This document shows, piece by piece, positions 1-64,000 of a stretch of 64,000 nt of DNA (the first letter of the stretch is position 1; each line of letters opens with the position of its first letter). The notes under the pieces are model-generated. The model worked only from the letters and a program-made list of their open reading frames with translations, was not told the DNA's origin and did no database searches. The stretch covers positions 63,669,957 to 63,733,956 of the forward strand of contig NC_080428.1 of assembly GCF_029873635.1 (NCBI RefSeq), given 5' to 3'. Source of the stretch: Malania oleifera (lineage: Eukaryota > Streptophyta > Magnoliopsida > Santalales > Ximeniaceae). The translations under genes and the position numbers were made by a program.

Positions 1-49
1 TGGATAATTTTTGTATACTACTATTTGGGAGATCTAAAAGAGTCATTAA

Positions 50-303
50 TTGGGCCACCGGTAGGCCCACATAGCGAAGAAGAAAGGAAGTTGTAAAAAT
101 GGTGAGTTCAGTTTACTGGCCCAAAAGCCCAACAGCACAAAAACCTTGGGTCGGGGTCACCCCAAGGATCAAAGGCTGAAACCCTAGCGAAACGAAATGC
201 TTTTTTTCTATCATATCGAATGAGTTTGACAAATTTTTGCCGAACGCATTGAAGCGCAGAAGAAGAAAACGGGCAGAGAAAGGATTTGGAAACGACATAA
301 GAG
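50..303 (+). promoter_or_regulatory. EAF7 promoter and 5' leader: site II elements plus telo-box
   Basis: Site II-type TGGGCC/GGCCCA hexamers lie at 51-56, 64-69 and 118-123, with a related AGCCCA at 127-132. A telo-box AAACCCTA lies at 179-186. In plants this combination marks genes for ribosomal, replication and other housekeeping proteins, and it sits 120-250 bp before the start codon chosen for the EAF7-like gene. I see no convincing TATA box. The motifs are read directly; the regulatory role is inferred from the known promoter class. Confidence 0.6.
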
Positions 304-397
304 ATGAATGGTGCAGGCAAGGAAGAGGAGCAGGACGGCATGTCCGTGCATTCTCCATGCAAGGCTCCCCCTTCTTCAGCTTCTTCTCTCCCCAAGG

Positions 398-434
<37 letters not shown>

Positions 435-3400
435 TGTAATTTAATGTGAGAGAGTAAAATTGCGTCATTTTATCGGGTTTTCACGCTTTCTGTTTGCTTT
501 AGGAGCAGTCGCAGGTTGAATTGGAGCTTAGATTGTTGGAAGCCCTTGAAATTTATCCTCCAATCAAATTACGAGGTAAGTTTGTCGGTTACAGTAGAAT
601 TTCATTTTTGTTTGTGTGCGTTTGTTGCACATAGAGTCTCCATTTCTTCTACTCCTTGTTATTTGTTTCCCGTGTGAACTCGCGGATTCTTCAATGTCTT
701 GTATATTTATGTATATATATTCTTATGTATTCGCATGTTTACTTATTGATTTTTTATTCACAAATTTATTCATTATTTAAAAAAAAAAAAATAGTATTGA
801 ATTTGTGGGATAAGGACTTTATAGAATAATATGGGGAGAAAGGTAGAAGGAAATCTGCGTCAGCTTTTTTTTTTGAAACTGCCTCAGCTTTCGTTTTATA
901 ATAGTAGGTATGAATAGATATACAGGCTTGAATGTGTGAATTTGTTTATGTGAGCACATTCAAAAAAAGGAAAGGATATTTGACAAGAAGCCTCTCTTAT
1001 CTTATTGAGGAATTGGAAAGTTTTAGTTAGAACAATGCCCTCCGTTAATGATAGATATTTTAGCAATGTCCTTCCCAGATTCAAAATTTTGCTGGAAATT
1101 GCATAATGCCACACCATGTCTGACTGGAAATTGCTTTCATGTGAGGCTAATTATGCCTGTTAATGGTGCAGGCTGATTTTAGACAATTTTGTTCAAACTC
1201 AGCCCAAATAAGAAAAGATCAAACTCAAGATCACTCATTGTTCATGAATGAATTCAGGCCGAGTTTGAGCTGCTCAAAATTAACAATATAATGGGCGTAT
1301 AATTGAGTAAAAACCTATCTCAAGCTTAATTTAAAAGTACATATTAGATATGTCAGAGAAGAGAACCAATGATATCGAGAATTTGAATTAAGATGTTAAC
1401 TAGATTATTAATTGTCTGAGCTTTATTTATTAAAACAGCTTTTGTAAATATATTACACACGTATAAAACATATTCATATAATGCTTTGCCCATGCTTGAG
1501 CTTGGGGTCATATTTTTGTCCAAGCTCATAATGTTTCAGGCTGAATAGACTGGCTTTCTGGTAGCTTAACCCAATTACCAGTCCTAAGAATAATGCATTA
1601 AAGGACCAAAATGCCACTGTAACACATGAGATGCATTTTTTATGTCATCTCGTTTTTAGGTTTTAAATGTTGAAGGCATGAATTTTAGATTTTGTTTAGT
1701 TTGTTTTTGCATTTTAAAGCCAATTTATAAGCCACATTTTGGTTACTTCGTTCTATTATTTTTGTTTTAAAACAATTTTTGGATTGACAGTGCAACTTTT
1801 GGTGGCTTTTGAATCTAGGGGAATTTGTTCTAGCAAGAATTATAATGGGTAACATTATTCCAAATAAAATGTGTGGTTTTTTTTTTTTCTTTTGCATTTG
1901 AAAATTCCCAATAGAATAAAATGAATTTTTTAAAAAACTGGGCCTTTTGACACAAAGTTTCCAGTATGTTATCAGGGAATTGTGAAAAAGGACCTTATGT
2001 CTTAATATGAACAATATCCCCATCCCCCCAAATTTCTGTTGGAGCAATGCTTCCCTTGAATCAAAAAGTTTCTGGCTCATGATGTATATGTCATGTGATG
2101 TGCATAAGATTTGTGTATGTTGCATCTGTTGCCCTATCTCCAGTCAACAATGTGTTTTGGTAAGAGCGATAAATTGCAGTGACCAAAGAGCCCGTACAAG
2201 AGAGCCTTAAAAGGCCTCCTCTCTCTCTCTCTCTCTCAGTCATGGTGTAAATACAATAGTTCTTTCCACTACAGAAAAGACAAAGTTTCCATTCTCTGTA
2301 GCAGCAGTCCCCTCTCTGTCCATATTAGAGGAGCAGATTCCCTCTCTCCTTTACCTAATTGCTCTAGGGTGTTGTCTATTTGCTTGCAGTTTTTTGCCCA
2401 ACAAAACTAGGCCAAATCAAATTTATGTAGAAATCAAACCAGAATTTTGTTATTTGATTTGGCTTGGTTTCAGCTTGTGCAAAAATATGAAGTAGATTAA
2501 AAAAAACAAAAACTTATACAGAAACAGGCAGCAAAAATATTATTTATGTATTTTATACATAATAAAAATATAAAATTTGTAATTTGTTTTTTATCTTTTT
2601 TTGGTTGAAATAATCAAACTGAACCAATCCAAATTGTGTTTCAAATCTTACTAAACTAAGGACTTTGGTTTGGCTTCAGTTGGTGAAAAAAATAGTGTTT
2701 GCAAAAAGAAATTATATAGGACTAGAGGGCAAAAATATTATTTGTAAACTTTATATGTGATAAAAATATATTACATCTACACATAATACAATTTGTGATT
2801 TGGTTTGATTTGTTCATGTAATTAAACTAAGCCAAACCAAATTTTGTTACAAACCCAACCAAATTAAATTCTCCAATCAGACAAGGGTAGCTTCTTGTCA
2901 AAGGACCTATTGATAAATAAAAGAATTTAACTATTAAAAAGAAAAAGAAAAGGTAAAACTCTATGCATCTAACAATGAAACAAATAGTAAAAAATAAATA
3001 AGTCAAATAACATTGTTTTTGTGGTTGGTAATTTAAGAGCAATTGCATATTGCGTGTCATGTATAGAACAGTGGCTTAAATGCCAGTTTAACTGGTGGGC
3101 ATCAATCTAATATTGCAATATATGGCATATCTTAAGGATATTTCATTTCATGCAGTAGTGTTGAATCAAATGTATGTTGAAGAATATGTGGATCTATCTT
3201 TCCAAACATGGATTGATGTAGCATGTGAAAATGCTCTGTAATTGGCATGTGATGGATTACTTTCTCACCCCCTTATCGGAATATTATCCTATTATCTTGT
3301 TTGAAATTGTTTGCAAATGTAAGAAGAAAGTGGTTAATTAAGGTGAAATATTGGCCAGTTGGAACTCAAAATCACTTTTTAATTAAACTATAACTCATCA

Positions 3401-5677
3401 TAAATGGAAGAAAAAAAATTCATTTGAAGAATGCAATATTAATCTGCAAATTTCTTTTATATGGAAATTAGTTGAATGAGAAAAACATGGTGACATACTG
3501 GTTAAATAGAGTTTGTTATTTTAAGTGTTAACAAATTTCAAAGATTACTAGCCATGTTGAAGTTTCTGTACTACAAATTGAATTAAATTGGAAAAAAAAT
3601 AAAGTGAAAAGATGTTATATAGTCTTCCTAATTTGTTTCCTTTTCATGTCAAGCCGTAAAATGCTCCATCTGCACTGTACACATCTTTATTGTGCTCCAG
3701 TGATATGGGATGTATTCTTCTAATTTGCATAGAAATGATGTGGCATGGAAATGGTCTTCCATAAGGTATTTAGTATTCAAAAGCAGTATTGAGAAATTGA
3801 TTGATACATACATATGATTATGTATGTTAGTTTTATAGGTCATATTTGCTTCATAACAAATTGGTCCTGATTGCCAAAAGCAGTTTTGAGAAATTGATTG
3901 ATACATACATATGATTATGTATGTTAGTTTTATAGGTCGTATTTGCTTCATAACAAATTGGCCCTGATTGCATTTATGAGTTTTTACCCACTAGAACAAT
4001 ATTAATGTCTTGCATCAAAGAAGTCACTAGTTGAGATGTTCCATTAAATGTTGTCAACAAGAACTCTGCTGTGGCTTAATGCTGGTAAAAACAACATGAG
4101 CCTTTGTTTCCTTTTGTCCAAGTCCAATTTCATACAGGAACCGCCAATTATCAATTTACATTAATACATGGATTATCTCATTGCTCAAATCTTGACATAT
4201 GGAGCAATTGTAAGCACTAAAGTCTCTAAAATGAATGTTGATATCTTTCATTGGCAAGGAGAGTTAATCAAAAATTTGTTTACCTGCAGGTATACATCGC
4301 CACTTTGTGCTTTATGGTCTAATGGAATTTTTGCGTAGAAGGTTTACTTTGTCTTTTGCTTTTGTCTTTTACCACCAGTTTCACCAAGTTAAATAAAACC
4401 TTAAATATTGTTACATATTTACTTCTTGTGACAGCTTTGATCGGCACTTCTCTCCTGATGAGGTTTTGCAGTTGCTGGATCGATTCTACAACTTGGAAAT
4501 GCTGGTATGTAATTACACTAAATCATGTGTTATTGTCGTCGCTTGTAGACTTGTAGTTGTGGTGAACCATGGAGACACCACCATAATCACCAATGAAGTG
4601 GGAAGTATTTGATTTGACATGAAATGCTCAGAAAAGCAGCATGGCTTGCTGATTGTTATTAAGAGTACAGCAGATTCTTTTCCCATGCTAATTAAAGCAG
4701 ACTCGATTCCCATTTATTTGATGAATGTCCCTATTAACTTGGTGGCAACTACATTTGATCACAGAGTTCTTAAAGTTAATTTCTCATTTCATAAAAATAT
4801 GAACTTATAATCTCCTGGTACGGCGGGAACTGCATCCAAATTTTTTGGGTATATTATATGTGGTATTGCATAATTTTGGGTATGTATGTGTGTGTGCACT
4901 CTCATGCCATTGCAAACTTGCAATATTAGGTGATCAATAATTTGTTTAGTATAGCTGATATATGAATATTGCAATTCATAGCTGGAAAGGGTAATAAAAA
5001 ACATGATGGAAAATGAGTACATTTAGTAAAACCTAGTTGTGGCTGTGGTTCATTGATTATAAGACATTGTGACCTGGTAATGTAGGAAGAATGCCAAATG
5101 AACTGGTGAAATAATGAAAATTGATTCGATTATAAGGTTGTCGATTTGTCATATGAAGACTAAAATAGCTAGTAAAGAGATTGTGTGCAAGTGTTTTCAT
5201 TTATGAAAAATAGTGTGTATTACTTCTTTTTCCTCTGCATCAGATTGTTTTGAATGTTTCATCTAGTTTTACCACTTGAGCATAGAGAATACTGTCTATG
5301 TTATTTCAATTGATTGCTCATGCTCCAATGCTCGTTAGTTTTGAAAGTGTATTGCTTAATTTTCCACTGTATCATATTGGTTAAATGTTATGTTTGGTTT
5401 CCAAAATAGAATGGGATGGAAATAGAATGGTATGAAAATTTGAATGGGGAAGTTGAAGAAATCACATCATAAATTCAATTCAATTCCATTCCACTCGATT
5501 TCATTCTATTCTCATGCGCCAAACCAGTTGTAAATGTTTATCCTCTTTTAACACTAATGGGTGCCCTGCTGATGTTTTGGTAAATTTCAGAAACCAGATC
5601 ACGAGGAGACAGAATTCTTGAATCAAGAGGAAGAGTTCTGCTTGCCCCAAAGTTACTTTGTGAAGGAAGAATCATAA
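304..5677 (+). CDS. EAF7: EAF7/MRGBP-type subunit of the NuA4 histone acetyltransferase complex (CT20 family), 5 exons
   Basis: Exons are 304-396, 503-575, 4290-4341, 4435-4504 and 5591-5677, giving 375 nt and 124 residues. All four introns are GT-AG and the phases join cleanly. Residues 1-31 are a polar, Ser/Pro-rich leader. Residues 36-96 form the conserved family core, with an ELRLLEALEIYPPIKLRGIH stretch, then HFVLYGLMEFLRR, then FSPDEVLQLLDRFYNLEML. An acidic tail ending SYFVKEES follows. In yeast and animals EAF7/MRGBP joins the MRG-domain subunit (EAF3/MRG15) in NuA4, which acetylates histones H4 and H2A.Z in the nucleus; plants have a matching small subunit. The start at 304 is the first ATG in frame with exon 2, and its splice donor is AAG|GTCTCT. 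Intron 2 is 3.7 kb and full of old repeats, so most of the gene is intron. Exon 1 is the least certain part because the leader is poorly conserved in this family. Confidence 0.85.
399..434. repeat. (CT)n(AT)n microsatellite in EAF7 intron 1
   Basis: A run of about ten CT units passes straight into about nine TA units. It starts two bases after the exon 1 donor. A pyrimidine tract this close to the 5' splice site of a 106-bp intron is unusual and probably varies in length between individuals. Confidence 0.85.
1170..1590. repeat. Degenerate hAT-like MITE candidate in EAF7 intron 2
   Basis: Repeated AACTCA/GAGCTTG-type words read on both strands, in the style of plant hAT-derived miniature elements built on CGAGCT words. 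One end carries GGACTGGTAATTGGGTTAAG when read on the - strand. Terminal repeats and a target duplication are not clear, so both the boundaries and the class are tentative. Confidence 0.35.
2400..2870. repeat. Two diverged copies of an AT-rich repeat in EAF7 intron 2
   Basis: About 2410-2640 and 2650-2860 share the same order of words: a TTTGGTTTGGCTT-like opening, GGCAAAAATATTATTT, a TTATA-ATAAAAATAT stretch, and a closing ATTAAACTAA/CCAAACCAAA segment. They read as an old tandem or nested duplication of a miniature element rich in AACCAAACC words. No coding potential is visible. Confidence 0.5.
3779..3972. repeat. 97-bp tandem duplication in EAF7 intron 2
   Basis: The unit starting AAAAGCAGTATTGAGAAATT at 3779 is repeated from 3876 with only a few differences. 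Each unit holds a small palindrome, CATACATA-TGAT-TATGTATG. The near identity implies a recent local duplication, about 320 bp upstream of exon 3. Confidence 0.85.
5392..5530. mobile_element. Short stem-loop MITE in EAF7 intron 4
   Basis: The left arm opens TGTTTGGTTTCCAAAATAGA and the right arm, read in reverse, opens GGTTTGGCGCATGAGAATAG. Both are followed by GAATGG/ATTCCATT words, so most of the ~140 bp folds back on itself. This is the layout of a short non-autonomous inverted-repeat element. The target duplication is unclear and the superfamily is not assigned. It ends about 60 bp before exon 5. Confidence 0.5.
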
Positions 5678-6430
5678 ATCTAACCAAGTGAATTCAGGTG
5701 TACAGAAATATCTTCGTTGTGACTTTTTTTGTTCATTTGCATATAATAGTCACCCTTGGTATTATGCTTTTAGGATTGTTCTGTTTCTATTACACATTTT
5801 ATCATAGTTAAGAAAATTTCAGTTGTATACACGAGGGAAGTGTTACTACATCATCTCTGGAAGAAGCTAGTCTTAAGCAATCCTTTTAACTGATGTTCTG
5901 TGGTTTTCCTCATGTTTATCTTCTATCAACACACGCATGCATATAGAAAAAGGATTTTCCAGCTTAGTGGACACTTTATTACTGTGCAAGAATTTTTGTA
6001 AATCCATGATATGCAATATACAAGGAATTCATTGAAAGAGTGTCTATTTCTATTCTATTTCACTGGTGGTTTTTTCGGATTGAGGATTTTGTTTAGGGAA
6101 AGGAGAGGAAAGAAAAATAAGAATGAAATTTGTTTTCCATTTTATTTTTTCTCTATAACAAATGCTATTAAAAATTGTTCCACTATGAGTAAAAATTAAG
6201 AAAAATCAAATGTTAATGATGTCTAAAACTAGATTTTTGTTTGGTATGGCTTTTTTTTTAATTTTCCCCTTGATAATTGAACATGAAAAAATTGACTCTT
6301 GTATTTTTCTCCTCTTAATATTTTTCAAGTTTCAAAGGAAGCCTAGAAGAATATATATTTTTATTCTATTTTATGTTGGATGGAATATCATAAACATGGG
6401 TGACTTTTTTTCTTTCATTTCTTTTTTTTT
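5678..6430. other. EAF7 3' flank, no further gene seen
   Basis: AT-rich sequence after the EAF7 stop codon. It probably holds the 3' UTR and polyadenylation region, but I cannot name a single poly(A) signal with confidence. The longer open frames here are low-complexity Phe/Ile/Leu-rich readings of T-rich DNA. Confidence 0.5.
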
Positions 6431-7042
6431 TTTGGGGGGGGGGGGGGGTTGTGGGGGTGTTGGTTTGGTTAGAGAATAAATGGCATATATTACTAAAATT
6501 TTGGGAATGTACAAATAAGTACAAGAGAAAATGGCAAAGTAACCAAACCAGTTGAAATTAGCCTATGAAATCAAAACCTTACAAATTTAGGCATCTTGTT
6601 TTTACATCTTTGAAAGCTTGCTGAGAAGTCTGCTCCAAATTAGCATTAGCATCCTTAAACATTACTGTATTACTCACTTTCCAGATATGGTAAACTGCAG
6701 CAGACCTGCCAATCTAACATCTTTTTTAAAAATAAAAAAAAAGGTTTTCCAAGTCCAGATAACCAATCTAGATTTATGCTCCAATCCACTTAATATCCTT
6801 TGCACCTTGAATTCAAAACAAATTCTATTATAGATTTGTTGGGTGACATTGCAATTAAAGAAAAAGTAGCTTCTAGTTTCAATAGCAGAATCACACAATC
6901 TGCAAATAGGATTATTTACTTTCTTCCATGTCATGGCTTATCAATTGTAGATAGCCTATCTTGAATGCCTAACCAGCAAATAAAAGAGTGCCTTGGTATA
7001 GAATATTTTGTCCAAATCAAATTTGCCCAGGTAACAGTGTAG
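6405..7042 (-). mobile_element. 3' part of an L1-type LINE (zf-RVT end)
   Basis: On the - strand 6934-6674 reads CRLCDSAIETRSYFFFNC, the Cys/His-type zf-RVT segment found near the C-terminus of plant L1 reverse transcriptases. A typical linker follows and reads into ANANLEQTSQQAFKD in a neighbouring frame. The sequence runs down to a T-rich tract at about 6410-6431, which would be the LINE's poly(A) tail, next to a G run. The matching upstream half of the LINE lies at 14549-16130, beyond the inserted copia element. It is degenerate, with frame changes. Confidence 0.7.
6432..6449. repeat. Poly(T)-poly(G) homopolymer junction
   Basis: A long T run is followed directly by about 15 G residues. 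It sits at the presumed 3' end of the LINE, so it may be a modified tail. Homopolymer length is often misread, so treat the exact count with care. Confidence 0.7.
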
Positions 7043-7578
7043 TTGTGTAAAACCTCCAAATATGCACAGCAGAATATATATATTTGTGTAAAAAATCAAA
7101 TACGCAATGTAGCAATCTAAATGGTGAATATAGAATAATTTCACAACCACAACAAGTAAATAAAGTAATAACAATAACAATGACACCACGAATTACGTGA
7201 CTCGGCGATGCCTACATCCATGGGAGCAAATGGTAAGGATTCATTATCTTCTTGTTCAAATTACAATAACAATACAAAAATCCCCTCAATAATACTTTTA
7301 ACCACACTTGACTCACCATATACAACGTATACTATGTATATATAAGCCTCCTTGGAGGTTTTCCCCCGGAATTCAACCGTATTAACGTCCATTTATTCAA
7401 AATTTGAAATCTGCATTGGGCATCATAAGTTAAACCATCAATGGTCTTAGGCAAAATAGAACATTGCCCCTAAACTGTCAACGGTTACAAGGAAATCGTT
7501 GACAGTTTGCCTTGCTGCATTGCTACACCCTGATTTCCTTCATGCTTTCCTTTATAATGTAAGTCATATTTCACAACA
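7043..7578 (-). repeat. 3' LTR of the copia element
   Basis: It matches 14058-14548 along its length, including AATCTAAATGGTGAATATAG, TACTATGTATATATAAGCCT and the terminal TTTCACAACA. It is followed at 7579-7588 by the polypurine tract (ATCTCCACCT on the + strand). The TATATAAG inside is the likely LTR promoter on the reverse reading. The left edge is fuzzy by a few bases. Confidence 0.85.
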
Positions 7579-7711
7579 ATCTCCACCTAGGCGAACATAC
7601 GCCCCTTAAGAGAAACCGAAAATATGAACTCGCTGCTCCACCTTGAACTTGAGACATTAGGTTAGGACTGCCTCCTATCTAACAACTGGAGACAAACACC
7701 AAGTCCAAGCA

Positions 7712-10700
7712 TGTAACGACTCGAAGAATAATGGTATTTAAATAATAAAGATGGAGAGAAATAGAAACAGGAACAAAAGGAGGCAGCAGACGAAGCGTTC
7801 ATCAACGACGTTGCATTTTGAATGTGATAATCCCAAGAAATTTTCCAAACCTCGTCGATAAACACAAGGGTTTCGTCAACGAGGGTTCTTCAGGATCTCG
7901 TCGATGAGGTCTCATCTCGTCAACGAGAAGATACTGAGAAAGGATTTTTGGAAAGTCTGAAATTCGTCAACGAGGGTGCAGGTTTGCCAACGAACCTTCT
8001 ACAGGACTCGTCGACAAGGTGACGTGGTTCGTCAACAAATCCCACAGTATAAATAGCCTAAATCTGAATTAAATGCATAATTTTCAACGAAATTCTCTCA
8101 TTTTCTCTTTCCTACGACCTCTCCCTTCTCTCTCTTCGATTTCGGCCCTATTAGTCGCCGGATCGACGATCTGAGGCCACCACGACGCTCCTAGGGAAGT
8201 TCTCTCCAAGTCTGCTGGAGCAGATCGTCGGAGGGACGAAGTTGTATTTCATCCTAGATTCAGGGTAAGGTCTTTTGTTAAAATTTGGTTTTTCAGTAGT
8301 TGTAGGAAATGCAATAGACGTAGAAATAATGATGTTTCGTTCTGAGATATTTGATTTTCAAGGTGTTGAGTGGAGAACCCTGCGGGTGTAGGACCCATCA
8401 TAGTAGGGGATCTTTAACAGAAAATAGTTCAGGGAAATATGCTATACTAGACAGTTTTAAAATGATTTTCAATATGAAATGTATATTTTTACTAGATTAA
8501 TATTGACAGCAGAACTTTATACAGTTTATCAATTATGAATAATATGTTTTAAATTACTATGTGACTTAAGAATATGGATATAGTATAGAAATATGTTTTA
8601 CAGTATTTTTCAGAGATATGTTTTACAGAATATACAGACAGTGAATATGTTTTATAGCAATTACAGAATACCATGATTATACAGTTTACAGTACCATGAC
8701 ATACAGTTTTACAGTTCATTTCAGAAATACAGTTGATACAGATACAGTTTATCATAGCGTCATGGTTAATACAATTATTACGGAATCATGGTAAAACAGA
8801 TAATTATATACAGAAATGTATTATATAGTATCAGACCCTGTTGGACCATTACTGTAACAACTTGCTATTTAACTAGGTTTTTTTTTATATACACTATAAC
8901 ATTTATAATACTCTGATACCAAACTGAATTAAACCCAACCATCAACCTAAGTAGCAAGAAGCGAAAATCAAATGAACATAACCATATATAATTATATAAA
9001 ATACCAGAGTGCTAAAATGTTTCCCAAAATATACATATATGACTGTTTCCCAAAAAATACCCTCAACTGGCTAGGGCTATGCAAAATACTCCCAAAAATA
9101 CTCACTCTATTATCAGGGCAATACTGATGCCCCTCTATCTGCGAGCCTGGTTTGCTCGCCTACCTGGATTACCTGAAAAATGTTAAAGTCATGGAGTGAG
9201 TCAACGCTCAGTAAGACGAAATATGCTATTGCTAGTATGTGACAATTGAACTACAATACTGTGAAAATCTATAACTATATAATCATGTATTACAGAATCT
9301 GTAAAAATAATACCAGTAATATAAACCAACACCTTTTCCCGGCTGTTTATCATATATGTACTTTAGGTTTCTACTCAAAATACTTCTAATATATATATAT
9401 ATTTTCTATCTCTGTAAATCTGTATAAACATAGTAATAACTGAAAACTTCCCTATGGATAACTGTGTATCATGATTTAACCCCTCATGATAAGGTTGTGC
9501 GGCCCATAGGGGGGATCTACCCTGGCTGGCCAACCAGGAATAAATCACTATACTCTAAAGGTCTAATCGGCCATTCTCAACCCATATCTGATGGGGAGTC
9601 TGTCCACTCGTGAGCTCTATACGATCGACCTTTATACCACGTATTATCTGAATAAGTGGTTGCACTCTATATACTGTATGTAGCTACAGTACCGTGCTCT
9701 GTAAACTGTAACGGTCCAACAGGGTCTGATACTATATAATACATTTCTATATACAACTATCTATTTTACCATGATTTTGTAATAACTGTATAAATCATGA
9801 CGTTGTAGAAAACTGTATCTATATCAACTGTGTTTATATAATTAACTGTAAATCTGTATGTCATGGTACTATAAAACTGTATAATCATGGTATTTCTGTA
9901 ATTGCTGTAAAATATATTCACTGTCTCTATATTTTATAAAACATATCTCTAAAAAAAACTGTAAAGCATGTCTCTGTACTTTATTTATATTTTCAAGCCA
10001 CACAGTAATTTAAAACATATTATACATAATGGATAAACTGTAAAACTGTATTAATGTCTGCTGTGAATAATAATCTGGTATTAATATATATACTATACTG
10101 AAAATCATACTAAATTTGCCTAGCATAGCATATTTTCCTTACCTGACTATTAAAAGCTCTTATCGTATACTAGTCCTACCCCTGCAGGGCTCTCCACTCA
10201 ACACCCTGAAAATAACATTCGCCGGAACAAAATATCAATATTTCTTTACTTACATCATTTCCTACAACTGACAGAAGGCCAAAAATTGACTAAAAGGTCT
10301 TATCCTGATTCTAGAAAGAAATTCAACTTGATCCCACTGACGATCCGCCCCAGTAGACTTGAAGAGAACTTCGCCAGGAGCGTCATGGTGGCCTCAGATT
10401 ATCGTTCTGGCGAATGACGGGGCCGGAATCGAAGAGAGAAGAGGGAGAGGCCGTAGGAGAGAAGAGAGAGAGAGTATGTGCTGAAATTCTGGGTAAAAAC
10501 TGAGTTTAAACACTATTTATACTGCGGGATTCGTCGATAAGCCACGTCACCTCGTCGACGAGTCTTGTAGAAAGTTCGTCAATGAACCTGCATCCTCATT
10601 GATGAATTCCAGACTTTTCAAAGTCCTCTCTCGGTATCTTCTCGTCCACGAAATCCTAAAAAAACCTCGTCGACGAAACCCCTATGTTTGTCGACGAGGC

Positions 10701-11710
10701 TTGGGAAATTTTCTTGGAATTATCACCTCCAAAATGCAATGTCGTCGATGAACCCAAAGCATTCGTCGACGAAGTCGGCTGCCTCCTTCTGTTACTGATT
10801 CCATTTCCCTCCCTCTTTATTATTTAAATACCATTATTTTCGGGTCGTTACAATTACAGTTTACAGAGTACGGTACCGTAGTTACATATAGTATAGAGTG
10901 CAACCACCTATTCAGATAATACGTGGTATATAAATCAATCATATAGAGTCCACGAGTGGATAGGCTCCCCATCATATATGGGTTGAGGAGGGCTAATCGG
11001 ACTGATGGAGTATAGTGGTTTATCCTGGTCGGCCAACCAAGATAGATCCCACCTACGAGCCGCATAATCCTATCATGAGGGGTTAAATCATGACATACAG
11101 TTATCCACAAAGAAGTTTTCAGTTATTATTATGTATATACAGATTTACAGAGACAGAAAATATACTTATATATATTAGAAGTATTTTGAGTAGAAACCTA
11201 AAATACATATATGTTAAGCAACAGGAAAAAGGTGATGGTTTATATTACTGGTATTGTATTTACAGATTCAGTGATACTTGATTATATAGTAATAGATTTT
11301 CATAGTATTGTAACTCATTTGCCACACACTAGTAATAGCATATTTCATATTACTGAGCGTTGACTCATCCCATTACTTTAATATTTTTTAGGTGATCCAA
11401 CTAGGCGAGCAGATCAGGCTCGAAGATAAAGAGATTTCTTGATAACCCTGGTTTTAAGGTGAGTTTGTGACGGAGTTTTGTATTTTTGGGATAGGTGATA
11501 CTGGAGGGAGTTGTTTTATATGACTATGGTTTGAATGTATTGAACTCTGGTATTGTATAGTATGTATGGATGTATGGTTTATGTTTCCACTGCGTAGGTA
11601 TGAATATTGTATATAGGCCTAAGTTTAATAGCAGAGGATATCAGAATAGTTAATGTATATATAATACGAAGAAAGGAAAAAAATAAAATATAAATTTTAA
11701 GGTGGTTACA
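7712..11710 (+). mobile_element. Solo LTR, TGTAACGACCCG family (family A), itself interrupted
   Basis: It opens TGTAACGACTCGAAGAATAA and ends GGTGGTTACA. A perfect 5-bp target duplication AAGCA flanks it (7707-7711 and 11711-11715). Without the nested copy at 8853-10852 it is about 1,994 bp long, matching the other family members. No gag or pol sequence lies between its ends, so it is best read as a solo LTR left by LTR-LTR recombination of a Ty3/gypsy-like element. A cluster of CGTCGACGA-type words (about 7855-8030) precedes a TATAAATAG at about 8048. Confidence 0.85.
8853..10852 (-). mobile_element. Solo LTR of family A nested in another copy, opposite orientation
   Basis: Read on the - strand it opens TGTAACGACCCGAAAATAAT and ends AAGTTGTTACA, exactly 2,000 bp. 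It has a perfect target duplication ATTAC (8848-8852 and 10853-10857). The host copy resumes at 10853 in the middle of its ACAGTTTACAG-rich segment. Host and insert therefore form a large inverted repeat. It looks whole as a solo LTR and younger than its host copy. Confidence 0.9.
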
Positions 11711-14057
11711 AAGCAACTCTGCGTGAACTTGCATATGACAGCTTCGACTTCTATCATCAACCCCAATTCAGTTGTAGATGCAACAATCTAAGACTTCGCC
11801 CTAGGCTTCGTACAAGGCCTTCCCACAATAGTAAATACAAACGTTGTTGCAGGTTTTCTATCACCAAAGCCCTCTGCATAGTATTCAACAAATCTCACAA
11901 CTGACGATCCACTCTGTTGTCTGCCGAAACACCTCATTACACCATCATGGGGAACCATTGACATACTTCGAACATCACAACCCGTCCTTGGGTACCGAGC
12001 GGTAGACATTCCATGGCGATTCTCCATGAAACCCTCTTGAGATGACAAACGAAGTCTCCCTACAGTTCTGTTCACAAAGTTACCCTAAGATAACACCAAT
12101 CTCCTTGCAACTCTGACCATGCGAATCATTCAACCAAGACCCTTCTTGGTCATACCCAACACATTCCTGCCAAAAACTTTCAATAGAGTTCCCAATTGAT
12201 AAGCCTCAGTCAAAGCCTTTCCAGTCAATAATATATCATTCACACACAACAAATTATCGTCTTCTTCCACACTGGAAGCCTCACCAACTCCCACACCTGG
12301 TTCTTATGCAATACCTTCATTTCATCCACCACTTGAAAAATAGTAGAAACGTTGCTGCTAATAGTAATAAATGCATATAACACCTGAATGTCATATTTAT
12401 ACCTAAATGGTGGTTTGATAGTTGCACATGAGCCCACGTGATCCTTCTGGTCTCTCGAGCTGAAACTCTCTGCAATATGAATAACATCATCTCTGCCTTG
12501 AGTTTGTAGCTCCACCTGCATCATATACTCATTCATACTGTGATACTATTGACCTGAGATAGAACTCGTTGCATTTTTGCCTTGAGAGTATTTAACTCCA
12601 CCTAAATTACATGTTTACTGTTGCCGCGGTTTTCTGGAATTTGTTTCTTTTCCTTTACCTGAGTACGTTGCCTCATGGCTGGCTTTATTACCAATAGTCA
12701 TGTCCTCGATCACTCCTTTGTTTGTCACAGGATCACTCAGATTGCACCCACCTTTCTTATACTCCAGAAAGATATACTGTTCAAACATAACACCAAGCCT
12801 TGATCTTTCATCACTAGAATAGTGCACTAGTGGACATTCACCCATACCCAAGTAGTCTACTGCAAAACCTACCCACAATTGACATACAACTCTCCCATTT
12901 AGTGATACCTTTAGCAATCAATCACATGAGAAATGCATTATACTCACTAACTTCACCAAGAATTACCCTACAAACCTTGCATATAACATGCTGTGCTCAC
13001 AAAATTTTTTGAATAAAATCAACGTACTTATTCCCAATGTCTAACCTGAGGGTCTCTCTCTCGGACTGGTTCTCCACGTCAACCACAAGTTAAACTTGGT
13101 AAACACCTTAGGCTTGTGCCACATAAAATAAACCAAGACCTTGCATGATACACCAACGAAAAACATTTGTCTGCCCCGTGATACTATCCTCACCGGTCCC
13201 CAAACATGTGAATACATGTAGTCACCATATGTCTTAACCGCATATGCCACAGAACATCTAACTCAGATTCTACAGCTATAGCTCCACCTACAACTATTAT
13301 ACCTACAATGCATAGATATTTCCCGCTACCTTTTCTCCTTTCATCACTATCGAGTCGCCTTCACACACTTTTATTTCCCCACTTTCAGACTTGTAACTAT
13401 ATCTGTTACAATTTAAAGTTCCAAATGAAATAACATTCTTCCTTAGACCCGGTACATACCTTACATCACATATGGTTCTTACAACACCATCATACATTTA
13501 GATTTTAACATTTTCAATACCAAGTATTTTGCATGAAATATCATTTCCCATCAAAACACAACTAGTATTAACTGACCTGTAGATGTCAAACTATTTTCTA
13601 TTTGTTATCATGTGATAAAAGCATCCGGTATATAGGATCCAAGAATCATCCGTGAGGCACTCCAAACCCGATGAAACACATAGCATATCACCATCACTAC
13701 TCCCTGAGTCTCCTTCCACTGCATTTGCAGATTTTGACGAACCCTTAGACATATATCGGCTTTCCAGTTTTTGCCAAACTAATGCCGGAGAATCCTCATC
13801 CACGACGTGATACAACATGTCATTAGTCAAACAAAGTCGGATGGTTAATACTATCGTTGCCCCCAATTCATTCCAAGTTGTTTCATCCATGTGTTTCGGT
13901 TGAATTTTGTATAAGGCCTTCACAATGCCTTGCTGCGCCAAAAGATTTTTCACTCTTCTCTGCTACAAACTAAAATTCCCGGTTCCATCAAACTTGACAA
14001 TGTCAAATTTTGTAGATGAAGATCCAAAAGTCATTAAAACAATGCTCTGATACCAAT

Positions 14058-14548
14058 TGTTGTGCAAAACCCCCAAATGTACACAGCGGAATATATGCTT
14101 TTGTGTAAAGAATCAAACATACAATGCAACAATCTAAATGGTGAATATAGAACAATTCCACAACCACAACAAGTAAATAATGCAATAACAATAACAATGA
14201 CCCCAGGAATTACATGGTTCGGCAATGCCCTACATTCACGAGAGCAAACGACAAAAATTCACTATCTTCTTGTCCAAATTATAAGAACAATATAAGAACT
14301 CTCTCAATAATACTCTTAACCACACTTGACTCACCATAGACAACGTATACTATGTATATATAAGCCTCATCGGAGGTTTTCCCCCGAAACCCCATCATAT
14401 TAACATCCATTTATTCAAAATTTGAAATCTGTGTTGGGCATCCCGAGTCAAACCTTTGACGGTTACAGGGAAACCATCGATGGTTTTCCCTACTGCACCC
14501 TAATTTCCTTCATGCTTTCCTTTAGAATGTGAGTCATATTTCACAACA
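14058..14548 (-). repeat. 5' LTR of the copia element
   Basis: Bounded by TGTTGTG and CACAACA (TG...CA), partner to 7043-7578. The primer-binding site lies two bases outside it, at 14043-14055. Beyond the right edge the sequence returns to LINE reverse transcriptase remnants. Confidence 0.85.
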
Positions 14549-16130
14549 GGTATGAATTTTGTCTCTTAGTGGTTCCCAAACTAAAGATCTTGACACAATC
14601 TGTCAATAAATTTTTAGTCCCATTTAGTGATGTCATCCTTTCTAGCACTTGGAACAAAAATTGTGGTATTCTTTATTGACAGCACATATGAGATGGGCTT
14701 CTAAGGCCAAGTCTATTCCTGATTGTTGATTAATACTTCAGCAAATTTTGTAATGATCAGTTCTATCTGCAAATGAGGACCATAATGATCTAACAGGAGA
14801 CTAAATGGGTGTCAATTATCATGTAGTATGCATATATTCTTTCCATTACCAACTATAAACATAATGAAAGAGTAAGCCAAAGGTATAATTTTCAAAATCT
14901 TCCTTCAATTCAAGAGACGATGTTTGATTTACTCAATGCCCAGAAGTTATTTTCTTTTATTTTGTAAGAATGAATTCAAATAACCCATAAGAATTCCTTT
15001 GAAGTGAACAACTACCAAATTAGCTCTACAACAACATTGTTGCATTATGAAAGAAGTTTAATCCCAAGACCACCTTCTTTGACTAGTTTATATACTACCA
15101 CTTTAATTTGCAACAATTTGTAATCCATTCATTGCCTTTTCAAAGAAAACACTTGAATTTTCTTTCTAGATCATGAATGACTGCTTGAGAAGAAAAATTG
15201 AAGAAGCCCAATAAGCTTGAATGTTGTGTAGAATAGACTTAATTAACTGCCATCTCTTAGCATAGGAATAATTTCGTGAGTGCATGCGTTGATTCTCAAT
15301 GATATTTTCTCCAACTGCATTTCACAATCCATTTTCCTAAGCCTCTTCGATACCAGGGGAAGCTAAAGATACTTAATAGGAAGTTTTCCAACTGAGAACC
15401 CTAAAATCTAAAGCAATTTGATTTGCTTTGTCCAATGAAAGGCCATAATAAAATAATTCAGGTTTGGCAGGATTACATGTTAGACCCGTCACCTTGTGTT
15501 TGGTTTCTGAGATCATTAGCAAAACAAACAATCAATAGATTTAGATAAGCAAACTTTCCTTCCAAAGCTAGAGCTTTTTTAGAAGCATGGCTTCGTCATC
15601 CTAACAAAGATAAAGGGTGACAGAGGATCCCCGTCTTATATTATATACCTTTTTCCCGTTGGAAAAACTTGTAATGTGCTTTTTAACCCATCCAATAATG
15701 TTCATTGGAGTGCCAATGCATTCTAATTATTGAAAATTTGCATCCCAATGAATAAGGTCAAAAATCTTCTTCAAATCTACGGTTAAAGCAATCATTGAGG
15801 GCTTGCTATTTAAGTGATATTTTTTTAGAAGCACTTTAGCAAGCGAAAAACTGTCTTGTATACTCCTTTCTTTTATGAATGTTGTTTGATTATGATTATT
15901 TTTTTAGTCTATTTGCAACTGTCTATTTGTAAATTATATTACAACATGCAATTGGTCTGAAATTCTTTGCATGATCAATATTCTTAGTCTTGGAAATTAG
16001 TGTAAGGAAAGCAACATTTACCTGCTTTAGCAATTTGGTATCTTTAAAGAAGGAAAGAACAACTGCTATAATGTCGTCGCTTATGATACTATGTCGGCAC
16101 ATCATATTGTCCATGATAACATAAAGAAAT
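14549..16130 (-). mobile_element. Reverse transcriptase part of the L1-type LINE
   Basis: On the - strand 16114-15923 reads ISKTKNIDHAKNFRPIACCN, the opening motif of plant L1 reverse transcriptases. Further down (about 15600-15650) comes GDPLSPFIF, the conserved block before the catalytic box, and then a KPELFYYGLSLDKAN-like segment near 15430-15490. Frames shift repeatedly, so it is a fossil. It continues at 6405-7042 on the far side of the copia insertion. Confidence 0.75.
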
Positions 16131-16896
16131 TCAAAATAAAAATTCCAATTAGAAAAAAAAAATACAAAATGAAATGGAAATCATACAAAAAATTTTGGAA
16201 CATGGGCTCACATGTTGCACATGACTTCCCATGCACAAGCATGCGTGCACACATTCTTGACAAAATGATATTGTTTTGAAATAGAGAAAAGTCAAATAAT
16301 AATAGGCGCGTGGATGCACATGCTCATTTACAAGCTAGCCTACATTTCTGTGGATGCATGGTGAGAGTGTAAGCATCTTGTTGTAGGAAATGCATGAGCA
16401 TGTATGTGTATATCTGTAAGCATATTTAGATGAAAGTATGCATGTGTATATATGCATAGATGCATGAATAAGCATGTTTACATGCATGTCTGGATCTATG
16501 TATAGGGGTATGCATTATAGGCGGAGTATTTCAGACCTTGTGATGGGTTGTGTGGTACTAGTTAAAGCATTCTTGCTTAACTAGTCAGCCAAAGATTACT
16601 ATGCTTTACCACAAAAACACATTCACATTAGTTGAATGAAAAGTAAGTAGAAGTAATAAGCAATTCCTGAAACAAATGGTAAGTAAGTGGTAAACATTGA
16701 AGCAACTTAATTCATTATTAACATCACTATAAGAAATGTGTGTTTAGCAAGGGAAGCAAGTAGATTAAACACAATTAACAAATTCTAGTGAGTTTTACAA
16801 AATTGATTAACATTCACCTTTCCTTAAAGAGTTTTATATACTATTTAACTATGACACTAGGAAATATCAAATTATTCAATGAGTCACACTCTCACT
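16131..16896. other. Spacer with GCATG/TATGTATG-rich low-complexity DNA
   Basis: About 16200-16510 is dense in ATGCATG, GTATGTGTAT and CATGTTTACATGC words, much like 23500-23720. No gene seen. The resemblance suggests both stretches derive from one repeat family, but I cannot name it. Confidence 0.4.
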
Positions 16897-18770
16897 ATAC
16901 CAAAAAACAAAACAAAACAACAAACCATAAGCCCCACTAGGTGGGATTGGCTACATGAATCCTTTTCCCCCAATTCATTTGATTGGGAGTGTTTTCCTCT
17001 ATTAGATTAAGGGCTATTAAATCCTTCCTTACTCCCTCATTCCATGTTATTTTAGATATACCCCTATCGCTTTTTTATGTTAGAAATAATAACTAACTTC
17101 TCCTTACAAGTATTTTATTAGGTCTGTGTTTCAAATGTCCAAACCATTTAAGTCACGCATCTCTTATCTTATTATCAACATGTGTTATACCTAAATTATT
17201 GTGTTTATACTCATTTCTTACTTTATCTTTTAATGTTAAACCACTCAACCACCTTAACACTTGCCTTTCAGCAACTGTAACTTTTTGTACAAGTTGTTGC
17301 TTAATTATTCAACATTCTAATTCATAAGGCATAATTGACCTTATAGCCATCTTATAAATTCCTTTTAATTTTAAGGGTATTTTATGATCACACAATACAC
17401 CCGACACACTCCTCCATTCCACCCAACCTGTTTAATTCTATGTACTACATTTTCTTCAATTTCTTTTTCAACTTGCATAATAGATCCAAGATATCTAAAT
17501 TTATTAGTGTTATTAATCTCTTGATTATCAAGTTTAATCTTCTCTCTGTTGCTACTCCTTACATTATTAAAATTACATTTTATATATTCTATCTTATTTT
17601 TACTTATTCTAAACCCTTTAGACTCTAATGTGGCTCTCCGAAATTTTAGCTTAAATTCCACTCCGCTCCTACCATCACTCATCAACACAATATCATTTAC
17701 AAACAACGTACACCAAGAGATCTTATTTTGGATATTCCTAGTAGCTTCATCAATCATTAAAGCAAAAAGGTAAGGACTCAAAATAGAACCTTGATGTACA
17801 CCTATTGTGATAGGAAAATCTCCAAATTCTCTTCTTACAATCCTAACGCTAGTCATTGCTCTATCATACATATCCTTAATGACCTCAACATATCTATTGC
17901 AAACGCCTTTCTTTTTTTAAGACCCACCAAAGGACTTCTTTAGGTACTTTATCATATGCTTTCTCTGTCAATAAAAATCATATGCAAATTCCTATTCTTT
18001 TTTTCTAAACTTTTTCATTGAACTTCTTAAAAAATAAATAGTTTCTGTTGTTGATCTCCTAAGCATAAAACCAAATTGATTATCTGAAATCTTCGTTTCT
18101 AGTCTTACTATATGCTCAATTACCCTTTCTCATAATTTTATCGTATGACTCATAATTTTAATTCCAGGATACTTATTACAATTTTGAATTTCGCCTTTGT
18201 TTTTATACAAAGGTACTAACATATTTTTCCTCTATTCTTCTGACTTTTTTTTTTTTTTGGTTTTTATACTAGTGTTGAATAGATTAGTTTACCAAATGAT
18301 TCCTTTATTCTCTAAACATTTCCAAACTTCAATTTGGTCCTATAGATTTCTCACTTTTCATCTTTTTCTAATGTCATTTTAACTTCAAGAATTCTAATTT
18401 TGCAAATAAATCTCCTATTTTTAATCTTCTCCACATTTGTCACTTCCAAGTTCAATCTCTCATTTTGATTTTCATTAAACAACTTATCAAAGTATCTTTG
18501 CCACTTTTCATTTATATCTTCTTCTTTAATCAAGACATTATCATTCTCGTTCTTTACACATTTTACATCACTTAAATCTTTACATTTTCTTTCTCTAACT
18601 CTAACAAGTTTATAAATGTCTCTTTCTCCTTCTTTTGTATCTAGTTTAGCATATAAAGTATCATAAGCTCTATGTTTAGCTTCACTAATAGTCTTTTTAA
18701 TATTTTTTTCAGTTGTGTTTTGGAAAAGTAATGTTTTTTTTGCATAAAATTTTGCATCATCTTTTAAGAC
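16897..18770 (-). mobile_element. RTE-type LINE, degenerate
   Basis: On the - strand 17871-17371 reads TSVRIVRREFGDFPITIGVH then QGSILSPYLFALMIDE, with a WCTLFVNDIVLM segment where RTE elements have their catalytic ADD/VND box. Upstream (18533-18351 and about 18550-18700) reads YKLVRVRERK-like and INEKWQRYFDKLFNENQNE, also RTE-specific. The 3' end at 16897-16925 is a (TTTTG/TTG)n tail after a GGGGCTTATGGTTTGTTG-like stretch, typical of plant RTE. The reading frame is broken in several places. Confidence 0.8.
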
Positions 18771-18934
18771 CCATACGCATGACTTGTATTTAAAAAAAAT
18801 ATTTTTCTTAAGGTTTCATATGGATATTAATGTGCAGTCTTGCATGCTCTTACTTTTCATGAAATCCATGCATCGTTTTAATCCTTATATTTACTTTTAC
18901 ATTTTTCCTTTCTTTAGACCATTTTTTAAGAAAA

Positions 18935-19865
18935 TGGATTAATTTGCTTTGAAAGAATTTGCAACCTCTTTGAAATCAAGGGTTTTCCTTTCAAACAAAT
19001 CCAAATCATATTTCCTTATTGGTATGGCTAATCCAAAATCGACACGATTGGTTTCAATTGTTAAGGAAGTAACGGGATCCTCATGGGATTGATTTCCCCA
19101 CATAGGTCTCACGAAATCTCCTGAATTCATTCCCTTGATTTCAAAATTGGAAAATTTTCGTACTACTTTTTTAGGAAATTTCCTATTGTCAAGGAACTAA
19201 TGGGGCTCTTGTGGGATTAGTTTTCCCACATAGATCCCATGAAATCCTCCGAATTCGTTCCCTTGATTTCAAAATTATAAATTTTGGCACCATTTTTTTA
19301 ATAAATTTCCTATTGTTGACTAAGTAATGGGACCCTCCTAGGATTAATTTTCCCGCATAGGTCCCACAAAATCCCCCAAATTCTTTTCCCTAATTTCGAA
19401 ATTGAAAATTTTGGTACCATTTTTAAGAAATTTTATATTGTCAAGGAAGTAATGGGGCCCTCGTAAGATTAATTTCCCACGCATAGGTCCTACGAAATCC
19501 CCCGAATTCATTCCCCTAGTTTTAAAATTGAAAATTTTGGTACCACTTTTTTTTAAGTAGTTTCCTATTGTTGAGGAAGTAATGGGGCCCGGTGGGATTA
19601 ATTTCCCCACATGGGTCCTAAAAATCCCTCGAATTCATTCCTCTAATTTCAAAATTAAAAAATATGGTACCATTTTTTAAGAAGTTTCCTATTGTCGATG
19701 AAGTAATGAGACTCCGTTGGGATTGATTTCCCTGCATATGGATCCCCACGAAATCCTCCAAACTCATTCCTGAGTCCTTTTTGAAATAAAAAAAGAGTAT
19801 CGTTTCTAAAAAATTTGTCCTTGAGGAAGTAATGGAAACCCTATGGAATTTTTTTCCCTGCATGG
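18935..19865. repeat. Tandem array, ~127-bp unit, about seven copies
   Basis: Each unit carries TTTCAAAATTGAAAATTTTGG, then TTTCCTATTGTCAAGGAAGT, then AATGGGGCCCTCGTGGGATT, then a CCCACATAGGTCCCACGAAA block and CCCCGAATTCATTCCC. Copies start near 19139, 19268, 19396, 19524, 19648 and 19775, with partial copies on each side. Unit spacing is about 124-130 bp. The - strand open frames over it are just translations of the repeat. It may be the tandem segment of a large Ogre/Tat-type retroelement. Confidence 0.85.
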
Positions 19866-20433
19866 GCCCTATGGATCAATTTTTGCCTCATTGGTGAAAA
19901 CAAATCTTTGTTTTGTTTCCCCAAGATTGGATTTCATCCCAAAATGCTCTTTTGACTTTGAAAGCCTTTTGGATTCTCCCAATTGGGTTTTCTCAAATTA
20001 TTTCAAAAAAATGAGGTTATCCCCTTTCCTTTAAAATAAAATAAAAATAAAAATAAAAATAAAAGTAAAAACCCAATGTCATTTCCTAATTTTCAAAGAT
20101 CTATTTTAGGGATGGCCACCCTGACTTCAAAATCCCGGATTTCTCTCACCTTTTAAAATTTATTGTTTCTCTTTTCAAATATTAACCCTTATGGGGGGAA
20201 TTCCTTTCAAAATAACCAAACTCAACTTTTTCTTGAACTACATCAGCTTGATCCCAGACATCAGGTACGTCGGGTATGTAGGTAGCTTACCCCCCAAAAG
20301 GGTTAGGTTTAGGCCAAATTTTTTCTTTCCCTTTTTTTTGAAATCATTTTTTTTTAGGACAAGTAATGGAGCTTCCATGAGGTTCAGTCCTCCATATAGA
20401 TTTCACCAAATGTCAACTTTTTGGGATACACAC
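19866..20433. other. Possible Ogre/Tat-type retroelement remnant, left of the nested element
   Basis: The sequence reads GACATCAGGTACGTCGGGTA then TGTAGGTAGCTTACCCCCC, similar to non-coding segments of large plant Ogre-like elements as I recall them. It resumes after the nested insertion at 23189 with a GGTGGCGACTATG segment. No coding frame is convincing. Family assignment is tentative. Confidence 0.35.
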
Positions 20434-20867
20434 TGATATACCCCAAATATATCACTTACCATAAATCCAAAGGAGACTAGAGTCCTGCATTGATGAGGGA
20501 AATTACCACCTAAGTCAACTGCTCAGGCAGAGCAATTGACGTCAGCTCCATGATGACTAGAGCAATCTACGCGAACGTTATAAAAACCGAAGCGATTCAC
20601 GTTTGCGCCATAATTCGCTAATAAATGGCACATCACCCTTGGGTCAAACTCCATCACTATAAATGGGGATTCAGAGAAGAGGCTAAGGTATCTCATTCTA
20701 AACTCTACTTTACTGTTGCATAAAAAACCTCTCAAGTCAATCCCTGACTTAGGCATCAGAGTGATCCCCCGGAGTACACCCCGGGTCCTCCAAGCCTTGC
20801 TTATTTATCTCTTTTCAGGTGGTCGTGATCAGGGATCGTGAAGGTCGTTCAATTTTTGGCTGCAACA
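20434..20867 (+). repeat. 5' LTR of the non-autonomous Tat-type element
   Basis: It opens TGATATACCCCAAATATATC and ends GGCTGCAACA. CACTATAAATGG near 20654 is a likely TATA region. It pairs with 22755-23188 at equal length. Confidence 0.9.
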
Positions 20868-20869
20868 GT

Positions 20870-20887
20870 TGGCGCCGTCTGTGGGAA
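20870..20887 (+). other. Primer-binding site of the Tat type
   Basis: TGGCGCCGTCTGTGGGAA two bases after the LTR end. The same 18-mer follows the LTR of the large Tat element at 41347. Confidence 0.85.
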
Positions 20888-20949
20888 CTTCTTGAGAGGT
20901 TTTCTCTTTCAATCCTTGATCATGACTACATCTAATAATTGAAGGTCAA

Positions 20950-21370
20950 TGCATTGGCTCAATTAAGATTGTCCGAAATACCACCGTCCGACACCTAGAC
21001 GTACTCGATGCCGTCTGATCCATCACCAATTGGGACCCTACCTAGTGCAAACTCTTCATTCACGGAATTGGATGGGACACTACCATCAAGAACCTCCACA
21101 ATCTCTTCTCCACCTATGGTGACCTCGAAGAAGCCATCGTGATACTTGGCAAGGTCACCGGGAAAAGTAAAGGCTACGGGTTTATTACGTTCAAGCTCAT
21201 CAATGACGCTTTACTTGCATTGAAAAAGTCAAGTAATAAAATTAACAGACGAATAACCGGGACCCAGCTTGCGATATTAGGAAATTCTAGATCTAATACG
21301 AATCCGACTACAATTGATGTTTCTATGCGCAAGATTTATGTAGCCAACGTGCCTATTCTCAAGGTACGAT
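20950..21370 (+). pseudogene. Captured fragment of a UBA2-type RRM protein gene
   Basis: Reading 21048 onward gives KLFIHGIGWDTT (RNP2-type opening), NLFSTYGDLEEAIVILGKVT, then GKSKGYGFITFK (RNP1), then KKINRR-like and TQLAILGNS, and finally SMRKIYVANVPIL, the start of a second RRM. The order and the QLA-G linker match plant UBP1-associated protein 2 (UBA2) family RNA-binding proteins. UBA2 proteins are nuclear and bind U-rich RNA with two RRMs; only the first RRM and the edge of the second remain. The fragment sits between the primer-binding site and an antisense fragment inside the LTR element, so it is a transduplicated copy, not a host locus. It could still be transcribed from the LTR. 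Confidence 0.75.
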
Positions 21371-21754
21371 TTTTTCTCCATCATACAATAATAATTCTTA
21401 AAAAAAAAAAAACAAATAGATGTCATAGTTTCAACCCTTGAAAAGCTCCATCTTAATGGCTAATAATAATTAATAGGATGTTCAAGTTATTTAATTATTT
21501 GAACAATGACCTATGCACCAAATGCATAGTGGGGTCATGATAGCTGCACTGCAAGTCAAATAAACAAAGCCAAACTTTGAAATTCCAATGGGTTGGCCGA
21601 ATGCACCATGGGTTTGGCAATAATGACTTTTGCACATTTATGTGCGTTGAACAGTGCTCTGAATAGTGAATTTGAAATTACTATTGGGAATTTGAGTTGA
21701 AATTACAACGCACATTGAAATTGCACAATTGTAGCAACTACAATCGGCAAAACC

Positions 21755-22175
21755 TCAAACAGAAAAATCAAGCTCCTTAGTGACATTCAATCGAGCACCT
21801 GGAACCCAATCAGCTGAACAATCCACACCATAATCAAAACAAACAGTAACAAAATCACCATCATCAATGGTAGATATCTCGCAGATCTCAATCTCAAACT
21901 TCAATCTACCATTGCACTCACAACCCCATCCAACATGGGACTCACGAATCAACTGGGATACAATTGAATAATCTGAGTTTATAGACCCCACATATGACAC
22001 AGACAACACAAAAATAGTCTGCGAAATCTATAACATTGTATGCTTACTTGCAGTTCCCTTTGCCATAAATGATCGAACACTTGGTGCATACACATCCAAA
22101 CCCTTTGAAACAAATCCATCTCGAACCGATTAAGAATCCTAACTGATATTGAAAATACCATAACTCACATCTTTA
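21755..22175 (-). pseudogene. Second gene-like fragment captured in antisense, unidentified
   Basis: The - strand frame at 22009-21755 has ordinary protein-like composition, with SQLIRESHVGWGCECNGRLK and then EICEISTIDDGDFVTVCFDY. Just upstream, about 22130-22060 reads RDGFVSKGLDVYAPSVRSFM in another frame. A GT...AG-like pair (GTAAGC near 22050, TTTCGCAG near 22020) lies between them, which hints at a shrunken intron and so at capture from genomic DNA or partly spliced RNA. I do not recognise the protein. It runs opposite to the RRM fragment. Confidence 0.5.
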
Positions 22176-22261
22176 ACCCCAATGAAATCAAAACTGCAAA
22201 AACGTGTTGAATTGAACAACCATCCCAGCATCATAAATTATCAAAATGTTACTGAAGATAT

Positions 22262-22665
22262 AACCCAAAAAATGAGCACAGCTCATTAGGTAAGGAAGAA
22301 TCGGCCCAACTGATAAGCAACGCTCGTGAGGCCAGAAGACTGCCCAAAAAATGAGCACGACTCATTAGGCAAAGAAGAATCAGCCCAACTGATGAGCAAC
22401 GCTTGTGAGGCTAGAAGACTGCCCAAAAAATGAGCACGACTCATTAGGCAAAGAAGAATCGGCCCAACTGACGAGCAACGCTCGTGAGGCCAGAAGACTG
22501 CCCAAAAATTGAGGACAACTCATTAGGCAAAGAAGAATCGGCCCAACTGACGAGCAACGCTCCTGAGGCCTAAAAACAGCCCAAAATATGAGCACAACTC
22601 ATTAGGCCATAAATGACAAAGAAGAAGAGCACGACTCATGAAACCACAAGCAGCCCAAAATGCCT
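22262..22665. repeat. ~79-bp tandem array inside the Tat-type element
   Basis: The unit runs AAAATGAGCACGACTCATTA, GGCAAAGAAGAATCGGCCCA, ACTGATGAGCAACGCTCGTG, AGGCCAGAAGACTGCCC. Copies begin near 22266, 22345, 22425, 22504 and 22582, with a partial copy near 22653. Two short palindromes, GAGCACGACTC and GAGCAACGCTC, recur in each unit. Confidence 0.9.
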
Positions 22666-22754
22666 CAAGAAGAGTTGCTCGATTAAAAAAAAAAAATACA
22701 ACTTTCAAACTTTGGAAGTCAGCTTCAAAAATTCGAAATTGAAGGGGGGACAAC

Positions 22755-23188
22755 TGATATACCCCAAATATATCACTTACCATAAATCCAAAGGAGACTA
22801 GAGTCCTGCATTGATGAGGGAAATTACCACCTAAGTCAACTGCTCAGGCAGAGCAATTGACGTCAGCTCCATGATGACTAGAGCAATCTACGCCAACGTT
22901 ATAAAAACCGGAGCGATTCACGTTTGCGCCATAATTCGCTAATAAATGGCACATCACCCTTGGGTCAAACTCCATCACTATAAATGGGGATTCAGAGAAG
23001 AGGCTAAGGTATCTCATTCTAAACTCTACTTTACTGTTGCATAAAAAACCTTTCAAGTCAATCCCTGACTTAGGCATCGGAGTGATCCCCCGGAGTACAC
23101 CCCAGTTCCTCCAAGCCTTGCTTATTTATCTCTTTTCAGGTGGTCGTGATCAGGGATCGTGAAGGTCGTTCAATTTTTGGCTGCAACA
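22755..23188 (+). repeat. 3' LTR of the non-autonomous Tat-type element
   Basis: Equal in length to the 5' LTR and nearly identical to it. It is preceded by a G-rich polypurine tract at about 22739-22750 and followed by the CACAC target duplication. Confidence 0.9.
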
Positions 23189-23731
23189 CACACATATAAT
23201 TTCGGTAACCATTCCTCAAAAGGATGCCGATTGGCGTGCCAAAAGGCTAATCATCATTGAGGTGGTTAGTTGATCACCTTTCCTATACATAAATCTACTC
23301 CCAAACTCAAAAATATGGTTTTCGCAAACCTCTTTTTTTAGGGTCTTTATTTTCCTAAGGTGGCGACTATGTATCTTGTGACTCACCCTTTTTCATTGAA
23401 GCTTTTTCCTTCTCATTTGGAGGCCCCTTTTCCCTCTTGTTGGCACCCCGGACCGAGTCCGGCGTCGACAATTTGTATGAGTGCGAGTGAATGTATGTGT
23501 GTCTTCTCATATGAATGAATATGTGAGTAGTGTGTGTATGCATGGGTTATAGATGTGCAAGTTAGTTTGCATATATGTGTAAGTTCACATGTATATGCTT
23601 GATGTGAATGCATGAATCTGTAGGTATATATGTGTGAGGGCGAGTATGTATGAGGGTAGGTCAGTATGTGTAAATTTATGCATGTCGGAGGGTATGTATA
23701 TGCATGTGCATACATATGTATATGTTTTGAT
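23189..23731. other. Resumed host repeat plus TG/TATG-rich low-complexity DNA
   Basis: 23189-23470 continues the interrupted older repeat (AAGGTGGCGACTATGTATCT, then GGCACCCCGGACCGAGTCC). 23471-23731 is rich in GTATGTGTG and TATATGTGTG words, resembling 16200-16510. No gene seen. Confidence 0.4.
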
Positions 23732-24189
23732 TAGCAGTGTATTCGAGTCAAGTCGAGCCGATATAGTAAAATACTCAAATCAGCTCGATTCAAACTTGTT
23801 AAGCTCAAAATTCGACTAGAATTCGATCGATTTCATAATTGTTAAACTCAAACTTGACTCAACTATAAGTTCATGGAACTCGAATTTGACTCGCTTATAG
23901 AATACATACATAAATTTATATAATGTACATATAATGTTAAATATATTTATAAAATATATATTATATGATATATGTGTGTTTATATATATATAATATAAAA
24001 ATAATGAAATTAAGAAACTCAATTAGGCTCGAAACTCGACTCAAGTACTATTATTGAGCTCGAACTCGACTCGTTAAAATGTACTCAAGTATCTCAAACT
24101 CGAGTAGAATCTAGTCGAGTCGAGTCGAGTTAGCGGACGAGTCAAGTCCAAGTAGCTCGCGAATAAATTTGATTTACTTACACCCCTAG
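23732..24189. mobile_element. hAT-like MITE rich in CGAGTCGAGTC words
   Basis: The body is built from ACTCGAGT/GACTCGAC words that read on both strands, with an AT-rich centre. The right end, ACTTACACCCCTAG, read in reverse (CTAGGGGTGTAAGT) partly matches the left end TTAGCAGTGTA. This is a common plant miniature-element style. The target duplication is unclear. Confidence 0.55.
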
Positions 24190-26397
24190 TTGTGGTGCAT
24201 GTGAAATGCTAGCATGTGCCTGTGTAAAATTGTCATTATCCAAAAGTATTTGTTATTACTATTTTGTCATTGTTAGTGTTATATTTTTAAATAAAAAAAA
24301 AAAAAAAACCCCTTTAAAATGCTAAAAAAAATCTCTAGAAAGACAATTTCAAAAAAATAAAAAAGAGGTTAAGTTCTATGATTTGTATGCTTGTATCATC
24401 CTTGCATTTGCAAGTGCATGTTTATGTGCTTATTCGTGTAAACTCCTACGAAAAAAAATTTAGATAGAAAAATGGCGTCTCTCTTGAAAATCTAGGAGGC
24501 AAGGTGCCTATTTCTGTCACCTCAAACCGATTTGGTGATTGCATTAGACACTTTGACACACCACACACTTGTCTATTACATTTTTGCTTAAAATTGTCAC
24601 AAAATTGAATCTGACTACAAAATTAGAAAGTAAGGCAATAGTATCCTTTCAAAAGGTTAGAGTTGAGAATAGCCTTCATAGTCGTAAGACTATTTAATAT
24701 TTAAAAGTTGCTAAGTTGAACAAAGTGAAAAAGACACGAGTCTTGATTGATTAAGCTGAAAAAGATAATCATGGGTTAATCAAGTATCCTTTATTGAACG
24801 GATGTATGGAAGGCGCTGATACATTCCCCTCGCATACGTATACTCTTATAGCTATTTTTTATTATGCAATTTGAGATTGCAAGTTCCATAAACTTAACCT
24901 AACTTAGAGACTAAGAAATAGGTAGTGATTTGGTAATTCAACCATACTTAGGTAAAATAGCAAGTTGTGTGACAATTACATTAAGCTTAAAGACTCATAA
25001 TCTCATCAAGTACTCACCATCCCAACTAAGGTGGTTCCCCCAATCCAAACATATTGACAACCAATAATTATTTAGAAAAAAAAGACACTTTATTTTTAAA
25101 TTTTCTAAATTTGTATAGTAAAATTGGAAAGCATCTCTTATTTTTTGTCAGATGTAATTTTTTATGTAATTTTTGAAAACTAGAAAACAAGATTTTATTT
25201 TGGTAATTGTTTAGAAATTTATATATGAAAGATAAAAAAAACTAGACAATCCTCTTATTTTTCATTTTTTTAATTCAAATATTATAAGTTTAAAAAATAA
25301 GCTAATATTTTTATATTTCTTTGAAAAATCAAAATGCTTTTACACAACTAAACGGTTTTGCACCTGACTTTGTAAATTCCTTATAAGGCTAGTATATGTA
25401 AGATTTTATTTTGATTTAGCATCTTTTTTTTTCTTTTTTTTTTTGTAAAATATCCTCATAAATATTCATTGAATAATTAAGTCAATCATAATACGAAAAA
25501 AATTTAAATCTCTTATAATTGACCGATAATTACTCATTTTTCGTATGAATATTTTTATAATTCCTAAACAACCCATAATCAAATGTTTACTTTTCCTTGT
25601 CTATTTTTTCAACATTAAAACATGTTATTATATAAAATTTTTTTTTTTAATAAAAATTCATCTTAACTTAATCATATTTGCCCTTATAGGAAGTCTTACT
25701 AGGTTAGACTGCAAGAGAATAAATGTGAGATATAGAAAATTTTAGTTAACTCACACAATAAAGATAACAAAAAATCACTTACCAAATTAGGAGTCAAGAG
25801 TCCATTTACTAGAATGGATGCATTGTGAAATTAAATAAATATATATTCTTTATTTGGGTGAACCAATAAAATGACTTTTCAAAAAAAAATTCCAAATTAT
25901 TTATTTAAAATTAATTTTAAATATTTAAATTTCAAATTCATACTATTATATTTATTCAATTTATTTTATATAACACAAACTATTTGAATATAATAACATG
26001 AAATATATATAGCATAAAATAATTATTAACTATATGTTAAATAATAATAAAATAACAATTATAATCACTTCTTATATTTGATTGACTCCCATTTTTGTTG
26101 GAACTGCCCTACAACTATATTATTGCTATCATTTTCTCAAAACTTATGTCGATATATTCTATGGCGATGAATAAAATTCTGGTAACAAGCAATACAATTA
26201 AAACCGACATGAAAATCAAACACTTATAAATTATAAAAACATAGTATGATGAAAATCTATTCGTTGTCACTAAAATACACTATTTAGTTTTAAAATACCC
26301 CAATTGGATAAATAATTTCCCTCACCCTCCCAAATTGGGTTAAAAAATTCTGTAAGAGGTGCTACACCAAAGATCCTAGTCCCTTGAAATGGACGTA
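24190..26397. other. AT-rich spacer, no gene seen
   Basis: Poly(A), poly(T) and ATATAT-rich DNA. One block (about 24480-24580, CTAGGAGGCAAGGTGCCTAT) may be a retroelement leader remnant. No open frame shows a recognisable domain. Confidence 0.5.
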
Positions 26398-26414
26398 GAA
26401 ACCAGTGCATAATT

Positions 26415-26636
26415 TTTTATTTTTTTATTTTTGGAATATACATCAGGTATCCACGCTTCTGTTTTACGGTCCACATGACTAATCCTGCACCCCTTAAAGT
26501 TGACCCCACAACTCCAAAGGGAGGGTAAATTCAAGAGTTCAGAGACGGAAACAAGTCCAAGAGGATTTAAACACCTGATCTCGTGAAAGACACTCGTGCA
26601 ACCCGCACTATCACCTGAATCACACCCTGTGGGGGT
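26415..26636 (-). mobile_element. tRNA-derived SINE with a 17-bp target duplication
   Basis: The same 17 bp, GAAACCAGTGCATAATT, flank it at 26398-26414 and 26637-26653. On the - strand the element runs from ACCCCCACAGGGTGTGATTC through a box A-like GATAGTGCGGGTTGC (about 26600-26613) and a box B-like AGGTGTTTAAATCC (about 26562-26575). It ends in an A-rich tail (26415-26434 on the + strand as T runs). An internal RNA polymerase III promoter, an A tail and a long perfect duplication are the hallmarks of a SINE moved by LINE machinery. The intact duplication suggests fairly recent insertion. Confidence 0.85.
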
Positions 26637-26879
26637 GAAACCAGTGCATAATTGTCCTTAGCCAAAAGGGTATTGTTTTGGAGTGTGGGCCTTCTTGGCG
26701 TATTCATAAAGTAGTTCCTTGCTGTCTCATTTTTGGTGGCAAAAAGTAGGAACACAGTTAGGCTCCACATGTAGAGACATATCTACTCTAGATTTTATTT
26801 TATTTTTTTGAAGGGGATCTAGTGCCCCTAGGCTGGCTAGGCTGCCCTTTTTGGTACATGTTAAAAAATTTTTGGTATG

Positions 26880-27265
26880 CCAAGGTTTGTCCCGCATCCA
26901 TAAAAGGGGTTTGGTCCGCATCCATAAAAGGGGTTTGGTGGTAAGTTATTAAGTGTGAGGGAAAACTTCAAACCATGAGCTAGCTTTTGGGTTGAGAAAG
27001 TCCAAGACTACCCAACACTAATATCAAAGGCCATGATTTCTCCCTAGGACGCTACCAATTTTGTGAGCCCAATTCGCGTAGAGTTTGAAGCTCAATCCTA
27101 GTTCGTGAAGAGTTCGTAACCCGATATGTGAATAGAAAATTATTGGGACTTGTCCCACATGGATTGTGAAAGGGGCTTGATGATTAATTATTAAGTATGA
27201 AAGAAAGTCTCATTCCATGAGTTAACTTTTGAAATTAAGAAAACTCAAAACCACCCAACAAGTGG
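26880..27265. repeat. Short tandem and spaced direct repeats
   Basis: TCCGCATCCATAAAAGGGGT is doubled in tandem near 26892-26938. About 26930-27020 (TTTGGTGGTAAGTTATTAAG ... CCATGAGCTAGCTTTTGGGT ... CTACCCAACA) returns in diverged form at 27175-27262. It is probably the edge of an old LTR or similar repeat; family unknown. About 27266-27950 holds nothing I can name. Confidence 0.5.
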
Positions 27266-28167
27266 TCTTGATGCCTATTCAACAAATCAATTTCAAAGTG
27301 TGAATGAATGGCACCAAAAAAAGAAAGCGTATGAGATATCGACTGAATAAATGACACCAACACGCCGAAGGATTTGACTTTTCTAAATTTGAAGCACAGT
27401 AAATAAAAATGGGCTAAAATTCAATGACTTGGAATAGGAGTTTGTATGGTTGGTACACACCCCCTTTGAGGCATGTAACATACGAATTTTTAAAATAGCT
27501 GAAGGTCGAGTAACCAAGATAACGTTAGGGTAACCACATGATCAACGAAAAATCCAATCTTTGCTTGAGAAATGAATATTTTTTTAGGATAAAATTAAGG
27601 GTGGGGTGATTATCACATACGGATTACCAAAGCACTAGGTGCGCAACCACATGGAAGAGCAAGTTCCCTATCGTTTCTTTCTGCACCCCCTCCCCCGGTA
27701 AACAATTCCAATGTAGATAATTTTAAGGTATGGGCATAACCCCATTTGATCACAATTTATGGTCCACCCTGAACAGCTTTCCAAACAGGTTATAATGGAA
27801 AATGTGAAGTTGAAAGGGATGATGTAAAGATAAACAGAACGGAGCGACTCATTACAACATTAAAAAAGTGAACGTAATATAGAAAGATATCCATTGGTTT
27901 GGATGAGTTTGTGTTGGAAGAACAAGAGGCAAAGAAATGGGAAAACAATAGAAACAAACTAAAACAGAAACCAGAAAAACAAAAATAAGGCAGCTGGATT
28001 GAACAATCTTATCTTCTTGCTTCTAACGGAACAGGGAAAGACCAATTCATTGAAAAATGCTTGAACTTTTCCATCCAATCTCCTCATGAGAAAACCTGGG
28101 AAAAATGTCACCTCACGAAGCAGTGTTACATCAGAAATGCCGTATGAAGAAATTTCGGGCACCCCAG

Positions 28168-31100
28168 TCAGTGCTGCAAACAAAGTGTAGTTTAATATTT
28201 CATAAAATAGCAGAACAAAAGAAGAAAGATAAAAGAGGGGCAACTTAGCAGAGAAGATGTTAAAATATTACCTCGGTCTCGGGAGCTTTGGATTCTTCAG
28301 CTTTGAAGTTGTCTTCACCTGCATCCAAGCATTAATGTTAGAAATGCTTCCAGAAGTATATTTTTTAAAACATTTAAATATCCTTAAGAAAATGAATGAC
28401 AGATCTCTTATTATCTTCTATTTTGCCAAGGGTGAGGAAATTTAAACGATTCACCATTGTTGGTGCCATGATATGAGAAACATTACAGAAAATGTTAGGG
28501 TCATCTACCACTGGCAACCTTTGTTGACTCAAAGTGGACCTAAGATTTCCCCACATTTAAATATACTAAAAGTAAAAATGAACAAAACAGCTTTTATATC
28601 ACGCCAGAAGGGGGCAAATTTGAAAGATCCCCTTTATTGACGCCAAAAGTGTCAAGAAAATAGTGAATCCTCTACCTGCAAATGCACAGTCCTAGCATTG
28701 ACTTGAAAAGCATCTAATGTTTCCATTCTTAATCATGTGTTTCAAATATTTACCGACCATTTTACAGATCTCCATTACACCTAATTTATTACTTCAGGCT
28801 GTACAATACCTCCATCTTCAGGCAAATCCGAGGTCCAGAGAGTGAGGTTGTCTCTCAATAACTGCATGATCAGGGTGCTGTCCTTGTATGACTCCTCGCT
28901 CAAGGTGTCCAACTCTGCAATTGCCTCATCAAAAGCTTGTTTAGCCAGATGGCAGGCCCTGCAAGTTTGAAAAACCAAATTTAAGATCCAAGAAGTCCAG
29001 AAAACTAGAATGAGAATATTTCAAACCATTTAAGCAGAACCCAGTCGAAATATAGGGATTACCTTTCAGGGGAGTTCATTATCTCATAGTAGAAGACAGA
29101 GAAATTGAGAGCAAGACCAAGACGGATTGGGTGGGTTGATGGGAGATCTGTGTTTGCAGTGGCTGATGCAGCCTAAAGAAATATGGGAACAGAATGGCAC
29201 ATCAAGCAAAAGAAAAAGCCAAGTATTGTACACAAATGAACATTGTTTCAACATGTGTAATGCATCAGCATGAACAAGAACTCGGGAAAGATGAACACCT
29301 CATAGCCTTTCAAAGACTGTTCTGCTGCTTCTTTCCTCTCCTGGTCAGTCTTAAACTCAGCGAGATACCGATAATAATCACCTTTCCTGAACTCGCAGAA
29401 AACAAAACAAGTGAAATAACTTAAACTTCTTAGAAAAAGAAACATATAAGCAATAATGTGTTTTTTTTTTGTTTATTGAAGGCCCAAATTGGGTCTAGGC
29501 CACACAATAGAAGATAACTCATCCCTCATGTCATACCCCTTCCAAGTTTCAAACCTAAATCTCAAGCTTTATCCACTGAGATGTGTCCTAGGAGACATCT
29601 CACCAATAAATAATTGAAGAGTAGGTGGGAAACATCTTTGATATTGCTGACAGGCCATGGATAAAAAAGCAAAAGTTCACTTAAGATGGATCGTAACTCA
29701 GCCACACAATTAGCCTACCTCTTAGATGTGCAATGCTTGCATAACAGGTGCAAAAAAATTAACTAATCATCATATCTAGACATGATAATTATCTCGTATG
29801 ATACCCTTCAAATGTCATATCTAGACATGATAATTATCTCATATGATACCTTCAATTTAAGATCAATAAGTATGTTCTTGCTGATAAAAGGCTGAGGATG
29901 AGTATTATCAATCCAGTCAATGCGGAGAGGACTGCTGAAAATTTATAAAATCAAACAATAAGGAAAATTAAATGAAATATTGAGACACAACTCACATCTT
30001 GTAGTAGAAAACAGTTGCTTCCCCTGACTTGGAAGAGGGGATCAGGTGCTGGTCTATGATAGTCAAAATATCATTGCAAATCTTTGTGAGCTCCTCCTCT
30101 ACTTTTTGACGGTAACCCTTGATAAGTTTGACATTCTGCTCATTGCCTTTCGACTCTTCCTTCTGTTCAATGGAAGACATAATGCGCCAAGAGGCACGGC
30201 GAGCACCTATAACATTTTTGTAGCCCACAGAGAGCAAGTTCCTCTCCTCCACACTCAGTTCAACATCCAGTTTCGCAACACTTTTCATACTCTCAACCAT
30301 TTCTGTAATGATCACTTGATTATAAATTTCAAAGAGAATTTTGATTTTAATATATACTTGCTAATATGCATCATCATTAAAAATAAATAAATAAAAAATA
30401 AACATTGCAACAAATCACATAGCTCTCGGTAGCCGACCCCATTTAGTGGGACTAAGGCTTGGTTTTGTTGTTGTTGTTGTTAACAAATCACATAGCTCTC
30501 AGTACTTAATTTTGATCTCAAAGATGCACATTTCATTCCTCTAGGGCCACTCATGGTTCCAAACTGACCCTCCAAACTGAAATATTAACATGAAGTTTGA
30601 AGTTCTCAGTGACATAAAAATCAAGCTGATTATCAAGAAGTAATTTGATTTCAAGGTTTGCCACAAGTCACAATCTTTGCACGGCCAACCCACTAATGAA
30701 CCAACAACCAAGTAATCAAGTCCAATAATGTATGAAGATTCTTTTCAAGAATTTTACTGATATATATACATTGAAAACAATCCAAAAGTGCAAAGGTAGT
30801 GACATGAACATAATGAAACTCTAACATCAACAGGCAACATACAACCCCAAATATTACATTCCATAGAGTCCTCAGAATCAAAAGAACAAAACAGAAGTTA
30901 AAAGACACTACAAATGCATAGGGAAATAAATTTCTCGGACTCTTTTCTTTTACTCTTCTTGGTTCTTTTCTTCCCCTAAAATTCATATAGAGCCTCTGAA
31001 GGTATTATCAGTAGAAAACGAAGACAAAAATTCATCAGAAAACAGATAACAGAAGATAAACACAGCAACACCGCCCATATTAATGCCAAAACATCATAAG

Positions 31101-31576
31101 TCTGCTGGAATCACATTCTATTAGATTTTCCAACATACACACCATAATTATAACCCCATTAACACCGCATCTCTCCAATGTCAAAATCATCTAACCCCAA
31201 GGAATATGATTACTCCCGTTAATCTTCAACACTGCGAATCAAACTAATATTTACCCACATTTCCATGCGATACAAGAAAACCATCAAAAAAACCAAATCA
31301 CGAAAAATCAGACCAAACCATCTACGTGCTTTCAATCAACCAACAAAGGCTCAGAAAATAAACAAATAAATAACTGTATAAATAAGACCGATCCAGATCA
31401 AGATAAACTCAACTTGTACGGAGAAAACCCTCAAAGACGGAGGAAAATAAAAGGGAAAAAGTACGAAAGAATAAGAAACAAAAGAAAAGGATTAAAGGGT
31501 AACCTTCGTATCGCTCGGCCTGCTCGGCGAGCTTTGCCAGGTAAACATGGGTCTCTCTTTCCTTCTCCGTCGACAT
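28168..31576 (-). CDS. 14-3-3 protein (general regulatory factor), non-epsilon type, 7 coding exons
   Basis: Coding exons on the - strand: 31576-31504, 30302-29996, 29386-29299, 29172-29063, 28958-28810, 28318-28272 and 28173-28168. All introns are GT-AG and phases agree, giving 259 residues, the usual plant length. The start [20 protein letters not shown] matches the family N-terminus. Signature one, [11 protein letters not shown], is at residues 45-55 and signature two ([14 protein letters not shown]) is near the end of the core. The phosphopeptide-pocket residues K53, R60, R133 and Y134 are all present. 14-3-3 dimers bind phosphoserine/threonine motifs in plasma-membrane H+-ATPase, metabolic enzymes, kinases and transcription factors. 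[13 protein letters not shown] and the acidic [17 protein letters not shown] tail resemble the non-epsilon class. The last exon encodes only His plus stop; without that splice the tail would end Val-Ile-Phe. Confidence 0.93.
29461..29601 (-). mobile_element. SINE candidate in 14-3-3 intron 2
   Basis: On the - strand ATCTCAGTGGATAAAGC looks like tRNA box A and GGTTTGAAACTTGG like box B. They are followed by GGCCTAGACCCAATTTGGGC and a short A tail (T run at 29461-29470). The spacing between the boxes is only about 17 nt, shorter than usual, and the flanking repeat is weak (CAATAA on both sides), so this is a candidate only. Confidence 0.45.
29771..29855. repeat. 45-bp tandem duplication in 14-3-3 intron 2
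   Basis: CATATCTAGACATGATAATT ATCTCGTATGATACC at 29771 returns at 29816 with a single visible difference across about 35 bp. Local duplication, no coding role. Confidence 0.85.
30428..30481 (+). mobile_element. 54-bp RTE-type 3' tail insertion with a 19-bp target duplication, 14-3-3 intron 1
   Basis: AACAAATCACATAGCTCTC occurs at 30409-30427 and again at 30482-30500. Between them is GGTAGCCGACCCCATTTAGT GGGACTAAGGCTTGG ending in (TTG)n. The same GACCCCATTTAGTGGG-type end and TTG tail occur at the 3' end of the RTE LINE at 16897. It is either a heavily 5'-truncated RTE copy or a SINE that borrows the RTE tail. The perfect long duplication implies a young insertion. Confidence 0.85.
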
Positions 31577-31860
31577 TGTTGAGTGGGAGACAGAGATCGA
31601 AGAAATCAAGAACAAGGGGAGGGAGAAGTTGAGCAGATTTCAGAGAGAGATGGGTGGGGGGGGGGGGGGGAGCGAGAGGCGTGATGAGGGAACGAAGGGG
31701 AAGATAAATAGGGAAGGTGGGGATTAAAGATCGAGCAAGTCTGGTGGGGCGGAGTAGACCGGATCTGGACCGTTGGTTGGGTGGAGTTTGAAAGATAGCC
31801 GCGCAAATCGTGATTGGAGCCAAAGCCTAACGTAACGTGTCTGTTCTCACGTGTTGGATT
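31577..31860 (-). promoter_or_regulatory. 14-3-3 promoter: G-box, ABRE-like element, TATA-like site, poly(G) tract
   Basis: The palindromic G-box CACGTG is at 31848-31853 and an ABRE-like ACGTGTC at 31835-31841, about 260-280 bp before the start codon. On the - strand a TATTTAT at 31703-31709 could serve as a TATA box, placing transcription start near 31675. A run of about 16 G residues lies at 31655-31671, in the likely 5' leader. G-box/ABRE pairs are bound by bZIP factors in light and abscisic acid responses; that role here is inferred. Confidence 0.5.
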
Positions 31861-33239
31861 CGTTCAATCCCTTCTGTCGGAGGAGCCCTTTCTCATTTTC
31901 CCTTGCACCAATGCCTTTCTTCCACATCCCTAAAATTAATATATATAGTGTTCCGAAATATGAATTTCATAATGTAAGTGACAATTTTTTTAAAAAAAAA
32001 ACACACACACAGTAAAAATTTACATTGATTTATATTCAATCTTTAAAATTCCTATATTGATAGGTAGAAACCACCGCTTACATTATTAATACAGTTATTT
32101 GGGTTCATTCCTAAAATGTCAAAGTGGACATCTGGGATTAGTTTTTTCTTAATTATCTGTTTGGTGTCAATTAAGAAGTGGACCCTATGATCTTGACACA
32201 ATAGCCCATAATCATTTAAAAGTTTTTGGGCATTTTTCTTTATTTGATTTTTCTCTCCGTTATTTCATGATGTGATGACAATTACTAATTCAGATTATAG
32301 TCATTCGAATATTTTTTGGTTCGTTTTATCTTGTTTGATTTCTCTCTCCATCATTTCTTAAGGTACTAATTATTGCTAATTTAAGAGAGCAGTTGCACTC
32401 GTAATAATATATAAAGTTTTTCTTTTCCTTATAATAAATTGATGTTTTTTTTTCTACTGTGAATCTTCAATTTTATATGTTTATGAATCGGGGGCTAGTT
32501 ATACCTAAGATCTATTTTTGGGAGTCCACTTCTATGTTTTGTCAAAGTAAGTTAGCTCATTTTCATGTTTTGTCAATAAAAGTTTGGCATGTGGGGTCAT
32601 GTTTAAATTCCAATGAAATACAATGACTCTTTGGCTCTAAGGAAGATTTGCAGAGCATCACAATTTATTGTTTTATTAGTTCTATTATTTTATATGATGT
32701 CATAGAGATTTATAGAAAAAAAAAAAAAAAAGCAAAATGTATGAATTAAGTTGGAACATTAATATTGTTTATTCTCAATTTTATCTTTTTAATCTAAAAT
32801 ATTAATTATCACAATTAATGAAATATCAAAAGATACTTAAAGATGAGTAAAGTAATGTAATCCTCTATTTCTATTATGTAAAAAAATAAAAAAAAATAAA
32901 AAAAACAAAAAAAATAAAACAAAAAAAAAACAAAAGAAATATTCCTAATAAGCACAAAAGTAAGTCCCCACATGTGTTGGTTTTTGAATCCAATAAATTC
33001 TTGACAATCTTTAAATTCTTATTTGATTGATTGTTTATATCAAACATAAATCAAGCACATTAAAAGTAAATCAACATAAGTTCGACGCTAACTAGATCTT
33101 TATGGATTGAATTTTATTATTGCACTAATTCAAAAGATTTTTCTATCTTTGCACGGGCATTAATCAAACTTTGGCTTTATAAGTGGCACTAATTGTCAAA
33201 ATGATATTTCCAATATATCTATTTTCCCCTTTGTATCTT
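31861..33239. other. Upstream spacer of the 14-3-3 gene, no gene seen
   Basis: AT-rich DNA with an A-rich tract at 32877-32938. Two diverged copies of a short word series (TTTGATTTCTCTCTCC...TACTAATT...) lie near 32246-32300 and 32336-32390. No supported coding region. Confidence 0.5.
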
Positions 33240-33242
33240 CCA

Positions 33243-33244
33243 AA

Positions 33245-33280
<36 letters not shown>
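33243..33280. repeat. (AAT)n microsatellite
   Basis: About twelve AAT units at the presumed 3' end of the LINE remnant. It reads as a Leu run in a - strand frame, which should not be taken as coding. Confidence 0.9.
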
Positions 33281-33889
33281 TTGGTTTCTTGCTTTTCATA
33301 TATAATAGATTGTGGTAGCTTAAGACACTTGCTCACAAATAGCACGGAGTTTTGTTTGAACCTAAGGAACCAATTCAATCAAATTCATCTTCCTAACTAT
33401 AAATGCTTCTTTAAATGCTTACAGAAGAAGCAATTTTAAAGCAAATATCCTTAAAATCTTGTAACCAAAGTAAAGATAGTTTCTAATTTCAACATGGTCA
33501 TTATAATGAATCCATGTAAAAGAAACTGATTGGCGTAACAACATATCCAAAATTAGCAATCTATCCAACATAATAATCCAACCAGTAAAAACTTTGCTTT
33601 GGGATGTTGAGCGTAAACCAAATAGAAGAATAGATTTAACGAGTTGCAACCTACTTGCACAAGTCCAGAATTTATGGGTCCAAGATTAAATTTTATGGGA
33701 AATCCTTGAATTATAGTGTTTGCTTAGTTACCTAAGGGAGCCCAAAATATTTTACAAGAAGATTATCTTTGCTATACTCAAAATCTTAAAGACATCACAT
33801 TTAATTGTGTTAGAATCCCATTATACAACATTACAAGTTTTTAAAGGATTTGATTTTAGCCAATATATAACACAAAATGACCATCAAAA

Positions 33890-34340
33890 CTAGGGGTACG
33901 CATAATTTAGTTAAAACCGAATTAACCAAATAACTTTGGTTGGTTTGATTCGGTTAAAAAATTTATTCAGCTTGATTCGGTTTTCATTTTCGTTGAATTT
34001 CAGTTTTTGATTTTTAGTTCAATTTTTGGGTTTGGTTAATTCGATTAACCAAATTAACTGAATAGTATAAATTAATAATAAATAATTATTTATATTATAT
34101 ATTAAAATATTTTTTTATATATTAATTGTATTATATATATTTTATATATATTAAATATCTATATTTTATAAATATATTAAAATATTAAATCGATTTACCG
34201 ATTTAATCGAAATTCGGTTCGGTCGATTTTGAGTTCGGTTAAATATGGAATTTTTGTCAGTTCGATTAATGAGATTTTTTAACCAAAATTTTTCGGTTAA
34301 TTTGGTTAATTAACCGAACCGACCGAATGCTCACCCCTAG
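33890..34340. mobile_element. MITE with inverted ends CTAGGGGT...ACCCCTAG
   Basis: The left end CTAGGGGTACGCAT and the reversed right end CTAGGGGTGAGCAT form a terminal inverted repeat of about 14 bp. TCAAAA repeats on both flanks (33884-33889, 34341-34346). The body is built from AACCGAA/TTCGGTT words with an AT-rich centre and is largely self-complementary. This layout is typical of plant non-autonomous DNA elements, hAT-like in style. It lies inside the decayed LINE. Confidence 0.75.
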
Positions 34341-34760
34341 TCAAAACAATCAAATGATCATCAACAAAACAAAGATTGGTTATTTGCATTATGTTGCATT
34401 TATGACATTTACAATATCTATGAGAAGAGAAATTATTGGGTTAGACCGTCCAATCACATTATATTTTAGATAATAAATCATATTATTAGATTTTGAATGG
34501 TTTTGAGTAATTTTAGAAAGTTTTAAATTAATTAATTAATTTTTAATTCAAAATCATGTAAAATCCAATTATATGATAGGTTGTCTACAATATGATGCAG
34601 TCAAGTTGTCTAATGTAATAATTTATGAGAAGTAACCTTTTCTAAAAGCTTAGTAAGATCTTTCATTTTCATGATAAACAAATGAGGAATATAGGATCGC
34701 ATTGCCTTAAATATATTTTCTTTTACCTTTACACTAACCTTCCAAAGAATAAAGGTGTAG

Positions 34761-36643
34761 GGGAACATAGCCAGTCATGTAGCTAAGGCTATAGATGTTC
34801 AATAAATTGATCAAATGTATATGTTCAATAAATTGATCGAATGTAGAATAATTTTATCCTAATGGGTTGTTTATGCGTCCCTTTTTTTTTTTTTTTCAGT
34901 CTCAACAAAAAAGAAACAAAGTCAAGTATTGCCAGCAAACCTTAGTCCATTTTCAAAAATCCATCCTCATATTCAAAACTTGAATTTGAAGATGTGTGAC
35001 TTCAAGTGCAAGAGTAGATTTAATAAGTTCTAATTTTTTCAAAATATATTTTCTGTAATATTATTCACACAAAAATACTACAAGAGATTTGCCCAAAAAC
35101 TGATTAACAAATGCTTTTTTCAGATCTAATTCTGAGTATCTCTTTCGAAAAGAACTGCAATTTCTAAATCATGCTTTAATAATCCTTTAAAAAAAAATCA
35201 TGTAACACACATATAACTGCCTGGTTTTTCATAGTATTAGGGGAAGCACCAAAACCATCCTTCATTGACAAATAACATCACAAATGACGATAAAAATAAA
35301 ACAAAAATCATCTAAAAAATACTTGTAAATTCCACAAAATAATGAAATCGATTGAATCAAACAAACAACCCAACTTAACAAATTGGACAATTGTTATTTT
35401 GTGCATGTTAGATCAAGTTTGCTTACATGTAACGAAAACAATATTGAATTTTCTTCAAGAACATAACCTTATTTCAACACTAGTATTATTTATTTACTTA
35501 TTAATAAAAATAGTAGTGTATATAGAAATTGGGTGGCAAGGTAAACATAAAGTGAGGGATGACCCCCCTCTATTCCATTTCAGAGTTGGACAAGCCTTCC
35601 CTCTATGAACTCCCAAACCCCCATTTCTTTGTTTTCAAACACTCAGTTGGGCCCATTTTTTGAGTTTATTTCTTTGTTTTCAAACACTCACTTGGGCCAT
35701 TTTGTGAGTCCATCTTTGCAGCCCATTTTTGACAGGGCGAAAATTGTAAAGGCACAAAGCACAATCTAAAATATTAAACACTGAATGTAATGTAAAGGCA
35801 CAATCTAAATATTAAACACTGCATGTTGCATATCCTATATAACCAAAATTATGGCTCCTTTAGTACTTGAAAATACTAAAGAAAAAAAATATAAAAGAAT
35901 TTTTTTTTTTATGTTTAATTAGCAAGAAAAATAAATAAATAAATAAATAAATATCAAATTAATTAACAAAATTTTAATTTTATGCATCATTAAAATAAAT
36001 TTTTATTTGATAATAATATTTGAAATAAAGAGAAAATACAATAAAAAATAATTTATTTTTTGATTTTACTTTTTTTCTTTCTTTCTCCAACTAAAATACA
36101 ATGCACACATTGCTGCCTTGTCCCGCGTAGAGGAATAGGCATGCTTGTGGGGATCGAGGGGGCAAACAATAGAGAAAAGAGAGTATTGGACAAGTTTCTT
36201 CTGTCATAGTATCAATCTTCATTTTCCTTTGCCCATACACCCTACTTCTCACTCTCTCTCATCCTTGTTTTATTCTCCCATCTTCGCTCATGAATTGACT
36301 TATTTCATTTGTATTTTCCCACTGCATTTATTTGGTTTCCTTTCTAGGTCAGTGTTGTAAATATTTTTTCTTCAAATTATGTGTTTTGTTAGTGTAACTT
36401 TATGAAATGCATGGATCTCTGTGTAAATATTAATGTTTCTTTCATTGAATTGTTTATGTTGCTCTAAAGTTGTATTAATCTGCAAATTAATGTTTCAGCG
36501 TTTGCATGAATATGTTTGTGAGAATATGCAAAATGAGTTAGCGTAGGAATGTGTTTTAATATAATAGTGAAAGCATGATAGGAGCAAGAATTTGTTTATC
36601 TTTATTAGTATTTTTCACGTTTGCATGTTCCAAATATTGTATT
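34761..36643. other. AT-rich spacer left of the Tat nest, no gene seen
   Basis: It contains two small duplications: TTCTTTGTTTTCAAACACTCA with TTGGGCC near 35625-35710, and GTAAAGGCACAATCTAAATA near 35747-35825. Poly(A)/poly(T) tracts are frequent. 36115-36350 is less AT-rich with a CT-rich leader-like segment, but no exon could be supported. Confidence 0.5.
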
Positions 36644-36997
36644 TGATATGCCCCAAACATATCAGCCTTAAAAACAGTCCATCTATCATAAAAAGCATTA
36701 AGGAGCAGCCACAATTAGGGCCATTATCGCTCAAGGGTAGCTGTTATGGAGGAGTCAACCCCATGCACACCCAAGCGGTCCGCACCTACACCATCGACAG
36801 TTGTCCTCGACTCCATAAAGGCCAGAGCGATTTGCGTCCGCACCACAACTAGCCAATAAATGACCATACGCCCCCGGGTAAACTTCAGCCACTATAAGAA
36901 GTGAGGCGAAGAAAAGGCCAAGGTAAGTCATTCAACACTCACTCTTACTGTTGCATTTAACCTCTTTGAAGCATTCACCTTACTTAGGCATCGGAGT

Positions 36998-39900
36998 TGT
37001 TGACTTTTTGAGTCTAATCCCTAGTTTTGATAATGACAAACTGTAAGGTTCTTATGTGTGTATCCTGTGTTTAAGCAGACTTGATATGTTAGCGCACACA
37101 TAAGGAGACTGAAAATGGAAGTCAGAAGAAACTCGAAAGACATGTACATCAGCTGGCGTATTCCAAGGAAGTCACAAGAGTAAAGAAGATTGAAGACATT
37201 TAAATTTCGATTGTATTGCATTTAGTCTTTATATTTGGTATGTAATAGTAAATAGGAAATGATTTGTAATAATTAATGCATTGCATGCATGATATGGATA
37301 AAAGCTCAGTGATGACCATAGACTGACCATAGGGGCCCACAAAACCTTAGGGATTTTGGTCGACCGACATCAAATCTTTGGGGTTAATTCTCAAATGTCT
37401 TAAATTGACCTTAGGACCTACAAATTTGCATGAAAAAGTTCCCTATTGCAGTAAAAATAAACATCATATGAATAGGATTAATATATAAAGGGATTAGGAC
37501 TGATATGCATAAAAAATGCATGTTTGGACGATCGAACCTGAATGCTTGAAAAGCATTCGGTTGACCGAACTAGGAAGTGGTCAACAGTTTGACCATGGCT
37601 CGGTCGACCGAACCAAACCAGTTCAATTATGCTGGTCAACTGAACTATTCTGAGGTAAACATTTTGACCCTTTGGTCAACCGACCCAAAATGTGTTGCAA
37701 CGCTATGGTCGACCGAAGTTCCTCGGGAGATGTCCTAACTACCTAGTCAACCGAACTTCATAGTTCAAAGTGTCTCGGTGGACCGAACCTCGCTAAATTG
37801 GAAAATCACTTTCAAATCTTCTGAGACGGTCGACCAACAACTTAGTTCATTTTTCTCCACGGTCAATCGAACTTGGACACTTGGTCAACTGAACCTTAAG
37901 TTTGGTTAACCGGTGCTCTCGGGTTGGCGAGAATTACTAAGGTTAAAACACAGTTAAAATTTTATTAACCTCATTTAAACTTTTTTAAAAATACTCAGCA
38001 TGTCCCTAACTGTAACAACTTGCTATTTAAATGGGGTTTTTTTTTTTTTTATACTATGACATTTAACATGCTCTGATACCATAATAGATTAAACCCAATT
38101 ATCAACCTAAGCAGCGAGAAGCAGAAATCAAATAAATATAACCATATATAATTATATACAATACCAGAGTGCTAAATTGTTTTACAAAATATACATATAA
38201 AACTATTCCCCAGAAATATCCTCAACTGGCTGGGGTTATACAAAATACTCTCAAAAATGCTCACTCTAATATCAGGACAATATTGAGGCCCCTCTATCTG
38301 CGAGCTTGATCTGCTCGCCTACCTAGGTCACCTGAAAGATGTTAAAGTAATTGGAATGAGCCAACGCTCAGTAAGACCGAATATGCTATTGCTAGTGTGT
38401 GGCAGATGAGTTACAATATTATGAAAATATGTTTCTATAAAATCATGTATAACTGGATCTGTAAATACAGTACAAGTAATAGAAACCATCACCATTTCCA
38501 TGTTGCTTAACATATCAGTATTTTAGGTTACTATTTAAAATACTTCTAATGTACGTAAGTATATTCTCTATCTCTGTAAATCTGTATATACATAATAATA
38601 ACTTAAAATTTCCCTGTGGATAACTGTGTGTCATGATTTAACCCCTCATGACAGGGTTGTGCGGCCCATAGGCGGGATCTACCCTGGCTGGCCAACTAGG
38701 GTAAACCACTATACTCCCTCAGTCTGATCTGGCCTTCTCAACCCATATCTGATGGGGAGCCTGTCCACATTAGGGCATTATACGATCGACCTACTATCAC
38801 GTATTATCTGAATAGGTGGTTGCACTCTGTAAACTGTATGTAGCTACGGTACCGTGCTCTGTTGTATGGTCCAACAGGGTCTGATACTATATAATATATT
38901 TATATATACAACTAACTGTTTTACCATGATTCTGTAATAACTGTATTAACCATGACACTGTAATAAGTAACTGTATCATCTGTATTTTTGAACTGAATTG
39001 TAATCTGTAAGTCATGGTACTGAAAACTGTATAATCATGGTACTGTAAACTGTATAATCATGGTACTGAAAATTGTATAATCATGGTATTCTGTAATTAC
39101 TATAAAACATAACCACTGGCTATATATTCTAAAAATACTGTAAAATATGTTTCTTTACTATACTCATATTCTCAAGCCACATAGAAATTTTAAACATATT
39201 ATATATAAATGATAAACTGTATAAATTTCTAACATGAATAATCATTTGATAAAAACGTATAGTTTATACTGAAACATAGTGAAACTGTCTAGCATAACAT
39301 ATTTCCCTTACCTGACTCCTACTAAAATCCCCTACTGAGACGGGTCCTACACCCTCAGGGTTTCCTACTTAACACCCTGAAAATAATTTTTGCAAGAACA
39401 AAATGTCACTATTTCTACGTCTACAATATTTTCTACAACTGCTAGAAATCCAAATTCCAAATAAAAGACTTTACCCTGGATTTGGGATGAATTCCAACTT
39501 CGTCCCACTGACGATTCGCTCTGGCAAACTTGCAAAGAACTCCACTAGTAACGTCGTGGTGGCCTCAGATCGTCGATTCGGCGACTGACGGGGCCGAAAT
39601 GGAAGGAAGAAAAGGGAGGAGCTATAGGGGTAGAGAGAGAAAGAGAGACTACGGCAAATTTTTGCGATTAAAATCAGTTTAGGGCTATTTATACTGCGAG
39701 CTTCGTCGACGAGCCACATTATCTCGTCAATGAGTCCTTAAGTAATTTCGTCGACAAACCTTACCCTTCGTCGAAGAAATTCAGAGTAGCCCAAATTCTT
39801 CTCTCGGTATCTTCTCAGCAAAGAGTCGTAGCTTCGTCTACGAGGTCCCCTTATGCACTCGTCGACAAACTACCCTTATGCACTCGTCGACGAACTCCCT

Positions 39901-41226
39901 GTGTTCGTCGATGAGGCCCTGTGGGAAAATCTTTCAGGTTATTCCATCCAAAATGCAATGTCATCGACGAACGTGAAGTCGGCTGCCTCCTTCTGTTACT
40001 GTTTCCATTTCTCTCCGTCGTTATTATTTAAATACTATTATAATTCGGGTCACTACACTAACGGTTATAATTTTTCCAACTTCTATATATAGCCATCATT
40101 TGCAAAGATTAGCAAGAGATTAGGGTTTATGACTAAGAAAAATCCTTAGAAAATATTTTTGGCCAAAATCCTCATACTCCTATAATCCTTCAAATCTATT
40201 GCTAAAGTTCTACCTCTTGTGTTCATCTATCTACTTAACTTGAAAGGTAGTATTTCTTATATCTCTTTCATAGGTTATTCTCTCCCTTGTTTCAAATTGT
40301 TTCATGTATTGATTTTTGGAGAGATACCTAAGGTTTTTCCCATTATGTTTCACTCATAAATATTTGATTGGGAAAAACCCTTGAGTGGCTGGGAGCCTTG
40401 CATCTTCATTGCAAGTGTTCATAAGCTTGATTTGTGCTTTGATGAAAATCTTTTGAGCAAGCTTAAAAGCCCTATTATCCACTATGCTTATTACTTGAGA
40501 AATATTATTTAAGATATGTGTTAGGGTTATTAAGAGCTTTTGATTAATCACATCACAAGCATATTGGCTTGACATCAAAAGCCTCACTCTCATACACATA
40601 CATTGATATACATTTGATTGAGAGTTAACACTTAAGTTAACAAAATCTCACTTGAGCTTAATATCCTATCATCTGTGAGTGCATTATTTAGTAGAGCATA
40701 TTGGTACATATTTGCTTAGTGTAAGAAACACTTTATTTGCATGCAAATTTCTATATCATTTGTATTCCATGCGTGGGCCTGAAGAGAGAGACTAGCCCGG
40801 TCAAATAGTCCCGGACTGGCTTAGACCCGATTAGGAAAGTTAAGTGTGCCATCCTGGTAAAGCATGTTGGTTGAGGTCAACCCTTTTAATTGACCTGGTT
40901 GTAACTAGTGTCGCTCCATCCTTTAAGTGAGCTTATAGTGGTAATCCTTGTGTTGGAAAGCCAAGTCAAGGATGTAGGCACAGTTGGCCAAACCCCGATA
41001 ACATTTCGTGCGTGTTCTTTACATTTTTGCAATTTACATTTCTGTACGTATATGTTATAGTGTGAATGAAGCGATGATTTAATTTACGTTCCTTATATCT
41101 ATCTGCACATTTGGGATTGTATAGAAAGACCCTAGGTTGCCAAATCATATTGACATCTAACTTGACCTAAGAGAAAAGTTTAAAATTCCAATTCACCAGC
41201 CTCTTAGGAATACACCAAGGCTAACA
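36998..41226 (+). mobile_element. Solo LTR (family D), inserted in the Tat LTR
   Basis: It opens TGTTGACTTTTTGAGTCTAA and ends CAAGGCTAACA, with a perfect target duplication GGAGT (36993-36997, 41227-41231). Without the nested solo LTR at 38011-40057 it is about 2,177 bp. No gag or pol is visible. About 37350-37925 is studded with CGGTCGACCGAAC words. Lineage is not assigned. Orientation is not independently fixed; the TG...CA ends read the same way round. Confidence 0.85.
38011..40057 (-). mobile_element. Solo LTR of family A, nested in the family D solo LTR
   Basis: Read on the - strand it opens TGTAGTGACCCGAATTATAA and ends CAAGTTGTTACA, 2,047 bp, with a perfect target duplication CTAAC (38006-38010, 40058-40062). 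It aligns along its length with 8853-10852. 39000-39085 holds a short tandem repeat (AACTGTATAATCATGGTACT, three copies), and 39700-39980 holds the TCGTCGACGA cluster. It looks whole as a solo LTR. Confidence 0.9.
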
Positions 41227-41459
41227 GGAGTGATCCCTCAAAGTACACCCCGGGTCCTCCAAGCCTTTTTGCTTTTGCCCTTTTTTAGGTCAATGGAGGT
41301 CTGAGAGCAGTCTTGCTAGTCATTGCCAATTTTATCTCACAATAGTTGGCGCCGTCTGTGGGAATTGCTTTAAAGAGGCACTCGTCTTGCGCTTGACCTC
41401 CGGCTTTTAAAAAATGACAACCACACACAGCTCTAGCTCCGGAACTGCCACTTAAAAAA

Positions 41460-43218
41460 TGTAAGAACCCGATCCATGAGATATGGAATAAATAAGTGAA
41501 AAAAGGGTAAAACAGTAAATTGAGCAAGCTTCGTCGATGAAGTTAGAGTTCGTTGATGAAGACCCTTCTATTGTTTGGAGACGAAATGTAAAGGCTCGTC
41601 AATGAGAAGAAGTTGAGAGGTTTTGGGAAATCCAAAAATCTCAGGCTCGTTGACAAGGCCACTGCCACACCAACGAACTCCCTTTGTTGACTCTTCGATG
41701 AAGACACCACCTTGTCGATGAAAACGCCGCCTCATCGACAAAGTTAGCTGAGTCAAAGGTGCTATAAATATATTTTTGGGTTGCTTAGAAGCTAAGTTAT
41801 CAAAATCCTCTCTCTCTCTAGAATTCGGAGCATCTGACATTCTCTCTAGATTTCTTTGTCGTTCGTTGTTAGAATCGACAAACCAACATTATTGCGAGGA
41901 TCAGGGAAGAAATCTCTACATCTTCTGTGGAACGGATCTTCATTTTGAGGTCTTTCAGGTTTTAACCCAAAAATCGAGGTAGGGTTCGATTTTTATTTCC
42001 GTTTCAGTAGAATTGTAGAGAGAAATATTGTGAGTAATTATTATATTGTTGTCTATAGGTTTGGGAACTCAGTTTGCTGTTTAGGAGTCGTAGACTTCGG
42101 GGTGGATTTTCGGGGAAAGGTAATGGGATTTTGTTTATCTTGATTATTTTTGAAATCAGATTCGGTAGAACTGTGGTTCATGGTCCTGTATATGTCTTGG
42201 CTACTTATTTGGGGAAATCTAATGGGTGAAAATTACGAAGTTTTCATATTACAGTTTTGGGAAAAGGGAGCATCGGGTTGCATCTCTAGTTTCATTGGAA
42301 AACCATGGATATATTGTGTTATGGAGATGGTTGTGTCTTGACTTGTTTTAAACTGTATTTTGAAAATCATGATTTTGAGACTACCAAAGGAGTGTGGAAC
42401 ATGCATTGAGTTATGATTTTCTGAAATGAGATATAAGAACATGAGTTCCAAATTGTTCCAGGTTATGAAAGAGTGTCCGGTTCTATATCCAAGGGTGTGA
42501 AATACCACTTGCCAGTGGCAAAAGTGTCCAGCTCTATATCCGAGGGCATGAAATATCACCTTTTACCGGCTGATCACTGAAGGGTGTGGACACTAGTTGT
42601 ATCGATACGACAAAATGGGAGCCTGGGGCTACGCCATGTGCCCGAGACGCCATGTAATGCAGGCTAACTTCATGCCGAAGGGTGTGACGACACCAGATTA
42701 CTTGATCGTGTGTATGTGTGTTGAGAACTATACTAGAACTATGATTGCTTTATGTCATGATAACACTAATATGCCACACTCCGATATAACCCGATTCTTC
42801 CTTACTAAGAGGTGTCTCACCCCTATCGTACATATATGTTTTCAGGTCCTTCGAGTAACCAGAACTAACGTCCTTGTGTTGGGAGCATGGTGGTTGGGTT
42901 ACTGCGTAGAGTACTAGTGTAAGTACTTGGATTGTAATAGGGTTGTCTTTTTGGGTATTTTCTAGAACTCTGGGTTATGTTTTGTATTATGGAGCATAAA
43001 CTCTATTTGTATAGACTCTAGTATGGTACTATCTATGTATAGAATGAACTTTTTTGCTGCGTATATATCGTGTATGTGAATGTGTATAGGGTGTACGGGA
43101 ACCCCATGGGATCGGACCCTTATTCATTTTAGTATCATTGGTGTTTTGTATGATATAGGGACAGGTTAGGTTACTACACCACACCCTGGGTCCCATTATC
43201 GGGTTCGGGGCGTGACAG
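41460..43218 (+). repeat. 5' LTR of chromovirus 1
   Basis: It opens TGTAAGAACCCGATCCATGA and ends CGGGTTCGGGGCGTGACA. GTCGATGA/GTCGACA-like words (41525-41750) precede CTATAAATATA at 41762. The TCTCTCTCTCTAG stretch that follows is shared with the other LTRs of this family. Confidence 0.9.
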
Positions 43219-46195
43219 CTTGGTATCAAAACTAACAAAGTTGCTAGGTCTTATAGACTTGGTTAGGTGTAGCTATGTGTACATGCCAAAGTATAGGAGG
43301 TAGGAAATGGGTAGGGTAGGTCGTAGGTCAAGGGTTGTGTTGTTACTAGACAAGGGCTCGTCGGTAGTGTTTTGTGTTTTCCCTAGAATGACGATTTCAA
43401 AAAAATCACGGCAAACCATTAATGGTTTCGTGTCGGTGTGATAGGACAGACCTGGATCGGTGAGATTGGTAGTTAACATGGTTAGATGTCAATGATTGTG
43501 TAAGCTGTATATGTCGTAGGAATTCTAACCGATTCCTATTCTATTTTTCATAATGGAGCCCAAGAATAACAACTTGGATAGTGGCTCCGAGGAGACTGCG
43601 AGCAATGAGTCTCCTTCTGTGCCTCTAGGGTTGATAAGGTAGGTTATATGGGAAATCGGGCAGAATGTTAGGAGACATGAACATTCTCCTACTACTGCGG
43701 GGTGTGCCATTGAGAGGTTCACACGTATGCACCCTCTGACATTTTTAGAAGGGCTCAATCTGATGATAGCAGAGGACTAGTTCGAGAATACCGAAAGGAT
43801 TCTGGAACTCCTACACTGAACAGATAAGTAGAGAATCCTTTAAGCTGCCTTCCAGCTGTCTTGGGAGGCTGCCCAGTGGAAATTTAGGAAAAGCTACTAC
43901 CGACGAATCTTGTGATGTATGACATGTCTAGTTTTGACGTCATACTAGGGATGGATTGGTTATCCTCTAGTTATGGTGTGATCGAATGTCGTGGAAAGGT
44001 GGTAGTGTTTAGACCTCCTGGGGAGCAGGAGTGTGAATTTATAGGATCGTGTTTGCGTTCGATGCCACAGGTTCTATCGGCATTACGGGCAAGGAGGTTA
44101 CTGTTGGACGGATGTCAAGGGTACTTAACTTGCATGAGGGGACCACCGCGGGATGAGTTGAACCTTGAGGATATTTGAGTGCTTAATGGGTTCCCAGATG
44201 TGTTTCCCAAAGATTTACCCGGTTTTCCTCTGGATCGTGAGGTGGAGTTTGCAATAAAGTTGCTGCTTGGTAAGGCACCGATCTCTAAGGCTCCGTACCA
44301 GATGGCTCCAACAGAACTTCAGGAGTTGAAGGAGCAGTTGCAGGAATTACTGGACAAAGGCTTTATCCGACCTAGTGTTTCACCCTGGGGAGCTCCAGTT
44401 TTTTTTGTGAAGAAGAAGGATGGGTCGATGTGCATGTGCATTGATTATCGTGAGATCAACAAGGTGACTGTGAAGAACCATTACCCGTTGCCTCGTATCG
44501 ATGATCTCTTTGACCAACTGTAGGGGACGCGGGTCTTTTCGAAGATTGACCTACGGTCAGTGTATCATCAGGTAAGGCTTCGATCTGAAGATGTTGCGAA
44601 GACTGCTTTCCGAACCAAATACGACCACTATGAGTTCTTAGTCATGCCTTTTGGGTTGACGAATGCTCTGGTAGTGTTCATGGATTTGATGAACATGGTT
44701 TTCCATGAGTACCTGGACCAGGTTGTAGTGGTGTTTATCGATGACATTTTGGTATATTCGAGGAGTTTGGAAAAGCATGAAAACCATATGAGGTTGGTAG
44801 TATAAATTCTATGGGAGAGGAAGTTGTATGCCAAACTGAAGAAGTGTGAGTTCTGGTTGAATCAGGTTGCATTTTTAGGCCATGTGGTGTCTAAAGGCGG
44901 TATCTCAGTTAATCCTAACAAGATTGAAGTCGTGGTCGACTGGGTGAGACTGAAGAGTGTGCAGAAGGTTCGAAGTTTCCTAAGACTGGTGGGTTATTAT
45001 CGTTGGTTCGTGGAGGGATTCTCTAAGTTGACTGGGCCTTTGACACGATTGACCCGGAAGGGGGTGAAGTTTGATTGGATCGAAGATTGCGAGCAATGTT
45101 TCCAGGAGTTGAAACAACGATTGGTTACTGCTTTGGTCTTGACCATTCCTTCTGAGGATGGCGGTTTTGTGATCTATAGCAACACGTCTCTGAAGGGTTT
45201 GGGATGTGTGCTTATGCAATAAGGTAAGGTAATAGCTTATGCTTCTCGGTAACTCAAGGAATACGAGAAGAATTACCCTACGCATGATCTGGAATTGGTT
45301 GTTGTAGTTTATGCACTGAAGATCTGGCGACACTACCTGTTTGGTGTTCAGTGTGAGATTTTCACTAACCACAAAAGCCTTGGGTACTTTTTCACGTAGA
45401 AGAAGTTAAACATAATGCAGAAATGATGGCTTGAGCTTATCAAAGACTACAATTGCACCATCAGTTATCACCTGAGGAAAGTTAACATGGTAGCGGATGT
45501 GTTGAGTTGGAAGTCGGGGTATGTAGCAGTATCTGCAGTTGTGGCTCAGCATCATATTAGATGAGATCTGGAAGGCCTTGGTATAGAGTTGGTGATCGAT
45601 GATCATCAAGCTTTCATTGCTAGTTTGGTGATCCAGACGACTTTGTTTGAGTGTATTAAAGCCATACAGGCTAGTGATGCGGAGTTAGTTGAGACTGTGG
45701 GGAAAGTGCAGCAAGGGTTGGCTGCAGATTTTAAAATCTCCGAGGGGGGTGTGTTGAGGTTTAGAATCAGGCTATGTGTTCCAAATGACGACGAGATCAG
45801 AAGGACGATTTTGGAGGAAGTGCATCGTTCTTTGTATACGGTACATCCTGGTAGCATGAAGATGTATCGGGATTTGCACGAGACCTACTGGTGGAGTGGT
45901 ATGAAAAGGGAGATTACTCAGTTCGTGAAGCAGTGTCTAACATGTCTGTAGGTGAAAGCTGAACATCAGAGGCCGACAGGGCCATTACAGCCTTTAGCTA
46001 TTCTAGAATGGAAATGGGAGCATATTTCCATGGACTTTATGACCGGATTGCAGCCAATGCTTCACGGGCAGAATGCCATCTAGGTAATCGTGGATAGGTT
46101 GACGAAATTTACTCACTTCATACCAAGGAAGGTTAACTACTCCTTGAGTAGGCTAGCAGACCTATATGTGCATGAGATAGTTAGAATGCACGGGG

Positions 46196-48427
46196 TGTAA
46201 CGACCCGAAGAATAATGGTATTTAGATAATAAAAAGAAAGGAAAATGGAAACAGGAAAAGAAGGAGGCAGCCGACAAAGCGTTCGTCAACAACGTTGCAT
46301 TTTGGATGGGATAATCCTAAGAAATTTTTCAGGCCTTATCGACAAGGGTTCTTTAGGATCTCATCGATGAAATTCCGTCTCATCGACGAAAAGATTCTGA
46401 GAGAGGATTTTTAGAAATCTAAAATTCATCGACGAGGGTTCAGGTTCGTCGGTGAACTTTCTACAAAACTCATCACTAGGTGACATGGCTCGTCGATGAA
46501 TCCCGTAGTATAAATAGTGCTAAACGTGATTTTTCAACCCATTTGTGCGCAGAAACCTCTTTCTCTCATCCTTCGGTTTCTCCACCTTCTTTCTAAGTTT
46601 TTGGGCCAGATTTCCGCCAGTTCGACGATCTGAAGCCACCACGACGCTCTTGGGAAAGTTTTCTACAAATCTGCCGGAGCAGATCGTCAGTGGGGTTGAG
46701 TTGGAAACTATCCCAAATCCAGGGTAAGGCTTCCTACTCAGTATTTGGTTATTTGACAGTTGTAGAAAGTGTAATACGCGTAGTAATACTGAACTTTAGT
46801 TCTGAGAAATGCGTTTTCAGGGTGTTGAACGGGGAACCCTGCGGGAGCGGGGCTGTTTGTTTTAAGGGCTTTTTAGGACTCAGGTAAGAGGATAAACTAA
46901 GTTAGTATTTTATGAAAAGTATGTATAATATTATAGCATTTGATTTCAAGGAAATAAATATATTTATATATGATTTATATTTGGAAAATATTGTTGAAAA
47001 TGATGGTATGTTAGATATATGAAAAACCTATTTCGTGTGGCATGAGTAGGAATTACAATGAAAAACTGTTTTCTGGGAATGTGTTAATGATACGAATTTT
47101 TATAAAGGAAAATCGGCATATGGGCCGAGATTTTGATATATTTGCCGGCATATGGGTCGAGCTATGTGTATGATTTGTCAGCGTATGGGTTAAGTTATGG
47201 ATATATTTTCCTGGTTTACGGGTCGTGCTATGTATATGATTTTCCAGCGTACGGGCTGAGTTATGTATATGATTTGCCAGCGTACAGTCTGAGCTATGTA
47301 TATGATTTTTCGGCGTACGGACCGAGTTATGGATATGATTTGCCAACGTACGAGTTATGCTATGGATATGATTTGTCGGCGTACGGGCCGAACTATGGTG
47401 AAATGTGAAATACCAGCGTACGGGCCGATGATTTTCATGATATACGTATATATGCAAAATGATATGATTGATTTGATAATTAATGATATGAAATATCCAT
47501 GTATCACAGCTTCAGTATAGGTTATATGATATCAGAACCTAGTTGGCTTGGTCTAGGCTAGTACTTGCACGGTACCACTGCTATGTGTCCATGGTCATCA
47601 TGATCATGATATCTATGTTAACGCCACTATACGGAGTGGTGTGAGATTGGATGGCCGATGTAGTTTTTAAGAAGTGTGTGAGCACCCCTGGTGTACGGAC
47701 CAGGTCTGGCAGACCCATCAGACTTACATACTGTACTTTTGACTTGGCAGTGATCAGCCAACCATTGTCAGGTCCCGCCTTTGGGTCACACAACCCCGTC
47801 ATGTGAGGGTAATACATGACAACAACCAGCTAACCTACTAGGATTGTTTTCATATTATGTTATAAGAGATGAATTATATTTATGAAAATCATGTATATTC
47901 TGTAATGATTTGAAAATATATGTTTCCTAGATATGATACAAATAGTTATACTGATATGTTTATGTATGCTTTTATATAGAACACGGAAATACTCATGTTG
48001 CCACACACTAGTGTTAGTTTATTTCTCTTACTGAGAGGTGTCTCACCCCTAAATTTATAAACATTTCAAGAGCCCTTGATAGAAGAGCGGGTAAAGCCCC
48101 GCTGATCTAGTACTGTTGATCTGCCCTTCCAGAAGAGTAAGTGTTTTGATGGGGTCGGATGTATTTTGTGAGATAACCCTAAGATATCTTTTTGGGTTGT
48201 GTACTGTGTGTATATAAATATAGTGGTTGTAGTAACTCTGGTATTTTGATGGATGATTCTGTATTTATGATATAATGATTGCATGTTTCCTACTGCTTTG
48301 GCTTCCATTATATGTTCTGTTGTATCCCTAGTACCCACGGGTCCAAGTGGATTATGATCTGCTGAGTTTTCTGATATTGATTTTATTATATTATAGAAAA
48401 AATGTGAAAACTAAGCAGGTGGTCACA
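46196..48427 (+). mobile_element. Solo LTR (family B, related to A) inside the integrase of chromovirus 1
   Basis: It opens TGTAACGACCCGAAGAATAA and ends GCAGGTGGTCACA, 2,232 bp. Flanks CGGGG (46191-46195) and CAGGG (48428-48432) are a near-perfect target duplication. The first 650 bp resemble family A closely, including the CCACCACGACGCTC and GGAGCAGATCGTC words, but the second half differs and carries a 33-bp tandem array. Integrase sequence of the chromovirus resumes straight after it. Confidence 0.85.
47116..47430. repeat. 33-bp tandem array in the family B solo LTR
   Basis: About nine to ten units of the form GCGTACGGGCCGAGTTATG followed by TATATGATTTGCCA, starting near 47116, 47148, 47180, 47213, 47247, 47280, 47312, 47345, 47378 and 47413. 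Because 33 is a multiple of three, it reads as an 11-residue Tyr-rich repeat in one + frame, which is probably an accident. Confidence 0.9.
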
Positions 48428-49590
48428 CAGGGTACCAGTGTCCATTGTGTTAAATCACCCGAGGTTTACCTCTCGTTTCTGGAAGAGCTTATAAGAAGCA
48501 CTGGGGATGAAGCTTACTTTTAGTATAGCGTTCCACCCCCAGACTAATGGACAGTCAGAGAGAACAATACAGATCTTGGAGGATATGTTATGGGCGTGCA
48601 TGTTAGACTTCGGTGGTGGTTGGATGTAGTTTCTACCACTAGTAGAGTTTGCCTATAACAATAGCTTCCAGGCCAGTATAGGGATGGCACCGTTCGAGGC
48701 TCTGTATGGTCAGAGGTATCGGTCTCCTCTGTGTTGGGATGAGGTGGATGAACGTCAAATGTTAGGACCTGAACTCGTGCAACAGGCGTCTAAGAAGGTG
48801 GGTTTGATCCGGGATAGGATTAAATTGGCTCAGAGTCGGCAGAAAAGTTACATGAATGTTCACCGCCGTGAGTTAGAGTTCAAGGTGGGGGGTAAGATAT
48901 TATTGAGGATCGCTCTAATGAAAGGAGTGATGAGATTCGGGAAGAAGGACAAGTTGAGCCGAGGTATATCGGACCATTCGAGGTTCTTGAGCGAGTGGAT
49001 CCGGTAGCCTACAGAATTACATTACCCCTATCGCTCTTGAGGATCCATGATGTGTTTCACGTATCCATGTTGAGGAGGTACGTGTTGGATCCTTCGCATG
49101 TTGTTACTTACGAGAACTTAGAAATTGGGGATACTTTAGCGTATGAGGAAGTACCCATTCATATTTTGAACCGTAAAGTTAAGAAGTTACGTACCAAGGA
49201 TATACCGTTAGTGAAGGTATTGTGGCAGAATCACGAGGTTGAGGAAGCTTCTTGGGAGTTGGAAACGGAGATATGCCGGAAGTATCTACAGTTGTTCTGA
49301 AAGGTAGCTTGGGTAATTGAGTTAGTTAAGTACGTGTATGTAATGCTGCTATTGTATTGTGATTGGTGGTTAGTCTTTGGGAGTGTGTGATATTGTGAAC
49401 TTCTGAGACAGTTTATGAATGTAACCATGGTATTCCTCCGCCGTAAGTGAGAGTATGTATATATTGTGACGGGGCTGCGTTGTAGCAGTCGTCGGCTTTT
49501 TCTAGAGTTGGGTATGTATATTTGGTTTTGGATGAGTTCGTAAATGAGAGATTACAAATTTCGAGGATGAAATTTTTGTAAGGACAACAT

Positions 49591-50189
49591 GTAATGCGGG
49601 TTGGCTTCATGCCGAAGGGTGTGACAACACCAGGTTACTTGATCATGTGTATGTGTGTGTTGAGAACTATATTGGAACTGTTTTTTGAAAATACTGGAAC
49701 TGTATTCAACTGTGTATATTTTATGTCATGATAACACTAATATGCCACACACCGATATAACCTGATTCTTCCTTACTGAGAGGTGTCTCACCCCTATCAT
49801 ATGTACATGTTTTCAGGTTCTTCAAGTAACCAGAACTAACGTCCTTGTGTTGGGAGCGTGGTGGTCGGGTTACTGCGTAGAGTACTAGTGTAAGTACTTG
49901 GACTGTAACAAGGTTGTCATTTTGGGTATTTGTTGGCACCCTGGTTTATGTTTTGTATTATGGAGCTTAGACTTTATTTGTATAGACTCTGGTATGGTAC
50001 CATGTATGTATATAAAGAACTTTTCTGCTATATATATGTCGTGTATGTGAATGTGTATAGGGTGTATGGGAACCCCACGAGGTCAGACCCTTATTCATTT
50101 TAGTATCATTTGGTGTTTTATATGATACAGGGACAAGTTATGTTACTACGCCACACCCTGGGTCCCATTGTCGGGTTCGGGGCGTGACA
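49591..50189 (+). repeat. 3' LTR sequence of chromovirus 1
   Basis: It matches the right-hand part of the 5' LTR from about 42645 on (ATGTAATGC...CATGCCGAAGGGTGTGAC) and ends CGGGTTCGGGGCGTGACA, the same terminus. It is preceded by the GAGGATGAAATTTTTGTAAG stretch that also precedes the 3' LTR of chromovirus 2. Confidence 0.85.
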
Positions 50190-50508
50190 AAAAAAGTCAG
50201 CCCAGTCTATTCACTCCACACCCGCTGAACCATCAGGAGTCGCCAGGGAAGAATTCCTTGCCTTCTAAAAGAAAATGGAGGATATGTTCAACCTACTCTT
50301 ACAGCAAAAGAGTGAGGAAGGGCATGTCCCCCACCAACAACAGGTGAGTCTTGATCCACCCAAGAAAATAAATAAACCAAAGGAAAGTGAGGAAAAAACC
50401 CACCTCAGTGAGAAGGCGAAAGACGCAAATAGCGTGGGTGTCAATGAGCAAAGATCCACCGAGTTGGAAGAAAGAATTAAGAAGATAGACCAAATTGAGT
50501 AGGTGATG

Positions 50509-52345
50509 TGTAAAAACCCGACCCTAGATAGGTATATTAAATAAATAAATAAAAAGAGAAGAAAAAATTTAAAAGGTAAAAATCAGCAGGGCTCATCAAC
50601 GAGGCTTCCTTTATCATCGACGAAACCTCTTATTTAGTTCGGCAACGAGATTTAGTAGCTCGTCGACGAGGAGATACCGAGAGATTTTGGGAAATTCTAA
50701 AATCTCAGGCTCATCAATGAGGCCACCTTGGCGTCGACGAACATTCTTCTGCGGCCCGTCGACGAGGACTTCATCTCGTCGACGAGTCTGGCTGGGTCAA
50801 AGGTCTATAAGTTGAATTTTCTATTACTTCATGGTTAAGAAATCTAAATCATCTCTCTCTCTCTCTCTTGAACTCAAACTCTCTCTCTAGGATTTCGGGT
50901 CTTCTATTGCCAGAATCAATGATTCGATGTTGCTACATGAATCAGGAGGAGAATCTCTTCGAGGATAGCGAATCAAAATTTCGTTTTGAGAATTTTCGAG
51001 TTTTGACCCAAAACCGAGGTAAGGCTCTGAATCAATTTTCGTTTCAGTAGATATGTAGAAAATAGGATTGTAAGGAAGTATTGTTCTTTGTTGTTTAGGT
51101 TTTGGAAACTCGGTTCGTAGTTTTGGAGTCGTAGAGTTCGTGTTTTGGTTTTCAAGTTAAAGATAAAGGGATTCTATTTATATCAGTTATTTTTTAAATC
51201 GGAATCGATAAACATGTAGTTTACAATTGTATGTATTATTTGGCTACTTATTTGGGAAAATTTATCGAGTGAAAATGCGAGATTTTCGGGTTACTATTTT
51301 AGGAAAAGTTAGGGGTTCGGGTATCATCTCTATTTTTGTTGGAAAATCGTATGTTGTATAAAACTATGATATTGAGATGACCGTACCTATATTTATATTA
51401 AAATATATTCTTGAAATGAAAACGATATGATCTTTTGCACACCAAATAAGTGTGGAATGAACTATTGTATGTAAATGTTCTAAGTTTTGTAAAATAGTGG
51501 TGACGGCTAATTACCGTAAGCCGAGAGGTATAGGAACATGAGTTCTAAAATTGTTCCAGGTTTTGTGAAATTTTTCACGTATCGGCTAATTACTGTGGGC
51601 AAACGACATGTCTCGACTAAATGCCGTGGTCGAGAGTGTTCGACTCTATATCCGAGGGTGTGAAATATCGTCTGTTTGTTCTGGTTGGTCATCGATGGGT
51701 GTGAGTTGACACCGTATTAGCAATGATATCGCTATGGGGCTTTGGCTAATGCTAGGTTATCAGGTGCTTCGTGTAATGCGGTCGATTTCGGCCGAAGAGT
51801 GTGACAGTATGTTTTATATCATATGTAATGGAGCTGGATTGTAAAAATACTGGAACTGTATCGTGTTATGTTTTATGTTAAAATAACACTTGCATGCCAC
51901 ACACTGATATAACTTATTTTCTTCCTTACTGAGAGGTGTCTCACCCTAATTATACAAATATTTTTTAAATCCTTCGAGTAGCTAAAACTAGCGTCCTAGC
52001 ATTCGGGAGTATGGTTGTCGGTTAGCTGCATATAGTATTTGTGTAAGTACTGATTTTGTAACCGGGTTGTCATTGTCAGGTTTTGTAGACACCCGGGGTA
52101 CGTACTGTATTTTGGAGCATAGACTTTAATTATGTATAAACTATGGTATGGTATGTTGTATGTATTATAAAGAACATTTTCGCTGCGTATGTGATGTGTA
52201 TGTATATGTATGTGTAGGGTGTACTTGTACCTCACGGGGTCAGACCCTCATTTGGTGTAGTATCATGTATGTTTTAATTTATACAGAGACTGGTTAGGTT
52301 ACTAAATTCACACATGGGGCCCATCCGCGGGTTTGGGGCATGACA
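50509..52345 (+). repeat. 5' LTR of chromovirus 2
   Basis: It opens TGTAAAAACCCGACCC and ends GGGTTTGGGGCATGACA. Four GTCGAC-centred palindromes lie between 50655 and 50785, then a GGTCTATAAG TATA-like site near 50804 and a (CT)9 tract near 50852. Confidence 0.92.
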
Positions 52346-54133
52346 ACTTGGTGTGAGAGCAAAACCAAGTTGTTAGGTCTTGTAAACTTGGTTAGGCGTG
52401 AATATGTGTATATACCAGAGTATAGGATGTAGGAAATGGGTAGAGTAGGTCGAGGGTTGTCTTGTAGCTAGACGAGGATTGATTGGTGGTGTTTTATGTT
52501 TTTCCTAGAATGATGATTTTGGTAAAATCATGGCAAACCATTAATAGTTTTGTGTCGGTGTGGTAGGACAGACCTGGACCTGTGAGAGCTGTAGTTAACA
52601 TGATTAGCTTTCAATGATTGTGTTAACTGTGTATGATATATGAATTCTAACCGAATCCTATCTTACTTTCAGAATAGAGCCTAAGGGTAACAACTTGGAT
52701 AGTGGTTCCGAGGGGACTGCGAGTGATGAGTCTCCTTTTGTGCCTCGGGGTTTGACGTGAGCATTCTCCTACTGCCACGGGTTGTACCATAGAGAGGTTC
52801 ACCAGCATGCACCCTCCAACGTTTATAGGGGGACCCGATCCGATAGTAGCAGAGAATTGGATGCAGAAGACCGAGAAGATATTGGAAGTTCTGCACTGCA
52901 CTAACCAGCAGAAGGTATCTATTTTACTTTCCAGCTGGCAGAAGATGCTAAAAGTTGGTGGACAAATGTGAGTCTACTGGAGAAATAGAGAGCTGGTCCA
53001 TCTGGTATGACTTGGAGCTGCTTTAAGGAGGTATTTTTTGAGAGATACTTCCTGGCTTCCACTCATGATGTGAAGGCTAATGAATTTTCGAGCTTGACTC
53101 GGGGAACCCTGACGGTGTAGAGATACGCTATCAGATATATTGAGCTATCTCATTTCGTGCCATATTTGATCTTGAACGAGTATGAGAAGACTCGAAGGTT
53201 CAAGAAGGGTATGAGGAAGGACATTTGCAGGCTTATGAGTATACTTCAGATTTGAGAGTTCTCTGTTCTGGTGAATAAAGCCACCATAGTTGAGGTTGAC
53301 CTCTAGGGGGATGAGGTGGAACAGGAATAGAAGCAGAGGCCAGAGGCCAGTATCTCTGTTCTCAAACTAGGCTTCGAGGGGACAAGTTATTATGTAAGGT
53401 TGCTACCAGGGCAGTAGTAGTGTAATGACAGGTTGGATTGGACGTCATACTGGGGTGGATTGGTTAGTCTCTAACTATGCGGTGATTAATTGTCGTAGGA
53501 AGTAAAGTAGGGTTCAAACCTCTTTGGTGAACAAGAGTCGAGTTCCGTGGATCGTTGTTGCGTTTCGACCCACAATTCTATCAGCTATAACATGCAAGAA
53601 GGTTCATTTTGGAGACTATCAAGGGTACCTAACTCGTGTCCAGGAACCACCACAGGATGAATCTGAACTTGAAAATATTCGAAGTGTCATAATTTTAGGG
53701 ATATTCCAGAGACTTAACCGATGTCACCCTCCTGATCATGGGGTGGAGTTCACTATTGAATTGCTACCAGGAAAGGCACCAATTTCTAGAGCTCCATACT
53801 GGATGGCTCCAGCGGAACTTAAGGAGTTAAAAGAGCAGTTGTAGGAACTACTACACAATGGCTTTATCATACCTAGTGTTTTGCCCTAGGGAGCTCCAGT
53901 GTTGTTCGTGAAGAAGAAAGATGGGTCAATGCAAATGTGCATTAATTACCATAAGATTAACAAGGTAAGAGTGAAGAATCAATACTTGTTGCCTCATATA
54001 GATGATCTATTTGACCAACTGCAGGGAACATAGGTCTTTTCGAAGATCAATCTTCGGTCAGGGTATCATCAGGTGAAAGTTAGGACGGAGGATGTTACGA
54101 AGATTGCCTTTCGAACTAGATACAGTCACTACG

Positions 54134-55127
54134 TGTAAGAACCCGAACCATGATAGGTTGTTAATTTATAAGAGATGGTAAAACGGTAATGACACAGGCT
54201 CATGACGAAGCCAGAGTTCATCGACGAAGGCCTCATATTTTGCGTCAACGAAGAGCAAGTGTTCGTCGACGAGGAGAAGCCGAGGGGTTTCATAAAAATA
54301 GAAATCCCAAGCTCATCAACGAGGTCATGGTCTTGTCGATAAGAAGACTATAAGGTCTTGTCAACGAGGGCACAATTCATCGACGAGAACTGTTGAGTCA
54401 AGGGTACAATAAATATCCATTTTCATTACTTCTCAGCCAAGAAATCTCATTTTCTCTCTCTATCTCTCTATAAACTCTCCATACACTTCCTCTCTCTAGA
54501 TTTCTTCACCGTTTATTGTCTAATTCGATGATCCGAAGTTACCACGAGGATCAATGAAGGATTCTCTACAAGTTCTGTAGATCAGAAACTCGTTTTGGAG
54601 ATTTTTGGGTTTTGACGAAAAATCGAGGTAAGGATCGTTTTCTTTTCGGATCTGGTAGTTAGGTAGAGAATGAAGTCATGAGTATATTCTATACTACCTT
54701 ACTGATATGTGTCTCACCCCTACTGTACGTACATTTTTACAGTTCCTTCAAGTAACCGAAACTAGCGTCCTTGTGTCGGAAGCGTAGTGGCTGGTGTACT
54801 GCGGGTAGCACTTGGGTAAGTGCTAGGACTTGTGTTTTGTGGGTTACGGGTTTTTGGGGATAATGGGGGGCATCCAGTTGTACAATGGATGAGGACCTTG
54901 TTATGCTCCTGTCTAGACTCTGGTAATGTACCATGGTATGTATAGAATGACCTTTTTCATGTGCCGTAATATTCCGGGTGTTTAGAATGTTATAGGGTGC
55001 CTGTAACCCCACGGGGTCGAACCCTCACTCCTTTTACTGGTATCTTTTGGATGTTTGGTTGGGATACAGAGACATGTTAGGTTACATTCTCACCCCTGGG
55101 TCCCATTTCCGGGTTCGGAGCATGACA
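54134..55127 (+). mobile_element. Solo LTR (short chromovirus-LTR type) inside the reverse transcriptase of chromovirus 2
   Basis: It opens TGTAAGAACCCGAACCATGA and ends GGGTTCGGAGCATGACA, 994 bp. Flanks CTACG (54129-54133) and CTATG (55128-55132) form a near-perfect target duplication. Its ends match the LTRs of chromoviruses 1 and 2 but it is about half their length. The CGTCGACGAG-type cluster and an AATAAATA TATA-like site are present at 54200-54415. Confidence 0.88.
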
Positions 55128-57860
55128 CTATGAGTTTCTAGTCATGCCTTTTGGGTTGACTAACACTTCGGCAGTATTTATGGACCTAATGAACAAGGTT
55201 TTCCATGAATACCTGGATCAGTTTGTAGTGGTGTTTATCGACGATATTCTAGTATATTCTAAGAGTTTAGAAGAGCACGAAAACCATCTGAGGTTGGTAC
55301 TTCCTGTACTACGGGAAAATAAATTGTATGCCAAGTTGAAGAAATGTGAGTTCTGGTTGAAGCAGATCGCATTTCTTGGCCATGTGTGGTATCTTAGTTG
55401 ATCCAGGTAAGATAGAAGCAGTGGTTGACTGGGTGAAACCGAAGAGCATGCAAAATGTTCGGAGTTTCCTAGGACTGGCTAGGTATTACCGGCGGTTTGC
55501 GTAGGGATTCTTTAAGTTATCTGGCCCTCTGACATGGTTGATGGGGAAGGGTGTGAGATTTGATTGGACTGACAAGTGCAAGTAGAGTTTCCAAGAGTTG
55601 AAACACCGACTGGTCACTGCTCCGGTTTTAACCACCCCACTTGGGGACAGTGGTTTTGTGATTTATAGCGACGCATCACTGAAGGGTTTTGGATGTGTAC
55701 TGATGCAACAGGGGAAAGTAATTGCTTATGCTTCTCGGCAACTCAAGGAGTACGAGAAGAATTACGCTATGCATGATTTGGAGTTGGCGACACTAGTAAA
55801 TGCTTGAAGATCTAAAGACACTACTTATATGGTGAACAGTGTGAGATCTTCACGGACCACAAAAGCCTCAAATATTTTTTTACACAAAAGGAGTTGCACG
55901 TGAGGTAGAGAAGGTGGTTGGAATTGATCAAGGACTACAATTGCACCATCAACTATCATCCAAGGAAAGCCAACGTGGTAGCCAATGTGTTAAGTTGGAA
56001 GTCAGAGAACGCGTCAGTATCTGCAGTAGTAGGTTAGCATCATATCAAACGGGATCTGGAGAGTCTTGGCATGGAGTTGGTGAATGGTAATCTTCAGGCT
56101 TTCATTGCCAGCTTGGTGATCCAGCCGACGTTATTTGAGAGGATTAAAGCCGCGCAAGCAAGTAATGTGGAGTTAGTTGAGACCATGGAGAAAGTGCAGC
56201 AAGGGTTGGCTGCAGATTTTAACATCTCTGAGGGAGGTGTATTAAGGTTTGGAAACAGACTATGTGTTCCAAACGATGAGGGGATAAAGTGGATGATCCT
56301 GGAAGAGGCGCATCATTCTTTGTATACGGTACATCTGGGTAGTATGAAGATGTATTGAGATTTGTAGGAGTTCTTCTGGTGAAGTGGCATGAAACGGGAG
56401 ATTTCCTGGTTCGTGGAGCAGTTTCTAACGTGTCAGTAGGTGAAAGTTGAACATCAGAGGCTGGTAGGGCCATTGTAGCCATTGAGTATTCCAGAGTGGA
56501 AATGGGAGCATATTTCCATAGATTTTGTCACCAAGTTTCCACCAGTGCCACACCGGCAGAATGCAATCTGGGTAATCATGGACTGGTTGACTAAATTTGC
56601 TCACTTTGTATCGATGAAGGTTAACTACTCCTTAAGTAGGCTAGCTGATCTATACGTGCAGGAGATACTTAGAATGTACGGAGTACCGCGGTGTACATTG
56701 TTTCAGATTGAGACCTGAGATTCACTTCTCGATTTTGGAAGTGCTTGCAGGAAGCACTAGGGATGAAGCTTCTTTTAGTACATCATTCCACCCACAGACT
56801 GATGGACAGTCAAAGAGGATGATACAGATCTTGGAGGATATGTTAAGGGCTTGTGTATTAGACTTCGGTGGTAGTTGGATTCAATTTCTAGCATTGGTGG
56901 AGTTTGCCTATAACAACAACTTCCAAGCTAGTATTGGTATGGCACTGTTCGAAGTATTGTATAGTCATAGATGCAAGTCTCCTCTATACTAGGATGAGGT
57001 TGGTGAACAGCAGATATTGGGGCCCGAACTTGTACAACAGGCTTCTGAGAAGGTCAGATTGATCAGGGATAGGAATAAATCAGCTCAGAGTTGGCAGAAG
57101 AGTTACACAGATGTTCTCTGTCATGAGTTGGAATTCAAGGTTGGGGGTAATATATTCCTAAGAATCGCTCCGATGAAAGGGGTGATTAGATTCGGGAAGA
57201 AGGGCAAGCTGAGCTTGAGGTATATCGGACCATTTGAGGTACTGGAACGAGTGGGTCCGGTGGCCTATAGGATTGCACTACCCCCAGCGCTCTCGAGGAT
57301 CCATGATGTGTTCCACGTATCCATATTGAGGAGGTATGTGTCGAATCCATCGCATGTGATTAGTTATGAATCTTTAAAGATTGGGGATGCTTTGGTGTAT
57401 GAGGAGATACTTGTCCAGATTCTGGATCATAAAGTTCAAAAGTTAAGTACCAAGGAGATACCGTTAGTGAAGGTATTGTGGCGGATTCACGTGGTTGAGA
57501 AAGCTTCTTGGGAGTTAGAGACAGAAATACGTTAGAAATATCCACAGTTGTTCTGAGCAGTAGTTTTGATAGCAGGATCGGTATGGGTATGTATGTATGT
57601 GATATATTTTGTTATTGTAGTAATGTTGTGTGGTTTGTCTCTAGGAGAGTGTGTGATATTATGAGCTCCTGAGACAGTGTATGTATGTAACTACGATATT
57701 CCTCCGTCATAAGTGAGGGTATGTATGTATTTGGGACTGGGCTGCTATGTGGGTGGTCGTTGGCTTTTTCTAGAGTCGGGTATGCATTTGGTTATGTAGT
57801 TGAGTTGGTAAATATGAAATTAAAAATTTTGAGGATGAAATTTTTGTAAGGAGGGGAGGT

Positions 57861-58196
57861 TGTAAGAACCTGGCTCGAGATAGGTATATTAAATAAATAA
57901 GAAAAGAGAAGAAAAAATTTAAAAGGTAAAAATTAGCAGGGCTCGTCGACAAGGTTTCCTTTCTCGTCAACGAAGCCTCTTGTTTAGCTCGGTGACGAGA
58001 TTTAGTAGGTTGTTGACGAGGAGATACCGAGATATTTTGGGAAATTCTAAAATCTCAGGCTCGTCAACGAGGACACCTTGGCATCAATGAACTTCCTTCT
58101 GCAACCCGTCGATGAGGACTCCGTTTCGTCGACAAGTCTAGCTGGGTCAAAGGTCTATAAGTTGAATTTTCCATTGCTTCATGGTTAAGAAATCTA

Positions 58197-58276
<80 letters not shown>

Positions 58277-59744
58277 CCCAGATTTCGGGCTGTCTGTTTC
58301 CGAAATCAACGATCCGACATTGCTACGTGGATCAAAAGGAAAATCTCTTCTAGGATAGCGGATCAGAATTTCATTTCGAGGATTTTCAGGTTTTGACCTA
58401 AAACCGAGGTAGGGCTTTGAATCCGTTTTCGTTTCGGTAGATATGTAAAGAATATGATTGTAAGGAAGTATTGTTCTTTGTTGTTTAGATTTTGGAAACT
58501 CAGTTCGTAGTTTTGGAGCAGTAGAGTTCGTGTTTTGGTTTCGGGTTAAAGGTAAAGGGATTTTGTTTATATCAATTATTTTTAAAATCGGAATCATGTA
58601 GTTTACAATTGTATGTATGATTTGGCTACTTATTTGAGAAAATCTATCGAGTGAAAATGCAAAATTTTTGGGTTACTTTTTTGGGAAAAGTTTGGGGTTC
58701 GGGTATCATCTCTATTTTTGTTAGAAAATCGTATGTTGCATAAAACTGTGATATTGAGATGACCGTACCTATATTTGTATTAAACTTTATTCTTGAAATG
58801 AACACTATATGATTTGTTGTATACCAAGTAAGTGTAGAATGAACTGTTGTATGTAAATGTTCCAGGTTTTGTGAAACAGCGGTGATGGCTAATTACCATA
58901 AGCTGAGAGGTATAGGAACATGAGTTCCAAAATTGTTCTAGGTTTTGTGAAATTTGCCACGTCTCGGCTAATTACCATGGGAAAACGCCATGTCTCGGCT
59001 AAATACCATGGGCGAGAGTGTCCGGCTCTATTTCCGAGAGTGTGAAATATCGCCTATTTGTTTCGGTTGGTCACCGATGGGTGTGAGTTGACACTATATT
59101 AGAAATGATATCGCTATGGGGCTTTGGTTAATACTAGGTTATTAGGTGCTTTATGTAATGTGGCCGGTTTTGGCCGAAGCGTGTGACGACACTGATCTTA
59201 TGTTTTGTATCGTATGTATTCGAACTAGATTGTGAAAACACTGGAACTGTATCGTGTTATGTTTTATGCTGAAATAACACTTGTATGCCACACACTGATA
59301 TAACCTGTTTTCTTCCTTACTGAGAAGTGTCTCACCTTGATTATACAAATATTTTTTAGGTCCTTTGAGTAGCCAAAACTAGCGTCCTAGCGTTCGAGAG
59401 CATGGTTGTCAATTAGCTGCGTATAGTATTTGTGTAAGTACTGATTTTGTAACCGGGTTGTCATTGTCGGGTTTTGTAGACACCCGGGGTACGTACTATA
59501 TTTTGGAACGTAGACTTTAATTATGTATAGACTCTAGTATGGTACGTTGTATGTATTAGAAAGAACATTTCCGATGCGTATGTGATGTGTATGTAAATGT
59601 ATATCAATGTGTATAGGGTGTACGTGTACCCCACGGGGTCGGATCCTCATTCGGTGTAGTATCATGTATGTTTTAATTGATACAGAGACAAGTTAGGTTA
59701 CTAAATTCACACTTGGTGCCCATCCACGGGTTCAGGGAGTGACA
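57861..59744 (+). repeat. 3' LTR of chromovirus 2
   Basis: Partner of 50509-52345, opening TGTAAGAACCTGGCTCGAGA right after the polypurine tract and ending CAGGGAGTGACA. Its greater length is mostly an expanded (CT)n tract at 58202-58274. Confidence 0.92.
58202..58274. repeat. (CT)36 microsatellite in the 3' LTR of chromovirus 2
   Basis: About 36 CT units where the 5' LTR has about nine. Both strands give spurious open frames (Leu-Ser or Arg-Glu runs). It lies just after the predicted TATA box, so in the transcribed leader of the LTR. Confidence 0.95.
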
Positions 59745-60730
59745 TAATGAAAGAAGGCAGGACCAATCCCTTCTACAGGGAAGCCTCTCTAAGATCTACA
59801 GAGCCTCCATTCACCAAAAAAGTGATAGAGGTCCTGCTACCCAGCAAATTCAAAATGCCGACCTTTGAAAGGTACAAGGTTTGTCCAACCCGATCGATCA
59901 TCTGGACACCTTCAGGGTGTTGATGCAATTGCAAGGCGCACCTGATGTCATCATGTGCCAAGCTTTTACAGCAACTCTAAAAGGTAGTGCCAGGGATTGG
60001 TACCAAACCCTACAACCTGAATCAATCGGTTCCTTCTCAGTGATGGAGCAGCTGTTCACCGGCCACTTCCTCAGTATTCGGAGGATCGTCAAAACATTAG
60101 CCCATCTAATGAGCATGGTTTAGGGAGAAAGGGAGACACTAAAAAAGTTCATGCACCATTTCAACACTACGACCCTAGAGATCCGCAACCTAGATATAGG
60201 GGTGGCTTTAGAGGCTCTGACCACGGCCCTCCAGCCTGGAAATTTCCTATATTCACTGGGGAAGAAGCTACCGACTGATATGGGTGAACTGATGGCCAGA
60301 GCACAGAAGTACATCAACTTGGAAGAAATTATGGACACCAGGGGAAATCGAATCGAGTTGAAAAGGAAAGGTGGTAGCCGAGAGAATAGCAAACCTTCCA
60401 AACTCGTGAAGAGACAGGAGACCACCGCGCTGCACACTAGCTCTAAGATGAGAGGGAAACCCAATAGGTTCCCCACCTATACACTACTAAATGCACCACA
60501 GATTGACGTGTTGATGCATATAAGAAAGAAGGAATATGTCTCGTGGCCCAAACCTATGCGAACCACCTCATATAAACGGAACATGTCCAAGTTCTATCAA
60601 TTCCATAAGGATCACGAGCACGATACAGAAGAATGTATTCAGTTGAAGAACCAAATTGAAGCCTTGATAAAAAAAGGGATACTTGTCAAGATTCATAAAG
60701 AAGGGAGATCGACAAGGGGAAACTCGTAAG
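59745..60730 (+). mobile_element. gag region of the Tat element
   Basis: 59881-60123 reads NPIDHLDTFRVLMQLQGAPD and GSARDWYQTLQPESIGSFS, the retrotransposon gag capsid core of the Tat lineage. 60151-60729 continues with MARAQKYINLEEIMDTRG and FHKDHEHDTEECIQLKNQIE, the conserved gag end. The earlier part of gag lies at 50195-50508 (MEDMFNLLLQQKSEEGH region), before chromovirus 2. Confidence 0.8.
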
Positions 60731-61700
60731 TAGAAGAGGCCGAATGGGGACGAGAAGGAGGAACAAATCATAGGAGAAATCGTGGTGATCTTTGGAGGGT
60801 CCGCTAGTGGCGGAGACAGCGGAGGTGCTCGCAAAAGATATGCAAAATAGGTACTCTCAACAGAGAAAAGGGAATGAAGCGGCAAAAGGAAAAAAAAAAA
60901 AAAAAAAGATGATGTTATCGTATTTGATAGTGAAGATGAAGAAGGAGTGCGACAACCATATGACAATGCTCTAGTAGTCTCCCTGCTGGTGGCAACTTAC
61001 AAAGTGAGGCATGTGTTGATAGATAATGGGAGCTTAGCCAACATTATGTTCTAGTCGGTGCTCGAGGGGATTAAGATCAGTAGGGAATGACTCAAGCCAA
61101 ATCTCCACCCCCCTGGTCGGGTTCGGAGGAGATGCAGTACATCCCGTGAAAACTATTACACTCCTGGTAACAATGGTGACAGCCCCATAGAAAATCACTT
61201 CGTTAACGGATTTCCTGGTGGTCGATCGGCCATCAGTGTACAATATCATATTAGGCTCCCATTGCTCAATGCCGCTCAAGCCGTAACATCCACGTATCAT
61301 CTCAAGATGAAATTCCCTGCTCTACACGGGACAGGGATGGTTAAGGGAGATAAAGCAATGGCTTGGAATTGCTACATAATGGCTCTGAAAGGTAAGACGG
61401 AAATAAGAGAGACCTTAACTGTAGAATACCTGGAGGTGAGGGGAGAATACCCTCAAATTAGCACGTTGGATGAAGACCTCACATGCGTACCTATAAATGG
61501 CGATTAGGAGAGGTGCGTGCAGATCGGGAGCCACATGCCTAACGCTTTGAGAGCATAACTAAGTGAGCTACTAAGTGAGTTCGTAGATGTGTTCGCTTAG
61601 TGGGCCAAAGATATGCCGAGTATTGACCCTGCAATTATGGAGCACAGGTTGCAGGTAGACCCCCAACCACAAGCCCGTAAAGTAGAAGAAGAGGAGCTTT
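60731..61700 (+). mobile_element. Linker and protease region of the Tat element
   Basis: About 60930-61260 shows protease-type words (VLIDNGS-like near 61015-61035, then RPSVYNIILG-like near 61225-61255). 61262-61507 reads LNAAQAVTSTYHLKMKFPAL, the usual segment between protease and reverse transcriptase in Tat elements. A 20-bp A run sits near 60888-60907. Confidence 0.65.
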
Positions 61701-61703
61701 GGG

Positions 61704-62757
61704 ATGGAGGGAATCAAAGTAATAGATGAAGAAGCGACGAAGCTAGTGCAAGCCAAATTCGTCAAAGAGATCCACTATCCAGAGTGGTTAAGCAACGTAG
61801 TTTTAGTAAAGAAACCGAACGGGAAGTGGCGGATGTGTATTGATTTCACAGACTTGAATAAAGCATGTTCAAAAGACAACTTTCCTCTTCCTCAAGTCGA
61901 TCAACTGGTGGATTCGACCTCTATACATAAACTCCTAAGTTTTATGGATGCCTACTCAGGATACAATCAAATCCCAATGCGTCGAGCAGACAAGGAGAAA
62001 ATATCTTTCATCACTGAGAGGGGGCTCTATTGCTACCGAGTAATGCCCTTCAGGTTAACGAACGTGGGAGTGACATATCAAAGGCTGGTGAACAGGATAT
62101 TTAATGATCAGCTAGGAAGAACGATGGAGGCCTATGTAGACAACATGCTAGTGAAAAGCCTAAAAGCATGGGAGCATTGCAAGGATCTGAGGGAGACATT
62201 CGAACTATTGCGCAGGTACCAAATGAAACTAAATCCCACAAAGTACTTCTTTGGCGTCTTTGCAAGGAAGTTTCTCGGTTTCATGGTGATGCACAGAGGG
62301 ATAGAGGCCAACCCTGACAAAATAAGGGCGCTGCTGAAGATGGAGGCCCCACGAACGAAGAAGGAGATCCAAATTTTGACAGAAAGAATGACCTCTCTCA
62401 GCAGATTTGTCTCTTGTTTGGGAGACAAGGGTTTGCCTTTCTTTCGGGCATTAAGAAAGAAAGGAGGTTTTGAATGGGGGGAGGAGCAAAGTAAAGCCTT
62501 TGAACAGCTCAAGCAGTAGCTTGGCTCCCCTCGTTACTAACAAAGGCGAAGGCAGGAGAGGACCTATACCTATACATAGCTTTGAATCCACATGCAGCCA
62601 GCTCGGTCTTAGTCCAAGAGGAGGGAAGGTAGCACAAACTCATTTATTACACCAGCAAGGTGTTGAGCAGAGTTGAGAAAAATTACAGTACAGCAGAAAA
62701 AGCAACCTTCTCCATCATTTGTGTCATACAGAAGCTGAGACCCTACTTTCAGGCACA
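61704..62757 (+). mobile_element. Reverse transcriptase and start of RNase H of the Tat element
   Basis: The 271-residue frame at 61704-62519 reads EWLSNVVLVKKPNGKWRMCI, then DFTDLNKACSKDNFPLPQVD, LLSFMDAYSGYNQI, then MPFRLTNVGVTYQRLVNRIF, and a KYFFGVFARKFLGFMV thumb segment, all diagnostic of the Tat/Retand group. The following sequence reads toward RNase H (LYLYIALNPHAASSVLVQEE-like) and stops being recognisable at about 62757. It is the longest surviving coding stretch of any element in the window. Confidence 0.85.
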
Positions 62758-64000
62758 GTGAAGCGTGAGTGGGATAGAATGTTTTATTTAGAATAGATCT
62801 TTATTAAATTATGTTTTTGATGTATTTAGAAATTTAGGGGTATTAATTGTGATATTGGAAATGATATTGTTATATTGGGTTAATTAGTACTTTGGTAATT
62901 TGTATTTGAAATCTTCCATTGTATGAAAATATTATTGTAGGTGGTATTAGAGTAGTAGAATTTTTGGGTTGTCACAATCTATGAGGTAACACAAAAAGGA
63001 GCAAATTATAAAGTTAAAATATCTAAAATAAATATGTTTGTTTATGAATGTAAACTTACTAAAATGAAACCGATATAAGAGATATTAGAGATATGCTTAC
63101 TTAGACATACCAACTATATCAGTATCTACCAATAAATCTTATACTAATGACCAACTCGTGGGTACAAGGTAACACCTACTCAAGAGACTAAAGGTCATTA
63201 AATGAATTCCCTAGTTTTTTACTTGCATTAGTTGCTTATGAAATGAAAACCCAAGGTCCACGAAGAATGAAAAATGAGCTCTCAAGTCAATCAAGGAGAG
63301 TGAAGAGGAAGAAGTGACAATGATACTATGGTAATCACAAGAAAATTTAAGATATTTTCAAATGAAAATATTTTCAATCTTTTCAATATATTGCCTAAGA
63401 GAATGTCTTTGCGAGTATCTTACTTTCTCGTATTTTATTCAGGTCCCACCACTTCACTTCAATACTCTATTAATAAGGTGCCATAGTCTTTATGTGTGGG
63501 TTACGCACTTCCACTCTCCTCTTAAGCTTAACTTGAGCCTTTTATGACTTTTAAGAAGAATCTTTTGAAAAGGAGCTACAAAAAGGATTTTCATAAGAAG
63601 GGTTATGCCTTTTATAGTTTATATTTCTCTTTAGTTTATCACAAATGAAAATCAATCATGGAAAAGAATTTAATAATAATGATTTATTTTTAATGAAATG
63701 GTCTTCAACATAATGTTTTGGCAACTCTAACACTAACTAAATGAGTAGTTAGAAGAAAAATATAATATTCCAAGAGATAATTAGAACATTATTTAATAGA
63801 CATAATTTACCTAAATATTTTTTTAGTGAAAACCTTTAACACTTCTTACCATATATTAAATAGAACTCTAATAAGATTGGTGGCTAAGATGACCTTTTGC
63901 AAACTTTCATATTAAGGCAAACCTTACATAATTAAGCTACTCCATGGTTTTTGGATTCAAATATTGTCACATCTTAAATAGCAAAGATAATCTTAAAATT
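62758..64000. other. Right flank, AT-rich, no gene seen
   Basis: Beyond the Tat remnant the DNA is AT-rich without a recognisable domain on either strand. A TTTTTGGGTTGTCACAATCT segment near 62960-62979 might be an LTR edge, but no partner is visible. Confidence 0.45.

Follow-up and report, generated by a model that had tools for sequence, protein, structure and literature searches.

The element at positions 20434-23188 of the window (the whole stretch of 64,000 nucleotides of Malania oleifera DNA analysed here) is best read, with a probability of about 0.84, as a recently inserted member of a large family of non-autonomous LTR retrotransposons of Tat type, in which a piece of a UBA2-like gene was captured by an ancestor and is now carried as a decaying passenger.

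The element itself is confirmed as a non-autonomous LTR retrotransposon and a young insertion, with paired TG...CA LTRs, a short target site duplication (TSD), a primer binding site (PBS), and a purine tract (Table 1). An earlier interpretation made from the letters alone (the sequence-only reading) had described matched 434-bp LTRs about 1.4% apart, a CACAC target duplication, a Tat-type primer site, a 79-bp tandem array, and a lack of gag and pol, all of which were borne out: the LTRs differ at 6 of 434 positions (1.38%), the array units match each other at 91%, the primer site is one that we take to be Tat-type, and no gag or pol match was returned by Pfam for the five frames of the window copy that were searched, the longest stop-to-stop frame in the element being at most 131 aa. 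At substitution rates of 0.7-1.3e-8 per site per year, which are not specific to Malania oleifera, the LTR difference of 1.38% corresponds to an insertion age of roughly 0.5-1 million years. The captured piece comprises the end of the N-terminal region, RRM1, and the first residues of RRM2. Pfam RRM_1 matches the plus-strand frame at 21046-21438 (E 8.9e-12), and the similarity to the gene is confined to the piece listed in Table 1, which corrects the extent of the RRM segment, as the open frame past 21353 is not gene-derived.

Table 1. Parts of the element and their positions in the window.
Feature	Position	Strand	Basis
Target site duplication CACAC, 5′ copy	20429-20433		
5′ LTR, 434 bp, TGATAT...GCAACA	20434-20867	+	
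Primer binding site TGGCGCCGTCTGTGGGAA	20870-20887	+	LTR-end and PBS pattern
UBA2-like exon piece, captured, decayed	20966-21353	+	85% identity to L072 1139-1526, 388 gapless bp
Middle segment, common to the family, includes the minus-strand open frame	21354-22263		
Minus-strand open frame, 90 aa, stop to stop	21755-22027	-	
79-bp tandem array, 4.4 units	22264-22607		
Polypurine tract GAAGGGGGGA, adjoining the 3′ LTR	22741-22750	+	Sequence
3′ LTR, 434 bp	22755-23188	+	
Target site duplication CACAC, 3′ copy	23189-23193		

Since the element contains no reverse transcriptase, its assignment to Tat rests on its LTR ends, primer site, and layout. Tat/Retand elements are defined by the position of their reverse transcriptase in the phylogenetic tree and by an additional RNase H domain (PMC6317226), and tandem arrays before the 3′ LTR are found in about half of the Retand elements surveyed (PMC11963269). 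The 79-bp array of the window copy occupies this very place. Another LTR element of the window, with its PBS at 41347, has the same primer site, a related LTR start, and LTR pieces that are 72-74% identical to those of the element under study. Further downstream, at 61686-62519, lies an RVT_1 frame, presumably a Tat-like reverse transcriptase, which may or may not belong to that second element.

The element is one of many. The sequence-only reading had proposed a search for other copies with the same LTRs and payload, and in the genome assembly (1.49 Gb, 510 contigs) a pattern consisting of the LTR end and the PBS, with up to 3 mismatches, identified 232 junctions (101 forward, 131 reverse), whereas the reversed control pattern gave no match in the same genome. 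The payload was present at 88 of the 100 junctions listed among these 232: an RRM match, a minus-frame match, or both lay on the expected side of 67, and 21 of the remaining 33 were resolved as payload carriers from fetched loci and later searches. The genome searches score only the best candidates, so that copy numbers are lower bounds. The best 40 of 350 candidates for the RRM segment all cover 494-495 of 495 bp at 93-100% identity, the best 40 of 379 candidates scored for the middle segment are 94-100% identical, and a protein search with an older copy yielded 516 candidates, the best 150 of which were scored; family members diverge to about 78% identity with the window copy.

Several members are insertions flanked by target duplications of their own. 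Among nine LTR pairs examined, six are flanked by matching TSDs (the window copy, the copies on C3, C5, and C10, and loci L042 and L068) and three are not (L069, L070, and L071), and the LTRs of the C3, C5, and C10 copies differ at 4, 8, and 6 of 434 positions, respectively. Array length ranges from 3 to 12 unit matches among 29 loci, a set in which the window copy (L031) is included and another copy is counted twice (as L004 and L033). With dispersed copies, a common layout, and no gag-pol (the Pfam check having been made on the window copy), the window element belongs to an old non-autonomous family that is scattered through the genome and numbers well over a hundred copies. A recent capture by a single copy is ruled out by a payload common to the family. 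The description of a young element thus stands for the insertion, given the small LTR difference, but not for the capture, as a large and old family carries this payload as a standard component.

The source of the RRM segment is still present in the genome. UBA2-like genes were retrieved with an approximate protein query for RRM2, which is absent from the element, and the parent of the captured piece was found in L072 (C1:130163702-130166944), a gene with an intact open frame of 460 aa and two RRM_1 stretches, as the sequence-only reading had anticipated in assigning the plus-strand segment to a UBA2-like gene and proposing a parent locus in the same genome. The alignment of 388 bp at 85% identity ends abruptly in the middle of a coding exon. 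The paralogue L073 reaches 76% over 204 bp, and no exact 19-mer is common to the element and L073, L075, or L076. Because an intact parent exists in the same genome, outside the element, and the similarity ends abruptly mid-exon, the RRM segment is, judged by these alignments, a genuine capture from a UBA2-like host gene. The piece falls within one uninterrupted open frame of L072, with no intron there to reveal an RNA route.

Relic copies suggest how the payload came to its present form. The longest gene piece is found in L077 (C4:26708434-26711631), a relic whose LTR is about 70% similar to that of the window element; it spans parent positions 1022-1797 at 86.6% identity, beginning close to the start codon and including the N-terminal part and both RRMs, and contains a duplication of its 5′ part. 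A shorter piece in L074, a locus in which no LTR was found, extends from within RRM1 through RRM2 (parent 1312-1804, 82%). The tail that follows the gene piece in L077 and L074 recurs in L078 (C4:95573200-95583000; 82.5% between the L077 tail and L078), where the middle segment occurs together with its minus-strand frame and a few tens of bases of the gene past RRM2 are still readable, while neither an RRM2 match nor a family LTR was detected in the locus. In L064, which is 78% identical to the window copy, the RRM piece and the middle segment are accompanied by an extra stretch, and the tail is represented by a search match just past the edge of the locus. In both L078 and L064, the middle segment occupies the place of RRM2.

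From these few relics (L077, L078, and L064), we infer an order of steps in which the long gene piece would have come first, RRM2 would then have been replaced by the middle segment, and loss of the extra stretch would have produced the young form. The ancestor, lacking or having lost protein genes, may have taken up a piece of UBA2-like mRNA or exon just behind its primer site. Both the gene piece and the middle segment were likely acquired by template switching during reverse transcription, a process documented in plant LTR elements (PMC13317346). The copies would have been moved by the gag-pol proteins of an autonomous Tat element that recognises their LTR, primer site, and purine tract.

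The sequence-only reading had further proposed that two gene fragments were captured in opposite orientations; the RRM capture on the plus strand holds, but for the minus-strand piece no host gene was found among the candidates scored. In the window copy, the minus-strand frame had no Pfam match even at an E cut-off of 1, and five related minus frames gave only sub-threshold matches, including one (E 0.048, below the curated cut-off) on which a KA1-domain reading had been based and then dropped. No host parent was recognised among the best 150 of 469 and the best 150 of 642 candidates in the proposed search for a parent locus. A candidate locus on C2 near 21.0 Mb was rejected as a parent, as it matches, apart from 29 bp, only the part lost in the window copy; it occurs in three copies near 21.0-21.1 Mb, is 78-80% identical to the neighbouring extra stretch, has no recognisable GT splice donor at its edge of similarity, and showed no convincing minus-frame match within 6.5 kb. 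A second captured host gene is therefore not supported.

Alternatively, the minus frame may be what is left of the additional antisense frame that characterises Retand and Grande elements, a tentative possibility that we regard as doubtful. Antisense frames and arrays are common in Retand elements, and the minus frame has the same place and orientation as theirs and is likewise followed by a tandem array (PMC11963269); moreover, its scored protein matches look like repeats, although these loci were not all inspected one by one. Against this, Transposase_28 (PF04195) matched neither the window frame nor any of the five related frames, and the segment stands in the place of RRM2 within the captured gene piece and hence looks inserted.

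Beyond its origin, the RRM piece might act on its parent. Comparisons across the family were made with 41 distinct RRM copies, defined as fetched loci with an alignment longer than 330 of 384 parent bases, leaving out six duplicate loci, the window duplicates L001 and L031, loci whose RRM piece is split or incomplete (e.g., L067, L069, and L071), and L077 as a relic. Exact matches between the window copy and the parent coding sequence occur at 26 positions for 21-mers (20984-21353) and at 20 for 24-mers, and none of either length was found to the other three UBA2-like genes tested; at least one exact 21-mer is common to the parent and 39 of the 41 copies, and a 24-mer to 30 of them. Should transcription and silencing of the copies occur, part of the small RNAs produced would be perfect matches to the parent mRNA. 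The family could then serve as a reservoir of 21-24-nt RNAs that reduce or methylate the parent, which on present sequence comparisons appears unlikely, for the frame of L072 is intact and the captured part of its exon keeps a CpG observed/expected ratio of 1.37 (compared with 1.21 for the paralogue and 1.07 for the element). Because this part is not CpG-depleted, there is no footprint of lasting methylation tied to it; the part of the gene that follows, which was not captured, is poor in CpG in both the parent and the paralogue.

Captured fragments have already been described as siRNA reservoirs against donor genes, with conflict arising when the donor is important (PMC13317346), and a link between LTR-captured genes and small RNAs has been suggested in rice and sorghum (PMC3726574). 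An extension of this idea, in which the UBA2-like piece would be kept as a shield, full silencing of the family being selected against for also hitting an important gene, seems very doubtful; if true, it would mean that the family persisted and spread because plants that fully silence its copies are disfavoured.

The payload could instead be a regular part of an autonomous Tat element, with the family as its deletion derivative, an origin that we consider distinctly improbable. Three loci have RRM-to-tail distances of 8.8-11.7 kb, as might be expected of autonomous members, and were rejected as such, as 2-kb stretches taken from their middles proved to be other insertions (polymerase in two loci, presumably chromovirus-like, and in the third a repeat that also occurs in L066). 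Tat-like polymerases are abundant in the genome (42,577 candidates, several frames being longer than 1000 aa), and no tie to the LTRs of the window element was found among the best 140 that were scored. When these 140 matches were compared with 170 RRM-piece sites, only three pairs lay within 20 kb, the polymerase being downstream of the RRM piece in each. For the polymerases at C9:77305529 (940-aa frame) and C10:39264521, the distances are 6.3 and 15.7 kb, respectively, and both members of the pair share a strand; on C5 the distance is 6.6 kb and the strands are opposite. The two same-strand pairs would suit an autonomous layout; at the C9 locus, however, a minus-frame match (77311101-77311379) lies between the RRM piece and the polymerase, which better fits a polymerase in a separate neighbouring element, the likelier interpretation of this arrangement. 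A payload carried by autonomous members, which the sequence-only reading had named as an outcome that would refute it, was looked for, and no such carrier was established among the 88 of 100 listed junctions resolved, in the three long loci, or beside the best 140 polymerases.

The reading of the RRM segment as a captured passenger also agrees with its state of decay. Within the 128 codons compared, 39 of the 41 distinct copies contain an in-frame stop and two do not (four copies with gaps relative to the parent, L017, L019, L028, and L030, were read in the parent's register); the most common stops are at codon 16 (31 of 41; CGA in the parent) and codon 25 (25 of 41; CAG in the parent), and no AUG-initiated frame in the frame of the first codon crosses the RRM core in any of the 41. 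Substitutions relative to the parent, with common changes counted once per copy, comprise 1045 G>A and 656 C>T changes compared with 126 A>G and 188 T>C. The dN/dS ratio has a median of 0.35 against the parent (47 loci, including six duplicates) and is 0.555 between copies (ratio of means). As variation outside CpG columns is nearly even among codon positions 1, 2, and 3 (30/84, 34/108, and 38/89 variable columns, or 0.36, 0.31, and 0.43), we ascribe these values below 1 to CpG position bias; we see no clear coding constraint in them, and weak constraint may remain. The stops and the lack of an AUG frame across the core led us to reject a translated RRM protein for the copies read, in which a coding role of the segment appears largely refuted; the piece would be a passenger that decays by cytosine deamination and makes no protein. 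That it encodes, or until recently encoded, an extra protein aiding the element is extremely unlikely, even though its frame gives a gapless alignment to the parent in 37 of the 41 copies, codons 26-127 are stop-free in 26 of them, the older L064 has a 130-aa open frame at the RRM piece, and dN/dS lies below 1, for most copies have stops just before the RRM in common and codon-position variation is close to even outside CpG columns.

Capture of host genes by LTR elements is a known kind of event, and the present case is notable for the size of the family and its readable history. Maize Bs1, like other LTR retrotransposons that have picked up gene fragments, also carries sense-oriented pieces of host exons. 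Transduced genes in LTR retrotransposons have been described in one or a few copies (PMC7264820), whereas here the family that contains the piece has 232 primer-site junctions, and the piece is older than the subfamilies. Terminal-repeat elements of the TRIM type with host gene pieces, such as GmaRetroS15 of soybean, resemble the present family in being short and non-autonomous, in having 5-bp TSDs and exon-only pieces, and in their amplification after capture (PMC4717578). They measure 1.2-1.4 kb (PMC4717578), compared with 2.75 kb here, together with 434-bp LTRs, a 3′ array, and a single host gene shown as source. With Retand, Grande, and RIRE2, the family has in common a Tat-type primer site, an array before the 3′ LTR, and an antisense frame in the 3′ part, and it differs from them in that no gag-pol and no Transposase_28 match were found and a host gene piece lies directly behind the primer site.

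A survey of maize B73 counted 425 intact LTR elements with gene fragments, representing at least 189 captures, and found none that combined pieces of two or more standard nuclear genes (PMC2774510); nor is a second gene shown for the family described here. Among the titles and opening lines of abstracts listed by literature searches, which is no proof of absence, we met no LTR capture of an RRM gene and no association of UBA2 with a retrotransposon.

For the biology of this family, the value of the finding lies in a readable series, from an older element with a longer gene piece, through copies in which RRM2 was replaced, to young and short copies, all beside an intact parent. A single genome therefore allows tests of how LTR elements pick up and reshuffle exons, and the same genome allows testing whether a host gene is harmed when many copies of its exon are silenced.

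Besides the non-autonomous Tat-type element at 20434-23188, another LTR element lies in the window at about 36644-41380, with an LTR start related to that of the former and the same Tat-type primer site (at 41347); its 5′ LTR appears to be split by about 4 kb. A 127-bp tandem array (19057-19770; 5.6 copies, 78% matches) is located ~0.7 kb upstream of the 20434-23188 element.

Polymerase frames in the window
Feature	Position	Strand	Detail
Tat-like polymerase region	60124-62519		RVT_1 frame within at 61686-62519
Reverse transcriptase frame	17371-17916	-	RVT_1 E 8.4e-13

The RVT_1 frame of the Tat-like region is about 80% like several stop-free frames at other places in the genome, and the frame at 60124-60729 is presumably gag-like, with no gag match in Pfam. 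The minus-strand reverse transcriptase frame is one that we take to be LINE-like. Elsewhere, at C9:77305529-77312109, a 940-aa Tat-like polymerase frame lies on the same strand as a site bearing the captured payload, 6.3 kb downstream of it, and may represent either a nested neighbour or part of a longer element.

Locus L077 (C4:26708434-26711631) is a relic of an older LTR element, in which the UBA2-like piece is longer, comprising RRM1 and RRM2, and has its 5′ part duplicated in tandem. The extra stretch of old family elements resembles a locus present in three related copies (C2:20999876-21105810), which is its possible host source. At C11:16637969-16646290, matches to the minus-strand open frame of the payload recur at intervals of about 2.4-2.5 kb and are interspersed with RRM matches, a pattern that suggests elements in a head-to-tail array. 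Finally, loci L045 and L047 share the same truncated internal segment, linked in both to fragments of LTRs and at one of them adjoining an inverted LTR piece; together, they perhaps represent a second mobile derivative.
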